Source: Blastococcus sp. PRF04-17
GTDB lineage: Bacteria; Actinomycetota; Actinomycetes; Mycobacteriales; Geodermatophilaceae
Direction of reading: 5' to 3'
DNA: 64,000 nt
Assembly (NCBI RefSeq): GCF_023016265.1
Contig: NZ_CP095412.1
Span: 1,054,001 to 1,118,000, forward strand
Shown: positions 1 through 64,000 of the stretch, piece after piece
Layout: the number at the start of each line of letters is the position of its first letter
How positions within the stretch are numbered: position 1 is the stretch's first letter
The notes under the pieces: generated by a model
The model's database searches: none
Seen by the model: only the letters and a program-made list of their open reading frames with translations
What the model was told of the DNA's origin: nothing
Program-made: the position numbers and the translations under genes

Positions 1-60
1 CTTGCGGACGACGAGGGCGCCGATGGTGATGCCCATCGCGAGCCAGAACAGCCGGCGCAT
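1..60 (-). CDS. DUF6167 family small membrane protein (N-terminal fragment)
   Basis: Only the first 20 codons are in the window; the gene runs off the left edge. The visible N-terminus reads MRRLFWLAMGITIGALVV, a short basic start followed by a hydrophobic segment, as in the small DUF6167 proteins found in actinobacteria between a DUF948 gene and alaS. Its ATG overlaps the TGA of the DUF948 gene by one base (TGATG), so the two are probably translated together. Function is unknown. The family call rests on a short stretch plus conserved gene order. Confidence 0.6.
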   Translation of the reverse strand, partial: MRRLFWLAMGITIGALVVRK

Positions 61-485
61 CAGGCGGCCCGCCGCGCGGCTCGACGGGCCCGCCGTGCCG
101 CCTTGTCGCGCTGGGCGGCCTCGGCGATCGCGACGCCCTCGCGCTTCTTCCTGGCGGCCGTGCGGACCCCGTAGCTGAAGGCGGCCACCTTGATCAGCGG
201 GCTGCCGAGCGTGGCCGCGACGACGCTGGAGAGGGCGGCGACGTTGCTGGAGACGTTGGCGGCGTTGCCGGTGATGTCATCGACCCGCTCGAGGTTGCTG
301 TTCACGTGCGCGACCGTCGTGCTGGCCTGCCCGAGGATGGGGGCGCTCTGCTCGCGCACCTGGCGGATGGTCAGCGTCGTCTCGTCGAGCGTGCGCCCGA
401 GCTTGAGCAGCGGCACGGCGATGAACACCACCAGCAGTACGAAGGCGCCGGCTGCGATCAGCGCGGCGATCTCTCCTACGGACAC
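60..485 (-). CDS. DUF948 domain-containing membrane protein
   Basis: A 141-residue protein of unknown function. It starts with one transmembrane helix (about residues 6-28, AALIAAGAFVLLVVFIAVPL), followed by a helical, coiled-coil-like DUF948 region with several V/L heptads, and ends in a very basic Arg/Ala/Lys tail. The GTG start is chosen because it sits just before the membrane segment and has a GGGAG ribosome site upstream; the open frame continues upstream but is not protein-like. It lies between rarA and the DUF6167 gene, as in many actinobacteria, and is coupled to the latter by a one-base overlap. Confidence 0.8.
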   Translation of the reverse strand: MSVGEIAALIAAGAFVLLVVFIAVPLLKLGRTLDETTLTIRQVREQSAPILGQASTTVAHVNSNLERVDDITGNAANVSSNVAALSSVVAATLGSPLIKVAAFSYGVRTAARKKREGVAIAEAAQRDKAARRARRAARRAA

Positions 486-597
486 CCGTGCTCCCACTCT
501 CTGTCTCGTTGCTCGCTGGTGGTCGTCCCTACCGGTGTCGTCACAGTAGTCGCGGGCACTCTCCGCCGTCCGTCGCCCGCCGGTTCCTGGCGTGTGG

Positions 598-1932
598 TCA
601 GCGGGGACGCCGGACGATCGCCCGCAGCTTGGCCAGCCGCTCCCCCAGCCGGGCCTCGGCGCCCCGGGCGGTCGGCCGGTAGTAGTCCTTGCCCACCAGC
701 GTGTCGGGCGGGTACTGCTGCGGGACGACACCGTCGGGATGCGCGTGCGGATAGACGTAGGTCGCGCCGTGGCCCAGCTTCTTCGCCCCGGCGTAGTGCG
801 CGTCGCGCAGGCCGGCCGGCACCGGGCCGGCCAGGCCCGCGCGGACGTCGGCCACCGACTCCCCCATCGCCACCGTGACGGCGTTGGACTTCGGCGCGGT
901 CGCCAGGTGGACGACGGCCTGCGCCAGCGGGAAGTGCCCCTCGGGCATGCCGATGAACTGCACGGCCTGCATGGCGGCCACCGCGGTCGGGAGCGCGGTC
1001 GGGTCGGCCATGCCGATGTCCTCGCTGGCGGAGATGACCAGCCGCCGGGCGATGAACCGCGGGTCCTCCCCGGCTTCGACCATGCGCGCCAGGTAGTGCA
1101 GGGCGGCGTCGACGTCGCTGCCCCTGATGCTCTTGATCAGCGCGCTGGCGACGTCGTAGTGCTGGTCTCCCTGCCGGTCGTAGCGGACGGCGGCCTGCGC
1201 GACCGCCGTCTCGAGCGTGGCGAGGTCGAGCTCGTCGGTGCCCGCCGCCTGGGCCGCGCCGGCGCCGGACTCCAGCGCGGTGAGCGCCTTGCGGGCGTCG
1301 CCGCCGGCGATCCGGACGAGGTGCTCCTCGGCCTCGGGGGTCAGCGTGATCGCGTTGCCGAGGCCGCGCTCGCTGGTCAGCGCCCGGTGCAGGACGGCGC
1401 GGATGTCGTCGTCGCTCAGCGGTTGCAGGGCGAGCACGAGGCTGCGCGAGAGCAGCGGGCTGACCACGGAGAAGAACGGGTTCTCCGTGGTGGCCGCGAT
1501 CAGGCTCACGATGCGGTCCTCGACGGCGGACAGGAGCGAGTCCTGCTGGGTCTTGGAGAACCGGTGGACCTCGTCGATGAACAGGACGGTGCGCCGGCCG
1601 GCGAAGGTCAGCTCGCGCTTGGCGCTCTGGATGACCGCCCGGACCTCCTTGACGCCGGAGTCGAGGGCCGACAGCTGGACGAACTGGCGCTTGGTGGCCA
1701 GCGAGATGACGTGCGCCAGGGTGGTCTTGCCGGTGCCGGGCGGGCCGTAGAGGACCAGTGACATGGGCTCGTCGGACTCCACCAGCCGGCGCAGCGGGGC
1801 CCGCGGGCCGAGCAGGTGCTGCTGGCCGACGACCTCGTCGAGGGCACGCGGCCGCATGCGGACGGCCAGCGGCGCTCCGGGGTCGGGCGTGCCGGCGCCC
1901 TCGTCGTCCGGCGCGTCGAACAGCGAACTCAA
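598..1932 (-). CDS. rarA: Replication-associated recombination protein A (RarA/MgsA AAA+ ATPase)
   Basis: A 444-residue AAA+ ATPase of the RarA/MgsA/WRNIP1 family, which acts at stalled replication forks in the cytoplasm. Walker A (GPPGTGKTT) is at about residues 63-71 and Walker B ([10 protein letters not shown]) at about 115-124, with sensor 1 in the TTENP motif just after. The C-terminal half matches the family's tetramerisation region ([14 protein letters not shown], then [11 protein letters not shown]). The length is usual for the family. The start appears to be TTG with a GGGAG sequence 13 bases upstream, so the exact N-terminus is less certain. It follows aspS on the same strand after the inserted aminotransferase/caspase region, as in conserved actinobacterial gene order. 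Confidence 0.95.
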
Positions 1933-2045
1933 GGTGACCAGTCGCTCCCGCGGGGCGCTCCGCTCCTCGCTCGCTCCTCGCTGCGATGCTCACGCCCCTG
2001 TCCGCTCATGGGTGAAGACGCTACCCGCGGGGCACGACGGTTCCC

Positions 2046-2912
2046 GTGCAGACGAGACGCATCGGAGACATGCAGGTCAGCGCCATCGGGCTGGGCGCCA
2101 TGCCGCTGTCGACCAAGTCCGACCGGCCCGGCCCCGACGACGCCGAGGCGGTCGTCCACGCGGCGCTCGACGCCGGGGTGACCCTGATCGACACCGCGGA
2201 CGCCTACTCGCAGGACGAGGCGGAGTTCGGGCACAACGAGTCGCTCGTGGCTGCTGCGCTCCGGTCCTACGGCGGCGACACGTCGTCGGTGCTGGTCGCC
2301 ACCAAGGGTGGGCACACCCGTCGCGGCACCGCCTGGGAGCTCGACGGGTCGCCGGCCTACCTACGGCGGGCGTGCGAGGACTCCCTGCGGCGCCTCGGCG
2401 TGGACGCCATCGGGCTCTACCAGTTCCACCGGCCCGACCCCGCGACCCCGTGGGAGGAGTCGATGGAGGGTCTCCGGCACCTGCACGACGACGGGCTCGT
2501 CCGCATGCTCGGCATCTCCAACGCCGACATCGCGCAGATCGACGTCGCCCGGTCGATCCTCGGCGACGCGCTGGTCAGCGTGCAGAACCAGTTCTCGCCG
2601 GGCTGGCGGTTCTCGGCCGACGAGCTCGCGCACTGCGCGTCGCACGGCCTGGCGTTCATCCCGTGGAGCCCCTTCGGCGGGGTGTCGGCCGCGGGCTCGC
2701 TGGACGCGGCCGCGCCGGCCTTCGCCGAGGTGGCCGGCGAGCTGGGCGTCTCCGTGTACCAGGTGACGCTGGCGTGGCACCTGGCGCAGTCGGAGACCGT
2801 CGTCCCCATTCCCGGCGCCTCCCGCCGCGAGTCGATCGTCGACTCCGCGGCTGCCGCGGACCTGGAGCTGACCGACGCCCAGCTCACCCGCCTCAACTCC
2901 CCCTCGCCGTGA
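2046..2912 (+). CDS. Aldo/keto reductase
   Basis: A 288-residue NADPH-dependent oxidoreductase with the (beta/alpha)8 fold of the AKR superfamily. The catalytic tetrad can be placed at Asp49, Tyr54, Lys87 (VLVATKGG) and His128 (YQFHRPDP). The C-terminal cofactor motif VVPIPGASRRES is present and contains the Arg that contacts the NADP phosphate. The substrate cannot be told from sequence. The start is GTG, only about 110 bases from the divergent rarA start, so the two probably share a promoter region. Its stop codon lies at the edge of a palindromic repeat. Confidence 0.9.
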   Translation: MQTRRIGDMQVSAIGLGAMPLSTKSDRPGPDDAEAVVHAALDAGVTLIDTADAYSQDEAEFGHNESLVAAALRSYGGDTSSVLVATKGGHTRRGTAWELDGSPAYLRRACEDSLRRLGVDAIGLYQFHRPDPATPWEESMEGLRHLHDDGLVRMLGISNADIAQIDVARSILGDALVSVQNQFSPGWRFSADELAHCASHGLAFIPWSPFGGVSAAGSLDAAAPAFAEVAGELGVSVYQVTLAWHLAQSETVVPIPGASRRESIVDSAAAADLELTDAQLTRLNSPSP

Positions 2913-2968
2913 TCATCGGCAAATGGCTGCGCCTCGCGGCGTGTCGACCAGCCATTTGCCGATGATCA
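2910..2968. repeat. REP-like hyphenated palindrome, copy 1
   Basis: Two perfect 20-base inverted arms (TGATCATCGGCAAATGGCTG and its complement) are separated by about 19 bases. The left arm begins in the stop codon of the aldo/keto reductase. Related copies lie at 3928-3984 and 58480-58548. The structure could act as a transcription terminator or mRNA-stabilising hairpin, but its recurrence marks it as a dispersed repeat family. Sequence identity is seen directly; the role is inferred. Confidence 0.85.
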
Positions 2969-3059
2969 TCAAGGTGCGACCGGTGTCCACAGGGCAGCCG
3001 CCGTCCACAGATCGACCGCGGTGGCCCCGCGACCGGACGGCTCCCTCGACGGTCGGCCG

Positions 3060-3920
3060 ATGTCCCTCCCACCCGCGTACTCGGCCGCTTCCGCACGAGC
3101 CGCCGGGCTGACCCGTGCGCACCTGCGCGGTCCTGCCTACGTCCGGCTCGCGCACGACCTCGTCGTCCGGCTGGACGACGCCATCGACGAGCGGGAGCGC
3201 CTGCACCTGCTGGCCGCGGTCCTGCCTCCCGACGCCGCCTACAGCCATCGGACGGCGGCGGCGCTCCTGGACGCACCCTTCGACTCCCCGCCGCGCCCGC
3301 ACGTGGTGCTCACTCCGCGGCGGGTTCTCCCGCAGCACACCGCGTTCGTCGTCCACTCGCGACAGCTCGAACCGGCCGACGTCGTCGTCCGCCATTCCCT
3401 GCGTGTCACCTCCGGCGCGCAGACGTTCCTCGACCTCGCGCCGTCCCTGTGGCCCGGCGACCTCGTGGCGCTCGGAGACGCACTGCTGCGCGCCGGTCAC
3501 ATGACCCCCGCGTCGTTGGCCGGGCGACTGGACCGCGCCCATCGCGTGCGGGGTGTCGTCCGGGCCCGCAAGTGCGCACCCATGCTGTCGCCCTCGTCGA
3601 TGTCGCGACGTGAGAGCTGGGTCCGGTTCTGGCTGATGACGAGTGATCTGCCGGATCCCGGGGTGCAGGTGCCGATCCACGACCGCTCGGGGCGAGCCGT
3701 CGTCCACGCCGACCTGGGGTACGAGGAATGGAAGATCGCGATCGAGTACGAGGGTCGACAGCACGCGGACATCGATCAGTTCGGCCGTGACATCGACCGG
3801 TACTCCCTGATGGCGGCCGACGGATGGCTGGTCCTGCGCTTCGCTGATCGGCACATGGGGCCGGCCCCCGTGGTGAGCCGGACCCGAGGCGCCCTGCTCA
3901 GCCGCGGCTGGCGCCCCTGA
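3060..3920 (+). CDS. VSR-like/DUF559 nuclease-domain protein with AbiEi-type N-terminal region
   Basis: A 286-residue cytoplasmic protein. The N-terminal 170 residues resemble the winged-helix and middle region found in AbiEi-like and DUF559 proteins of actinobacteria (SHRTAAALLDAP, VTSGAQTFLDLA). The C-terminal 90 residues form a compact PD-(D/E)xK-type fold with a likely acidic set: Glu in SRRESW, Asp218 (HADLGY) and Glu229/Glu231 (IEYEGRQH), then RYSLMAADGWLVLRF. This resembles very-short-patch-repair endonucleases. The start at ATG 3060 is chosen over one 39 bases upstream because it removes an Arg/Pro-rich stretch. The gene is bracketed by two copies of the palindromic repeat. Target and role are unknown. 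Confidence 0.75.
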   Translation: MSLPPAYSAASARAAGLTRAHLRGPAYVRLAHDLVVRLDDAIDERERLHLLAAVLPPDAAYSHRTAAALLDAPFDSPPRPHVVLTPRRVLPQHTAFVVHSRQLEPADVVVRHSLRVTSGAQTFLDLAPSLWPGDLVALGDALLRAGHMTPASLAGRLDRAHRVRGVVRARKCAPMLSPSSMSRRESWVRFWLMTSDLPDPGVQVPIHDRSGRAVVHADLGYEEWKIAIEYEGRQHADIDQFGRDIDRYSLMAADGWLVLRFADRHMGPAPVVSRTRGALLSRGWRP

Positions 3921-3927
3921 GGGCGTC

Positions 3928-3984
3928 GATCATCGGCAGGTGGCTGTGGGATACGCCGCTGGGGGCAGCCATTCGCCGATGATC
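3928..3984. repeat. REP-like hyphenated palindrome, copy 2
   Basis: The left arm GATCATCGGCAGGTGGCTG (3928-3946) and right arm CAGCCATTCGCCGATGATC (3966-3984) are inverted copies with two mismatches. They differ from copy 1 only at a few central positions. It lies between the convergent ends of the nuclease-domain gene and the aminotransferase gene, a place where a two-way terminator would fit. Confidence 0.8.
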
Positions 3985-4009
3985 ACGGGTGATCACGGGT
4001 GATCACGGG
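3980..4009. repeat. Three tandem copies of a 10-base unit
   Basis: The unit TGATCACGGG is repeated exactly three times, directly next to the right arm of palindrome copy 2 and just before the aminotransferase stop codon at 4012. Such short repeats vary in number by slippage. No function can be assigned. Confidence 0.9.
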
Positions 4010-4011
4010 CG

Positions 4012-5100
4012 TCAGCGCCGCAGGGTCTCCTTCAGGGCGGCGAGCACGAGGGCGACCTTGTCGGGGGCCGCGTTGGGGCCCATCAGGCCGATCCGCCACA
4101 CGCTCGCGGCGTAGGCGCCCACTCCGCCGCCGATCTCCAGGTCGTACCGCTCGAGCAGCTCCTTGCGGACGGCGGCGGAGTCCACGCCGTCGGGCACGTT
4201 CACCGTCGTCAGCTCGGGCAGGCGGTGTCCTTCGGCGGCGAACAGCTCCAGCCCCAGCTCGGTCAGCCCCTCGTGCAGCAGCCGGCCGGCCTCGGCGTGC
4301 CGGGCGTGCACGGCATCGAGCCCCTCGGCGAGGATCCGCCCGAGCCCGGCGTGCAGCGAGACGACCATGCCGGTGGGGGCGGTGTGGTGGTACGTGCGGC
4401 CGGAGCCGGCGGCCTCGCCCGCGTACCCGCCCAGGAGCCCCAAGTCGAGGTACCAGCTCTGCGGCTTCTCGATCCGCCGCTCCCAGGCACGGTCGTTGAT
4501 GGTGAACGGTGCGAGCCCCGGCGCGACGCCCAGGCACTTCTGGGTCCCGGCGTAGGCGAGGTCGACCCCCCACTCGTCCAGCTGCACCGGGATGCCGCCG
4601 AGGGAGGTCACGCAGTCGGCGAGGAGCAGTGCGTCGCCCTTGCCCTCGGCCAGGGGCTGGAGGTCCGAGCGCACGCCCGTCGAGGTCTCGGCGTGCACGG
4701 CGGCGATCAGCTTGGGCGAGGGATGGGCGTCGAGCACGCGCGCCGCGTCGACCGGCTGCCCCCACTCGTGCTCGACCGGCACGACCTCGGCGCCGCACCG
4801 CGAGGCGACCTCGACCATCCGCTGCCCGAACAGCCCGTTGACCGCGACCACCACGACGTCACCAGGGCCGACCGTGTTGACGAACGCCGCCTCCATGCCC
4901 GCGGAGCCGGTCGCGGACAGCGGCAGCGTGCGCCGGTTCGCCGTTCCGAAGACCTGCCGCAGGCGATCCGACGTCTCGTCGAGGATGCCGAGGAACACCG
5001 GATCGAGGTGCCCGAGCAGCGGCTGCCCGAGGGCGACCGTCGCCTCCGGGTAGGGGTTCGTCGGGCCGGGACCGAGCAGGGTGCGGGCACGCAGCGGCAT
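4012..5100 (-). CDS. Class V aminotransferase, alanine-glyoxylate type
   Basis: A 362-residue pyridoxal phosphate enzyme of the AGAT/serine-pyruvate family, which typically moves an amino group between alanine or serine and glyoxylate or pyruvate. The N-terminus LLGPGPTNPYP, the cofactor-binding ATGSAGMEAA and the Schiff-base lysine in AGTQKCLG (Lys188) are all present, as is the substrate-binding HHTAPTGM region. The length is usual for the family. It starts with ATG ten bases downstream of the caspase gene on the same strand, so the two may be co-transcribed. The exact substrate is not decided by sequence. Confidence 0.88.
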   Translation of the reverse strand: MPLRARTLLGPGPTNPYPEATVALGQPLLGHLDPVFLGILDETSDRLRQVFGTANRRTLPLSATGSAGMEAAFVNTVGPGDVVVVAVNGLFGQRMVEVASRCGAEVVPVEHEWGQPVDAARVLDAHPSPKLIAAVHAETSTGVRSDLQPLAEGKGDALLLADCVTSLGGIPVQLDEWGVDLAYAGTQKCLGVAPGLAPFTINDRAWERRIEKPQSWYLDLGLLGGYAGEAAGSGRTYHHTAPTGMVVSLHAGLGRILAEGLDAVHARHAEAGRLLHEGLTELGLELFAAEGHRLPELTTVNVPDGVDSAAVRKELLERYDLEIGGGVGAYAASVWRIGLMGPNAAPDKVALVLAALKETLRR

Positions 5101-5110
5101 GCGCGCGACG

Positions 5111-7084
5111 CTACCGGGACGGCGGAGACGTCGCCGCGGGCTGCCGGGCCGGGCCGATCTGCGCCGCGTAGCACGCCAGCAGCGTGAGGAGGACGCCGAT
5201 CAGCTCGGTCTGCAACACCGGCTCCTCGATGCCGAGATCCTGCGTCTGCAGCTCCCGCACGATCCAGTAGACCGACCACAGGCCGAAGAGCGTGATGCCG
5301 ACGAGCGCTGCGACGCGCTGCCCCGAGCTGAGCCACAGCAGGGTCACGGCCAGCGCCGCGCCGCCCAGCAGGAACGTGCCCTCGTAGACCGCGAGCCAGT
5401 AGGACGGCGCGTGGGTCTCCGGACCCGACGCGAGGAACCACAGCACGCAGGCGACGACGACGAGCGCGCACGCCACCCGCCAGTCGGCGCGGGCGCCCGG
5501 CCGGCCAGCGAGCGGCGGCCGGGACAGGATGACCACCGCCGCCGCCACCACGACCACGGCGCCCAGGACGAGGAACCACAGCGCCGCGCCCACCGTGTAG
5601 CTGTCCCGGTAGTAGGTGAAGAAGAAGATCCAGAACAGGGCGTGCTCGACCAGCACCAGCCCGGCGCCGAGGAGGAGTCCGGCCGCCACCGGGAGCGCCC
5701 ACCCCACCCGCGACCGCGCGGCCAGCAGGCCGGCGGCGGCGACGAGCGGCAGGACGACGAAGACCGTCCAGGGCAGGGTCGACTCGGTCCAGCTGTCGGC
5801 CGTGTGCGGGTAGCTCGTCTCGAAGTACAGCAACCGGAACAGGGTGAGCGGCAGCGCGCTCAGCAGGACGAGCGCGAGCACCCGGTCCGGCCGCGCCCAC
5901 CGGCGGGTGCGGCCGGCCGGCGCTCCCGGTGGCGGCGCGGGAGCGCCGGCCACGACGGGCGACGGGTCGGGTGCCACCGGACGGGGCTCGACCGGCGGGG
6001 CATCGCGCACGGGTATCGCCTGCGGAGGAGGCGGATCCGGCCGGGCGAGCGGCGCCGCGGCCGCGACCACCGGCACGGCGGGTGTCTCGTACGGTCGTGG
6101 CGCCGGCACCGAGGGCGCGGACGGTGCCGCTCCGAGCCGCCCGAGCTGCTCCGTAGCGGCCGCCGACACCGACCGGCTGTCGTCAGCGGCCAGCGCGGCG
6201 AGCTCCGCCCTGACCGCCGCCCGCACCACCTCGTTGCCCGTGCGGTGCAGGTGGCCGAGCCCCTCCACCGCGGTGAGCCGCTGCGCGGCGATCGGGCTCT
6301 CGATCGCGTGCCGGAGGTGGTCGGGCAGCGTCCAGTGCACGTTACGGGCGATGAGGATGCGGCCGTCGACGTCCTCCTGCTTCTTGGGCCGCTGCCCCGG
6401 CACCTCGGCGACCACCCGCTCGCGCACATAGCTGTACAGCTCGTCGAGGGCGATGTCGCCGTCCTCGTCGAGGTCGGCCTCGCCGCTGCGGATCGCCTCC
6501 ACCAGGTAGCGGGTGAACACCGAGGTGACACCTCGGCCCTTCAGGTCGTCCCCCTCGAAGGCGTACTGCGTCGCGTCCGAGGCGGTCAGCACCGCGCGGC
6601 CCTTGCCCTGGAACCGCTCGAGGGTCTGCACGCCCTCGTCCGCCTTCGCGGTCCGCCCGGCCGGGAAGGCGCCGCTGTAGCAGCAGTCGAGCACCAGGAC
6701 CTTGCGCCGGGACGGTGACTCGTCCATCGCGTCGTTGAGCTGCGCGCCGGAGATCGCCGTGAACATCAGGGCCGACCGGCGGGTGTTCGTCATCGCCAGG
6801 TAGAACCGGCCCTCGTCGTCCTTGAGCCCGTGCCCGGTGAAGTAGAGCAGCGTCAGGTCGTCCCGCCGGGCGTCGGCGTAGAAGTCCGCGATCGCCTCAC
6901 CGACCACGTGGTGCGGCTGGTTGACCAGCGTGGTGACGTCGAAGTCAGCGATCCCGGGATCCTCGAGCACCGCCGCCAGGGATTCCGCGTCGTGCTCGGG
7001 GGCGGCGAGCCGGCGCAGCCCCGCGTCGGTGTACTCGTAGGTCGCGACGATCAGCGCCTTGCGGGTCGCGGACACGGGGGTCAC
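5111..7084 (-). CDS. Caspase-family (C14) protease with C-terminal membrane domain
   Basis: A 657-residue protein. Residues 8-250 are a caspase/metacaspase-like peptidase domain with catalytic His85 (YFTGHG) and Cys135 (VLDCCYSG). A short helical region (about 265-330) resembling HEAT-like or wing elements follows, then a Pro/Ala-rich linker, and eight predicted membrane helices from about residue 415 to the end. The start is GTG 7084, which overlaps the stop of the EACC1 gene in GTGA, implying coupled translation. Longer upstream reading is Arg-rich and not protein-like. Caspases paired with EACC1 are described as effectors of regulated biological conflict systems in actinobacteria. The protease substrate and trigger are unknown. 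Confidence 0.85.
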   Translation of the reverse strand: MTPVSATRKALIVATYEYTDAGLRRLAAPEHDAESLAAVLEDPGIADFDVTTLVNQPHHVVGEAIADFYADARRDDLTLLYFTGHGLKDDEGRFYLAMTNTRRSALMFTAISGAQLNDAMDESPSRRKVLVLDCCYSGAFPAGRTAKADEGVQTLERFQGKGRAVLTASDATQYAFEGDDLKGRGVTSVFTRYLVEAIRSGEADLDEDGDIALDELYSYVRERVVAEVPGQRPKKQEDVDGRILIARNVHWTLPDHLRHAIESPIAAQRLTAVEGLGHLHRTGNEVVRAAVRAELAALAADDSRSVSAAATEQLGRLGAAPSAPSVPAPRPYETPAVPVVAAAAPLARPDPPPPQAIPVRDAPPVEPRPVAPDPSPVVAGAPAPPPGAPAGRTRRWARPDRVLALVLLSALPLTLFRLLYFETSYPHTADSWTESTLPWTVFVVLPLVAAAGLLAARSRVGWALPVAAGLLLGAGLVLVEHALFWIFFFTYYRDSYTVGAALWFLVLGAVVVVAAAVVILSRPPLAGRPGARADWRVACALVVVACVLWFLASGPETHAPSYWLAVYEGTFLLGGAALAVTLLWLSSGQRVAALVGITLFGLWSVYWIVRELQTQDLGIEEPVLQTELIGVLLTLLACYAAQIGPARQPAATSPPSR

Positions 7085-7455
7085 GCCGGCTGATGGCGTC
7101 GGACGAAGGTCTCGACGAGTGCGGCCCGCTCGTCGTCGGTGGCGTTGCTCAGCTCGAGGGTGTCGCCGTCGATGGTGACCGTGACCTTGTGGGCGGCGCC
7201 GCGCCGCGACAGCCATTCCTTGAGCGTTCCGATCACCGTCACGAGCACCCCGCCGCCGGCGCTCAGCGTCACCAGCCACTCGGTGAGCAGGGCCGCGGTC
7301 CCCGACTTCGAGCCCTCCGGCGGCGGCCCACCGTCGAGCACGGCGACGTCGTCGACGTCGAGGGCGCGCAGCTCGTTGCGGAGCTGCCGGCCGAGCCGTT
7401 CGACGTCCTCCGGGTCGGTGCCGGGCTCCGGTTCCAGGGCCACGAGGAACTCCAC
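7081..7455 (-). CDS. EACC1 (effector-associated constant component 1) protein
   Basis: A 124-residue protein. The first third is a small alpha/beta unit (LRNELRALDVDDVAVLDGG). A helical, partly hydrophobic stretch (LLTEWLVTLSAGGGVLVTVI) follows, then the characteristic SRRGAAHKVTVTIDGDTLEL and a final helix with RAALVETFVRRH. This pattern is that of the EACC1 family, which is found next to caspase, trypsin and other effectors in actinobacterial conflict systems. The GTG start at 7455 has GGAG upstream. Its TGA overlaps the caspase GTG. It lies 58 bases downstream of aspS on the same strand. Confidence 0.85.
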   Translation of the reverse strand: MEFLVALEPEPGTDPEDVERLGRQLRNELRALDVDDVAVLDGGPPPEGSKSGTAALLTEWLVTLSAGGGVLVTVIGTLKEWLSRRGAAHKVTVTIDGDTLELSNATDDERAALVETFVRRHQPA

Positions 7456-7513
7456 GGACGCCGATGCTCCGCCGGTCGGGAACGGCCGACAAGGGGCTTT
7501 GCGCCCCCGGCGG

Positions 7514-9290
7514 TCAGTGCGCGGGGTTCGTGGGCCCCGGCGCCCCCGGCTCACCGGGCAGCGGCGGCTCCTCCGGTTTCGCGTCGATGCCGGCCTCCTT
7601 GCGCTGCGCGTCGGTGATCGGCGTCGGCGCACCGGTCAGGGGGTCGAAACCGGCACCGGTCTTGGGAAAGGCGATGACCTCGCGGATCGACTCGACGCCC
7701 GACAGCAGCGCCGACAGGCGGTCCCAGCCCAGGGCGGCACCGGCGTGCGGCGGCGGGCCGTAGGCGAACGCCTCCAGGAAGAACCCGAACCGCTCGCGGG
7801 CCTCCTCGCGGGACATGCCGAGGGTCTCGAACACCCGCTCCTGCAGCGCGGCGTCGTGGATACGCACCGAGCCGCTCATCACCTCGTTGCCGTTGATCAC
7901 CATGTCGTAGGCGTCCGAGAGCGCCGCACCCTTGTCGTCGGCGAACGTCTCCCGCCACTCGGGGGTGGGCGAGGTGAACGGGTGGTGCATGAACGTCCAG
8001 GAGCCGTCCTCGGTCTCCTCGAACATCGGGAAGTCGACGACGAACAGGAACGACCACGAGCCCGGCTCGATCAGCTCCAGCCGGCGGGCGATCTCGTTGC
8101 GTGCGGCGCCCAGCAGCTCCTGCGAGGACCGCCGGGCCCCGGCCGCGAAGAACACGCAGTCACCCGGCGAAGCCCCGACGGCCGCCACGAGCCCGGCGCG
8201 CTCGGTGTCGGAGATGTTCTTGGCGACCGGCCCGCCGAGCTCGCCGTCCTCGCCGATGGTCACGTAGGCCAGGCCTCGGGCGCCGCGCGACTTGGCCCAG
8301 TCCTGCCACGCGTCGAACGCCCGCCGCGGCTGCGAGCCGCCGCCGGGCATGACGACCGCGCCGACGTAGGGCGCCTGGAACACCCGGAACGGTGTGTCCG
8401 CGAAGTACGACGTCAGCTCGGTCAGCTCGATGCCGAACCGCAGGTCGGGCTTGTCCGACCCGAAGCGATCCATCGCCTCGCGGTAGGTCATCCGCGGGAT
8501 GTCGGGCACCTCGTAGGAGGCCAGCTCCCGCCACAGCGCCCGGACGACGTCCTCCGCGACGGCCAGGACGTCGTCGCGCTCGACGAAGCTCATCTCGAAG
8601 TCGAGCTGGGTGAACTCGGGCTGCCGGTCGGCGCGGAAGTCCTCGTCCCGGAAACAGCGTGCGATCTGGTAGTACCGCTCGAGCCCGCCGATCATGAGCA
8701 GCTGCTTGAACAGCTGCGGCGACTGCGGCAGCGCGTACCACTTGCCCGGCTGCAGCCGGACGGGGACGACGAAGTCGCGCGCGCCCTCGGGCGTCGACCG
8801 GGTCAGGTTCGGGGTCTCCACCTCGGCGAACCCGTGCCGGTGCATGACCTCGCGCGCGATCCGGCTGATCTCCGAGCGGATCCGGATCGCCCGGGCGGGC
8901 CCCCTGCCGGCGCAGGTCGAGGTAGCGGTACCTGTAGCGGACGTCGTCCGACGCCGCCTGGTCGGTCTCGATCGGGAACGGCAGCGGCGCCGCCGCCGAC
9001 AGGACTTCCAGCGAGGAGGTGGCCACCTCGACCTCCCCGGTCGACAGCTCCGGGTTCTCGTTGCCCTCCGGACGGCGGCGCACCTCACCGGTCACGAGCA
9101 CGCAGTACTCGTTGCGCAGGTGGTGGGCCTCCTCCTCCCGGACGACGACCTGGACGTAGCCCGACGCGTCACGCAGGTCGAGGAAGACGACGCCGCCGTG
9201 GTCGCGGCGGCGGGCGACCCAGCCGGCGAGGGTGACGGTGGTGCCGGCGTCGGACGCGCGCAGCGTTCCGGCGTCGTGGGTGCGAAGCAA
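7514..9290 (-). CDS. aspS: Aspartyl-tRNA synthetase, interrupted by a one-base frameshift
   Basis: Class II synthetase charging tRNA-Asp (or tRNA-Asp/Asn). The N-terminal anticodon-binding OB domain ([23 protein letters not shown]) is read in one frame, and the catalytic core ([44 protein letters not shown], and motif 3 ALGWDRL near the end) in another. The switch falls at a run of five C at 8900-8904 (plus strand). Removing one base gives [15 protein letters not shown] and a 591-residue enzyme of usual length. As aspS is essential, a sequencing insertion is the likely cause. The apparent start is TTG with GAAAGG upstream. Confidence 0.93.
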
Positions 9291-9316
9291 CTGAGTGCCC
9301 TTTCGGAGGGTGGGAT

Positions 9317-10300
9317 CTACCAGCGGTCGTGCACGTGGGCGCGGATGCGCTCGTCGTACACCCGCTCGAGATCGCTGAGCTGGGAGTCGGTGAGGGGAGC
9401 CAGCGTCGCCGCCGCGACGTTGCCCCTGACCTGCGTCACGTTGCGGGCGCCCGGGATCACCGTGGTCACGCCGGGCTGGTCGATGACCCAACGCAGCGCG
9501 AACGCCGCGGTCGGCACGGCGTCCCCGGCGATCTCGGCCACCTCGCGGGCGGCGGCGACACCGACGTCGAACGGCACCCCCGAGAAGGTCTCGCCCACGT
9601 CGAAGGCCTCGCCGTGGCGGTTGTAGTTGCGGTGGTCGTCGGCGGGGAACGTCGTGTGCTCGTCGTACTTGCCGGACAGCAGGCCGCTGGCGAGCGGCAC
9701 ACGGGCCAGGATGCCTACCTGGGCCTGCTGCGCGGCCGGCAGCAGCTGCTCGAGCGGCTTGCGGCGGAACACGTTGAGGATGACCTGGATCGTCTGCACG
9801 TTCGGGTGCTCCAGGGCGGTCAGCCCCTCGGCCACGGTCTCGACGGACACGCCGTAGGCGGCGATCGCACCGGTGTCGACGAGGTCGTCGAGGGTGTCGT
9901 AGACCCGCTGGTCGGAGTAGACGGCCGACGGCGGGCAGTGCAGCTGCACGAGGTCGAGGGTGTCGACGCCGAGGTTCCGGCGGGACCGGTCGATCCAGGC
10001 GCGGAGGTTCTCCGGCGTGTACTGCTCGGCCTCGAAGGGATCGGCGCGCCGACCCGCCTTGGTCGCCACGAACGGCCGCTCCGACCGTGGTGCCAGCGCC
10101 TTGCGGATCCGCTCCTCCGAGCGGCCGTCCCCGTAGACGTCGGCGGTGTCGAGGATCGTCACCCCGGCGTCCAGGGCGGCGTCGAGGACCTCGGCGGCCG
10201 CGTCGTCGTCGACGTCCCCCCAGTCGCCGCCGAGCTGCCAGGTGCCCAGCCCGACGACCGACACGTCGGCCCCGGTCCGTCCGAGCGGTCGCTGCTCCAT
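9317..10300 (-). CDS. Aldo/keto reductase
   Basis: A 327-residue AKR oxidoreductase, distinct from the one at 2046. The tetrad is Asp51, Tyr56 (DTADVYG), Lys81 (FVATKAG) and His121 (LVQLHCPP), and the NADP motif [10 protein letters not shown] is present near the C-terminus. ATG 10300 is preferred because GGGGGAG lies 11 bases upstream. A GTG at 10312 overlaps the hisS stop and would add four residues. It is placed between hisS and aspS in the same operon. Substrate unknown. Confidence 0.9.
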
Positions 10301-10308
10301 CGAAGAAC

Positions 10309-11571
10309 TCACTCCCCCACACTTCCACGCACGGTCTCGAGCAGCTCAGCGACGGGAACCGGCCGCTGCTCGCCCGTGCGCATGTCCTTGAGCTGGCCGA
10401 CGCCCTCGGCCAGATCGCGGTCGCCGATGACCACGACGTGCGAGGCGCCCGACCGGTCGGCCGCCTTCATCGCGCCCTTGAGCCCGCGGTCGCCGTAGAC
10501 GGTGTCGGCGGCGATCCCCGCCTCGCGGAGCTGCCCGACCAGGCGCACCGCCAGGCGCTTCGCCTCGACTCCCAGCGGTACGACGAAGGCCTGCACACCG
10601 GCGGTCCCGCCGACGTCGAGCCCCTCGGCCTGCACCGCGAGCAGTGTGCGGTCGACGCCGACGGCGTACCCGATGCCCGACAGGTCCGGGCCGCCCAGGG
10701 CCGCGGAGAGGCCGTCGTACCGGCCGCCCCCGCCGATCGCCGACTGCGCCCCGAGCCCGGAGTGCACGAACTCGAAGGTCGTCTTCGTGTAGTAGTCCAG
10801 CCCGCGGACCAGCCGCGGGGCCTCGGTCCACGTCACCCCGAGATCGGTCAGGTGCTGGCGGACGGCGTCGTAGTGCGCCCTCGTCGAGTCGGAGAGGTGG
10901 TCGACCATCAGCGGCGCGTCGTCGAGCTGTGCCTGCACCTCGGGGCGCTTGTCGTCGAGCACCCGCAGCGGGTTGATCTCGGCGCGCCGCCGGGTCTCCT
11001 CGTCCAGGTCGAGCTTGGCGAGGTGATCGACGAGCAGCTCCCGGTACTGCGGCCGGCAGGTGGCGTCGCCGAGCGAGGTCAGCAGCAGCTCGAAGTCGGT
11101 GAGCCCGAGATCCCGGAAGCCCTGGACCCCGAGCGCGACCACCTCGGCGTCCAGCGCCGGGTCGTCGACGCCGAGCGCCTCCATGTCGACCTGGGTGAAG
11201 TGCCGGTAGCGCCCGGCCTGCGGCCGCTCGTACCGGAACGCCGAACCCACGGTCCAGAGCTTCACCGGCAGCGCGCCGTCGTGCAGCCGATGCTCGATGA
11301 ACGCCCGCATGAGCCCGGCGGTGAGCTCGGGGCGGAGGGTCAGGGATCGGCCGCCGCGGTCGTCGAAGGTGTACATCTCCTTGGTGACCACGTCGGTGGA
11401 CTCGCCCACGCCGCGGGCGAAGACCGCCGTCTCCTCGAAGACCGGCGTCTCGACGTAGCCGTACCCGGCCCGCCGCAGCGGCGCGGTCAGCGTGTCGCGG
11501 ACGGCCAGGAAGCGGGCGGACTCCGGCGGGAGGGTGTCGAACGTGCCCTTCGGGGCGCGCAGCTCGGTCAC
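10309..11571 (-). CDS. hisS: Histidyl-tRNA synthetase
   Basis: A 420-residue class II synthetase. Motif 1 region ([11 protein letters not shown]), motif 2 ([13 protein letters not shown] after [10 protein letters not shown]), the two histidine-specific boxes ([15 protein letters not shown] and [10 protein letters not shown]) and motif 3 ([10 protein letters not shown]) are in order, followed by the anticodon-binding domain ([12 protein letters not shown]). It starts at GTG 11571, overlapping the stop of the metallo-hydrolase by GTGA, and is followed by the aldo/keto reductase. MBL-hisS-aspS order is common in actinobacteria. Confidence 0.96.
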
Positions 11572-12263
11572 AGTCCCCGCCCCGCCGGCGCCGGACCGGA
11601 ACCCGCCGCCGCCTCGGCCAGGTAGGGGTTGGTCGCCCGCTCCCGCCCGATGGTCGTCGCCGGACCGTGCCCGGGCAGCACGACCGTCTCGTCGTCCAGG
11701 GGCAGGACGACGTCCCGCAGGGAGCGGAGCATCGCCTCCCACGAGCCTCCGGGCAGGTCCACCCGGCCGACCGAGCCGGCAAAGAGGACGTCGCCGGCGA
11801 GCAGGCCGGGCGCCTCACCCAGGTCCAGCGAGAACACGACCGACCCCTGGGTGTGCCCCGGCGCGTGCCGCACGGTGAGCTCGACCCCGGCGAGCGAGAG
11901 CACCGCGCCGTCGTCGAGGCTCCTGACCTCGCTCGGGTCGGGCAGCTGCACCCCCGTGATGAGCGGCGCCAGCTGCGGGCCGTGCCAGCGCGCCGGGTCC
12001 GACAGCATCCCGAGGTCGTCCGGGTGCAGGTAGGCGGGGATGTCGTAGCCGTCGCACACCGGCAGCACCGAGAACGTGTGGTCCAGATGGCCGTGGGTCA
12101 GCACGACGGCGACCGGCTTCAGGCCGTCCTCGGCGAGCATCCGCGCCAGCGGCTCGACGGCGTCCATGCCGGGGTCGACGACGACGCACTCCTGCCCGGG
12201 CCCGGAGGCGACGGCATAGCAGTTGGTGCCGAACGCGCCGGCGGGGAACGAGCGGATGAGCAC
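11568..12263 (-). CDS. Metallo-beta-lactamase-fold hydrolase (glyoxalase II-like)
   Basis: A 231-residue binuclear metal hydrolase. The metal site is visible as THGHLDH, with further ligands in [15 protein letters not shown] and the late LPGHGP. The N-terminus FGTNCYAV is typical of the hydroxyacylglutathione hydrolase-like group encoded next to hisS in actinobacteria. Actinomycetes mostly lack glutathione, so the natural substrate may be a mycothiol conjugate or something else; this is inference. The start is GTG; the stop overlaps the hisS start. Confidence 0.9.
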
Positions 12264-12423
12264 CCGTGCAGGTTACGCGGGGGCTCGCGACGCACCGGTG
12301 CTGCCAGGGAGCGGCCAGCTCCGCCGCCTAGACTCGCGCTCGACTGCGGTTGCGGCCGGCCCTCAGGCCCCGCCCCGCCCCGACCTGCCCCGGCGAGTAC
12401 CCGCCCCATCGAGGAGTTCGACC

Positions 12424-13257
12424 GTGCCCACGAACAAGCAGCGCCGGGAAGCCGCGCAGCGCCACCTGCAGCGCCAGCTCGAGCGCCGAGCCGAGCTCGC
12501 GCGCAAGCGCCGCCGCAACCTCGGCATCCTGCTCACGGCCATCGCGGTCGTCGTCGTGGTCGGCGCCTCGCTGCTGATCACCGGCGTCTTCGAGGACGAC
12601 GACAGCGCGGCATCGGCCGACCCCGCACCGAGCAGCTCCGCAGCCGCGGCGACCACCAACGCCGACGGCACCGTGGCCTGCACCTACAGCCCCGACGAGT
12701 CGGGCAACCCCAGCCTCACCGATGTCGGGACGCCGCCGAGCCCCGAGGCGACCCCCGCCCAGGGCACGAGCACGCTGCTGATGAGCACCAACCAGGGCGA
12801 CCTCACCCTCACCCTCGACCGGGCCCAGGCGCCGTGCGCGGCGGCCAGCTTCACCTACCTCGCCGAGCAGGGCTTCTTCGACGGCAGTTCGTGCCACCGC
12901 GAGGTCAACCAGCCGACGTTCGGCGTCCTCCAGTGCGGCGATCCCACGGGCACCGGCTCGGGCGGGCCCACCTACAAGTACGCGGAGGAGGTCACGCCGG
13001 AGACCACCTACCCGCGGGGCACCATCGCGATGGCCAACAGCGGCACCCCCGGGTCGACGGGCAGCCAGTTCTTCCTGACCTTCGTCGACACCCAGCTGTC
13101 CCCCGACTACACCGCCGTCGGCACGGTGGACGAGGCCGGTCTGGCCGTCCTGGACAAGATCGCGGCCGCCGGAAACGACGGCTCGTTCGAGCCGAGCCCG
13201 GGCGGCGGTGCGCCGAACGTCGACGTCACGATCAACTCGATGACCGTCGTGAGCTGA
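12424..13257 (+). CDS. Membrane-anchored peptidyl-prolyl cis-trans isomerase (cyclophilin)
   Basis: A 277-residue protein. A basic, helical N-terminus (residues 1-40) is followed by one membrane helix (about 42-62), an Ala/Ser/Thr-rich linker, and an extracytoplasmic cyclophilin domain whose hallmark is GTIAMANSGTPG followed by SQFFLTF. It should catalyse proline isomerisation in exported proteins. GTG 12424 is chosen because GAGGAG lies nine bases before it and because this start places the basic segment and membrane helix normally; the upstream open frame is not protein-like. It sits convergent with rel, as in many actinobacteria. Confidence 0.92.
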   Translation: MPTNKQRREAAQRHLQRQLERRAELARKRRRNLGILLTAIAVVVVVGASLLITGVFEDDDSAASADPAPSSSAAAATTNADGTVACTYSPDESGNPSLTDVGTPPSPEATPAQGTSTLLMSTNQGDLTLTLDRAQAPCAAASFTYLAEQGFFDGSSCHREVNQPTFGVLQCGDPTGTGSGGPTYKYAEEVTPETTYPRGTIAMANSGTPGSTGSQFFLTFVDTQLSPDYTAVGTVDEAGLAVLDKIAAAGNDGSFEPSPGGGAPNVDVTINSMTVVS

Positions 13258-13259
13258 GA

Positions 13260-13319
13260 CCCAGCTTTCTGTACCGAAAGCTGCGCCGACGCGCTTCGCT
13301 TTCGGTACAGAAAGCTGGG
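13260..13319. terminator. Strong two-way hairpin between ppi and rel
   Basis: Two perfect 22-base inverted arms (13260-13281 and 13298-13319) flank a 16-base centre. Each arm also holds its own imperfect palindrome, GCTTTC-TGTACC-GAAAGC. It fills the whole gap between the convergent stops at 13257 and 13321. Position and stem strength fit a bidirectional terminator. The nested symmetry is unusual and differs from the other palindrome family in this window. Confidence 0.75.
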
Positions 13320-13320
13320 C

Positions 13321-15747
<2,427 letters not shown>

Positions 15748-15838
15748 GGCGACTCCTGCTGGGCTGCGGAGATCTGAATTCCCCCATGCTAGCGGGGCGG
15801 TCACCGGCCGGGCTCGCGCCGGCGAGGGTCTCCCTCGG

Positions 15839-16450
15839 TCAGGTGGTCCAGAGGGCGTGCACGGTGTGCGGCGCGATGCGCTCCCGCCCGCCCAGTGCGG
15901 CGAGCTCCACCACCACGGAGACGGCGGCGACCGCGCCGCCGAGGCGTTCCACGAGCGAGACGGCGGCGGCCAGCGTGCCACCGGTGGCGAGCACGTCGTC
16001 GACCACGAGCACCCGGTCACCGGGACGCACGGAGTCCGCGTGGAGCTCGAGGCTCGCCGTCCCGTACTCGAGGGCGTAGTCGACGGAGATCCGCTCCCGC
16101 GGGAGCTTCCCGGCCTTGCGCACGGGCACGACGCCGACACCGCTGTCGAGGGCCACTGCCGCCGCGAGCAGGAAGCCGCGCGCCTCGACCCCGACGACGA
16201 CGTCGAAGCCCGGATCGCCGTCGTGGCCGCCGCCTTCGGCGACCGCGGCCGCGCGCGGGTCCGACGCGGCCGGCGCCGCCAGCCCGTGAACCATGCGGCG
16301 GAACGCCGTCGCGTCGGCGAACACGGGGGTGAGGTCGCGGAAGAGGACGCCCGGCTCCGGGTGATCCGGGACGTCGACGGTCAACGCGGCGATCAGCTCG
16401 TCCAGCGGCGCCTCGCCGTCCTCCGGCGCACCGGTGGGGGTGGCAGTCAC
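15839..16450 (-). CDS. apt: Adenine phosphoribosyltransferase
   Basis: A 203-residue purine salvage enzyme making AMP from adenine and PRPP. It has the early [14 protein letters not shown] motif, GVEARGFLL, the KAGKLP flexible-loop region and the PRPP-binding loop [15 protein letters not shown] short Gly/Asp-rich insert (about residues 60-75, [13 protein letters not shown]) is unusual but lies in a loop. The start is GTG 16450, overlapping the secF stop in GTGA. The secD-secF-apt-rel order is standard in actinobacteria. Confidence 0.95.
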
Positions 16451-17877
16451 CGGCGCTTCTTGCCCGCCGGGCGGCCCTTGCCGCCGGGTCGCTGCGGTCG
16501 CGCCCCGGGGCGGGGCGCGGCCGTGGCACCCGGGCCCGGCTCCGGCCGGACCGATGCCGGCGACTCGACGACGACGTCGGCGTCGACCTGGTCGGGCAGG
16601 TCGCGCTCGGCGAGCGCCACTCCCCCGCCCGTGGCGGCCCCGGGGGTCCGGGCGCGGCGGGCGCTGGCCACCGGGCCGGTCGCGACGCGGGCGCCGGCCT
16701 GGCGCGCGGCGGAGGACCGCCGGGCCAGCACCCGGCGGCGCAGCGCCTGCACCTCGGGTTCGCGCTCCTTGAGGTCGGCGACGATGGGGGTGGCGAGGAC
16801 GATCGACGAGTAGGTACCGGCGGCCAGACCCACGAACAGCACCAGCGCGAGGTCCTTGAGCGTGCCCACGCCCAGCAGGCCGGCACCGACGAACAGCAGG
16901 CCGGCAACCGGCAGCAGCGCGATCACCGACGTGTTGATCGACCGCATGAGTGTCTGGTTGACCGCCAGGTTGGCCGCCTCGCCCCACGTCATGCGGGCGG
17001 TGCGCTCCAGGTCCTTGACGTTCTCGTCGACCTTGTCGAAGACCACGACGGTGTCGTACAGCGAGAAGCCCAGGATGGTGAGGAAGCCGATGACCGTCGA
17101 GGGCGTCACCTCGAACCCGATGAGGGAGTAGATGCCGGCCGTCACGACGATGTCGTGGATCAGCGCGGCCATGGCGCCGACCGCCATCTTGGGCTGGAAC
17201 CGCAGCGCCAGGAAGGCGACGACGGCCACCAGGAAGACGGCCAGGGCGATCAGTGCCTGGTCGGTGATGTCGGCGCCCCACTCGGCGCTGACCGACTCCG
17301 GGCTCACGTCGTCCGGCTGGATACCCGCGGCCTCGGCGACGGCGACCACCACGGCCCGCTCGGCGTCGTTGTCGAGCGCCTCGGTGCGCAGCAGGATCGT
17401 GTTGCCGCCCACGATCTGGGCGGTGGCGACCTGGGCGCCGGTGTCCTCCGCGGCCTCGCGCACCTCGCTCAGCTGCTCAGTGGTGCCGGGCAGCCGGAAG
17501 CTGTTGCCGCCGGCGAAGTCGATGCCGAAGTTGAAGCCCCGGAACACCATTGTGGCGATGCACAGCAGGACGAGCACCGCGGTGATCTTGTAGATCAGGC
17601 GGCTCCGGCCCACGACGTCGAGGCCGGCCTCGCCGTTGTACAGCCGCGCGCCCAGCCCGGCGAGGCGCCGGCCGCGCGGAGAGGTCGTGCTCTCGGCGCG
17701 GCCCTCGCGGGGCAGCCCGGCGTTCCGCAGCGCCTCCTCGTCGGCCGAGGCCGCGGCGTCGGCCAGCACCGCGTCGGCGTCCTGCTCCTCGTCGGCGTCG
17801 CTCCCCTGGGGGATGTCGTCGCCGAGCAGCTGGCCGTCGAGGACGTCCTCGGGCTCGCGGCGGTCGTCGCGGGTCAT
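16447..17877 (-). CDS. secF: Protein translocase subunit SecF
   Basis: A 476-residue membrane protein that works with SecD to drive the late steps of Sec-dependent export with the proton gradient. An acidic N-terminal extension of about 70 residues precedes the first membrane helix, followed by GIDFAGGNSFRL, a periplasmic loop and five more helices with the conserved GFSLYDTVVVFDKVDEN and ANLAVNQTLMRSINTS segments. The C-terminal tail is Arg/Pro-rich. Both tails are longer than in E. coli SecF, as is usual in actinobacteria. ATG overlaps the secD stop (ATGA). Confidence 0.95.
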   Translation of the reverse strand: MTRDDRREPEDVLDGQLLGDDIPQGSDADEEQDADAVLADAAASADEEALRNAGLPREGRAESTTSPRGRRLAGLGARLYNGEAGLDVVGRSRLIYKITAVLVLLCIATMVFRGFNFGIDFAGGNSFRLPGTTEQLSEVREAAEDTGAQVATAQIVGGNTILLRTEALDNDAERAVVVAVAEAAGIQPDDVSPESVSAEWGADITDQALIALAVFLVAVVAFLALRFQPKMAVGAMAALIHDIVVTAGIYSLIGFEVTPSTVIGFLTILGFSLYDTVVVFDKVDENVKDLERTARMTWGEAANLAVNQTLMRSINTSVIALLPVAGLLFVGAGLLGVGTLKDLALVLFVGLAAGTYSSIVLATPIVADLKEREPEVQALRRRVLARRSSAARQAGARVATGPVASARRARTPGAATGGGVALAERDLPDQVDADVVVESPASVRPEPGPGATAAPRPGARPQRPGGKGRPAGKKRR

Positions 17878-19574
17878 CGGGAGCTCCTGTCCTGCGCGCC
17901 GCTGCCGGACGCGGTGCCTGCGGCGGCCAGCTCACGCGCCGGCCGCACCGCGGCCGGGTCACCGCGGGTGTGTCCGACGCGGCCCAGGCCGGAGAACCGG
18001 CTGCTGCCGAACGACTTGAACCGCGCCAGCACGGCCATGAGCGGGTGGGTGAAGAGGAAGACGACGACCAGGTCGAGCACCGTCGACATACCGAGGGTGA
18101 ACGCGAAGCCCTTGACGTCGCCGATCGCCAGCACGTACAGGATCGCCGCGGCGAGGAAGCTGACCGCGTCGGCCGAGAGGATCGTCCGCCGCGCGCGCAC
18201 CCAGGCGCGGGGAACCGCCGAGCGCAGGGTCCGGCCCTCGCGGATCTCGTCCTTGAGCCGCTCGAAGTAGACGACGAACGAGTCGGCCGTGATGCCGATC
18301 GAGACGATGAAGCCGGCGATTCCCGCGAGGCTCAGGGTGAAGCCGATCTGCCGACCGAGCAGCACGAGGCAGGCGTACACGACGACCGCCGACAGCGCGA
18401 GGCTGGCGATCATCACCAGGCCGAGCAGGCGGTAGTAGAGCAGCGCGTACACGAAGACCAGCGCGATGCCGATGGCACCGGCGATGAGGCCGGCCTGTAG
18501 CTGCTCGGCCCCGAGCTCGGTGGAGATCGACTGGGCGGTCGCCTGCGTGAAGCTCAGCGGCAGGGCACCGTACTTCAGCTGGTTGGCCAGCTCCGTGGCC
18601 GACTCCTGGTCGAAGCTGCCGGTGATCTCGGTCGTGCCGCCGGGGATGGCGTTGTTGATCGTCGGCGCCGAGATGACCCGCCCGTCGAGGGTGATGGCGA
18701 CCTGGTTGCCGACGTTGGCCGCGGTGTAACCGGCCCAGGCCGCGCTGCCGTCGGCGTTGAAGTCGAGGGTCACGATCCACTCGCCCGTGCCGGCGCGCGT
18801 GCCCGCGGTCGCGTCGGTCACCTGCGTGCCCTCCACCACCGCGGGGCCCAGGACGTACTTGATCGCGCCGTCCTCGCCGCAGGTGGCGATGTGGTCGTCG
18901 GGGCGGTCGGCAGTCGGCGCGTCGTCCTCGCCGCAGGTCAGCGTGGCGAAGGCGGCCGCCGCCTCCTCCTGCGTGACCGGCGGCGCGTTCGGGTCCACCG
19001 GGGCGCTCCCGGAACCGGTCTCGCCGGCCCCCGTCGGCGCCGCCGCCTCCGTCGGGGTCGCTGCGTCGGTCGGGGTCGGGGTGGTCTGGTCGAACGGAAC
19101 CGACCCGTCGTTGGTCGAGGGCGCACCGCTCGTGGGCGCGGCGGTGTCCGTCGGCGTGGCGCTGTCCGTCGGAGTGGCGCTCTCGCCGGCGGGAGCCCCG
19201 ACGGGCTCGGCCTGCACCACCGGGCGGAAGCGCAGCAGCGCCGTCTCGCCCAGCTGCCTCGCCTGCTCGCCGTCGTCCCCGGGCACGGAGATGACGATGT
19301 TGGAGTCGCCCTCGGTGACCACCGAGGCCTCGGCGACGCCGAGGCCGTTGACCCGCTGCTCGATGATCTGGCGAGCCAGCTCGAGGTCCTCCTGCGCCGG
19401 GGCCTGGCCGTCAGGGGTGCGGGCGGTCAGCGTGACCGTCGTGCCGCCGCGCAGGTCGAGCCCGAGCTGCGGTGTCCGGACGGAGCCGGTGAAGAAGACG
19501 AGGCCGTACAGGACGGCCACGACGAGCACGAACGCGGCGAAGTACCGGCCCGCGCGCAGGGAGGGGGTGGCCAC
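17874..19574 (-). CDS. secD: Protein translocase subunit SecD
   Basis: A 566-residue membrane protein, partner of SecF. It has helix 1 (FAAFVLVVAVLYGLVFF), the P1 head motif LGLDLRGGTT, then IIEQRVNGLGVAEA, and later the C-terminal five-helix RND-like core with GFIVSIGITADSFVVYFERLKDE. Between about residues 125 and 195 the periplasmic domain carries a Thr/Pro/Ala-rich insert built of repeats like ATPTDSATPTD. Start GTG. It is 15 bases downstream of yajC and overlaps secF. Confidence 0.95.
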   Translation of the reverse strand: MATPSLRAGRYFAAFVLVVAVLYGLVFFTGSVRTPQLGLDLRGGTTVTLTARTPDGQAPAQEDLELARQIIEQRVNGLGVAEASVVTEGDSNIVISVPGDDGEQARQLGETALLRFRPVVQAEPVGAPAGESATPTDSATPTDTAAPTSGAPSTNDGSVPFDQTTPTPTDAATPTEAAAPTGAGETGSGSAPVDPNAPPVTQEEAAAAFATLTCGEDDAPTADRPDDHIATCGEDGAIKYVLGPAVVEGTQVTDATAGTRAGTGEWIVTLDFNADGSAAWAGYTAANVGNQVAITLDGRVISAPTINNAIPGGTTEITGSFDQESATELANQLKYGALPLSFTQATAQSISTELGAEQLQAGLIAGAIGIALVFVYALLYYRLLGLVMIASLALSAVVVYACLVLLGRQIGFTLSLAGIAGFIVSIGITADSFVVYFERLKDEIREGRTLRSAVPRAWVRARRTILSADAVSFLAAAILYVLAIGDVKGFAFTLGMSTVLDLVVVFLFTHPLMAVLARFKSFGSSRFSGLGRVGHTRGDPAAVRPARELAAAGTASGSGAQDRSSR

Positions 19575-19589
19575 AGGAGGTCGCCGGCC

Positions 19590-19934
19590 TCAGACGGTGC
19601 CGTCGGCCGGGCGCCCGGCCGTGCCCGACTGGCCGGTGTCCGTGCCCTCGTCGGTCGGCGCGCTGCCGGGCGCCTCGATCGGCTTGCGGATCTCGAGGAT
19701 CGCCTGCCGGGCGAACGTGACGACGACGCCGGGGGCGATCTCCAGGTCGAGGGTCGTGTCGGCGAGTGCCGCGACCGTGCCGTGCAGCCCGCTGGTGGTC
19801 ATCACCGGCGTGCCGATGGTCAGCGAGTTCTGCATCTCCTGCTGCTGGGCCTGGATGCGCTTGCGCTGCCGGGCGGGCAGCACGAACAGCAGCACCGCCA
19901 GCGCGATCAGGATCAGGAAGGGAAGGTTCTCCAC
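19590..19934 (-). CDS. yajC: Preprotein translocase accessory subunit YajC
   Basis: A 114-residue inner membrane protein that associates with SecDF. One N-terminal helix (LPFLILIALAVLLFVLPARQR) is followed by a basic turn and the conserved globular part MQNSLTIGTPVMTTSGLHGTV (start of the match). An acidic, Gly/Thr-rich tail ends it. The start is GTG. It sits between ruvB and secD on the same strand, as usual in actinobacteria. Confidence 0.93.
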   Translation of the reverse strand: MENLPFLILIALAVLLFVLPARQRKRIQAQQQEMQNSLTIGTPVMTTSGLHGTVAALADTTLDLEIAPGVVVTFARQAILEIRKPIEAPGSAPTDEGTDTGQSGTAGRPADGTV

Positions 19935-19951
19935 GACAGGTGTGCCTCTCT

Positions 19952-19998
19952 ACCGCGGGCACTGCCCGCGGTGGGTGCGGACCCCGTCCGGGGTCCGC
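19952..19998 (-). terminator. Two consecutive hairpins between ruvB and yajC
   Basis: The first hairpin pairs ACCGCGGGC (19952-19960) with its complement at 19964-19972. The second pairs GCGGACCCCG (19977-19986) with 19989-19998 around a two-base centre. In the 178-base gap after ruvB they could attenuate or end transcription before yajC. There is no T-run, so the strength is uncertain. Confidence 0.5.
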
Positions 19999-20112
19999 TC
20001 GGGTGCGTTGCTCGGTGTCTCGTGCGCTCGGTGCCTGGCGCGCGGCGCGCGACCCACCGGACGGGACGCGCACGGCCGCGGCCTGACGAGTTGCGCGCCA
20101 GCGGCTCGGAGT

Positions 20113-21285
20113 CTATGCGCCGAACAGGGGCTCTGACGACGGACCCGGGGCACCCGGTGCGCCGCTCCCCCCACCGAACACACCACTCACACCGCTGCTC
20201 TGCTGTCCCCCACCCCACCCGCCGAGCACCGCCCCGCCCTTCGGCAGCGGATGACCCAGGTGCCGCCAGGCGGCCTCGGTCGCCACCCGGCCCCGCGGCG
20301 TCCTGGCCAGCAGACCGGCCCGCACGAGGAACGGCTCGCAGACCTCCTCCACGGTGTTCGGCTCCTCGCCGACGGCCACGGCGAGGGTGGCGACGCCGAC
20401 CGGACCGCCGTGGAAGCGCACGACCAGGGCCTCCAGGACGGCGCGGTCGAGCCGGTCGAGGCCGAGCACGTCGACGTCGTAGAGGGCGAGCGCGGCCTGC
20501 GCGACCTCACGGGTGACCCGCCCGTCGGCCTCGACCTCGGCGTAGTCCCGGACGCGGCGCAGCAGCCGATTGGCGATGCGCGGGGTGCCGCGCGACCGGC
20601 CGGCGATCTCGGCCGAGCCGTCGTCGGTCAGCTCGACGCCGAGCAGCTCCGCGCTGCGGCGCAGCACCTGCATCAGCTCGGCGGGTTCGTAGAACTCCAT
20701 CTGGCCGACGAACCCGAAGCGGTCGCGCAGCGGGCCGGTCAGGAGGCCCGCGCGGGTCGTGGCCCCGACCAGGGTGAACGGGTTGATCTCCAGCGGGATC
20801 GCCGTCGCGCCCGGGCCCTTGCCGACCACGACGTCGACCCGGAAGTCCTCCATCGCCATGTACAGCAGCTCTTCGGCCGGCCGCGCGATCCGGTGGATCT
20901 CGTCGATGAACAGCACGTCGCCGGGCCCGAGGTTCGACAGCATCGCGGCGAGGTCACCGGACCGCTCGATGGCCGGGCCGCTGGTGATCTTCACCGACGT
21001 CCCGAGCTCGGACCCGATGATGAGCGCCAGGCTGGTCTTGCCCAGGCCGGGCGGACCGGACAGCAGCACGTGGTCCGGCGGCCGGCCGCGGCGCTTGGCG
21101 CCTTCCAGGACCAGCGCCAGCTGGCGGGCGACCTTCGGCTGGCCGATGAAGTCGTGCAGCGAGTGCGGGCGCAGGGCCGACTCGACGACCCGCTCCTCGT
21201 CACCGGCCCCCGAGGAGACCGAGAAGTCGCGGCTGTGGCCGTCGGCCACGTCGCCGGTCAGGGACCGGTCGAACGGCGCGCTCAC
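20113..21285 (-). CDS. ruvB: Holliday junction branch migration helicase RuvB
   Basis: A 390-residue AAA+ motor acting with RuvA and RuvC in recombination. It has the N-terminal [11 protein letters not shown] motif, Walker [11 protein letters not shown], Walker [10 protein letters not shown], the sensor/arginine region [18 protein letters not shown] and the winged-helix end [18 protein letters not shown]. The last 40 residues form a Gly/Ser-rich tail absent from most RuvB proteins. The start is GTG, overlapping the ruvA stop (GTGA). Confidence 0.96.
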
Positions 21286-21920
21286 GACCTACCCAGCTGC
21301 TGCAGGGCCTGGCGCAGCAGGACGGCGACCTCGACCTTGCCGGTCGCCGCGAGCTGCTCGTCGGCGACGGGCACGAGCTTGTCGAGGGCGCCGTCGGCCT
21401 CGCGGGCGCTCCACCCCAGGCCGACCAGCGCCGACACCAGCTGGTCCCGCCACGGCGCGACCGGCGCCACCGACGGCAGGCCGGCGAGCGACGGCCCGTC
21501 GAGCGACGTGTCGACCGACGTCGCTCCGAGGCGGTCGCGCAGCTCGAGCACCAGCCGCTCGGCGCCCTTCTTGCCGATGCCGGGCACCTGCATCAGCGCC
21601 TTGAGGTCGCCCATCGACACCGCGCGCCGGATCTCCCGCGGCGGATGGATGGCGAGGATCGCCTGCGCCAGCCTCGGGCCGACCCCGTTGGCGGTCTGCA
21701 GCAGCTCGAACAGCTGCCGCTCGTCGTCGTCGGCGAAGCCGTACAGGGTGAGCGAGTCCTCGCGGACCACCAGGCTGGTCGCCAGCCGGGCGCTCTCGCC
21801 CACCTGCAGGCGGGCGATCGTGCCGGGGGTGCACTGGACGGCGAGGCCGATGCCGCCCACCTCGACCACGGCGCCGTCGGGGCCGACCGCGGCGACCCGG
21901 CCGTTCACCGAGGCGATCAT
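21282..21920 (-). CDS. ruvA: Holliday junction branch migration protein RuvA
   Basis: A 212-residue DNA-binding subunit that tetramerises on Holliday junctions. The N-terminal OB domain ([27 protein letters not shown]) is followed by two helix-hairpin-helix motifs ([31 protein letters not shown]) and the C-terminal domain III that binds RuvB ([15 protein letters not shown]). ATG 21920 overlaps the ruvC stop (ATGA), and the open frame upstream lies in ruvC and is not used. Confidence 0.96.
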
Positions 21921-22486
21921 CGGGCCGCCACCCCGGTCCAGCGGGGCAGCGTGGTGGTGCGCACGGGGGCACCGAGACCGCCGGCGAGCGCTGCCCGGCG
22001 CAGCTTGTCCTGGGCGGGGCCGCGCCAGGCGTGGCACACCGCGAGCGCGAGGGCGTCGGCCGCGTCGGCCGGCTTGGGTGCGGCCGCGAGGCCGAGGACG
22101 CGCGTGACCATGAGGCTGACCTGCTCCTTGTCGGCGCGGCCGTTGCCGGAGATGGCCGCCTTGACCTCGCTGGGGGTGTGCCAGGCGACGGGCCGGTCCG
22201 CCTGGGCGGCGGCGAGCGCCGCGACGCCGGCGGCCTGCGCCGTGCCCATCGCCGTCCCCTTGTTGTTCTGGGTGAAGACGCGTTCGATCGCGACGACGTC
22301 GGGCCGGTGCTCGCGGACCAGCGCCGTGAGCGCGGTGTGCAGCTCGAGCAGCCGTAGCTCCAGGTCGAGCTCGGCCATCGTGCGGATCACGCCGACGCCG
22401 ACCGCCGCCGGCCGGGCACCGGGACGCCCGTCGACCACGCCCCACCCGCACCGGGTGAGGCCCGGGTCGATGCCGAGCACCCGCAT
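21917..22486 (-). CDS. ruvC: Crossover junction endodeoxyribonuclease RuvC
   Basis: A 189-residue Holliday junction resolvase of RNase H fold. Catalytic acids are visible at Asp7 ([14 protein letters not shown]), the Glu in VVAIERVF, and the late acidic pair in [15 protein letters not shown]. The length is usual. It is the first gene of ruvCAB, 78 bases downstream of yebC. Confidence 0.95.
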
Positions 22487-22564
22487 GTGTCGCCCCCAGT
22501 CAGCCGAACGCCTGTTCGACCGAGGCTAGCCCGGACCGCCGACCGGACGGCCCCGACACACCGT

Positions 22565-23313
<749 letters not shown>

Positions 23314-23317
<4 letters not shown>

Positions 23318-23961
23318 GGCTCGAGTCCCTTCTCTGCTTGCTCGGCCCGGTGACGGCGGACGATGTCGACGAACAGCGCGTGCACCCGGCGGTCCCCGGT
23401 CAGTTCGGGGTGGAAGCTCGTGGCCACCAGATTCCCCTGGCGGACGGCGACGATCCTACCGTCGGCCGCTCCCCCGACGACCCGCCCGAGGACGACGACG
23501 TCCCCGCCGGCCTCCTCGACCCACGGCGCGCGGATGAAGACCGCGTGCACCGGGCCGCCCTCGAGCCCCTCGAACGCGAGGTCGGACTCGAAGCTGTCGA
23601 CCTGCCGGCCGAAGGCGTTGCGGCGGACGGTGACGTCGAGACCGCCGATGGTCTGCTGGTCGGGCGGCGCGTCGAGGAGGCGGTCGGCGAGCAGGATCAT
23701 CCCCGCACAGGAGCCGTAGGCCGGCAGCCCCTCGTGGACGGCGGCGCGCAACGGCTCCAGCAGCCCGAACCGGTCGGCCAGCTTGACCATGGTCGTCGAC
23801 TCCCCGCCCGGGATCACCAGCCCGTCGACGGCGGCGAGCTCCTCCGGCCGGCGCACCGTCACGGCCTCGGCGCCCTGCCCGCGCAGCGCCGAGAGGTGCT
23901 CGCGGACGTCGCCCTGCAGGGCGAGCACCCCGATCACCGGACGGCGCACATCGCTGGACAC
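23314..23961 (-). CDS. pdxT: Pyridoxal 5'-phosphate synthase glutaminase subunit PdxT
   Basis: A 215-residue class I glutamine amidotransferase that delivers ammonia to PdxS for vitamin B6 synthesis. Oxyanion motif PGGESTTM, nucleophile Cys in YGSCAGMI, and the His-Glu pair in [10 protein letters not shown] are all present. GTG 23961 is preferred; a GTG four codons later is also possible. Much longer upstream reading is not conserved. Its partner pdxS lies 1.7 kb away, separated by two unrelated genes. Confidence 0.94.
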
Positions 23962-24027
23962 GACTGCCCAGGCTACGGCGGCGTCCGCGGCCGGCCGCAG
24001 GAGCCCGGCCTGTGGCAGCGTGCCCGC

Positions 24028-24432
24028 ATGGATCGGGCCGGGGTGATGCGGTGGGTCGCCGAGTACGAGCGCGTGTGGCGGGCCGGCGACCTCGCCGGGG
24101 TCACCCGGCTGTTCACCGAGGACGCGCGGTACCTCACCTCGCCCTACTCCGAGCCCAGGACGGGTCATGCCGAGATCCAGGACTTCTGGCTGGACGACGC
24201 GGGGCTGACCTTCGAGGTCGGTGCGGAACCGGTCGCCGTCGAGGGCCGCGACGCGGTCGTCCGGCTCGAGGTCCGCTACGGCGACCCGCAGCCGCAGGAG
24301 TACCGCGACCTGTGGGTCCTGCGGTTCGCATCTGACGGACGGGTCGAGCACTTCGAGGAGTGGGCCTACTGGCCGGGAAAGTCGCACACCGCCGGGACCG
24401 ACGACACGGGAGGCACTGGCGTCACTCCGTGA
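24028..24432 (+). CDS. NTF2-like/SnoaL-type small protein
   Basis: A 134-residue protein with the cone-shaped NTF2-like fold, shown by the pattern [21 protein letters not shown], then RYLTSPY and the late strand [19 protein letters not shown]. Such proteins serve as small enzymes or binding domains; nothing here fixes a substrate. It is divergent from pdxT (66 bases between starts) and convergent with the acyltransferase gene. Confidence 0.8.
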
Positions 24433-24529
24433 GGACCAGCCGGGTCCGCCCGTCGATCGACTCGCGGACGGCGTCCGAGTGGTCCGCGCCGGTGGCGACG
24501 TCGTCGGACCCCAGTGGTCGTCCGGTCCC

Positions 24530-25648
24530 TCAGACCGCGGGGGCGGACGGCGGCAACCCCGCCGCCCGGCACGATGTCCACGTGAGCAGCCACTCGAGCG
24601 GCCCGCGGCCGATCACCCGGCGCCACAGCCACGCACCGACCAGCGCCGCGACCGCGAACCACGCCCAGGTCCCCAGCCCCTGCGCGGACTCGGGTGCGAC
24701 GTCCATGACGACGCGCAGGGCGACCACGTGCGTCGTGTAGACGCTGAGCGCCAGCGCGCCGACCGCGGCGACGGGAGCTACCACGGCCGGCAGCAGCTCG
24801 GCGAGGACGAGGCAGCCCACGATCACCAGCACGGCCACGCCGGTGGACCCGACCATCTCGAACGTCGTCCCGCTGTGCGGCTCGGCGCCGGTCAGCCACG
24901 TCCCCCGCAACGTCACCGGCGGGGCATCGAAGCCGGCCTCCGGACCGGGCGAGAGCCGGCCGTCGGCCAGCAGACGGGTGGTCAGCCACCCGAGCCCGTA
25001 GCCCACGACAACGGCCGCCCCGGCCACCGCGACCAGGCGGCGGCGGACCGGGGCAGCACCGAGGTCGAGCCGGCCGACGGCGAGGCCGACCAGGACGAAG
25101 GCGATCCAGAGCAGCGCCGGGTAGGCGCCGGTGACGGTCAGCTCGGCCGGCCGGGAGTCGGCGACGCCGGCCACGGTGAGCAGCTGGCCGAGGACGGCGT
25201 CCAGCGGCGGGCCGGCGACCGCGACCACTGCGGCGAGGACGAGCAGCCGGCGCACCGGCCAGCGCACGAAGGGCAGTACCAGGACGAACAGCACCGCGTA
25301 GACGCCGAGGATCACCGCCACGAAGGTGTCGAGCGCCTCCAGCGCCCAGCCGATGGCGAAGACCCACAGCGCGCGGACGAGGATCCGCAGCCGGGCCCTG
25401 GACAGCTCCAACCCTGCCGGCGGCGTCGTCCGGCCCGTGAGCAACGCGACCGACACCCCGGCGAGCGTGGCGAACAGGATCGACGGGCGCCCGCTGGTGA
25501 GCGCCCACCAGGTCGACGGGTCCGGGCGCAGCTCGCCGCCCAGCCGCAGGTGCGCGGCGAACATGCCCAGGACGGCGAGGCCACGGGCGACGTCGAGCCC
25601 CGCGATCCGCCCGGTGAGCGTGCCGGAGCCGGCCTGCTCCCGCGTCAC
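24530..25648 (-). CDS. Multi-pass membrane acyltransferase-like protein (DUF1624/DUF418 type)
   Basis: A 372-residue integral membrane protein with about ten hydrophobic helices. The N-terminus [13 protein letters not shown] followed by AHL, and the motif [17 protein letters not shown], match the heparan-alpha-glucosaminide N-acetyltransferase-like (DUF1624) group; the C-terminal part resembles DUF418 ([10 protein letters not shown]). These proteins are thought to move acyl groups across the membrane to sugars or lipids. The start GTG overlaps the pdxS stop (GTGA), implying co-expression with pdxS, for which no clear reason is known. Confidence 0.8.
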
Positions 25649-26541
25649 CAGCCGCGAGTCGCGTACCGCTCGCTGTCGGGGAGCGTGGAGACGTTGATGC
25701 CGACCATCGGCTCGCCCAGGCCCCGGGAGACCTTGGCGATCACGTCCGGGTCGTCGTGGAAGGTCGTCGCCTGGACGATGGCCGCCGCGCGCTGCGCCGG
25801 GTCGCCGGACTTGAAGATGCCGGAGCCCACGAACACGCCCTCGGCACCGAGCTGCATCATCATCGCCGCGTCGGCCGGGGTGGCGATGCCACCGGCGGTG
25901 AAGAGCACGACCGGGAGCTTGCCCAGCCGGGCGACCTCTGCAACCAGGTCGTACGGCGCCCGCAGCTCCTTGGCCGCCACGAACAGCTCGGTCTCGTCGA
26001 GGGTGCCGAGCCGCTTGATGCCGGCGCGGATCGATCGCATGTGCCGGGTCGCCTCGACCACGTTGCCGGTGCCCGCCTCGCCCTTGGAGCGGATCATCGC
26101 CGCGCCCTCGGAGATGCGGCGCAGCGCCTCGCCCAGGTCGGTCGCGCCGCAGACGAACGGCACGGTGAACTCGCTCTTGGCGATGTGGTGGACCTCGTCG
26201 GCCGGGGTGAGGACCTCCGACTCGTCGATGTAGTCCACGCCGAGGGCCTGCAGCACCTGGGCCTCGACGAAGTGCCCGATCCGCGCCTTGGCCATGACCG
26301 GGATCGAGACGGCGCCGATGATGCCGTCGATCATGTCGGGGTCACTCATGCGCGCGATGCCGCCCTGCGCCCGGATGTCGGCCGGCACCCGCTCGAGCGC
26401 CATCACGGCGACGGCGCCGGCGTCCTCGGCGATCTTGGCCTGCTCCGGGGTGACCACGTCCATGATCACGCCGCCCTTGAGCTGCTCGGCCATGCCGCGC
26501 TTGACGCGGTCGGTGCCGGTGGAGGGGTTCTGCGCTGCCAC
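25645..26541 (-). CDS. pdxS: Pyridoxal 5'-phosphate synthase lyase subunit PdxS
   Basis: A 298-residue (beta/alpha)8 enzyme that assembles PLP from ribose 5-phosphate, glyceraldehyde 3-phosphate and ammonia. The family's [38 protein letters not shown] and [10 protein letters not shown] segments are present. The second GTG (26541) is preferred because GTGAGG lies nine bases upstream and because it gives the N-terminal length seen in mycobacterial PdxS. The GTG at 26556 would add five residues. Confidence 0.95.
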
Positions 26542-26593
26542 GGGTTGCTGCCTCACGTCGTGCGGATGACCGGAAACCCCATCCTACGGCGGC

Positions 26594-27142
26594 TCAGCGA
26601 CGGTTCCGGCCGCCGCTTCCGGCACCGGTGGGGGCCGGAGCGGGGCGGTCGTCGATGTCGAAGAACCGCGGCAGCGGCCGCCGGGCGTGCAGGCGGAACA
26701 ACCGAGCGAAGCGGCGACGTCGCAGCTCACGGATGTCGCGGACGGCGTCGTTGTAGAAGCGGCGGGCCAGCCCGACCCGGGTGCCCGTGCCGGCCAGGTC
26801 GTTCTGCAGGGCCGTCGGGACGCCGGGCAGGTCGGGCGGGAGCTCCCGGAGTTCGCGCCCGAGCACGTTCTCGGCGAGCTCCCGGTCGCCGTCGACGGGT
26901 GCGCGGGCGTCGGCCGCGAAGGCAGCGAGGTAGATCGCCCGGTCCCCGCCGATCGCGGCCGGGTGGTCGCGGGCCAGTTCCTCGGCCAGCCCCGCCCGCC
27001 GCTGTAGCTGGGTGTCGAGCGCGATCCAGGCGCGGGCGACGCGCTCCTCCAGCCGGCGCAGGCGGGTGAGCGTCCAGGCGGTCCACGCCACCAGCAGGAG
27101 GACCAGGACCCCGGCGAGCAGCAGCCAGAACCCGGACGTCAC
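26594..27142 (-). CDS. LemA-like membrane protein
   Basis: A 182-residue protein. One N-terminal membrane helix (FWLLLAGVLVLLLVAWTAW) is followed by a long helical domain with ARAWIALDTQLQRRAGLAEEL and the LemA-type ARRFYNDAVRDIRELRR and later RFFDID segments. The C-terminus is Pro/Gly-rich. The start is GTG. Function of LemA proteins is unknown. It lies between pimA and pdxS. The frame is also open far upstream through pimA, but that reading is not a protein (see rejected items). Confidence 0.75.
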   Translation of the reverse strand: MTSGFWLLLAGVLVLLLVAWTAWTLTRLRRLEERVARAWIALDTQLQRRAGLAEELARDHPAAIGGDRAIYLAAFAADARAPVDGDRELAENVLGRELRELPPDLPGVPTALQNDLAGTGTRVGLARRFYNDAVRDIRELRRRRFARLFRLHARRPLPRFFDIDDRPAPAPTGAGSGGRNRR

Positions 27143-27153
27143 GAGGCGGAAGG

Positions 27154-28362
27154 CTAGCGCTGGCTCCGGCGTCGGAGGGGAACCCGCGCCCCGCCGGTGG
27201 GCGGGACGGCGGGGAACTCCTCGTCGTCCGCGGCCGTCACGGCGCCGCCGCCCACCGGTACGACCGTCTCGTAGACGGCGAGGATCCGGCGGGCGAGCAC
27301 CTGCCAGTCGTAGGTGGCGGCGACCTCGGACCCCCGCGCCGACATCGCGGCACGCCGCGCGGGATCGGAGAGCAGATCGCCGATGGCGGCGGCGAGCGCC
27401 CCGGCGTTCCCGCGGGGCACGAGCACGCCGACCTCGCCGTCCTCCAGCACCCGGGCGAAGGACTCCAGGTCGCTGGCGACGATCGGCGCGCCTGCGGCCA
27501 GCGCCTCGATGAGGATCACGCCGAACGACTCCCCCAGCAGGTTCGGGGCGCAGTACACGTCGACCGAGCGCAGGAACGCCGCCTTGTCGGTCTCGGACAG
27601 CTCGCCGAGCAGTGCCACGTGGGGGCCGAGGTCGTCGCCGATGAGCTCGCGCACCTCGTCGGCGTCCCCTCGCCCACCGATGAGCAGCCGCGCCCCCGGA
27701 TGCCGCCGCACCACCGTCCGCATCGCCTCGAGCAGCACGGGCAGCCCCTTGCGGGGCTCGGCGTACCGGCCCAGGAAACCGATCGTCGGCCCGCCCTGGC
27801 CGCGCCTGACGCCGGGCAGCGTAGGTCCGGACGCGAACGCGTCCACGTGGACCCCGTTGGGGATGATCACCGCGTCGCCGCCCAGGTGCTCGACCTGGAC
27901 GCGGCGGGCGAAGTCGGAGACCGCGATCCGGCCGCTGATCCGCTCCAGCCACGGCCGGACGACCGGGCCCCACGCGGCCAGCCACTTCGACCGCGTCGTG
28001 GCCGCGTGGAACGTGGCGACGATCGGTCCCTTGGCGATCATGCAGACCAGCAGGCCGACCGACGGCGGTGCCGGCTCGTGCACGTGGACGACGTCGAAGC
28101 GCCCGTCGCGCAGCCAGCGACGCACGCGTGCGGCCGAGACGGGCCCGAACTGCACGCTGGCCATCGAGCCGTTGTACGGGATCGGCACCGTCCGCCCGGC
28201 GAAGGTGATCCACGGGTCGGTCAGCGACTCCTCCCGTTCGGCCGGCGTGAGCACCTCGACGTGGTGACCCATGCCGCGCAGGGTCTCGGCCAGGTCGCGC
28301 ACGTGGTACTGCACCCCGCCGGGCACGTCCCACTGGTAGGGGCAGACCAGACCGATCCGCAT
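27154..28362 (-). CDS. pimA: Phosphatidylinositol alpha-mannosyltransferase PimA (GT4)
   Basis: A 402-residue GT-B glycosyltransferase that transfers the first mannose from GDP-mannose to phosphatidylinositol at the cytoplasmic face of the membrane. The N-terminal lobe has MRIGLVCPYQWDVPGGVQYH and VVHVHEPAPPSVGL. The C-terminal lobe has the nucleotide-binding GRYAEPRKGLPVLLEAM and the EX7E-type motif in ESFGVILIEALAAG. The ATG overlaps the (corrected) patA stop as ATGA, completing pgsA-patA-pimA, the PIM pathway. Confidence 0.94.
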   Translation of the reverse strand: MRIGLVCPYQWDVPGGVQYHVRDLAETLRGMGHHVEVLTPAEREESLTDPWITFAGRTVPIPYNGSMASVQFGPVSAARVRRWLRDGRFDVVHVHEPAPPSVGLLVCMIAKGPIVATFHAATTRSKWLAAWGPVVRPWLERISGRIAVSDFARRVQVEHLGGDAVIIPNGVHVDAFASGPTLPGVRRGQGGPTIGFLGRYAEPRKGLPVLLEAMRTVVRRHPGARLLIGGRGDADEVRELIGDDLGPHVALLGELSETDKAAFLRSVDVYCAPNLLGESFGVILIEALAAGAPIVASDLESFARVLEDGEVGVLVPRGNAGALAAAIGDLLSDPARRAAMSARGSEVAATYDWQVLARRILAVYETVVPVGGGAVTAADDEEFPAVPPTGGARVPLRRRSQR

Positions 28363-29302
28363 CAGGGGCGGCCGGGGGCGACGGAGAGCCAGCCGGTGGG
28401 TCCGGGGGGACGTCGGGCCAGATCCGGCCGAGCATGTGCCAGTCCTCGGGGCGTTCGGCGATCGCGGTGGCGAACGCGTCCGCGACGGCCTGCATCGCCG
28501 TCCCGACCCGGTCCTTCAGCCGCCCGGAGCCCTCGACGGGCACCTCGGGTGAGAACACCAGCCGCCAACCGCGCTCGGTGAACTGGCAGACGGTCGGGAC
28601 GATCGCCGCACCCGTCTGGGCTGCCAGGAGCGCCGCACCGCCGGGCATCGTCGCCTCCCGGCCGAAGAACGACACCGGCACCCCGCCGCTGCCCAGGTTG
28701 CGGTCGACCAGCAGGCAGGTGACCCCGCCCTCGGCCAGCCACTCGCGCAGCACGTCGGAGCTGGGGCGAGGGCCGCCGGTCAGCGGGACCACCCGGAAGC
28801 CGAGCGACTCCCGGTAGGCCACGAAGCGCTCGTAGAGCGACTCCGGCTTCAGCCGCTCGGCCACCGTCATGAAGGGCCCGTCGAGCCAGTCGATGAACCA
28901 CACCCCGGCGGCGTCCCAGTTCCCGCTGTGCGGCAGCGCCATGACCAGCGGCCGGCCGCCGGCGCGGGCCTTTTCGACATGTTCCAGGCCCACCAGTTCG
29001 GTGCCGCTGACGATCCGCTCGGTGCCCAGCGCCGGCAGCCGGAACGCCTCCTGCCAGTAACGGGCGTAGGAGCGCAGCGCCAGGCCGGTGAGCTGCGACA
29101 GCTGCGCCTCGCTGAGCCGGCCGCCGGTGACGACGCGCAGGTTGGCCCGCAGCTGACGGGTGCCCCTGCCGTCCCGCCCGGCGGCCCAGCGACCGGCCCG
29201 GTCGAACGCACCGCGGGCCACCGGCTCGGGCAGCAGCCGGACAGCGTGCCACCCGGCGGCGAAGCCGGCGTCGGTCAACCGGGCGGTGAGGGCGCCGCTC
29301 AC
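28362..29302 (-). CDS. Phosphatidylinositol mannoside acyltransferase PatA-like, frameshifted near the 3' end
   Basis: A lysophospholipid-type (LpxL/PatA) acyltransferase that acylates the mannose of PIM. The catalytic HxxxxD-type motif is ALPHSGNWDAAG, and further conserved segments are LLVDRNLGSGGVPV and ERPEDWHMLGRIWPDV. The last codons switch frame at a run of six G at 28404-28409 (plus strand). With one more base the protein ends DVPPGPTGWLSVAPGRP at a TGA that overlaps the pimA ATG, giving 313 residues. Uncorrected, the frame stays open through all of pimA. Start GTG overlaps the pgsA stop. Confidence 0.88.
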
Positions 29303-29937
29303 GGCGCCGGCGGGGTCGGCGGCACGGGCAGCCTGCGATCGGCGGCGGCGTGCCGGACGGCGGCGAACCGCTGCCCGACGGTGATCGCGCTGCCGGCCAG
29401 CAGGATCCAGAGCATCACGTGGAGGGCGTAGGGCACCCCCAGACCGGCGAAGCCCGTGCCGACGAGCACCAGGATCAACCGCTCGGTCCGCTCGACGATG
29501 CCGACCTCGCAGGACAGGCCGACGCCCTCCGCCCGCGCCTTGATGTAGCTGGTCAGCACCCCGAGGACCAGGCAGATCAGCGCCAGCAGCACCAGGAGCC
29601 GGTTGTCGCCCGCGCCGGAGAACCACCACACCAGGGCGCCGAAGATCGCCGCGTCCGCCGCCCGGTCGCCGACCGAGTCGAGGACGGCGCCGAACACCGA
29701 TCCTCCGCCCCGGGCCCGCGCGAGCGCGCCGTCGAGCATGTCGAGCAGGACGAAGAGGGTGACCGCAACCGCGCCCCACCACAGGTGTCCGTTGGCGATG
29801 AGGCCGACGGCCGCGGCGACGGCGCCGACCGTGCCGGCGATCGTCACCATGTCGGCCGTGACGCCCGCCCGGGACAGTCGGGCGACGACCGGCGCCCAGA
29901 AGCGCGCGACGGCCGGACGCACGTTGCTGCCGAGCAC
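29299..29937 (-). CDS. pgsA: Phosphatidylinositol phosphate synthase (CDP-alcohol phosphatidyltransferase)
   Basis: A 212-residue membrane enzyme joining CDP-diacylglycerol to inositol phosphate, the first step toward phosphatidylinositol. The eight-residue metal and substrate signature D-x2-D-G-x2-A-R-x8-G-x3-D-x3-D is complete in DMLDGALARARGGG followed by FGAVLDSVGDR (about residues 66-93). Five or six membrane helices are evident. It precedes patA and pimA on the same strand and starts two bases after the HIT gene stop. Confidence 0.93.
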   Translation of the reverse strand: MLGSNVRPAVARFWAPVVARLSRAGVTADMVTIAGTVGAVAAAVGLIANGHLWWGAVAVTLFVLLDMLDGALARARGGGSVFGAVLDSVGDRAADAAIFGALVWWFSGAGDNRLLVLLALICLVLGVLTSYIKARAEGVGLSCEVGIVERTERLILVLVGTGFAGLGVPYALHVMLWILLAGSAITVGQRFAAVRHAAADRRLPVPPTPPAP

Positions 29938-29938
29938 G

Positions 29939-30466
29939 TCAGGCCTCCGACCAGGCCTTGGCCAGCAGGTCGCGCGTCTCGCGCAGCACCTGCGGCAGGA
30001 CGCGGGTCAGGCCGATGACCGGCATGAAGTTCGTGTCGCCGCCCCACCGGGGGACGGCGTGCTGGTGCAGGTGGTCGGCGATGCCGGCACCGGCGACCGA
30101 CCCCTGGTTCATGCCGATGTTGAACCCGTGCGCGCCGCTCACCGACCGCACGGTCCGCATCGCGGTCTGCGTGAAGGCGCCCAGCTCGGCGACCTCCTCG
30201 GCAGTCAGGTCCGTGTAGTCGGGCACGTGCCGGTACGGGACCAGCATCAGGTGCCCGGCGTTGTACGGGTACAGGTTGAGCACCGCGTAGACCGTCGTCC
30301 CCCGGGCAACGATCAGCCCTTCCTCGTCGCTCGTGGTCGGGATGACGCAGAACGGGCAGTCGTGCGCGCCGGTCGGCTTCCCCTCGCCCCGGATGTAGGC
30401 CATCCGGTAGGGCGTCCAGAGGTGTTCGAAGGCGCTGGTCGGCGCTCCGTCGTCGCTCCCGGTCAT
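29939..30466 (-). CDS. HIT-family hydrolase/phosphorylase (Ap4A phosphorylase-like)
   Basis: A 175-residue histidine-triad protein. A zinc-type CPFC motif near residue 38, a [11 protein letters not shown] strand and the catalytic triad [10 protein letters not shown] are present. The context thrS-HIT-pgsA and the CPFC motif match the mycobacterial Rv2613c group, for which Ap4A phosphorylase activity has been reported; assignment of that activity here is by homology. The ATG overlaps the thrS stop (ATGA). Confidence 0.9.
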
Positions 30467-32513
30467 CCGGCCACCGTGCTCATCGGGTCACGGCCCTCCG
30501 CCGTCGGGTCGCTGTTGGCGCGGGAGGCGATCCACGCGGCGACCTGCTCGACGGCGTCGTCCACCGGGATGCCGTTGTTCTGCGACCCGTCGCGGTAGCG
30601 GAAGGACACCGCGCCGGCCTCGGCGTCGGTGGCGCCGGCGATGAGCACGAAGGGCACCTTCTGCTTGCTCGCCGTCCGGATCTTCTTCTGCATGCGGTCG
30701 TCGGAGTCGTCGATCTCCACCCGGATGCCCTTCGCCCGCAGCCTCAGCGCGACGTCACGCAGGTAGGGCACCTGCTCGTCGGTCACCGGGATGCCGACGA
30801 CCTGCACCGGCGCCAGCCAGGCCGGGAAGGCGCCGGCGTAGTGCTCGGTGAGCACTCCGAAGAACCGCTCGATCGAGCCGAACTTCGCCGAGTGGATCAT
30901 CACCGGCTGGGCCCGGCCGCCGTCGGCCGAGGTGTACTCCAGCCCGAAGCGCGCGGGCTGGTTGAAGTCGTACTGGATGGTCGACATCTGCCACGTGCGA
31001 CCGATCGCGTCGCGCGCCTGCACCGAGATCTTCGGGCCGTAGAAGGCCGCGCCTCCTGGGTCCGGGACGAGCTCGAGGCCGGTCTCCTTCGCGGCGTCCT
31101 CGAGCACGCGGGTGGCGACCTCCCACTCCTCCGCCGACCCGATGAACTTGGCCGCCTTCTCGGGGTCGTCGCCGCGGGTGGACAACTCGAGGTAGTAGTC
31201 GTCGAGCCCGAAGTCCTTGAGCAGCCCGAGCACGAAGGCGAGCAGGTGCCGGATCTCTCCCGGCGCCTGCTCCGGGGTGACGTAGCTGTGCGAGTCGTCC
31301 TGCGTGAGCCCGCGGACGCGGGTCAGCCCGTGGACGACGCCGGACTTCTCGTAGCGGTACACCGAGCCGAACTCGAAGAACCGCAGCGGCAGCTCGCGGT
31401 AGGACCGCCCGCGCGACCGGAAGATCAGGTTGTGCATCGGGCAGTTCATGGCCTTGAGGTAGTACTTCGAGTTCTCCAGGTCCATGGCCGGGAACATGGT
31501 GTCCTCGTAGTACGGCAGGTGCCCGGAGGTCTCGAACAGGCCGCCCTTGCTGATGTGCGGCGAGCCGACGTAGTCGAAGCCCTCCTCGATGTGCCGCCGG
31601 CGGACGTAGTCCTCCATCTCCCGCTTGACGACGCCCCCTTGGGGTGGAACACCGCCAGGCCGGAGCCGATCTCGTCGGGGAAGCTGAACAGGTCCAGCTC
31701 GGCGCCCAGGCGGCGGTGGTCGCGCCGCTCCGCCTCGGCGAGGTGCTCGAGGTAGGCCTTGTGCGCCTCCTTGCTCTCCCAGGCGGTGCCGTAGATGCGC
31801 TGCAGCTGCGGGTTCTTCTCGCTGCCGCGCCAGTACGCCGCCGCGGACCGGGTGAGGCTGAACGCCGGGATGTTGTTCGTGCGCGGCAGGTGCGGACCGC
31901 GGCACAGGTCGGTCCAGACCCGCTCACCGGTGCGCGGGTCGAGGTTGTCGTACATGGTCAGCTGGGCGCCGCCGACCTCCACGTCTGCGCCCTCGGCCGC
32001 TTCACCGGCACCGCCCTTGAGCCCGATCAGCTCGAGCTTGTACGGCTCGTGCGCCAGTTCGGCCTGCGCGTCGGCGTCGCTGATCTCGCGGCGGGCGAAG
32101 TTCTGCCCGGCGCGCACGATCTCGGTCATCTTCTTCTCGAGCGCCTGCAGGTCCTCCGGGGTGAAGGGCCGGTCGGGGTCGAAGTCGTAGTAGAAGCCGT
32201 TCTCGACAGGGGGCCCGATCCCCAGCTTGGTGCCGGGGAACAGCTCCTGCACGGCCTGCGCCAGCACGTGCGCGGTCGAGTGGCGGATCACCGCACGGCC
32301 CTCGGCGCTGGTGGCGGGGACGGGCTCGACCTCGGCGTCGGTGCCGGGCGTCCAGGCGAGGTCCTTGAGCTCGCCGCTCGCCACCTCGCGGACGACGACC
32401 GCGCCGTCGGCCCCCTTGAGCGGCACTCCGGCGTCCTTGAGCGCCTGCATCGCCGTGGTCCCGGCCGGCACCTGGATCGGCGGCACGGCGGTGGGCGAGG
32501 GCGCGGTGGACAC
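30463..32513 (-). CDS. thrS: Threonyl-tRNA synthetase, interrupted by a one-base frameshift
   Basis: Class II synthetase with an N-terminal TGS domain ([17 protein letters not shown]), editing domain ([25 protein letters not shown]), catalytic core ([39 protein letters not shown]) and anticodon-binding domain ([16 protein letters not shown]). The frame switches at [13 protein letters not shown], where the plus strand has five C at 31634-31638 and six are needed. Corrected length is 683 residues. Being essential, the gene is probably intact in the cell. The start is GTG. Confidence 0.93.
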
Positions 32514-32573
32514 GAAGAACTCCCTGGGGCGGATCGACTGCTCGGGCGTCCGAGCCTAGTGCGCCACCTCCGC

Positions 32574-33692
32574 TCAGCCCGGGACTATCGCCAGCCCCGC
32601 CGCCACCGCACCGCGTGAGTCCAGGACCGCGGCCACCCGCTGGAAGGTCTCCGCGTCGGCCGGCTGGACGGTGACGGCGTCCGCGCCCAGCACGATCTGC
32701 AGCGGCACCGCTTCCGCCCGGCTCACCGCGAACCGGCCGTCGGCGCCGCGGGTGAAGGTGAACCGGGCCATCACCGAGTCCTCGGTCGCGTAGCCGCGGG
32801 TGGCGTGCTCGGCGATGTGGTTGCCGAGGCCGAAGGCGACCCACTCCCCCGCGACCTGCTCGAAGGGCTGCACCACGTGCGCGTGGTGGCCGAGCACGAG
32901 GTCGACGTCGGGCGAGGCCAGCAGCGCCTCGACAGCCGTGACCTGGGCATCGGTCGGGTCGTGCTGGTACTCCAGGCAGCAGTGCAGGCTCGCGACGACC
33001 ACCTCCGCGCCGCCCGCCCGTGCCCGCGCGGCAGCCGCGAGCACCGGCGTCACGTCGGGGGCGTCGATGACGTCGACCGACCACTCCCGGCCGACCGGCA
33101 GCGGCACGCCGTTGAGGCTGAACGTGCTCGCGACGTGCCCGACCCGCACGCCGGCGACGTCGACGATGCGGGGTTCGAGGCTCGCGGCCTCGGTGCGGTA
33201 GGTGCCGGTGTGCGCGATGCCGGCGGCGTCCAGGACGTCGAGGGTGCGGACCAGGCCGTCGAAACCGTCGTCCAGGGAGTGGTTGGAGGCCGTCGAGCAG
33301 AGGTCGTAGCCCGCGCCGGCGAGGGCGTCGACGATCTCCGGCTGGACGGCGAAGCTCGGGTAGCCGCGGTACGGGCCGCCCGGGGGCGCGACCGGCGTCT
33401 CCAGGTGGCAGATCGCGAGGTCGGCGGCGCCGATCAGCGGCGCCACCGGGGCGAGGACGGCGGAGAAGTCGTATCCGCCGTCCGGCGTCCGCGCGCCGGT
33501 CGTGAGCGCGCGGTCCTGGTGGACGAGCACGTCACCGGTGGCGACCAGCGTGAAGCTCTCGGGTGGCGGCGGCGCGGTGGTGGTCGCGGGTGCGGCGGCC
33601 GAGGACGGCGCCGGCTCGCCGGGCGCCGCGGGGTCGCTCCCGCAGCCGGCGAGGGCCAGCGCGGCGACCGCGGTGACGAATCCCCTGCGCAC
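32574..33692 (-). CDS. CapA-family lipoprotein (PGA-cap metallophosphatase fold)
   Basis: A 372-residue exported lipoprotein. The signal peptide ends in the lipobox LAGC (Cys17), followed by a Pro/Ala/Thr linker. The CapA-type calcineurin-like fold shows VATGDVLVHQ, DLAICHLETP, STASNHSLDDGFDG, SLHCCLEYQHDPT and LGHHAHVVQP. CapA proteins take part in poly-gamma-glutamate capsule export or related wall modification. The partner capB/capC genes are absent here, so a capsule role is not shown. Stop lies 60 bases from the thrS start. Confidence 0.88.
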   Translation of the reverse strand: MRRGFVTAVAALALAGCGSDPAAPGEPAPSSAAAPATTTAPPPPESFTLVATGDVLVHQDRALTTGARTPDGGYDFSAVLAPVAPLIGAADLAICHLETPVAPPGGPYRGYPSFAVQPEIVDALAGAGYDLCSTASNHSLDDGFDGLVRTLDVLDAAGIAHTGTYRTEAASLEPRIVDVAGVRVGHVASTFSLNGVPLPVGREWSVDVIDAPDVTPVLAAAARARAGGAEVVVASLHCCLEYQHDPTDAQVTAVEALLASPDVDLVLGHHAHVVQPFEQVAGEWVAFGLGNHIAEHATRGYATEDSVMARFTFTRGADGRFAVSRAEAVPLQIVLGADAVTVQPADAETFQRVAAVLDSRGAVAAGLAIVPG

Positions 33693-33701
33693 GGCCGCAG
33701 G

Positions 33702-34241
33702 CTAGAGCAGCACCGGGTCGCCGACGCGCACCTCACCGGGTGTGCGCACGTCGGCGTAGACGCCCAGGCAGTGCTTGGGCGTGCGGGTGATCCGGAGCAC
33801 CGCGTCGCCGATCCGGACGACCTCCCCGACCCAGGCCCGCTCGTCCTCCTCGTCCAGCGCCAGCACGACGTTGGCCCGCGGATCGTCGGGTGAGCAGCCC
33901 TCCGGCACGTCGCCGGCGGCCGCCCGGTCGATCGCCCGCCGGGAGACCAGGTGCACCGGCGCCACCTCGCCGGGTGCGGCCTCGGTGACCGAGAGACGGA
34001 CCGCCCGGCCGAGGGCACCGGTCAGCGCTGCGGCGTCGGCATCGGGGTCGCCGGTGGCGACGACGTCCCGCACCGCCGGGTGCTGCTTCGCCCGCAACAC
34101 GGCGCCGTCGCCGCCGACCGGCGTCCAGGCGCGGTCACCGGCCAGGCCGGTGGCGCCGATCCCGACCGCAGGCACCGCCCGCCCGGCCAGGGACCGCACC
34201 GGGTAGATCCAGAGCTGCTCGACCCGCCCGACGACCCGCAC
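33702..34241 (-). CDS. MOSC domain-containing protein
   Basis: A 179-residue protein. It has an N-terminal MOSC beta-barrel strand (VEQLWIYPVRSLAGRAV) and the C-terminal MOSC domain with the conserved cysteine in TPKHCLGVYADV, the site thought to bind sulfur or molybdenum cofactor sulfide. Families of this shape include mARC-like and YiiM-like proteins that reduce N-hydroxylated compounds, but the substrate here is unknown. It lies ten bases from CapA on the same strand. Confidence 0.87.
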   Translation of the reverse strand: MRVVGRVEQLWIYPVRSLAGRAVPAVGIGATGLAGDRAWTPVGGDGAVLRAKQHPAVRDVVATGDPDADAAALTGALGRAVRLSVTEAAPGEVAPVHLVSRRAIDRAAAGDVPEGCSPDDPRANVVLALDEEDERAWVGEVVRIGDAVLRITRTPKHCLGVYADVRTPGEVRVGDPVLL

Positions 34242-34250
34242 GCAGCGACG

Positions 34251-34652
34251 TTAGGCCACGCGGGGCCCGCCCTGCCGACCCAGGCGTCGCAGCTGGCCGT
34301 CGAGGTAGGGCCGCGCCCGGCGGAGCCCGCCCTCGCTGCCGATGACCTCGGCGAGCCGGGTCAGGGACCTCCGCAGACGGGCCTCGTCGGGCTGCCAGCC
34401 CCGGCGCCGGCACTCCTGGAGCCACTCGACCGGCGTGCGGTGGCCCCGCTCGGCGTTGCACCGGCGGCAGGCCGCGACCTCGTTCTCCAGCCGGGACGGG
34501 CCGCCCTTGACCCGCGGCACCACGTGCTCGGTCGTCGGCATCACCAGCGACGCGAAGGAGCGGCCGCACCAGATGCAGGTGCCGCCGTCCCGCTGCAGGA
34601 TCTCGGCGAGGCGCGCGGCGCGGCCGGGCAACGGACGGGACATCGAGTCCAT
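34251..34652 (-). CDS. HNH endonuclease domain protein
   Basis: A 133-residue protein with an HNH nuclease core. It has the first zinc pair CIWCGR, the catalytic EHVVPR, then LENEVAACRRCNAERG with the second zinc pair and the Asn. A helical C-terminus follows. The exact start is uncertain: ATG 34652 or ATG 34643 (MSRPLPGRAARL), and an upstream ATG at 34691 is also in frame. Proteins like this act in phage packaging, restriction or repair; nothing here decides. It is divergent from the LRR-Roc-COR-TIR gene. Confidence 0.85.
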   Translation of the reverse strand: MDSMSRPLPGRAARLAEILQRDGGTCIWCGRSFASLVMPTTEHVVPRVKGGPSRLENEVAACRRCNAERGHRTPVEWLQECRRRGWQPDEARLRRSLTRLAEVIGSEGGLRRARPYLDGQLRRLGRQGGPRVA

Positions 34653-34730
34653 AGTGCCCGAAACGGCAAGACACCGGCGGACGATGCCCAACCGCTCCAG
34701 CGAGCCGAACGGAACCAGTAATCTCCATAA

Positions 34731-37700
34731 ATGGCCCGGGGCAAGCGGCGACAGAACTCCTCACCGCCCGCGCCCATGGGCTCGGATGCCTGGGATCGGA
34801 TCGCAATCGACGAAGTGGCGTCAGGCCGGACGACGACTCTCGACCTCCGGGACCTGGAAACGCCCAGTCACCGGATCACCGAGCTGCCGTCTGAGGTCAG
34901 GGGTCTGCGCAATCTCACCGAGCTGAGGCTGGGAGACACTCGGCTCACCGGCCTGCCCGACTGGTTGTGCGAACTCCCGCGACTCGAACTCGTCGACGCG
35001 AGAAGCGTGAGGTTGACAACCCTCCCCGCTCTGCCACGGGCGCGATGGGCGCTGAATGCCGAAACGGTGCGCACATGCGCCGACCACATCGACCCCCGTG
35101 CCATCTTCTCGGTCCGCGTCGATCCGAAGACCTCGGACACCGCGCTGCGACACCTAGTCCGGCTCACGCAGGAACGAGCGATGACGCTCAGCATCCTGAC
35201 AGTGGGTGGGACTATCACTCTTGCCAACCGGGACCGGACGGCAGCGCAATGGACCGATCTGGAGCGGCTTGAGACGCACCTCGACGCCCTCCTGCGCGGC
35301 CAGCCCGATCTTGATCACGTGCTCATCTGGGGATGCCCCCTCGGTCGGGTGCCGCAAGGCTTGGCCGCGTTGCGGAAATTGCACGTCCTGGCCTTGATCG
35401 CCGTCTACCCGGATCACCTACCGGACTGGCTGTTCTCGTTCCCCGAGCTGAGAACCCTCGGCCTGTCACACAACAACCTGAAGGACCTCCCCACAGCCAT
35501 TGCCAAGGCGCGGACGCTCGACTCGCTCGATTTGAGCAACAACCCCTTCAGGCGAGTGCCAGAGGGCGTGTGGGACCTCTCGAACCTCAGGACCCTGTCG
35601 CTGGACGACTGCCCGATCAGTGAGGTCCCGGCGGCCATCCTGCGTCTGGAGAAGCTGGAAGACCTTTCTTTGGGTTCACCCTTCGAGCGTCAGGCAACGC
35701 CGCCGAAAGGCCTTGTCCGGCCACCACCGGAGATCGCGATCCACGGCGTGGAGGCGATCAAGAACTACTGGCGTCAGCAGCAGGCCGTCGGAGTCGACTA
35801 CCTCGCCGAGGCGAAGTTGCTGATCGTCGGCGAGCCCGGTGCCGGCAAGACCACGCTGGCGAAGAAGCTGCTCGACCCCGGCTACGTCCTCGACTCCGGC
35901 GAGCAGTCGACCGAGGGGATCGACGTCTCCACGTGGGAGTTCCCGAGCGCCATCCGCGTCCAGTCGGACGGCAGCGAGGACCTGCTCCGCTGCACCTTCC
36001 GTGCCAACATCTGGGACTTCGGTGGGCAGGAGATCTACCACGCCACGCACCAGTTCTTCCTCACCCGTCGGTCGGTGTACGTCCTGGTCACGGACGAGCG
36101 CAGGGAGGACACCGATTTCGAGTACTGGCTCGAGGTCGTGAACCTGCTCAGCGACGGCAGCCCCGTGCTGATCGTGCAGAACCAGAAGCAGGGCCGTCAC
36201 CAAGGAATCGACTTCAGCGATCTCCGGCGGCGGTACCCCAACCTCCGGCCGCCGCTGACGCTGAACTTGGCAGACAGGCGGAGTCTCAAGCCGGCCGTCC
36301 AGCGGATCCGCGCCGAGCTCGAACAGCTGCCCCACATCGGCACCCCCTGCCGAAGACGTGGCGTGACGTCCGGGTGGCGCTCGAGTCCGACTCCCGCGAC
36401 CACGTGAGCGCCGAGGAGTTCTTCCGGATCTGCGAGGCGCACGGGTTCGATCGCCGGCAGGACATGCTGCAGCTCGGCGGATACCTCCACGACCTGGGGA
36501 TCTGCCTCTTCTTCCAGGACGACGAGCTGCTGTCGCGCACCGTGGTCCTCAAGCCGGAATGGGGAACGGGTGCGGTCTACCGCGCTCTCGATGATCCGAA
36601 GATCATCCGCAACCTGGGTGTCTTCGGCCCCGCCGACCTCAAGCGGATCTGGCACGAGCCTGCGTACGCATCGATGCGAGCCGAGCTGTTGCAGCTCATG
36701 GTGCGGTTCGGCCTCTGCTACCGGGTTCCGGGCTCGGAGACCTTCGTGGCGCCCCAGCTTCTGTCCCCGACTAGGCCGTCATACGCGTGGGACGACGCGG
36801 ACAACCTCCTGCTCCGGTACGAGTACGACGTCATGCCGAAGGGAATCGTCCGCCGGCTGATCGTCGCGCTGCACGACCTGATAGAGCCCGGCGACAACGT
36901 CTGGCGCACCGGAGTCCTCCTCCGACACGACCTGACGCAGGCCGAGATCATCGAGGACTACCGGCGCCGGCGCCTGACGATCCGGTTGCGCGGCGGCGAT
37001 CCGCGGATCTTGCTCGCCATGATCGACCGCGAACTGGCTGCCGTTCACCGGTCCTACCCGGCGATTCGATTCGAGAAGTACCGCCCCTGCGACTGCGATC
37101 GATGCGCCGTCGCAGTTGAGCCGACCATGTTCACCATCGGTGAGCTCATGGACTTCGTCGTAGACGGCTCCGGCATCCAGTGCAGGCGCAGCCGAACGCT
37201 CCGGGACGCCGCTGCCTTGCTCCACGGCCTCTACAAGGACCCGGTACAGAGCTCCGGCTCAGCCGCGAGCGGCAGGACCGCACCCGCCGCCCAGCCGGAG
37301 ATATTCGTCTCCTACAAGTGGGGCGGAGACGCCGACGCGCTCGTCGACGAGATCCAGCAGCGCATGTCCGAGCGGGGGTGCACATCACCCGCGACCGCGA
37401 CGAGGTGGACTACCGCAATTCGATCGAGCAGTTCATGCGGCGGCTCGGAGCCGGCAAGTGCGTCGTCGTCGTGCTGGACCAGGCGTACCTGCGCTCGCGG
37501 AACTGCATGTACGAACTGAGCCGAATCGCGGAGGATCCGAGCTTTGCCACGCGGGTCTTCCCGGTCGTCATGCCCGACGCGGGCATCTTCGATCCGCTGG
37601 AACTGGTCAGGCACGTCAAGCACTGGGAGACCAGGCAGAAGGAGCTGGACGAGGCCATGCGGACCGTCGGCCAGGAGAACCTCCAGGGCATCCGGGAGGA

Positions 37701-37869
37701 CCTGGACCTGTACGAGACCATCCGCAACACCATCGCCGGGATCCTGAACGTTTTGCGGGAGATGAACACGCTGACCGTGGCTGCGCATCAGGCCGACGGG
37801 TTCGAGCGGCTCTACCGCTCGCTGGAGAAGGCCCTGGACCTTGGGCGGTCACCTACGGCCGATCATTGA
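34731..37869 (+). CDS. LRR-Roc-COR-TIR protein, with two one-base frameshifts
   Basis: A large signalling protein of about 1046 residues after correction. Residues 25-330 hold leucine-rich repeats (LGLSHNNLKDLPTAIAKA, LDLSNNPFRRVPEGV). The Roc GTPase follows with P-loop GEPGAGKTT (367-375), switch STEGIDVSTW, DFGGQE (429-434) and NQKQ (484-487). Then comes COR, with a CDCDRC cysteine cluster near its end, and a C-terminal TIR domain from about 856 (EIFVSYKWGG) with the likely NADase Glu929 (SRNCMYEL). The frame breaks at C5 36343-36347 and G5 37374-37378; adding one base at each restores one continuous protein. GC is clearly lower than in the neighbours, suggesting transfer. No partner effector gene is adjacent. 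Confidence 0.87.
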
Positions 37870-37881
37870 GGCCACGACGGA

Positions 37882-37925
37882 CGAAAGGCCAGGCCGCCCA
37901 TCTATGGGTGGACCTGGCCCTTCGT
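37882..37925. terminator. Hairpin between the LRR gene and tRNA-Val
   Basis: An imperfect inverted repeat pairs GAAAGGCCAGG...GCCCAT with ATGGGT...CCTGGCCCTTC. It lies 13 bases after the LRR-Roc-COR-TIR stop and just downstream of the minus-strand tRNA-Val, so it could end transcription from both sides. Confidence 0.65.
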
Positions 37926-37930
37926 TTCGG

Positions 37931-38002
37931 TGGGCGATACTGGGTTCGAACCAGTGACCTCTTCGGTGTGAACGAAGCGCTCTACCACTGAGCCAATCGC
38001 CC
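37931..38002 (-). tRNA. tRNA-Val (CAC)
   Basis: A 72-base cloverleaf with acceptor GGGCGAT, a TTCACAC anticodon loop giving anticodon CAC, and T-loop GGTTCGAACC. CCA is not encoded. Its 3' end faces the LRR-Roc-COR-TIR gene. Confidence 0.95.
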
Positions 38003-38026
38003 GGCCCTTGAGATTGTGCCAGAGCC

Positions 38027-38512
38027 TCAGCGCCAGAGGGGGACCCACCCCGGCACCCACTCGGGCACCCCGACGAAGTGCAGGGTCACCACGAGCACGC
38101 CGTAGACGAACGCCGCTGTCGCGAGGGCGATGACCACGCGGATCCACACGGCGCAGGTGTTGACCCAGTCGGTCCAGCGCTTGACGTGCTTCTTGGTGAA
38201 CTCCAGCAGCCGCTCGGCCCAGGTGAACTCCGAGGCGAGCACGAACAGGCCGGCGATGACCGTCAGCCAGCCGGGCCCGGGCAGCGGGATGGTGACCAGG
38301 CCGACCGCGACGACGAGCCCGCCGAACACGCCGACGCAGATCCGGTAGGTGTGGTTGACGCTGCGCCGGGCGGCCAGACGACGACGCCACCTCGTGTCCG
38401 CGACCCGCTCGCGGAGGCTGCGGATCTCGTCGGCGTCGTACCGTGCCCGGCGCTCGTCGGAGGTCTCCCGGTGGGTCGCCTGCGGCGGGGAAGAAGTGTT
38501 CTGTCCGCTCAG
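38027..38512 (-). CDS. TIGR02611-type membrane protein
   Basis: A 161-residue protein with an Arg-rich N-terminus and three hydrophobic helices. The conserved block LPGPGWLTVIAGLFVLASEF followed by WAERLL marks the TIGR02611 family (function unknown, actinobacterial). No ATG, GTG or TTG is present in frame before the conserved part. The best start is CTG 38512, whose CTGA overlaps the anti-sigma stop codon exactly as ATGA does elsewhere in this window. It is the third gene of the sigma/anti-sigma operon. Confidence 0.75.
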   Translation of the reverse strand: MSGQNTSSPPQATHRETSDERRARYDADEIRSLRERVADTRWRRRLAARRSVNHTYRICVGVFGGLVVAVGLVTIPLPGPGWLTVIAGLFVLASEFTWAERLLEFTKKHVKRWTDWVNTCAVWIRVVIALATAAFVYGVLVVTLHFVGVPEWVPGWVPLWR

Positions 38513-39327
38513 CTGGTCACCTGCCCGGTCGCCACCACGTCCGTCGGTTCCGACGGAGCCTCCCGACCGGGCTCGAGACTGATGCCGTAGACGGGATACT
38601 CGTCGAGGCCGGTCAGGCCGGAGCCTACGGTTTTCAGCTCCATCTGTGACCCATCGACGTCGAAGACACCGAGCGCGGTCGCCTCTTCGCCCTCGAGACC
38701 CCAGACCACGTAGGTCGTCTCGCTGCTGTCGTTGGCCTCCAGTTGCTGCGTCACCACGGTGACCTCGCCCTCCCGGGCGACCACCGTGGCGACCTGCCGG
38801 CCGTCCGCGGTCAGCGGCGCCACGGTGGCCCGGCCCTGCCGCAGCAGGTTCTCCACGACGGCGCCCTGCGCGGCGACGGTGGACCGCAGCTCCTCCCGCT
38901 CGGAGTTCAGTCCGACCGCCCACGACCCCAGGCCGACGATCGTGGCCACGGCCGCGGCCACCAGCGCCGCCGGCAGCATCCGACGCCACCGGGGCAGCGG
39001 GGCGGCGGCGGGGGCGGACGGCTGGGACGCGGGTGCCGCTGCCGGCGGTCGGGTCGGCTCCGGGACAGCGGGCAGTTGCGGGGTGTGCTCGACGGCCGTC
39101 CGCAGTCGGGACCTGACCTGCTCCGAGGGCTCGGCGCGCGGCAGGTCGGCGGCCAAGGCCGCCATGACCTCGGTGGTCTCGGCGACGGTGGCGGTGCACC
39201 TGTCGCAGGTGGGCAGGTGGACCGCGAACGCAGCCTCGTCCTCCGGCTCCAGGGCGTGCAGCGCCCAGCCGACGGCCAGCTCGTCGAACGGCTCGTGGTC
39301 GTCGGACGCGGGCGGGCGGGGGGTCAT
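38509..39327 (-). CDS. Anti-sigma factor (RskA-like, zinc-binding N-terminus)
   Basis: A 272-residue membrane protein. The cytoplasmic N-terminus carries a zinc-type HLPTCDRC motif (H-x3-C-x2-C) within helices that bind the sigma factor. A Pro/Ala linker, one membrane helix (about 125-145, ALVAAAVATIVGLGSWAVG) and an extracytoplasmic RskA domain (TTYVVWGLEGEEATALGVF) follow. It should hold the adjacent ECF sigma factor inactive until a surface signal triggers its proteolysis. ATG overlaps the sigma stop (ATGA). Confidence 0.9.
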   Translation of the reverse strand: MTPRPPASDDHEPFDELAVGWALHALEPEDEAAFAVHLPTCDRCTATVAETTEVMAALAADLPRAEPSEQVRSRLRTAVEHTPQLPAVPEPTRPPAAAPASQPSAPAAAPLPRWRRMLPAALVAAAVATIVGLGSWAVGLNSEREELRSTVAAQGAVVENLLRQGRATVAPLTADGRQVATVVAREGEVTVVTQQLEANDSSETTYVVWGLEGEEATALGVFDVDGSQMELKTVGSGLTGLDEYPVYGISLEPGREAPSEPTDVVATGQVTS

Positions 39328-39974
39328 CGCCGTCCCTCCTCGGCGGTGGCGCCGTCGAGGGCACCGAGCGCCCCGTCCTGGACGCCGGTCCCGCCCAGCT
39401 CCTGCCGGAGCCGGCGCATGCCCGAGAGCATTCGCGTCTTGACGGTCCCCAGCGGCGCCCCCGTCAGGGCCGCGACCTCCCGCTGGGTGTAACCGCCGTA
39501 GTAGGCCAGGGTCAGCGCCTCCCGCTGGGCGTCGGAGAGCACACCCATCGCCGCCCGCACCTGCTGGGCGACCACCCGGGACCACGCGTCGTCCTCGACG
39601 TCCCGCGCGGCCGTGGGAGTGCTGCGCGCCAGGTCGTCCTCGGCCAGCGCCTGCCGCCGCCGCTGCGACTCCTCCCGGCGGACGGCATCGACCGCCTTGT
39701 GGTGCACCACCGCCAGGATCCACGAGGCGACGCTGCCGCGGCCCCTGTCGAACGCGGCCGGGTCGCGCCAGACGCTGAGGAAGGCCTCCTGCAGCACGTC
39801 CTCGGCGAGCGCGTCGTCGGCGAGGATCCGGCGGGCCAGGGCGAAGGCCGGGCGCCGGAACCGGTCGTAGAGGTCGTCGAGGCCGGAGCGGTCCCCCGCC
39901 CGGATGCGACGGATCACATCGGCGTCCCGTTCGGCGTCCTCGGGACGCCGCGCGGGAGTGGTCACGGCTCCCAT
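39324..39974 (-). CDS. ECF-family RNA polymerase sigma factor (SigK-like)
   Basis: A 216-residue sigma factor with region 2 (LYDRFRRPAFALARRIL, EDVLQEAFLSVWRDP) and region 4 (SDAQREALTLAYYGGYTQ, then GTVKTRMLSGMRRLRQ). Gene order with an RskA-like anti-sigma resembles the SigK-RskA pair of mycobacteria (ECF19 type), but its regulon is unknown. ATG 39974 is used; a GTG two codons upstream, five bases after AAAGG, is an equally good start. Confidence 0.9.
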   Translation of the reverse strand: MGAVTTPARRPEDAERDADVIRRIRAGDRSGLDDLYDRFRRPAFALARRILADDALAEDVLQEAFLSVWRDPAAFDRGRGSVASWILAVVHHKAVDAVRREESQRRRQALAEDDLARSTPTAARDVEDDAWSRVVAQQVRAAMGVLSDAQREALTLAYYGGYTQREVAALTGAPLGTVKTRMLSGMRRLRQELGGTGVQDGALGALDGATAEEGRR

Positions 39975-40094
39975 GGTCACACGCACCTTTCGCAACAACC
40001 CGTTCGTGCGGTTCACCGACGCCCTTGGCGGGCATGGACAGGGGGACGACAACACGCCCACGTGACGGGTGTGACGGATGTGAAGGAAGTTGCG

Positions 40095-40133
40095 ATGCCA
40101 CGTCACTTCGAGACGCGACGGTCGTTGACCTGA
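40095..40133 (+). CDS. Short upstream ORF before the SsgA-like gene
   Basis: A 12-codon frame (MPRHFETRRSLT) with a good ribosome site (AAGGAAG seven bases before ATG) ends one base before the ATG of the SsgA-like gene, which has no clear ribosome site of its own. The arrangement suggests translation of the SsgA-like protein is coupled to this leader. It is too short to judge by homology. Confidence 0.4.
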   Translation: MPRHFETRRSLT

Positions 40134-40134
40134 C

Positions 40135-40602
40135 ATGCCGAGCCGATGGACCCCCGGGTACTCCTCCCCCATCACGCTTCAGCTGGTCGGTCCGCAGTCG
40201 TGGACCGAGGTTCGGGCGCTGCTGTGCTACGACGCCGCCGACCCGTTCGCCGTCCGCATCGCCTTCGGTGACGTGGGCGACGAGGACGGCGTCGTCGACA
40301 TCGAGGACGGCGGCATCGCCTGGCTGCTGAGCCGCGAGCTGCTGCAGGCCGGCCTGGACGGACCGGCCGGCGAGGGCGACGTCCGCCTGTGGCCGGCCCA
40401 CGCCGCCACCGACGTCCTCTTCATGCATCTGCGCGCCCCCTCCGGAGAGGCGCTGTTCGAGCTCTCCCGGGCCACCGTGGCGGCGTTCCTGCGCCAGACC
40501 GAGCAGCTGGTCCCCTCCGGCAGCGAGAGCTCGCTGCTGGACCTCGACGACGAGCTGCAGGCGCTGATCTCCGGCGGAGGTGCCGACCCGACAGGGCGCT
40601 GA
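40135..40602 (+). CDS. SsgA-like (SALP) cell division/sporulation regulator
   Basis: A 155-residue protein of the actinobacterial SsgA family. Conserved parts are LLCYDAADPFAVRIAF, WLLSRELLQAGLDGPAGEGDVRLWP and GEALFELSRATVAAFL. Members (SsgB and relatives) help place the division ring and remodel peptidoglycan in actinomycetes with complex life cycles. It is divergent from the ECF sigma gene (160 bases apart), which may link it to that sigma factor's regulation; this is inference. Confidence 0.88.
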   Translation: MPSRWTPGYSSPITLQLVGPQSWTEVRALLCYDAADPFAVRIAFGDVGDEDGVVDIEDGGIAWLLSRELLQAGLDGPAGEGDVRLWPAHAATDVLFMHLRAPSGEALFELSRATVAAFLRQTEQLVPSGSESSLLDLDDELQALISGGGADPTGR

Positions 40603-40697
40603 CCAGCGCGGATGCTCCTGCGTCCGCCGCGGAAGCGGCGGGCGGAGACCCCCTGCTTGGAGGCCCCGGGAGCGTCGGTTAGAGTTCTGCACGCAAC

Positions 40698-40770
40698 GCG
40701 GACGTGGCTCAGCTGGTAGAGCATCACCTTGCCAAGGTGAGGGTCGCGGGTTCGAATCCCGTCGTCCGCT
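40698..40770 (+). tRNA. tRNA-Gly (GCC)
   Basis: A 73-base cloverleaf. Acceptor GCGGACG pairs with CGTCCGC, the anticodon loop TTGCCAA gives GCC, and the T-arm is GGGTTCGAATCCC. First of a three-tRNA cluster. CCA not encoded. Confidence 0.96.
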
Positions 40771-40811
40771 CGGAACCTCGGGCGCCGGTCGAGAGACTGG
40801 CGCCCGCGTGC

Positions 40812-40882
40812 GGTGGAGTGGCCGAGAGGCGAGGCAACGGCCTGCAAAGCCGTCTACACGGGTTCAAATCCCGTCTCCACCT
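40812..40882 (+). tRNA. tRNA-Cys (GCA)
   Basis: A 71-base cloverleaf. Acceptor GGTGGAG pairs with CTCCACC, the anticodon loop CTGCAAA gives GCA, and the T-loop is GGTTCAAATCC. CCA not encoded. Confidence 0.95.
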
Positions 40883-40935
40883 CGTCTCCTCCCGGAGCAC
40901 GAGCGCGGAGGAGGGTCCGGTCGCGAGGCCGGGAC

Positions 40936-41010
40936 GGGCGATTGGCGCAGCGGTAGCGCGCTTCCCTGACACGGAAGAGGTCACTGGTTCGATCCCAGTA
41001 TCGCCCACCA
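40936..41010 (+). tRNA. tRNA-Val (GAC), CCA encoded
   Basis: Acceptor GGGCGAT and loop CTGACAC give anticodon GAC. The body is nearly the same as the CAC tRNA-Val at 37931, indicating a shared origin. Here the 3' CCA (41008-41010) is in the DNA, unlike the other tRNAs in the window. Confidence 0.95.
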
Positions 41011-41015
41011 CACGC

Positions 41016-41044
41016 AGAGCCCCAGGTCGACGACCTGGGGCTCT
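41016..41044 (+). terminator. Terminator of the tRNA cluster
   Basis: A perfect 14-base inverted repeat (AGAGCCCCAGGTCG, centre A, complement) begins six bases after tRNA-Val. It overlaps by position the convergent small membrane protein gene's 3' end at 41047, so it may end both transcripts. Confidence 0.8.
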
Positions 41045-41046
41045 CG

Positions 41047-41325
41047 TCATCCCGGGGGTCCGGACGACGGTCGCCGGAGAATCGTCCACCAGTGATGGAC
41101 GGCGAGGGCTACCCATCCCACCGCCAACGCGGTGAACAGCCACCGCGACAACGCATCGCCGTCGCCGTGGACCCAGCGCAGCGTGGCCAGCACCACCCAG
41201 GCCACCGCGAAGCCGATGAACAGCTTGGCCAGGCGGCGGCGCGATGCGGCGTCACGGCGAGCCCAGTAGGCGTCCCTGCGCTTCTGCGCGTCGTCCGCCT
41301 CGGAGGTCACCTCGGCAGGGTGCAT
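41047..41325 (-). CDS. Small two-helix membrane protein, unknown
   Basis: A 92-residue protein not recognised as a known family. An acidic, then Arg-rich N-terminal half (AQKRRDAYWARRDAASRRR) is followed by two membrane helices (LFIGFAVAWVVLATLRWV and LFTALAVGWVALAVHHWW). ATG 41325 has GTGAGG upstream; a TTG/ATG seven codons earlier is possible. It is divergent from the esterase gene, with about 50 bases between starts. Confidence 0.65.
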   Translation of the reverse strand: MHPAEVTSEADDAQKRRDAYWARRDAASRRRLAKLFIGFAVAWVVLATLRWVHGDGDALSRWLFTALAVGWVALAVHHWWTILRRPSSGPPG

Positions 41326-41374
41326 GCCTGCCTCACCGTGCGGCAACCGGCGTCACCCGTCCAGGATCAGGCGC

Positions 41375-42169
41375 ATGGTCCACGCCCGCGTCGACTTCTT
41401 CTCCGACGCCCTCTCGCTGTCCACGTCCATGACGGTCCTGCTCCCCCAGCGGACGGCCACGCAGATCGGCCTGGCGGGCCGCACCACCGACGGGCCTCCT
41501 CCGGTGCTCTACCTGCTGCACGGGCTCAGCGACGACGACACGATCTGGGTGCGGCGGACGTCCATCGAGCGGTACGTGGCCCCGCTCGGCCTGGCCGTGG
41601 TGATGCCGCAGGTGCACCGCAGCTTCTACGCGGACCAGGCCTACGGCGGTCGCTACTGGACGTTCCTCACCGAGGAGCTGCCCGACCTCGTCGGCTCGTT
41701 GTTCCGGGTGTCGCAGCGCCGCGAGGACACCTTCGTCGCCGGCCTCTCGATGGGTGGCTACGGGGCGTTCAAGTGGGCGTTGCGGCACCCGGATCGCTTC
41801 GCCGCCGCAGCCAGCCTGTCCGGTGTGATGGACCTCGCCGGACGCCGAGCGGGACGGGAACGGCCCGAGGACCCGCGGATGTTCGAGCGGATCTACGGCG
41901 ACCGGGACGTCGCCGGCAGCTCGGACGACCTGCTCGCTCTGCTCGATCGGGCCGATCCGGCCGGGCTGCCGAAGATGTACCTCTGCTGCGGTACCGAGGA
42001 CGAGCTGATCGGCGACAACGAGCGCTTCCGCGACCGGTGTGCGACGGCCGGGGTCCCGCTCACGACCGATTTCGGCCCCGGCGCGCACGACTGGTCGTAC
42101 TGGGACGCCACCATCCAGGACGTCCTCGCCTGGCTCCCGCTGGACCGCCCCGACAAGGCCGTCAGCTGA
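41375..42169 (+). CDS. Alpha/beta-hydrolase esterase (esterase D/tributyrin esterase type)
   Basis: A 264-residue hydrolase. The N-terminal pattern DALSLSTSMTVLLP and VLYLLHGLSDDDTIWVRRTSIE, the nucleophile elbow GLSMGGYGAFKWAL (Ser in SMGG), the Asp in CCGTEDELIGDN and the His in PGAHDWSYWD make a complete Ser-Asp-His triad. Such proteins act on short esters, S-formylglutathione-like thioesters or, when exported, mycolates; no signal peptide is seen here. The end overlaps the convergent GNAT gene by eight bases. Confidence 0.88.
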   Translation: MVHARVDFFSDALSLSTSMTVLLPQRTATQIGLAGRTTDGPPPVLYLLHGLSDDDTIWVRRTSIERYVAPLGLAVVMPQVHRSFYADQAYGGRYWTFLTEELPDLVGSLFRVSQRREDTFVAGLSMGGYGAFKWALRHPDRFAAAASLSGVMDLAGRRAGRERPEDPRMFERIYGDRDVAGSSDDLLALLDRADPAGLPKMYLCCGTEDELIGDNERFRDRCATAGVPLTTDFGPGAHDWSYWDATIQDVLAWLPLDRPDKAVS

Positions 42170-42859
42170 CCGGGCGACCGACCGTGATCGTCGCCGCCAC
42201 CCGGTCGCCCTCGGGCCACGTCCTGAAGCCGAGGGACCGCAGCAGTTCCTGCGCCGGCTGGTTGGCGCTGGACGTGTCCGCCCGGACGGTGTGCGCGCCG
42301 TACCGGGCGGCCTCCTCCAGCACCGCGGTGAGCGCCCGCCTGCCGACCCCGCTGCCGCGGGCGCCCCGGCTCAGCCAGATCCCGGTCTCGAGCACGCCGT
42401 CCTCCGGCAGGCGTTTCAGCCGGACGGCGCCGACCACGGCGTCCTCCGCCTCCACCGCCCACGTCGCCTCGCCGTAGGGCCCGTCGAGTCCGGACCGGCG
42501 CTCGGCGTGGAAGCGGTGCAGCCATTCGATCCGCTCCCGCGACCACTGGGGTCCCGGGGTCAGCGGCGGCGTCGCCTCGTCCGGTTCCGCGTCGGTCTGG
42601 GCGACGGCGACGAGCCGCCCAGCACCGCGTCGTCGACGGGCAGCAGCCGGACCCGGGGAGGCGCCGGCCGGGTCGCCCGGCGCCGCTGCCGCCACCCCCT
42701 ATAGGCCACCACGGCGAGGAGCAGGCCGAGGCCGACCAGGACCCAGTCGAGGGTCCGCAGCGGCCGGTCCAGCACCTGGGTGCCCGCGACGACCAGGCCG
42801 AGCACGGCCTGGAAGAGGAAGAATGCGGCCGGGGTCCGCGCCGTATCGCGTTCAACCAT
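42162..42859 (-). CDS. Membrane-anchored GNAT acetyltransferase, frameshifted
   Basis: Two overlapping frames make one protein of about 232 residues. The first 75 residues hold two hydrophobic helices (FFLFQAVLGLVVAGTQVL, WVLVGLGLLLAVVAY). A GNAT domain follows, starting PPRVRLLPVDDAVLGG in one frame and continuing LVAVAQTDAEPDE, ETGIWLSRGARGSGVGRRAL (acetyl-CoA loop) and ELLRSLGFRTW in the other. One base is missing around 42615-42620. The second frame has no start codon of its own, which argues against two genes. Substrate unknown. Confidence 0.75.
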
Positions 42860-42880
42860 CCCGATGCCGCTCCTGTCGGC

Positions 42881-43474
42881 TCATCCCAGCGCCGGCGCCA
42901 CGCGCTCGGCCCAGAACGTGTCCACCTGGCGAGCCAGCTCCTCCGGGGTGCCGCTGTTGTCGAGAACGACGTCGGCGATCGCCCGGCGCTGCTCGTCGGA
43001 GGCCTGCGCCGCCATGCGGGCCCGCGCGTCGTCGGCGGTCAGTCCCCGCTGCACCAGCCGGGCCACCCGCACCTCCACGTCGGCCTCGACGACCAGGACG
43101 AGGTCGTAGCTGGTCGCCTGGCCGGTCTCCGCCAGCAGCGGCACGTCGTGGACGACGACGGACCCCGGTGGCGCGGCGGCCTCCAGCTCGCGCGCACGGG
43201 CCCTCACCAGCGGATGCACGATGCCGTCAAGCGTCCGGCGTGCCTCCGGATCGGCGAACACGATCCCCGCGAGCGCGGGCCGGTCCAGGGCACCGTCCGC
43301 CGTGAGCACGCGCTCGCCGAAAGCGGACACGACGGCCGTCAGCCCCGGCGTGCCGGGTGCCACGACCTCGCGGGCGACCCGGTCGGCGTCGACGACCACG
43401 GCCCCGTGGTCGGCCAGCAGCGCCGAGACGGTGCTCTTGCCCGAACCGATCCCACCCGTCAGCCCGATGCGCAC
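42881..43474 (-). CDS. coaE: Dephospho-CoA kinase
   Basis: A 197-residue P-loop kinase that makes coenzyme A from dephospho-CoA in the last step. [13 protein letters not shown] is the P-loop, [12 protein letters not shown] the substrate motif, and [12 protein letters not shown] and [12 protein letters not shown] are conserved. The start is GTG. It is close to rpsA and polA, as usual in actinobacteria. Many actinobacterial CoaE proteins carry a C-terminal UPF0157 domain; this one does not. Confidence 0.95.
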
Positions 43475-43637
43475 GGACGGACCCTAGCCACCGGCACCGA
43501 ACACAGACTCCAGCGGACGAACATCACGGCCTGGTAACACGCGTCCGTCCCGCCCGGCGCGTCGCACCAGTCACACGCGTCACGGGACTTAACGTCCGTC
43601 CCGGCGATCTTCCCCGCCGAGAGAGGCAGAACCGACC

Positions 43638-43886
43638 ATGTCCCGTCCCACGCCCGTCGCCCGCGCCGGCCGTCACCGGCTCGGCGCGTCCTCCGGGGTG
43701 CGCGTCACCGACATCCCCGCCGTCCGTGAGCGGATGCAGTTCCAGCGGGCCGCGACGCGGTCGCGCCACAGCTCCTTCACCCGGTGGCTGTTCCAGTCCC
43801 CCGCGACCGGCCGCCACACCTGGAGCTTCCTGGCCGGCTCCGGTGGTCGCCCGCGCACTGCGTTCGCGATCATCCTCAGCCTGTAG
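43638..43886 (+). CDS. Small basic protein, unknown
   Basis: An 82-residue, Arg/Ser-rich frame (MSRPTPVARAGRHRLG) with no recognised family and no membrane helix. GAGAGG lies about eleven bases before the ATG and a strong terminator follows, which favours a real gene. Without homologues the call is tentative. Confidence 0.45.
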   Translation: MSRPTPVARAGRHRLGASSGVRVTDIPAVRERMQFQRAATRSRHSSFTRWLFQSPATGRHTWSFLAGSGGRPRTAFAIILSL

Positions 43887-43899
43887 CAGAAGGCCCCTC

Positions 43900-43921
43900 C
43901 GCCCCCCGGCAGGAGGGCGGA
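43900..43921. other. Small hairpin before the rpsA terminator
   Basis: An inverted repeat TCCGCCC ... GGGCGGA lies directly after the small basic protein gene. It may add to termination together with the stronger palindrome that follows. Confidence 0.4.
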
Positions 43922-43922
43922 G

Positions 43923-43967
43923 AACGTCAGAGGCCCAGAACCGAATCGGTTCTGGGCCTCTGACGTT
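43923..43967. terminator. Strong two-way terminator between the small ORF and rpsA
   Basis: Perfect 22-base arms (AACGTCAGAGGCCCAGAACCGA and complement) flank a single base. It sits 19 bases from the rpsA stop on the minus strand and 37 bases after the plus-strand ORF, so it should terminate both convergent transcripts. Confidence 0.85.
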
Positions 43968-43985
43968 CAGCGGTCTAGCCGAGGC

Positions 43986-45452
43986 TCACTCCCCGCCGGC
44001 GAGCTTGGCGCGCAGGGCCGCGAGGGCCTCGTCGCTGGCCAGGGTGCCACCGGTGGCGGCGGGGTCGGACCCGGCCGAGTCGTCGCTGGTGTAGTTGCCG
44101 CCAGCAGCGGCCTCGGCGTCGGCCTCCTTGGCGGCCGCGATCTGCTTGCGGTGCGCCTCGAAGCGAGCCTGGGCCTCGGCGTACTGCCGCTCCCACTCCT
44201 CGCGCTGGGACTCGTAGCCCTCACGCCACTCGCCCGTGTCGGGGTCGAAGCCCTCCGGGTACAGGTAGTTGCCCTGCTCGTCGTAGGAGGCGGCCATGCC
44301 GTAGGCGGCCGGGTCGAACTGCTCCTCGTCACCGACGACGCCCTCGTTGGCCTGCTTGAGCGACAGCGAGATGCGACGGCGGTCGAGGTCGATGTCGATG
44401 ACCTTGACGAGGATCTCGTCGCCGACCTGGACGACCTGCTCGGGGATCTCGACGTGGCGCTCGGCCAGCTCCGAGATGTGCACCAGGCCCTCGATGCCCT
44501 CGTCGACGCGCACGAACGCACCGAACGGGACGAGCTTGGTGACCTTGCCCGGGACGACCTGGCCGATCTGGTGGGTGCGGGCGAACTGACGCCACGGGTC
44601 CTCCTGCGTCGCCTTCAGCGACAGGGACACCCGCTCGCGGTCCAGGTCGACGTCGAGGACCTCGACGGTGACCTCCTGGCCCACCTCGACGACCTCGGAC
44701 GGGTGGTCGATGTGCTTCCAGGACAGCTCGGAGACGTGCACCAGACCGTCCACGCCGCCGAGGTCGACGAATGCACCGAAGTTGACGATCGAGGAGACGA
44801 CGCCGGAGCGCACCTGGCCCTTGGCGAGCTTGTTGAGGAACTCGCTGCGGACCTCGGACTGGGTCTGCTCCAGCCACTGGCGCCGGGAGAGGACGACGTT
44901 GTTGCGGTTCTTGTCGAGCTCGATGATCTTGGCCTCGAGCTCGCGGCCCACGTAGGGCTGCAGGTCGCGGACGCGGCGCATCTCGACCAGCGAGGCGGGC
45001 AGGAACCCGCGCAGGCCGATGTCGAGGATGAGACCACCCTTGACGACCTCGATGACGGTGCCGGTGACGACCTCGTCGGCTTCCTTCTTGGCTTCGATCG
45101 TGCCCCAGGCGCGCTCGTACTGGGCGCGCTTCTTGGAGAGGATCAGCCGGCCTTCCTTGTCCTCCTTCTGGAGGACCAGGGCTTCCACCTCGTCGCCGAC
45201 GCTGACGACCTCGTTGGGATCGACGTCGTGCTTGATGGAGAGCTCGCGCGAGGGGATGACGCCCTCGGTCTTGTAGCCGATGTCCAGCAGCACCTCGTCC
45301 CGGTCGACCTTGACGATGACGCCTTCGACGATGTCGCCGTCGTTGAAGTACTTGATCGTCTGGTCGATCGCCGCGAGGAAGTCCTCGGCCGAGCCGATGT
45401 CGTTGATCGCGATCTGGGGGGTGCTGGAAGGACGGACCTGAGTGGAGGTCAT
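43986..45452 (-). CDS. rpsA: 30S ribosomal protein S1
   Basis: A 488-residue RNA-binding protein with four S1 OB domains: [63 protein letters not shown] and [20 protein letters not shown] (each the start of a domain). The C-terminal 100 residues are acidic and Gln/Glu/Ala-rich, as in actinobacterial S1. It helps load mRNA on the 30S subunit. ATG start. The 220-base gap upstream must hold its promoter, but no clear elements stand out. Confidence 0.96.
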
Positions 45453-45672
45453 GTGGTTGGTTGCTCCGGACGGTTTATGCGTAGGGACAGGACGACCCGC
45501 GGCCGGTGACCGCGAGGATGTTCAGCGGGGAGAGCCGGCGCGCGCGGTTCCCCGGTGAGAGGGAGCACGACAGACCTCTGGCGCATTCCCATGGTACGGA
45601 CGCGCGCAGGCCCGGGTCCACCTGGGTTCCGGCCCGTGATCGGCCGCCTCGGCGTGTCACCATCGGCGCGCC

Positions 45673-46515
45673 ATGGTGGACGCGCAACCCTCTCTCCCGC
45701 TCGCCGACGACGGTTACCCAGCCGCCGGTGGCGTCGCCCGGCGGCCCGTGGACGCCGCAGACTCGGCGCTGGCCAACCGCCGGTGGTGGGACGCCGCGGC
45801 GCCGGCCTACCTGGCCGAGCACGGCGCGGACCTCGGGGACGTGGACTTCCTGTGGTGCCCGGAGGGACTCCGCGAGGCCGACGCCCATCTGCTGGGTGAC
45901 GTCGCCGGTCGCCGGGCGCTGGAGATCGGCTGCGGTTCGGCACCGTGTGCGCGGTGGCTGCGCCGGGCAGGAGCGGACGTCGTCGCGTTCGACCTGTCCG
46001 CTGGCATGCTGGCCCGCGCCGTTGAGCTCAACGCGGCGACCGGCCTGGCGGTGCCGCTCGTGCAGGCCGACGCCGGCGCACTGCCGTTCGCCGGCGCCTC
46101 CTTCGACGTGGCGTGCTCGGCGTTCGGCGGGCTGCCGTTCGTCGCCGACGTGGAGGGAGCGCTGGCCGAGGTCGCGCGGGTGCTCCGGCCGGGCGGCCGG
46201 TTCGTCGCGTCGGTGAACCACCCGATGCGCTGGCCGTTCCCGGATTCGCCCGACCCCGCGGACCTGCGCGTCACGTCGTCCTACTTCGACCGGAGGCCCT
46301 ACGTCGAGACCGACGACGCGGGCCGGGCCACCTACGCCGAGCACCACCGCACGGTCGGCGACTGGGTGCGGGCCGTCGTCGGCGCCGGCCTGGTGCTGGA
46401 GGACCTCGTCGAGCCGGAGTGGACACCTGGTCGCACCCAGGAGTGGGGCCAGTGGTCCCCGGAGCGCGGCGCGCTGGTACCCGGAACCCTGATCCTGGTC
46501 GCGAGGACGCCCTGA
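45673..46515 (+). CDS. SAM-dependent class I methyltransferase
   Basis: A 280-residue Rossmann-fold methyltransferase. It has a W-rich start (ANRRWWDAAAPAYLAEHG), SAM motif I RALEIGCGSAPCARWL, motif II VVAFDLSAGML, QADAGALPFAGASFDVA and the post-motif RVLRPGGRFVAS. It occurs divergent from rpsA in many actinobacteria. The substrate is unknown. Its stop overlaps the next gene start (TGATG). Confidence 0.9.
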   Translation: MVDAQPSLPLADDGYPAAGGVARRPVDAADSALANRRWWDAAAPAYLAEHGADLGDVDFLWCPEGLREADAHLLGDVAGRRALEIGCGSAPCARWLRRAGADVVAFDLSAGMLARAVELNAATGLAVPLVQADAGALPFAGASFDVACSAFGGLPFVADVEGALAEVARVLRPGGRFVASVNHPMRWPFPDSPDPADLRVTSSYFDRRPYVETDDAGRATYAEHHRTVGDWVRAVVGAGLVLEDLVEPEWTPGRTQEWGQWSPERGALVPGTLILVARTP

Positions 46516-46925
46516 TGCGCAAGCAGTACCACTTCTGGCCGACAGGGGACGGGGCGTGGGATGCGTGGGACGTCGACCGGCTGATCGCCCGGTCGGCGGG
46601 CCTGCCGGTGGAGGACGTGCCGCTCGATGCGATCTGGGAGCTGGACACCCCGTACTGGTCGCTGCCCGGCGACGGGCCGTCCACCGTCAACCAGCTGATC
46701 ACGCACATGCGACTGGTCTGCGACGTCGATCCGGGCTACCCGGTCATCCTCGGCAGCGACGGCCGGGTCATAAACGGCATGCACCGCATCGCCCGAGCGG
46801 TTCTGGAGGGTCGCGGCACCATCCGGGCCGTTCGCTTCCGGGTGCACCCGGAGCCGGACCACCACGGCTGCCAGCCCGACGACCTGTCCTACGACGACAT
46901 CCCAGGCCGTCCTGGCCACCCGTGA
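46515..46925 (+). CDS. ParB/sulfiredoxin-like hypothetical protein
   Basis: A 136-residue protein. The pattern HMRLVCDVDPGYPVILGSDGRVINGMHRIARAVLEG recalls a ParB N-domain-like or sulfiredoxin-like nucleotide-binding fold (the GSDGRVINGMHR part corresponds to the G-x-R-R/H box). Function unknown. It overlaps the methyltransferase stop by one base and is probably co-translated with it. Confidence 0.7.
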   Translation: MRKQYHFWPTGDGAWDAWDVDRLIARSAGLPVEDVPLDAIWELDTPYWSLPGDGPSTVNQLITHMRLVCDVDPGYPVILGSDGRVINGMHRIARAVLEGRGTIRAVRFRVHPEPDHHGCQPDDLSYDDIPGRPGHP

Positions 46926-47290
46926 GACGGCGCCCGAGGGCGACGGCTCCGCCCGTGCTCGCACTGGCGTGGTCCTGCTCCGGTACGAGGTCGCCGTGGC
47001 CTGTCCGGCGGCGGGGCCACCGCGCTGGGCCCTTCCGCGGGCCGACCCGGCGCGCGGATCGTTGCGGAGGGGTACGGCGCCGCACGCCGGCCGGGACGGC
47101 TACCCGGAGGTCCCGGCCCCTCGCCGTACTGCCAGAAACCCGAGGCCGCCTGATCTGCGTCGTCGACAGGAGTCACGCCTGACCGGACGGAACGCGGCCG
47201 TCCACCTACCCTCGGGGGCCGTGCCCGGAGCAGAATCCGCGCCGTCGTCCGGTCCGGCCAGGGCCGGCGCCGACCGGAGGAGGCAAGACC
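46926..47290. other. Intergenic region without a supported gene
   Basis: This 365-base stretch lies between the ParB-like gene and the DUF4242 gene. Its open frames are Arg/Pro/Gly-rich readings of GC-rich DNA with no ribosome sites. It ends in a good ribosome site (GGAGGAGG) for the DUF4242 gene. A TACCCT hexamer about 80 bases before the DUF4242 start could be a -10 element, but no matching -35 is visible. Confidence 0.6.
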
Positions 47291-47541
47291 GTGCCGCTGT
47301 TCATGGATGTGCACAACAAGGTCGACGGGCTGACTGCCGAGGCGGTGAGCGGGGCGCACGAGCGGGATCTCGAGGTCCAGCAGAAGTACGGCGTCGACTA
47401 CAAGCAGTACTGGTTCGACGAGGGCTCGGGCAAGGTCTTCTGCCTGGTCGAGGCACCGGACGCCGAGGCGGCCGCGGCCGTGCACAGGGAGGCACACGGC
47501 CTGGTGGCCGACGAGATCATCCCGGTCCGGGCGGCACCTGA
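47291..47541 (+). CDS. DUF4242 (SCO4226-like, nickel-binding) protein, probable frameshift at the end
   Basis: A small ferredoxin-like-fold protein starting VPLFMDVHNKV (GTG, GGAGG nine bases upstream), then VDYKQYWFDEGSGKVFCLVEAPD and REAHGLVADEI. The family includes the Streptomyces nickel-binding SCO4226. As read, the frame runs on for another 110 residues of Arg/Pro-rich sequence into the 3' end of the convergent polA. One additional G at 47529-47531 gives IIPVRGGT and a stop at 47541, i.e. the usual length of about 83 residues. Confidence 0.8.
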
Positions 47542-47654
47542 TCGCTGCGGTCCTCCGGACCGCACCGCAGCCAGAAGCCTGCTCCTGCCTGCGCTGAGCG
47601 AGTCCGTCCGGCCTGCGCGGGACCACCGGGCCCACTCGGCACGACCGGACCCGC

Positions 47655-50396
47655 TCAGTGGGCGGCGGCGTCCCAGCTGGCGCCGAAGCCGACCGAGACC
47701 TCCAGCGGCACCGACAGCTCGGCGGCACCGGCCATCTCCCGGCGGACCAGCGCCTCCAGCGCCTCCCGCTCCCCCTCGGCGACCTCGAGCACGAGCTCGT
47801 CGTGGACCTGGAGCAGCATCCGCGACCGCAGCCCCTCGGCCGCGATCGCCTTCTCCACGTTCAGCATCGCGACCTTGATGACGTCGGCCGCCGAGCCCTG
47901 GATGGGTGCGTTGAGCGCCATGCGCTCGGCCATCTCCCGCCGCTGCCGGTTGTCGCTGGTCAGGTCGGGCAGGTACCGGCGGCGGCCCAGGGTGGTCTCG
48001 GTGTAGCCGGTCAGGCGGGCCTCGTCGACCACGGTGTCCAGGTAGTCGCGGATCCCGCCGAACCGCTCGAAGTAGGCGTGCATCTGGCCACGCGCCTCCT
48101 CCGGCGTGATCCGCAGCTGCTGCGCCAGCCCGTACGCCGAGAGCCCGTACGCCAGGCCGTAGCTCATCGCCTTGATCCGCCGTCGCATCTCGGGGTCGAC
48201 GGCCTCGAGCGGGATGTCGAACGCCTTCGACGCGACGAAGGTGTGCAGGTCCTCCCCCGACATGAACGCCTCGATCAGCCCCTCGTCGCCGGACAGGTGC
48301 GCCATGATCCGCATCTCGATCTGGCTGTAGTCGGCCGTCATCAGGGATTCGTAGCCCTGGCCGACGACGAAGGCCTGCCGGATCCGGCGCCCCTCCGCGG
48401 TCCGGATCGGGATGTTCTGCAGGTTCGGGTCGGTCGAGGAGAGCCGGCCCGTGGCGGCGATCGTCTGCTGGAACGTGGTGTGGATCCGCCCGGCGTCGTC
48501 GACCATCGGCAGCAGCCCGTCGATGACGGTGCGCAGCCGCGTCACGTCCCGGTGCCGCAGCAGGTGCTCGAGGAACGGGTGACCGGTCTGCGCCAGCAGG
48601 TTGGTCAGCGCCTCGGCGTCGGTCGTGTAGCCGGACTTGATCTTCTTCGTCTTCGGCAGGCCGAGCTCGTCGAAGAGCACCGTCTGCAGCTGCTTGGGCG
48701 AGCCCAGGTTCACCTCCCGGCCGATCACCGCGTAGCACTCGGCCGCCGCGGCGGCGACGCCCTCGGCGAACTCGCGCTGGAGCTCCTGGAGGAAGTCGAC
48801 GTCGGCGGCGATGCCGCGGTGCTCCATGCGCGCCAGGACGAAGCTCAGCGGCAGCTCCAACTCCCCCAGCAGCCGGTCGCCGCCCCGCTGGCCGAGAACG
48901 GTCTCCAGCGCGTCGGACAGGTCGTTGACCGCGACCGCCTTGAGGACGTCGGCCCGTGCTGCCTCGGCGGCGACGTCGTCCTCCGAGGGGCCCATCCCGT
49001 CGAGGGTCAGCTGGGCCTCCTCCTCGGAGGCCTCCTTGAGCTCCCGGCGCAGGTACCGGACGGCCAGGTCGCCCAGGTCGAACGACCGCTGCCCGGGCAG
49101 TGCGAGGTAGGCGGCGAGTGCGGTGTCGCTGACGACCCCCTCCAGGTCCCAGCCTCGCGCCCAGACCGCCAGGAGCGGGCCCTTGACCTCGTGCACGACC
49201 TTCGGCCGGGACGCATCGGCCAGCCAGGCCGCCAGCGCCTGCTCGTCGCCGGCGTCGAGGTCGGGCCCCAGATCGACGAACGTGGTGTGGTCGTCGGCGG
49301 CGGCCAGCGCGAGGCCGGTCAGCTCCCCGGTGCCGCGCCCCCAGGTGCCGCGGAAGATCAGACCGGTGCGACCGGTGCGGGCGTGCGCGTCGAGCCACTC
49401 CCGCAGCCCGCCGGGCGCGAGTTCGTCGACGGCGACGTCGAAGCCGCCTTCTACTTCGGGTTCGGCGCTGGTCAGCGTGGCGAAGAGCCGGTCGCGGAGC
49501 ACCCGGAACTGGAGGTTGTCGAACAGCGTGTGGACCTCGTTGCGGTCCCACGCCTGGACGGCGAGCTGCTCGGGCCCGACCTCCAGCGGCACCGCGCGGT
49601 CGAGCTCGGTCAGCCGTCGGTTCTGCAGCACCGACGACAGGTGCTCGCGCAGCTTGTCGCCGACCTTGCCCTTGACCGTGTCGACCTGGTCGACCAGCGC
49701 GTCGAGGGAGCCGTACTCGCGGACCCACTTGGCCGCGGTCTTCTCGCCGACGCTGGGGATGCTCGGGAGGTTGTCGCTCGGGTCGCCGCGCAGCGCGGCG
49801 AAGTCGGGGTACTGGGCCGGGGACAGGCCGTACTTGGTCTCGACCTCGCCGGGCGTGAACCGGGTCAGGTCGGAGACCCCCTTGCGGGGGTAGAGCACGG
49901 TGACGTGGTCGTTGACCAGCTGGAGGGCGTCACGGTCACCGGTCGCGATCAGGACGTCCATGCCGCGCTCGACCGCCTGCACGGTCAGCGTCGCGATGAC
50001 GTCGTCGGCCTCGTAGTTCTCCGCGGTGATGACCGGCACGCGCAGCGCGCCGAGCACCTCCTGGATGAGGCTGACCTGGCCGCGGAAGTCGGTGGGGCTC
50101 TCGGTGCGGTTGGCCTTGTACTCGGCGTAGATCTCGCTGCGGAAGGTCTTGCGGCCGACGTCGAAGGCGACCGCGAGGTGGGTCGGCTGCTCGTCGCGCA
50201 GGATGTTGATCAGCATCGAGGTGAAGCCGTAGACGGCGTTCGTCGGCTGACCGGTCGTCGTCGAGAAGTTCTCGACCGGTAGGGCGAAGAAGGCCCGGTA
50301 GGCCAGTGAGTGGCCGTCGAGCAGCAGCAGCCGCGGGCGGGGCCCCGCACTGGTCGAGGCGGCGGTGGGCGCGGGGGCGGAGACCGGAGCGGACAT
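47655..50396 (-). CDS. polA: DNA polymerase I
   Basis: A 913-residue polymerase for repair and Okazaki fragment processing. The N-terminal 5'-3' exonuclease domain (LLLDGHSLAYRAFFAL, VAFDVGRKTFR, ALRGDPSDNLPSIPSVGEKT) is complete. The middle 3'-5' exonuclease fold is present, but the usual metal-binding acids are not visible, so proofreading is probably absent, as in other actinobacteria. The polymerase domain has motif A MTADYSQIEMRIMA, motif B RRRIKAMSYGLAYGLSAYG and motif C LLQVHDELVLEV. ATG 50396 is used; the open frame continues upstream but is not conserved. Confidence 0.96.
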   Translation of the reverse strand: MSAPVSAPAPTAASTSAGPRPRLLLLDGHSLAYRAFFALPVENFSTTTGQPTNAVYGFTSMLINILRDEQPTHLAVAFDVGRKTFRSEIYAEYKANRTESPTDFRGQVSLIQEVLGALRVPVITAENYEADDVIATLTVQAVERGMDVLIATGDRDALQLVNDHVTVLYPRKGVSDLTRFTPGEVETKYGLSPAQYPDFAALRGDPSDNLPSIPSVGEKTAAKWVREYGSLDALVDQVDTVKGKVGDKLREHLSSVLQNRRLTELDRAVPLEVGPEQLAVQAWDRNEVHTLFDNLQFRVLRDRLFATLTSAEPEVEGGFDVAVDELAPGGLREWLDAHARTGRTGLIFRGTWGRGTGELTGLALAAADDHTTFVDLGPDLDAGDEQALAAWLADASRPKVVHEVKGPLLAVWARGWDLEGVVSDTALAAYLALPGQRSFDLGDLAVRYLRRELKEASEEEAQLTLDGMGPSEDDVAAEAARADVLKAVAVNDLSDALETVLGQRGGDRLLGELELPLSFVLARMEHRGIAADVDFLQELQREFAEGVAAAAAECYAVIGREVNLGSPKQLQTVLFDELGLPKTKKIKSGYTTDAEALTNLLAQTGHPFLEHLLRHRDVTRLRTVIDGLLPMVDDAGRIHTTFQQTIAATGRLSSTDPNLQNIPIRTAEGRRIRQAFVVGQGYESLMTADYSQIEMRIMAHLSGDEGLIEAFMSGEDLHTFVASKAFDIPLEAVDPEMRRRIKAMSYGLAYGLSAYGLAQQLRITPEEARGQMHAYFERFGGIRDYLDTVVDEARLTGYTETTLGRRRYLPDLTSDNRQRREMAERMALNAPIQGSAADVIKVAMLNVEKAIAAEGLRSRMLLQVHDELVLEVAEGEREALEALVRREMAGAAELSVPLEVSVGFGASWDAAAH

Positions 50397-50442
50397 CGGG
50401 TCCGATCCTAGGTGCGGCCACCGACCGTTTACGGTGCCGAGG

Positions 50443-50851
50443 GTGACCACCCCTCCCCCGCCTGGCTCCCCGAGGGCATGCGCAGCCCGCTGGACGGCAA
50501 GCTCGGCGTCCGCGTCACCGACTGGAATCCCGACCGGTTCGTCGCGACCATGCCCGTCGAGGGCAACCAGCAGCCGTTCGGCCTGCTGCACGGCGGAGCG
50601 ACGTGCACCCTCGCCGAGACGATCGGCTCGATGGCCGCGGCGGTGCACGCCGCCCGGAGAAGCAGGTCGTCGGGATCGAGCTGAACGTCAGCTACATGCG
50701 CGCGGCGAGAGCGGGCAGCGTGACCGCGGTCTGCACGCCGGTCCGGACCGGCCGGACGCTGTCGACCTGGCTGATCCAGATCACCGACGACCAAGGCCGG
50801 CCGACGGCGTCGGCGCGGCTGACGACGATGACGCTCAGCCCGACGCAGTAG
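50443..50851 (+). CDS. PaaI-type hotdog thioesterase, frameshifted
   Basis: A hotdog-fold acyl-CoA thioesterase. It has LPEGMRSPLDGKLGVRVTDW, the active-site loop QQPFGLLHGGATCTLAET and, in another frame, KQVVGIELNVSYMRAA and TWLIQITDDQGRPTAS. The two parts are joined if one base is added at the C run 50653-50655. A second possible gap at C5 50455-50459 would put the start at GTG 50443 (VTTPPP...) and yield 136 residues, a normal length. Otherwise GTG 50412 or ATG 50478 is the start. It is divergent from polA and overlaps the GNAT gene end by 17 bases. Confidence 0.8.
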
Positions 50852-51476
50852 CCGATCGCAGGGGCGGCACCCCGCGCCGCCGTGCACCGGGAGCCGGCCG
50901 CCGCTGCGGCGGGACGGGCAGCCAGCTGCGCTGCCAGGACGAGAGCGAGCGGGCCAGGGTCTCCAGGGAGGCGATCCGACGGGTCGTGAGCGGCGCGAAG
51001 CCCATCCGGGCGAGGAACCGCTGCCGCTCGGCCTCGTGGCCGCCGACGGCAGCGACCACGTGGGCGGCGCCGTTCTCCTCGGCGTAGGCGGCCGCCGCGG
51101 CCAGCAGCACCGCCCCGGTGCCCTGCCGCCGGTGCTCCCGGTGGACGACGAGGTTGTCCACCGTCACCTGGGGGACACCGAGCAGCACCGAGAGCGGGTC
51201 GATCCCGAGCACGGCCAGCCCGACGGCCGTCTCCGTCCGGGAGCCCGGAGCCGCGGCGTTGGCCCCGGGCACGACGGCCAGGACCACCCGGTGATCGGGG
51301 TCGGCCAGGAGCCGGCGGAACCCCGCAGCCGCGGCCGCGCCGGGCGTCTGCCCGGTCAGGACCTCCTCGGCATGCGCCTCCGCGCGGTGCTGACGGATCA
51401 GCGCGAGCACCGCAGCAAGATCGTCGGGACGCGCCGTGCGCGTGACGACGCGGGATCGTGAACCCGTTCCTGGCAC
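50835..51476 (-). CDS. GNAT-family N-acetyltransferase
   Basis: A 213-residue protein with a GNAT domain: first strand RTARPDDLAAVLALIRQHRAE, acetyl-CoA loop VHREHRRQGTGAVLLAAA, and the final strand FLARMGFAPLTTRRIA. A basic Pro/Arg-rich tail of about 40 residues follows. GTG 51476 is chosen for its GGGGAGGA five bases upstream. The substrate is unknown. It is divergent from livH. Confidence 0.85.
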   Translation of the reverse strand: MPGTGSRSRVVTRTARPDDLAAVLALIRQHRAEAHAEEVLTGQTPGAAAAAGFRRLLADPDHRVVLAVVPGANAAAPGSRTETAVGLAVLGIDPLSVLLGVPQVTVDNLVVHREHRRQGTGAVLLAAAAAYAEENGAAHVVAAVGGHEAERQRFLARMGFAPLTTRRIASLETLARSLSSWQRSWLPVPPQRRPAPGARRRGVPPLRSATASG

Positions 51477-51664
51477 AGGAGTCCTCCCCGAGGCGGTGGC
51501 TGCAGACTGCACTCCTGAGCAGCCGGGATCACGGCGGCGCGCCGATCGAGCACGCACCGTTACCACCACGGCGTGTCCCGGAAAGGTCACAGGTCAGCGC
51601 GCAGACAGGGCAACTCGGCACAACTGGGTTAGCGTTCCACCTCATCCATCGCCAAGGAGGTCGA

Positions 51665-53041
51665 GTGACGCACGCGCCAGACCGCGTCCGCCGGCACGGG
51701 CCCCGCCCGGTGCCGCGGGGTCCGCGGAGGCAGATCGGCACGGGGTGGGCAGCACGACTGAGGGCCGGACGACGTTCCCTCGGCCTCACGCTGCTCGTCG
51801 CGTTCCTGGCCCTGCTCGCCGCACTGGTCGTGCCGGGCGTCGCCCAGGCCGAGGTGGAGGGCGAAGGCCTCACCGGGGTCCTCTCCACCAGCCGCAGCGG
51901 CCCGCTCGAGGACATCCAGGTCACCGTCACCGACGCGAACGGCGACGAGGTCGACCAGGTCGAGAGCGACGACCGGGGCCGGTGGACCGTCGACGTCCCC
52001 GAGCCCGGTCAGTACACGGTCACCATCGACGCCGGCGACCTCCCCGACGGCGTGGAACTCGGCAGCGGCGGCGACAGCCGGACCGTGACCGTCGGGCCGG
52101 GCCGCGTGCAGCCGGTCAACTTCGGCCTCTCCGACGGCACGACGGGTGCCGGCGGCGGCGGCGCCGGGCGGGTCATCCAGCTGCTCATCGACGGCATCCG
52201 GTTCGGCCTGCTGATCGCGATGGCCGCGGTGGGCCTCTCGCTGATCTTCGGCACGACCGGTTTGGTGAACTTCGCCCACGGCGAACTGGTGACCATCGGC
52301 GCCGTCGTGGCCTGGTTCCTCAACGTGAACGGCGGTCTCCCGCTGCTCTGGGCCACCGTGCTGGCGCTGATCGTCGGCGGCGCCGTGGGCGCCCTCAACG
52401 ATCTCGCCATCTGGCGGCCGCTCCGACGGCGGGGCACGGGCCTCGTCGCCGCGCTGGTGGTCTCGATCGGGCTCTCGCTGGCGCTGCGCTACCTGGTCCA
52501 GATCATCTTCGGCGGCCGGTCGCGGGCGTATCAGGGCTACCAGAACCAGCGCGCCGTGGACTACGGACTGTTCTCGCTGACGCCCCGCGCGCTGGTGTCC
52601 ATCATCATCTCGGTCGTCGTACTGCTGCTGGTGGCGCTGATGCTGCAGCGGACGAAGATCGGCAAGGCCATGCGGGCGGTGTCCGACAACCGCGACCTCG
52701 CGGCGTCGTCGGGCATCAACGTCGACCGCGTGATCATCTTCGTATGGGCGCTGGGCGGGGCGCTCGCGACGCTGGGCGGTGTCCTCGTCGGCTTGTCCGA
52801 CGGCGTGCAGTGGGACATGGGCTTCCGGTTGCTGCTGCTGATGTTCGCCGGCGTCACGCTCGGCGGACTGGGTACCGCCTACGGCGCCCTCGTCGGCAGC
52901 CTGGTGGTCGGCATTTTCGTGCAGGTGTCGACGCTGATCATCCCGAGCGACATCAAGTACGTCGGAGGGTTGCTGCTCTTGATCGTCATCCTCATCATCC
53001 GGCCCCAGGGCATCCTGGGCAGCCGGGTCCGGGTGGGCTGA
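51665..53041 (+). CDS. livH: Branched-chain amino acid ABC transporter permease (LivH type) with N-terminal exported Ig-like domain
   Basis: A 458-residue membrane protein. An Arg-rich start and signal-like helix (LTLLVAFLALLAALVVPGVAQAE; about 40-62) are followed by a 90-residue beta-rich domain resembling carboxypeptidase-regulatory/CNA-B folds (LEDIQVTVTDANGDE, GRWTVDVPEPGQYTVTIDAG). The LivH permease then begins (VIQLLIDGIRFGLLIAMAAVGLSL, NFAHGELVTIGA) with about eight helices and ends RPQGILGSRVRVG. GTG 51665 has AAGGAGG five bases upstream, which fixes this long start. livM follows after three bases. Confidence 0.92.
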   Translation: MTHAPDRVRRHGPRPVPRGPRRQIGTGWAARLRAGRRSLGLTLLVAFLALLAALVVPGVAQAEVEGEGLTGVLSTSRSGPLEDIQVTVTDANGDEVDQVESDDRGRWTVDVPEPGQYTVTIDAGDLPDGVELGSGGDSRTVTVGPGRVQPVNFGLSDGTTGAGGGGAGRVIQLLIDGIRFGLLIAMAAVGLSLIFGTTGLVNFAHGELVTIGAVVAWFLNVNGGLPLLWATVLALIVGGAVGALNDLAIWRPLRRRGTGLVAALVVSIGLSLALRYLVQIIFGGRSRAYQGYQNQRAVDYGLFSLTPRALVSIIISVVVLLLVALMLQRTKIGKAMRAVSDNRDLAASSGINVDRVIIFVWALGGALATLGGVLVGLSDGVQWDMGFRLLLLMFAGVTLGGLGTAYGALVGSLVVGIFVQVSTLIIPSDIKYVGGLLLLIVILIIRPQGILGSRVRVG

Positions 53042-53044
53042 GCC

Positions 53045-54043
53045 GTGTCCGATCTCGTCAACGCCCTCACCGGCGGCCTGCAGGCGGCGCTCGGTTACCA
53101 GGCGATCTTCTTCGTCCTGCTCGCCGTGGGCCTCAACGTGCACTTCGGCTACACCGGCCTGCTGAACTTCGGCCAGATCGCGTTCGCCCTGCTCGGCGCC
53201 TTCGGACTGGCGATCTCGGTGCGGACGTGGGGTCTGCCCTGGTGGGTGGGCATCCTCATGGGCCTGGCCGCCTCGGTCGTCCTGGCTCTGCTCCTCGGCC
53301 TGCCCACGCTGCGGTTGCGCGCCGACTACCTGGCGATCGTGACGATCGCCTCCGCGGAGATCCTGCGGCTGATCTTCCGGTCGGTCGGGGCCACCGCGGT
53401 CACCGGCGGCACCCGCGGCCTGTCCGGCTTCAACTCGGGCTTCGTCAACCTCGCCCCGTGGCCGGGGAACAGCCGCTACCAGTTCCTCGGTATGAACTGG
53501 AGCGGAGCGCAGCTGTGGCTGGCCCTCGTCGGCTGGATCGTCGTCGCGCTGTGCAGCCTGCTCGTCTGGGCCCTGGTCCGCAGCCCGTGGGGGCGGGTGG
53601 TCAAGGCGATCCGGGAGGACGAGGACGCCGCCCGGTCGCTGGGCAAGAACGTCTACGCCTACAAGATGCAGGCGCTGGTGCTGGGCGGTGTCATCGGCAC
53701 GCTCGGCGGCACGGTGTATGCCTTGGGCCTCGGATCGGTGAACCCCGACCAGTACCAGAACGCGAACACGTTCCTCGCGTACACCGCGCTCATCCTGGGC
53801 GGTGCGGCGCGGATCCTGGGTCCGATCGTCGGCGGCATGATCCTGATGTTCCTCGTGCAGTTCGCCGACCAGGGCTTCAAGGCGCTGATCAGCAACGGGA
53901 TCATCCCCGAGACGCTGCTCAGCCAGACCGACGTCGCCTCGCTGCGCTTCGTCCTGATCGGCCTCGGTCTGATGTCCTTGCTGGTCTTCCGGCCGCAGGG
54001 CATCTTCGGTGATCGACGAGAGGTGATGCTCGATGCCCGCTGA
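53045..54043 (+). CDS. livM: Branched-chain amino acid ABC transporter permease (LivM type)
   Basis: A 332-residue permease with about eight to ten helices. The N-terminal NVHFGYTGLLNFGQIAF, LRLRADYLAIVTIASAEILR and the cytoplasmic EAA-like loop GRVVKAIREDEDAARSLGKN are conserved; it ends LLVFRPQGIFGDRRE. It pairs with LivH to form the membrane channel. GTG start. Its last 11 bases overlap the livG start. Confidence 0.95.
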   Translation: MSDLVNALTGGLQAALGYQAIFFVLLAVGLNVHFGYTGLLNFGQIAFALLGAFGLAISVRTWGLPWWVGILMGLAASVVLALLLGLPTLRLRADYLAIVTIASAEILRLIFRSVGATAVTGGTRGLSGFNSGFVNLAPWPGNSRYQFLGMNWSGAQLWLALVGWIVVALCSLLVWALVRSPWGRVVKAIREDEDAARSLGKNVYAYKMQALVLGGVIGTLGGTVYALGLGSVNPDQYQNANTFLAYTALILGGAARILGPIVGGMILMFLVQFADQGFKALISNGIIPETLLSQTDVASLRFVLIGLGLMSLLVFRPQGIFGDRREVMLDAR

Positions 54044-55069
54044 GCCCCCCGGCACCTCCGGAGCCACGTCATCCGGTGCCACGGCATCCGGCGGCACCGC
54101 CGCAAGCCCAACCGCCGGTCAGCCCCGTCGCCTGGCCCAGACCGCTCTGCGGTCGGTGCCGTGGGAGGTCGGCGTCGCCAAGCCCGACCCGGCGATCGTC
54201 GTCGACGGCGTCACCCGCACCTTCGGCGGTCTCACCGCCGTGTCGGTCGACCACCTCGAGGTCCAGCGAGGCGGCATCACCGGCCTGATCGGGCCGAACG
54301 GTGCCGGGAAGACGACGCTGTTCAACCTGCTGACCGGATTCGACCAGCCCGACACCGGTACCTGGTCCTTCGACGGGAAGCCCCTGGACAAGCTGACCCC
54401 CCACCAGGTGGCCCGGCTGGGCGTGGTCCGCACCTTCCAGCTCACCAAGGCGCTGTCACGGCTCACGGTGCTGCAGAACATGCTGCTCGGCGCCCAGGGG
54501 CAGGCCGGCGAGAGCTTCTTCCGCGCACTGATCCCGGGGACGTGGCGCGGCCAGGAGAAGGCCAACACCGAGAAGGCACTGGACCTGCTCCGACGGTTCA
54601 AGCTCGACGCCAAGAAGGACGACTTCGCCGGCACCCTCTCCGGTGGTCAGCGCAAGCTGCTGGAGATGGCGCGGGCCCTGATGAGCGACCCCCAGGTGGT
54701 CATGCTCGACGAGCCGATGGCCGGGGTGAACCCCGCGCTCACGCAGAGCCTGCTCGGGCACGTCAAGGACCTGCGCGAGCAGGGCATGACGGTGATCTTC
54801 GTCGAGCACGACATGGACGTCGTCCGCGACATCAGCGACTGGGTGGTGGTGATGGCCGCCGGTCGCATCATCGCCGAGGGCCCCCGGAGTCGATCAGCCA
54901 GAACCAGGCGGTCGTCGACGCCTACCTCGGCGCCCACCACGACGCGCCGCTCACCGTCGAGGAGGAGGACCGCGTCCTCGCCGAGGCGGAGCAGGCCATC
55001 GCCCGCGAAGAGGGCACCGATGGAGAGGTCCTGGGCTCCGAGAACCAGCAGAAGGGCACGGATCGATGA
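54033..55069 (+). CDS. livG: Branched-chain amino acid ABC transporter ATP-binding protein (LivG type), frameshifted
   Basis: An ATPase of about 345 residues. A Ser/Thr/Ala-rich N-terminal tail of about 50 residues precedes the ABC domain: Walker A GPNGAGKTTLF, Q-loop TFQLTKAL, signature LSGGQRKLLEMA, Walker B VVMLDEPMAGVNP and switch FVEHDMDVV. At five C, 54881-54885, the frame shifts; with a sixth C it continues EGPPESISQNQAVVDAYLG to a TGA at 55067 with an acidic tail. Read as is, the frame runs into livF and would fuse them. Confidence 0.9.
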
Positions 55070-55106
55070 GCGCCGCAGGCACCGGTTCCCCACTGGAGGT
55101 GCGTCG

Positions 55107-55110
<4 letters not shown>
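55066..55110 (+). CDS. 14-codon linking ORF between livG and livF
   Basis: An ATG overlapping the livG stop (ATGA) opens a 14-residue frame (MSAAGTGSPLEVRR) whose own stop overlaps the livF ATG (ATGA). It contains the livF ribosome site (GGAGG). It may serve only to keep ribosomes on the message through the gap; the peptide itself need have no function. Confidence 0.4.
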
Positions 55111-55961
<851 letters not shown>

Positions 55962-55978
55962 CCCCCACGCTCGCGTCG

Positions 55979-56011
55979 ACGGCGCCGGTCCCCGCGAGGG
56001 TCCGGCGCCGT
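55979..56011 (+). terminator. Hairpin downstream of livF
   Basis: ACGGCGCCGG (55979-55988) pairs with CCGGCGCCGT (56002-56011), followed by TCGTCGTTCGTTC. It lies 18 bases after the livF stop, where a terminator of the liv operon is expected. Confidence 0.7.
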
Positions 56012-56040
56012 TCGTCGTTCGTTCAGGGGCCACCCCCGCG

Positions 56041-56072
56041 CACTCGGTGGCTCGAGCACTCGGTGGCTCGAG
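56041..56072. repeat. Tandem duplication of 16 bases
   Basis: CACTCGGTGGCTCGAG occurs twice in direct succession in the gap between the convergent livF and livJ genes. It looks like a recent slippage duplication. No function seen. Confidence 0.9.
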
Positions 56073-56130
56073 AGGCCAGAAGTCGCGGTCGAGGTGGAGC
56101 TCCAGCCGGGCGCAGCCCACCACAGCACAG

Positions 56131-56160
56131 TGGCCCGGCACCGAGATCGGTGCCGGGCCA
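56131..56160. terminator. Hairpin downstream of livJ
   Basis: Perfect 14-base arms (TGGCCCGGCACCGA and complement) around two bases lie 50 bases beyond the livJ stop on the minus strand. Together with the livF hairpin it isolates the two convergent transcripts. Confidence 0.75.
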
Positions 56161-56209
56161 CTGCCGGGTGGTTCGTGCGGGCTCAGGGAGCCCTCACCTC
56201 ATCCGCGGA

Positions 56210-57556
56210 TCAACGTGCGGGGCCGACGCCCTGCTCGTTCATGACCTGGATGATGCGGCCGGACTCGTCGAAGCCGATGACCACGATGGCGTCCGGGTTG
56301 AAGTCCACCATCTGCTGGACGACGTCGCTGAAGTCCGAGGCGGCGGGGTCGTAGTACACCTGCTTGACGACGTCCTCACCCAGACCGGCGTTCGCCAGGT
56401 TGTCGACGATGACCTGGGCCAGACCGGTGCCGTACTCACCGTTCTGCGCCAGGATGCCGACCGACTGGTTGCCCTCGTTGGTGATCAGGTCGGCGAGGAC
56501 CTGACCCTGCATGAGGTCCGGCGGTGCGGTCCGGAAGTACAGACCGTTGTCGTCGTACGTGGTGAAGTCGTTCGACGTGTTCGCCGGCGAGAACATCAGG
56601 ATGCCGGCCTGGGTCACCGTGTCGATGACCGTCTTGGTCACGTCCGACGACGCCGCACCGATGATCGCGTTGACGCCCGCCTGCTGGTGGCTGGCAACCG
56701 TCTGCGACGCGATGTTCGTCGAGGTGTCGCCGGAGTCACCGGGGATGACCTCCACCGGCGCACCGAGCACGCCACCGGCCTCGTTGATCTCGTTGATCGC
56801 GAGCTGGACGCCGGCGACCTCCGGAGGGCCGAGGAAGGCCAGGTTGCCGGTCAGCGGGAGCAGCGTGCCGATCCGCAGCGGACCGGTGCCGTCGCCCGAG
56901 CCGAAGGCGGCCGGAGCCGGCCCCTCGTCACTGGCGGCGTTCTCCTCGTCGCCCACCACGAGGTACTCGGTGAGCTCCGGGTCCAGCTTGTTGTCGTCGC
57001 CGAACTGCAGCGTGCCGAAGCTGGCGACGGCGGGCTCGCCCGGGTCGGCGAAGGCCAGCGGGCCGGTGATGCCGTCGTAGTCGGGGTTGCCACCGCTGGA
57101 GATGATCTCCAGGCAGGAGGCGAAGTCCTCGCACTTGTCGCCACCGAAGGTGACGCCGTTGACGTAGGGCGCGAACACGGTGGCCTGGTTGGACTGCGCC
57201 ATCGCGGACGCCAGCGCCGTGATGATCACGGCGTCGTAGGACTCACCGGCGTAGTTGAAGGTGTTGCCCAGGTTCGGGTCCACCTCGAGGAGGCGGTCGC
57301 GGAACTCCTGGGACAGGTCGGTGAGGGGCGTGGTGCCCTTCATGCCGGCGAGGGCACCCGGCTCCTCGAACTGCTCGCCGAGCGGGTCACCCACGTTGCC
57401 GTCGGTGCCGTAGACGTTGATCTGCTTCTCTTCGCTGCCGCCGTCGGCCGTGTTGTTGTCGCCGCCGCTGTCCTCGTCGCCGCCACCACAGGCGGCGAGG
57501 GCGAGCACGGCGGCAGCGGTGACGGCGATGGAGCGAACCGACTTCCCGTTGCGCAT
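56210..57556 (-). CDS. livJ: Branched-chain amino acid ABC transporter substrate-binding lipoprotein, apparently circularly permuted
   Basis: A 448-residue exported lipoprotein: signal helix, lipobox LAAC (Cys23) and acidic linker. What follows is out of the usual order. Residues 44-205 (VYGTDGNVG, FRDRLLEVDP, YAGESYDAVIITALA, DYDGITGPLAFADPGEP) match the C-terminal part of LivJ-type binding proteins. Residues 226-448 (LRIGTLLPLTGNLAFLGPP, IIGAASSDVTKTVID, LYFRTAPPDLMQGQ, DAIVVIGFDESGRIIQ) match the N-terminal part and end at GVGPAR, the point where the C-terminal part normally begins. ATG 57556 has GGGAG seven bases upstream. It is convergent with the liv permease operon, whose substrate it should deliver. 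Confidence 0.88.
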   Translation of the reverse strand: MRNGKSVRSIAVTAAAVLALAACGGGDEDSGGDNNTADGGSEEKQINVYGTDGNVGDPLGEQFEEPGALAGMKGTTPLTDLSQEFRDRLLEVDPNLGNTFNYAGESYDAVIITALASAMAQSNQATVFAPYVNGVTFGGDKCEDFASCLEIISSGGNPDYDGITGPLAFADPGEPAVASFGTLQFGDDNKLDPELTEYLVVGDEENAASDEGPAPAAFGSGDGTGPLRIGTLLPLTGNLAFLGPPEVAGVQLAINEINEAGGVLGAPVEVIPGDSGDTSTNIASQTVASHQQAGVNAIIGAASSDVTKTVIDTVTQAGILMFSPANTSNDFTTYDDNGLYFRTAPPDLMQGQVLADLITNEGNQSVGILAQNGEYGTGLAQVIVDNLANAGLGEDVVKQVYYDPAASDFSDVVQQMVDFNPDAIVVIGFDESGRIIQVMNEQGVGPAR

Positions 57557-57715
57557 CAAGCAACTCCCAATGTGTCGTGCACTCGGCCCACCCCGGGCAG
57601 GGCGGACCGGCTGTGGGGGGAAGGTAACTGCTGATTCCGGGCAGAACGCCGGGCTCCGCCGAACCGTGATGACGTCGTGACCTGCGTGTCGGAGCCGATC
57701 AGGGGCTCCCGCCGG

Positions 57716-58315
57716 TCAGGCGGTGGTCCCCCCGGAGGCCCCGTCGGGTTCGAGAATGCTCTGGGCGAGCGCCTTCATCGACGTGCGCTGGTTCATCGCC
57801 GTCCGCTGGATCCACCGGAAGGCCTCGGCCTCGGTGATGCCCTGCTGCTCCATCAGCCGGCCCTTCGCCTTCTCGACGATCTTCCGGGTCTCCAGCCGCT
57901 CCTCGAGGGACCGCACCTCGCCGTCCAGCGCCGTCAGTTCCGTGAACCGGGCGCGTGCGACCTCGATCGCCGGCACCAGGTCGTTCTTCGAGAACGGCTT
58001 GACCAGGTAGGCCATCGCACCGGCGTCGCGGGCCCGTTCGACGAGCTCCCGCTGGCTGAACGCGGTGAGCACGATGACCGGGGCGATCCGGGCCGAGGCG
58101 ATCCGCTCCGCGGCCGACAGCCCGTCGAGCACCGGCATCTGGATGTCGAGGATGACCAGGTCCGGCTGGAGCTGTTCTGCCTGGTCCACGGCCTGCTGAC
58201 CATCACCGACCTCGGCGACGACCGTGTAGCCCTCCTCCTCGAGCATCTCCTTGAGGTCGAGGCGGATCAGCGCCTCGTCCTCGGCGATGAGGACACGGAT
58301 CGTCTCGGTGCTCAC
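57716..58315 (-). CDS. pdtaR: ANTAR-domain response regulator (PdtaR-like)
   Basis: A 199-residue two-component regulator. The receiver domain has the acidic pocket EDEALIRLD, phospho-acceptor Asp in LVILDIQMP, and Lys in YLVKPFSKND. After a coiled-coil linker the C-terminal ANTAR domain (IVEKAKGRLMEQQGITEAEAFRWIQRTAMNQR) binds paired RNA hairpins to prevent transcription termination. In mycobacteria its partner kinase PdtaS is encoded elsewhere. The start is GTG. The 155-base gap after it toward livJ holds the livJ promoter region. Confidence 0.95.
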   Translation of the reverse strand: MSTETIRVLIAEDEALIRLDLKEMLEEEGYTVVAEVGDGQQAVDQAEQLQPDLVILDIQMPVLDGLSAAERIASARIAPVIVLTAFSQRELVERARDAGAMAYLVKPFSKNDLVPAIEVARARFTELTALDGEVRSLEERLETRKIVEKAKGRLMEQQGITEAEAFRWIQRTAMNQRTSMKALAQSILEPDGASGGTTA

Positions 58316-58387
58316 GGCGCGAAGCGTAGCGACGTCAGCCCGGCCGCACTCCACCGCTAGGCTGCTCGGGCGGCCGGATCCCGGCAC

Positions 58388-58461
58388 GCCCCCGTACCCC
58401 AATCGGCAGAGGGAGCGGATTCAAAACCCGCGCAGTGTGCGTTCGAGTCGCACCGGGGGCA
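58388..58461 (+). tRNA. tRNA with Leu anticodon (CAA) but short variable arm
   Basis: Acceptor GCCCCCG pairs with CGGGGGC and the T-arm GTGCG/CGCAC is perfect. The anticodon loop TTCAAAA gives CAA (Leu). The variable region is only five bases (GCAGT), whereas bacterial tRNA-Leu normally has a long variable arm. The last anticodon-stem pair is A-C (58419-58427). It lies divergent from pdtaR. I recall similar tRNAs in other actinobacteria; that memory is not checked. Confidence 0.75.
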
Positions 58462-58479
58462 CTCTGTTGACCCACCCGA

Positions 58480-58548
58480 GATGTTGACCATCGGCAGCTG
58501 GTGGTCGCCGTCGGCGTGGCGGGCAGCCACACGCCGATGATCGACATC
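58480..58548. repeat. REP-like hyphenated palindrome, degenerate copy 3
   Basis: GATGTTGACCATCGGC on the left and GCCGATGATCGACATC on the right form imperfect arms, with CAGCCAC before the right arm. The core matches the palindromes at 2910 and 3928 (ATCGGC ... TGGCTG form). It lies between the tRNA and the decarboxylase gene. Confidence 0.65.
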
Positions 58549-58570
58549 GAGGGGAAACTACGGTGAGCGG

Positions 58571-60310
58571 GTGACCGAACCGGCTCCGCACATGACGCCC
58601 GAGCAGTTCCGGCAGCACGGCCACGAGGTCGTCGACTGGATCGCCGACTACTGGTCGCGGATCGGGTCGTTCCCGGTGAGGTCCCAGGTGGCGCCCGGTG
58701 AGGTGCGGGCCGGGCTGCCGGCGAGCGCCCCGGAGCAGGGCGGACCCATCTCCGCCGTCCTCGCCGACCTCGAGCGGGTGGTCCTTCCCGGCGTCACCCA
58801 CTGGCAGCACCCCGGATTCTTCGGCTACTTCCCCGCGAACACCTCCGGCCCGTCGGTGCTCGGCGACCTCGTCTCCGCCGGCCTCGGCGTCCAGGGCATG
58901 TCCTGGGTGACCAGTCCGGCGGCCACCGAGCTCGAGCAGCACGTCCTCGACTGGTTCGCCGACCTCCTGGGCCTGCCGCCGTCCTTCCGCTCCACCGGGA
59001 CCGGCGGCGGTGTCGTCCAGGACTCCAGCTCCGGCGCCAACCTCGTGGCCCTCCTGGCCGCCCTCCACCGCGCGAGCAAGGGCGCCACCGTACGGTTCGG
59101 CGTGGAGCCCGAACGGGCCACCGTCTACGTCTCCGCCGAGACGCACTCCTCCATGGAGAAGGCGGTGCGCATCGCCGGCCTCGGCAGCGACGCCGTCCGC
59201 ATCGTCGAGGTGGACGGCGACCTGGCGATGTCCCCGGCGGCCCTCGCCGCCCGACTGGAGCGCGACCTCGCCCGCGGCTTCACCCCCGTGCTCGTGTGCG
59301 CCACGATCGGGACGACGTCCACCACGGCGGTGGACCCGCTGGCCCAGCTGGGTCCGATCTGCCAGAAGTACGGCGTCTGGCTGCACGTCGACGCCGCCTA
59401 CGCCGGCGTCAGCGGCATCGTGCCCGAGCTGCGCGGGCTCCAGGACGGCGTCGAGTGGGCCGACAGCTACACCACCGATGCCCACAAGTGGCTGCTCACC
59501 GGGTTCGACGCCACCCTCTTCTGGGTCGCGGACCGGGCCGCCCTGACCGGGGCTCTGGCGATCCTTCCGGAGTACCTGCGCAACGCCGCGACCGAGGCCG
59601 GGGCGGTCGTGGACTTCCGCGACTGGCAGATCCCGCTCGGGCGGCGCTTCCGGGCGCTGAAGCTCTGGTTCGTGCTGCGCTGGTACGGCGCCGAGGGCCT
59701 GCGTGCGCACATCCGCGCACACGTGGCCCTGGCGCAGGAACTGGCCGGCTGGGCCGACGCCGACGAGCGGTTCGACGTGGCCACGCCCCATCCGCTGGCG
59801 CTGGTCTGCCTGCGGCCCCGCTGGGCACCCGACGTGGACGCCGACGTCGCCACCATGACGCTGCTCGAACGGCTGAACGACGGCGGCGAGGTGTTCCTCA
59901 CCCACACCACCGTGCGCGGCGACGTCGTCCTGAGGGTCGCCATCGGCTCCCCGAACACCACGAGGGCGCACGTCGAGCGGGTGTGGGCGCTGCTGCGCGA
60001 GAGCCACGACTGGCTGGCCGCGGACTTCGCGGCGGCCGCGGCCGAGCGGGCTGCGGAGCGGGAAGGGGCCCGTCAGGCGGCCGAGGCGGCGGCAGCGGTC
60101 CCGGCCGGCGGCGACCTGCCCACCCCGGAGGAGACCGCGGTCGTGCTGGACGAGACCGACGCCGTGGACACCGGTTCCGACGGCGCATCCCCGGCCACGG
60201 CGATGCCCGCCGTGGCCGAGGCCCCGGCGGCCGACGACGACCTCCCGCCGCTCGAGGAGACGGCGGCGGTGCTCGACGAGACCGACGCGGTGGACCGCTC
60301 CGTCGGCTGA
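58571..60310 (+). CDS. Pyridoxal-dependent amino acid decarboxylase (aromatic type) with repeated C-terminal tail
   Basis: A 579-residue group II decarboxylase. The N-terminus MTPEQFRQHGHEVVDWIADY, HWQHPGFFGYFPAN, TGGGVVQDSSSGANLVALLAA and the PLP lysine in SYTTDAHKWLLTGFDAT are typical of aromatic-L-amino-acid decarboxylases (Trp/Tyr/DOPA/Phe). Catalysis ends near residue 490. The last 80 residues are an Ala/Glu-rich extension holding two copies of LP-x2-EETA-x-VLDETDAVD. The start is GTG; the substrate is not fixed. Confidence 0.9.
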   Translation: MTEPAPHMTPEQFRQHGHEVVDWIADYWSRIGSFPVRSQVAPGEVRAGLPASAPEQGGPISAVLADLERVVLPGVTHWQHPGFFGYFPANTSGPSVLGDLVSAGLGVQGMSWVTSPAATELEQHVLDWFADLLGLPPSFRSTGTGGGVVQDSSSGANLVALLAALHRASKGATVRFGVEPERATVYVSAETHSSMEKAVRIAGLGSDAVRIVEVDGDLAMSPAALAARLERDLARGFTPVLVCATIGTTSTTAVDPLAQLGPICQKYGVWLHVDAAYAGVSGIVPELRGLQDGVEWADSYTTDAHKWLLTGFDATLFWVADRAALTGALAILPEYLRNAATEAGAVVDFRDWQIPLGRRFRALKLWFVLRWYGAEGLRAHIRAHVALAQELAGWADADERFDVATPHPLALVCLRPRWAPDVDADVATMTLLERLNDGGEVFLTHTTVRGDVVLRVAIGSPNTTRAHVERVWALLRESHDWLAADFAAAAAERAAEREGARQAAEAAAAVPAGGDLPTPEETAVVLDETDAVDTGSDGASPATAMPAVAEAPAADDDLPPLEETAAVLDETDAVDRSVG

Positions 60311-60323
60311 CCGCGGGCGGGGC

Positions 60324-61202
60324 TCAGCCGGGCAACGGCCGGATGAGGCCTTCCTGGGCCACGGTGGCCACGTGGGTGCCGTCGGCGGACCAGATCTGCC
60401 CGAAGCACAGCGCCCGGCCCGCGGACGCCGAGGGACTGTCGGTCTCGTAGAGGAACCAGTCGTCGGCCCGCGCCGGCCGGTGGAACCACACGGCGTGGTC
60501 GAGGCTCGCGCCCACGAAGTCCGGCCATCCGCCACCGAGCCGGGCGAAACCCGCCGACAGCAGCGTGAGGTCGCTGACGAAGGTCAGTGCCGCGGCGTGC
60601 ACGGCCGGCTCGTCGCCCAGGGTGCCGGCCACGCGGAACCACGTCCACGCCTTGGTGTTGGGCGGCGACTTCGGCGGCGTGGCGAACGGGTCCTCGAGGT
60701 ACCGCTGTTCCACGGCGCGGCCCATCGCCGCCATCCAGGCCGCCTTCTCGCCGTGCCGCGCGACGATCTCCGCCGTCCCCGGGAGGCTGTCGGGCGGCGG
60801 CACGTCCGGCATGGGCAGGGAGTGCTCGGCGACGGACTCCTCACCGGCGTGGAAGTCGGCGGTCAGCGCGAAGATCGCGACGTCCTCGCCCTTGCGCGTC
60901 TGCCGGGCGATGACCCGCCGGGTGGTGAACGACCGGCCGTCGCGGATGCGGTCCACCTCGTAGCGGATCTCCTCGAACGGGTCACCGGGCCGGAGGAAGT
61001 ACGAGTGCAGCGAGTGCACCAGCCGGTCGGCCGGCACCGTGTGCTCGGCGGCCATCAGCGCCTGACCGGCCACCTGGCCGCCGAAGATCCGCTGCCGCTC
61101 GGTGCTCGGCGTCTGCCCGACGAAGACGTCGGTGTCCCGCTCCTCGAGCTGCAGGATCGCCAGCAGCGCCGCCGCCTGGCTGCCCTCGGGCAGATCGATC
61201 AT
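60324..61202 (-). CDS. tesB: Acyl-CoA thioesterase II (TesB)
   Basis: A 292-residue double-hotdog thioesterase hydrolysing medium and long acyl-CoA. Motifs are RIFGGQVAGQALMAAEHTV, VHSLHSYFLRPGDP, RDGRSFTTRRVIARQ and the C-terminal ASLDHAVWFHRPARADDWFLY with the catalytic Asp. It follows pyk with an ATGA overlap, the same order as in mycobacteria (pykA-tesB1). Confidence 0.94.
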   Translation of the reverse strand: MIDLPEGSQAAALLAILQLEERDTDVFVGQTPSTERQRIFGGQVAGQALMAAEHTVPADRLVHSLHSYFLRPGDPFEEIRYEVDRIRDGRSFTTRRVIARQTRKGEDVAIFALTADFHAGEESVAEHSLPMPDVPPPDSLPGTAEIVARHGEKAAWMAAMGRAVEQRYLEDPFATPPKSPPNTKAWTWFRVAGTLGDEPAVHAAALTFVSDLTLLSAGFARLGGGWPDFVGASLDHAVWFHRPARADDWFLYETDSPSASAGRALCFGQIWSADGTHVATVAQEGLIRPLPG

Positions 61203-62614
61203 GAATCGGTGCCGACCTCGTGCACGCGGATCAGGTTGGTCGAGCCGACGGTGTTCGGCGGCGAGCCCGCGACCACGACCACCCGGTCACCCACCTTGAG
61301 CCGGCCGATGGACAGCAGCGAGAAGTCCACCTGGGCGACCATGTCGTCGGTGTGCTCCACGGAGGGCACGAGGAACGTCTCGACGCCCCAGGCGAGGGCC
61401 AGCTGGCTGCGCACCCGCGCGTCGACGGTGAAGGCGAGCAGCGGCTGCCTCGGGTGCAGGGCAGCCAGCCGGCGGGCGGTCTCGCCGGTCTGCGTGAAGG
61501 TGGCCAGCGCCTTCACCTGGAGCGACTCGGCGACGTCGCGGGCGGCGCGGACGATCGCGCCCGACCGGGACCGCGACCGCCGCTCGAGGTCGGGCACCCA
61601 CATGTTGTCGTTCTCGACCGCGGCGATGATCCGCTCCATCGTGCGGACGGCGCCGATCGGGTGCGCGCCCACCGACGTCTCCCCGGAGAGCATCACGGCG
61701 TCGGCACCGTCGAGGACGGCGTTGGCGACGTCCGAGGCCTCGGCACGGGTCGGCCGCGAGTTCTGGATCATCGACTCGAGCATCTGGGTGGCCACGATGA
61801 CCGGCTTGTTGCGCTCACGGGCGGCCTGGATGGCCCGCTTCTGCACCAGCGGCACCTGCTCCAGCGCCAGCTCCACCCCCAGGTCGCCTCGGGCCACCAT
61901 GATTCCGTCGAACGCCTCGACGATCGCCTCGAGGTTCTCGACCGCCTCCGGCTTCTCCAGCTTGGCGATCACCGGGACCGAGATGTCCTCCTGCCGCATG
62001 ATGTCGCGCACGAGCTCGACGTCGTCGGGCGAGCGGACGAACGACAGGGCGATGAAGTCGACGCCCAGGTGCAGGGCGAAGCGGAGGTCCTCCTCGTCCT
62101 TGTCCGACAACGCCGGCACGCTCACCGCGACGCCGGGCAGTGACAGACCCTTGTTGTTGGACACCTCTCCGCCCTCGACCACGAGGCAGAACACATCCGG
62201 GCCCTGGACGCGGACGACGGTCAGCGCGAGCTTGCCGTCGTCGACGAGCAGCCGGTCACCGACGCGGACGTCGTCAGCCAGGTTCTTGTAGGTCGTGGAC
62301 ACGCGGGCGGCCGTGCCCTCGACCTCCTCGACGGTGATGCACACCTGCGTGCCGGTGGCCCACTCGACGGGACCCTCGGCGAAGGTGCCCAGCCGGATCT
62401 TCGGCCCCTGCAGGTCGGCGAGGACGGCGACGGCGTGTCCGGTGGCATCGGAGGCCCGCCGCACCAGGTCGTAGGACGCCGCGTGGTGCTCGTGCTTGCC
62501 GTGGCTGAAGTTCAGCCGGGCCACGTCCATGCCGGACTCGACGAGGGCGGTGATCTGCTCCAGCGAGCTCGTGGCCGGTCCGAGGGTGCAGACGATCTTC
62601 GCGCGGCGTGGCAT
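61199..62614 (-). CDS. pyk: Pyruvate kinase
   Basis: A 471-residue glycolytic enzyme converting phosphoenolpyruvate and ADP to pyruvate and ATP. It has the start RRAKIVCTLGPATSS, GMDVARLNFSHG, ADLQGPKIRLG, the active-site lysine in VPVIAKLEKPEAVEN, DGIMVARGDLGVE and KPVIVATQMLESM. The C-terminal allosteric domain ends NLIRVHEVG. ATG 62614 is used; the long upstream frame is not conserved. tesB overlaps its stop. Confidence 0.96.
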   Translation of the reverse strand: MPRRAKIVCTLGPATSSLEQITALVESGMDVARLNFSHGKHEHHAASYDLVRRASDATGHAVAVLADLQGPKIRLGTFAEGPVEWATGTQVCITVEEVEGTAARVSTTYKNLADDVRVGDRLLVDDGKLALTVVRVQGPDVFCLVVEGGEVSNNKGLSLPGVAVSVPALSDKDEEDLRFALHLGVDFIALSFVRSPDDVELVRDIMRQEDISVPVIAKLEKPEAVENLEAIVEAFDGIMVARGDLGVELALEQVPLVQKRAIQAARERNKPVIVATQMLESMIQNSRPTRAEASDVANAVLDGADAVMLSGETSVGAHPIGAVRTMERIIAAVENDNMWVPDLERRSRSRSGAIVRAARDVAESLQVKALATFTQTGETARRLAALHPRQPLLAFTVDARVRSQLALAWGVETFLVPSVEHTDDMVAQVDFSLLSIGRLKVGDRVVVVAGSPPNTVGSTNLIRVHEVGTDS

Positions 62615-62703
62615 GGGAAGAACGCTATGACATGGCGTCCCTCCGGGCCGCACCGCGTCCAGGAGCCCTCCCCGTGTCCGCAGGAGCGAGCCCGTTCCGC
62701 CCG

Positions 62704-64000
62704 CTACCTGAGAGCGATCGCCGTGGGCGTGACCGGCCGCGGGAGCATCGACTCGCCGGTGAGCCAGGTGTCGGCGGCTGCGGCGGCAGCCCGACCCTCG
62801 GCGATCGCCCACACGATGAGCGACTGGCCGCGGCCCATGTCACCGGCCACGAAGACGCCCGGCACGGTCGACATGAACTCGCCGTCCCGCGCGACGTTGC
62901 CCCGCCCGTCGACCTCGACCGCGAGCGCGTCGACGAGGCCCTCCCGCTGGGCTCCGGTGAAGCCCATGGCGAGGAAGACCAGGTCGGCCGGCAGCTCCCG
63001 CTCGCTGCCCTCGATCTTCTGGAAACGGCCGTCCACCCGCTCGACCTCGTGCAGCAGGATCGCGCGCACGTTCCCGGAGTCGTCGCCGAGGAAGCGCTCG
63101 GTGTTGACCGAGTAGAGCCGCTCGCCGCCCTCCTCGTGCGCGCTGGAGACACGCATGATCATCGGGTAGGTCGGCCAGGGGTTCACCGACTGGTCCCGCC
63201 GGTCCGGCGGCGCGGGCATGATCTCCAGCTGGGTCACCGAGGCGGCGCCCTGCCGGTGCGCGGTGCCCAGGCAGTCCGCGCCCGTGTCGCCGCCACCGAT
63301 GATCACCACGTGCTTGCCCTTGGCGTTGATCGGCGGGTCGTCGAGCTCGCCCAGCGCCTGCAGGTTGCCGTACGGCAGGTACTCCATCGCCAGGTGGATC
63401 CCGGCCAGCTCGCGGCCCGGGGCGGGCAGGTCGCGGCCGACCGTCGCGCCACCGGCGAGGACGACGGCGTCGTGGTCGGCGCGCAGCTGCTCGGCAGACA
63501 GGTCGCCCTCGCCGGACCCCCCGACCTCGACCCCCGTCACGAACCGCGTGCCCTCGGCGCGCATCTGGTCCAGCCGCCGGTCGAGGACGGCCTTCTCCAT
63601 CTTGAACTCGGGGATGCCGTAGCGGAGCAACCCGCCGATGCGGTCGGCCCGCTCGTACACGGTCACGTCATGACCGGCCCGCGTCAGCTGCTGCGCGGCG
63701 GCCAGGCCCGCCGGACCGGAGCCGACCACGGCGATGCGCTTGCCGGTGCGCTCGGCCGGCGTCTGCGGCTCGACCCAGCCCTCGTCCCAGGCCCGGTCGA
63801 TGATCTCCCACTCGATCTGCTTGATCGTGACCGGCGACTCCTGCAGGTTCAGCACGCAGGAGCCCTCGCACGGCGCCGGGCACAGCTTGCCGGTGAACTC
63901 CGGGAAGTTGTTGGTCGCGTGCAGCCGCTCGATGGCGTCGTGCCAGTCGTCGCGGCGGGCCAGGTCGTTCCACTCCGGGATCAGGTTCGCCACCGGGCAG
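62704..64000 (-). CDS. gltD: Glutamate synthase small subunit GltD (5' end outside the window)
   Basis: The visible 432 codons cover most of GltD, the NADPH-oxidising subunit that passes electrons to GltB for glutamate synthesis. From the cut edge it reads NLIPEWNDLARRDDW, iron-sulfur CPAPCEGSC, FAD motif AVVGSGPAGLAAA, then NADPH motif VVIIGGGDTGADCLGTA and VFVAGDMGRGQSLIVWAI. The normal N-terminal 50 or so residues with the first cysteine cluster lie beyond base 64000. It is 89 bases upstream of pyk on the same strand. Confidence 0.95.
   Translation of the reverse strand, partial: CPVANLIPEWNDLARRDDWHDAIERLHATNNFPEFTGKLCPAPCEGSCVLNLQESPVTIKQIEWEIIDRAWDEGWVEPQTPAERTGKRIAVVGSGPAGLAAAQQLTRAGHDVTVYERADRIGGLLRYGIPEFKMEKAVLDRRLDQMRAEGTRFVTGVEVGGSGEGDLSAEQLRADHDAVVLAGGATVGRDLPAPGRELAGIHLAMEYLPYGNLQALGELDDPPINAKGKHVVIIGGGDTGADCLGTAHRQGAASVTQLEIMPAPPDRRDQSVNPWPTYPMIMRVSSAHEEGGERLYSVNTERFLGDDSGNVRAILLHEVERVDGRFQKIEGSERELPADLVFLAMGFTGAQREGLVDALAVEVDGRGNVARDGEFMSTVPGVFVAGDMGRGQSLIVWAIAEGRAAAAAADTWLTGESMLPRPVTPTAIALR

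Follow-up and report, generated by a model that had tools for sequence, protein, structure and literature searches.

A leucine-rich repeat Roc-COR gene ending in a TIR domain in Blastococcus is a candidate GTP-switched immune receptor

The 64,000-nucleotide stretch of Blastococcus sp. PRF04-17 DNA analysed here (the window, in whose numbering all positions are given) carries on its plus strand, at 34731-37869, a gene laid out in three consecutive reading frames of the ORF list and joining leucine-rich repeats (LRR), a Roc GTPase, a COR domain and a TIR domain. Our main reading, to which we assign a probability of roughly 0.6, is that these frames encode one full-length receptor of a cyanobacterial kind, acquired alone between an HNH endonuclease gene and a tRNA-Val gene, which would pass from sensing through a GTP switch to NAD+ cleavage. 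The observed architecture is confirmed and lies far beyond chance, because single-frame relatives align with it over nearly the whole length; beyond it, we infer ligand sensing, the GTP-driven opening, NAD+ cleavage and a role in defence.

Results

A Roco protein read in three frames

The first reading frame (34731-36345, plus strand; ORF list, Pfam and alignment) encodes the N-terminal LRRs and the Roc GTPase. With the pieces scanned separately by Pfam, it matched LRR_14 at 5.5e-17, and strict repeats lie at 34914 and within 35448-35681. The Roc domain (35814-36185; Pfam Roc 4.6e-23, and alignment) retains both the P-loop GEPGAGKT (35829-35852) and DFGGQE (36015-36032), which the preliminary description had rightly called intact. 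At the aligned G4 position (36180-36194) it reads NQK, which is no fault of the window copy, since the aligned cyanobacterial core-clade rows have NEK or NQK there. The second frame holds COR-A (36350-36763; Pfam 5.3e-40) and COR-B (36803-37171; Pfam 1.4e-26) and ends in the start of the TIR domain, EIFVSYKWG (37295-37375), placed by eye against the aligned TIR rows. The remainder of the TIR domain and the C-terminal part make up the third frame (37390-37869; Pfam TIR_2 8.7e-07, and alignment), with a candidate catalytic Glu in NCMYEL (37501-37518), whose numbering as Glu929 presupposes that the frames are joined. The TIR_2 match scores 29.9 bits against a cut-off of 28 and covers profile positions 22-110 of 122; it is partial because the first TIR strand sits in another frame. 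All four components attributed to the gene were recovered by Pfam from the separately read pieces.

A Roc domain with P-loop and DFGGQE, with COR directly after it and contiguous when compared with all 14 relatives used, characterizes the product as a Roco protein. Pfam matches to LRR and TIR_2 on the pieces fit the design of the predicted AP-GTPase counter-invader proteins; the joined frame is absent from the assembly and is a single frame in six relatives. The product does not qualify as a STAND NTPase: an nSTAND3 match spans the P-loop only and reaches 18.4 bits against a cut-off of 27.2, the switch being Roc-COR. A PADLOC scan of the gene pieces returned no fitting model, just weak P-loop-like matches (best 7e-05), and the HNH gene, the sole neighbour scanned, matched HNH-type models weakly (6e-04 at best); no Thoeris model was among the matches of the pieces or of this neighbour.

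Both frame changes are most likely assembly errors

Three frames imply two frame changes, which the preliminary description had reported as frameshifts and which the ORF list and the aligned proteins of relatives place at about 36.34 kb and 37.38 kb. Almost no sequence is missing at the breaks. At the first, the alignments meet or overlap in all 14 relatives used as queries, with at most two residues unaligned; at the second, they resume at once in six of the 14, those bearing this TIR. The pieces are free of internal stops, and their GC contents by codon position (0.67/0.46/0.84, 0.68/0.44/0.88 and 0.67/0.38/0.90) form a coding signature in all three, close to the one seen in two host genes, whose third positions are at 0.94 and 0.97.

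Breaks of the same type run through housekeeping genes of the window. Both aspS (at 8884-8901) and thrS (at 31635) are frame-split when compared with three of three genus relatives. For the essential gene aspS, whose copy number was checked, nothing else in the genome scores above the family cut-off, and its own match is split in two frames. As the two genes are broken alike, and aspS is without another match over the cut-off, the assembly contains false breaks. Comparison of 104 kb of this genome with three same-genus genomes yielded eight break sites, four of them supported by at least two relatives; at the two supported sites other than aspS and thrS, the relatives' ORFs match a prolipoprotein diacylglyceryl transferase and an FAD-binding dehydrogenase (two of three relatives each). 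The same count in three control assemblies, aligned over 33-78 kb per query, gave 0, 0 and 1 supported breaks. This one-contig genome is 95.89% complete, while two genus members assembled in 4 and 10 contigs reach 100% and 99%. In the stretches of 60-90 bases inspected, the breaks of aspS and thrS each coincide with a run of at least five equal bases, as do the two breaks of the gene; around the other two supported background sites, the nearest 40 bases contain no base run.

We therefore regard both frame changes as most likely assembly errors and the protein as most likely full length. A real pseudogene is fairly unlikely; in that case, slippage at base runs would have broken the frame of a horizontally gained receptor two times and left it inactive in this strain. 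At 0.17, the number of supported breaks that the background rate predicts for this 3.1-kb gene is indeed below the two frame changes observed (P of two or more about 0.012, a figure based on four events and up to 75 kb aligned); the gene is isolated, none of the 15 other genus genomes having a COR-A relative; and base-run slippage also occurs as natural mutation. Against decay stand the similar breaks in aspS and thrS of the same window, the former without another match over the cut-off, together with the freedom from stops within the pieces, the almost complete lack of loss at the breaks and the strong codon bias in all three frames, so that a working gene is well ahead of a dead one. Programmed translational slippage, by which the three frames would be joined in the cell, could draw on the equal-base runs at both breaks, but is extremely improbable: six relatives are single open frames, two such events per message are unlikely, and the housekeeping genes of the window show the same type of break. 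For frame-broken genes in this assembly at large, a pseudogene label needs checking first.

The gene occupies a variable spot beside tRNA-Val

The acquired piece is bordered on the left by the HNH endonuclease gene (34251-34691, minus strand) and on the right by tRNA-Val(cac) (37929-38002, minus strand), both of them conserved. Ten of the 15 other genus genomes have a close HNH relative (66-73% identity), and beyond it lies tRNA-Val in nine of these ten, the tenth (L010) being a short fetched contig. On these counts we rejected the idea that the acquired piece includes the HNH gene. Counted from the aligned HNH start, the tRNA follows after 108-155 bases in four of the nine genomes, after 312-485 bases in two and after 0.9-3.5 kb in three, with the three long intervals filled by other ORFs; COR-A is absent from all 15 genomes. 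The interval between HNH and tRNA-Val is a variable spot beside a tRNA. The position between an HNH gene and a tRNA had been read as a sign of horizontal gain, and the gain stands, but the HNH gene, a neighbour conserved within the genus, does not belong to what was acquired.

Capture by an integrase at the tRNA end was considered and rejected, as no integrase lies between HNH and tRNA-Val and none of 13 direct-repeat families (at least 14 bases, 34.0-38.7 kb) links the tRNA-Val end to the other border. In one relative (genome G006, L025:6621-10126), the interval from HNH to tRNA-Val is occupied by other genes over about 3.5 kb, among them, by eye, one for a multicopper-oxidase-like protein.

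COR groups with cyanobacterial Rocos

COR-A was found in one of 61 genomes of the near-relative set, that is, in none of 60 near relatives. With the genome itself included, it occurs in 2 of 296 genomes of the class sample and 17 of 397 of the order sample, and in the phylum sample (1 of 396) in this genome alone; the four samples overlap. A search of the genome's contigs with a single COR piece returned one locus. Within a sample of the class to which a Xenococcaceae cyanobacterium (the genome of L002) belongs, by comparison, 78 of 252 genomes contain a relative at 1e-20 or better, and 37 of these 78 have two to five matches each (rows counted by hand). Nine plasmid records also carry a COR match. 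No lead came from searches of phages with the COR piece, of plasmids and phages with the TIR piece, of 347 other genomes of the host's order with the TIR piece, or of viral contigs with both pieces.

In a tree of 66 COR sequences, the window COR forms the outermost branch of a group with 37 cyanobacterial rows (100/99); 19 of the 20 Rocos from the host's own order and class lie apart from it (100/99). The window branch is long (0.94), and the program flags a risk of long-branch attraction. Forty of the listed cyanobacterial match places were retrieved, picked by likeness to the window COR or because the match extended to where the TIR begins, which leaves the tree unable to rank donors; a duplicate (L031) and fragments (L105, L143, L164 and L170) were left out. 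This grouping, together with the absence of COR-A from the 60 near relatives, upholds the horizontal gain proposed earlier. The same absence means that selection in this lineage cannot be demonstrated.

At 65.9%, the GC content of the gene is indeed below that of its surroundings (72.2% for the window), as previously remarked. Third-position GC amounts to 0.84-0.90 in the gene; the two host genes stand at 0.94 and 0.97, and eight cyanobacterial relatives span 0.23-0.61. These values suggest that the transfer is old or passed through a high-GC carrier, and they speak against a recent transfer straight from the sampled cyanobacteria.

A cysteine cluster marks the COR clade

The motif PCDCDRC (37085-37105, second frame) forms, with a downstream Cys, a putative metal site of the pattern PCxCxxC...C (37085-37189, plus strand). 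Of 37 core-clade rows, 35 have PCxCxxC and a further Cys within 45 residues. Rows from outside the host's order and class have it in 39 of 50 cases (one of the 39, L031/L154, being a duplicate record); among the 20 rows from inside that order and class, none shows this spacing. The motif is missing from four of the six single-frame TIR relatives (L138-L141), whose COR belongs to another clade. In these alignments, PCxCxxC goes with the COR clade rather than with the TIR. The idea that the cluster is a peculiarity of this protein was rejected on these counts: what the preliminary description took for an extra oddity is a conserved hallmark of a Roco clade.

One TIR subfamily follows several switches

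The Glu of the S.NCMxEL stretch is invariant in all seven aligned TIR rows and falls in the same column as the Glu of plant NLR TIRs, in keeping with the earlier remark that the domain bears the Glu of NAD-cleaving TIRs. A profile of the seven rows had plant NLR TIRs as its best solved matches (RPV1 2.5e-07, Roq1 3.4e-07, L6 2.5e-05, RUN1 5.5e-05), and Roq1 and RUN1 cleave NAD+.

Six cyanobacterial genes (L138, L139, L140, L141, L157 and L163) encode LRR-Roc-COR-TIR proteins of 942-1074 aa in a single frame. Their TIR domains are 38-50% identical to that of the window; COR identity is 27-30% in L138-L141, of the other clade, and about 41% in L157 and L163, which have PCxCxxC. The same TIR subfamily is present in 15 of 223 genomes of that cyanobacterial class, where it also sits behind other domains: a helical one associated with NACHT in L180 (NCH2 2.3e-32), an AAA-like one in L181 (AAA_35 2e-140) and EAD1, together with a second TIR, in L179. 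Roc-COR accordingly stands where other proteins with this TIR have a different module, as the preliminary description had proposed in saying that it replaces the usual STAND NTPase. The L179 gene (1507-3297, minus strand) combines EAD1, two TIR_2 matches, the last of which is of the gene's subfamily, and a weak TRADD-like N-terminal match.

Scanning of 48 C-terminal tails identified TIR_2 in 14, CHAT in two and EAD1 in one (at 0.001; the tally excludes L031 and L105). L163 (TIR), L032 (CHAT) and L033 (EAD1) belong to one COR clade (100/94), and the seven cyanobacterial carriers of this TIR require at least three label changes on the COR tree (gains or losses, the window uncounted), which together argue that outputs were exchanged on related cores. 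The 20 Roco tails of the host's order and class (L080-L099) share the consensus GPRLFT, LWCEHS and PRxWL and have no Pfam or NCBIfam match at 0.001; the best PDB matches of their profile are plectin (3.7e-04) and viral coiled-coil proteins. Among 49 neighbouring ORFs of at least 100 aa around the six cyanobacterial loci, a single alike pair was found, in two loci, which fits a one-gene system.

Three mobile settings of COR genes deserve mention. On the Photobacterium toruni plasmid NZ_CP101696.1, a COR Roco gene (L107:3741-6479) lies between genes for TnsA-type, Mu-type transposase and TniB proteins and those for TniQ and type I-F Csy proteins, and looks as if it were inside a CRISPR-associated transposon. 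On the Acaryochloris plasmid pMB06 (L105:3668-6459), LRR, COR and DUF4062 are three successive genes in the same direction, as if an LRR-Roc-COR-DUF4062 gene had been split. A COR protein of the Nostoc plasmid pn3 (L106:2823-6311) is annotated with a SAV_2336-type N-terminal domain, and its gene adjoins a MoxR ATPase gene near a NACHT gene, a neighbourhood that recalls the ternary conflict systems outlined in a passage of PMC7159879.

Discussion

How the receptor would work

In our main reading, the LRR would bind an invader-derived molecule and thereby let Roc exchange GDP for GTP. GTP-bound Roc would then swing the LRR away and alter the COR-COR contact, an opening that we carry over by analogy from the Chlorobium tepidum protein CtRoco (PMC11052575). 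The freed TIR domains would self-associate, and their assembly would cleave NAD+, upon which the infected cell would stop growing. If the gene works in this manner, an LRRK2-type GTPase switch would directly drive a TIR NADase, linking a Parkinson's-related fold to bacterial immunity, and would provide a small, testable system for the effect of GTP on a Roco protein. The six single-frame cyanobacterial relatives offer a way to test it that spares the broken copy.

The gene might instead encode a GTP-switched signalling protein, with the TIR as a scaffold or as the maker of a signal molecule for a distant effector, or with a role in development or stress rather than defence. TIRs do not all destroy NAD+, no partner gene is common to the relatives (that one pair among 49 neighbour ORFs at six loci), and two to five matches occur in 37 of the 78 matching cyanobacterial genomes. 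This reading is quite unlikely, however: the Glu and the TIR core are kept, domains of conflict systems (CHAT or EAD1) take the same place in sister proteins, and the nine plasmid records with COR comprise, by PLSDB type, three conjugative, two mobilizable and four non-mobilizable ones.

Returning to the receptor reading, we tentatively put forward a wider proposal, in which bacterial Rocos would be a GTP-switched counterpart of NLRs, with an LRR-Roc-COR core, exchanged TIR, CHAT or EAD1 outputs and spread on plasmids and even within an apparent CRISPR-associated transposon. The gene would be a long-established non-cyanobacterial member in which firing of the LRRK2-type GTPase makes the TIR cleave NAD+. 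If true, the ancestral job of the LRRK2 switch would be a direct immune one.

Comparison with known systems

The design of the gene is already predicted in print. In section 15, Kaur et al. (2021; PMC8195603) predict a counter-invader role for bacterial LRR-AP-GTPase-COR proteins, whose C-terminal domains number at least 24 and include TIR. Like the gene, these AP-GTPase (Roco) proteins have an N-terminal LRR, an AP-GTPase (Roc), COR and a variable C-terminal effector; unlike that set, the gene is one copy, in an order where 17 of 397 sampled genomes have COR-A. Protection against invaders by such proteins is a prediction of PMC8195603, and literature consulted mostly at title or abstract level contained no test of it, no experiment on a bacterial Roco-TIR and no activity data for any member. 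A passage of PMC6337361 places all prokaryotic Rocos known in 2019 in an LRR-RocCOR-only group. Among eukaryotes, a TPR-ROCO-TIR of the red alga Chondrus crispus is mentioned, and brown algal ROCOs are treated as candidate immune receptors, in the relevant part of PMC11378527. DUF4062, which adjoins the LRR and COR genes on the Acaryochloris plasmid, provides a parallel: it is reported to be a family of TIR-like NADases, along with an antiphage system (passage in PMC13174449).

Closer to the host, the 20 other Roco tails of its order and class differ from the gene in having no Pfam domain at 0.001. The cyanobacterial L138-L141, L157 and L163 share its domain order and Glu motif, although L138-L141 have a COR of another clade without PCxCxxC. 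PDB chains 6hlu and 8r4b, which we take to be CtRoco, match the gene at 1.2e-34 and 1.6e-34; CtRoco has the same LRR-Roc-COR core, and we know of no TIR in it. CtRoco is known to dimerize through COR; when GTP-bound, it is an open monomer, reached by a very large change with the LRR-Roc linker as hinge, according to PMC11052575.

For the TIR, the nearest solved counterparts are the plant TIR-NLRs RPV1, Roq1, RUN1 and L6, the best of which matches the gene's TIR profile at 2.5e-07. Plant TIR-NLRs likewise combine LRR and TIR, but have a STAND NTPase instead of Roc-COR and bear their TIR at the N-terminus.
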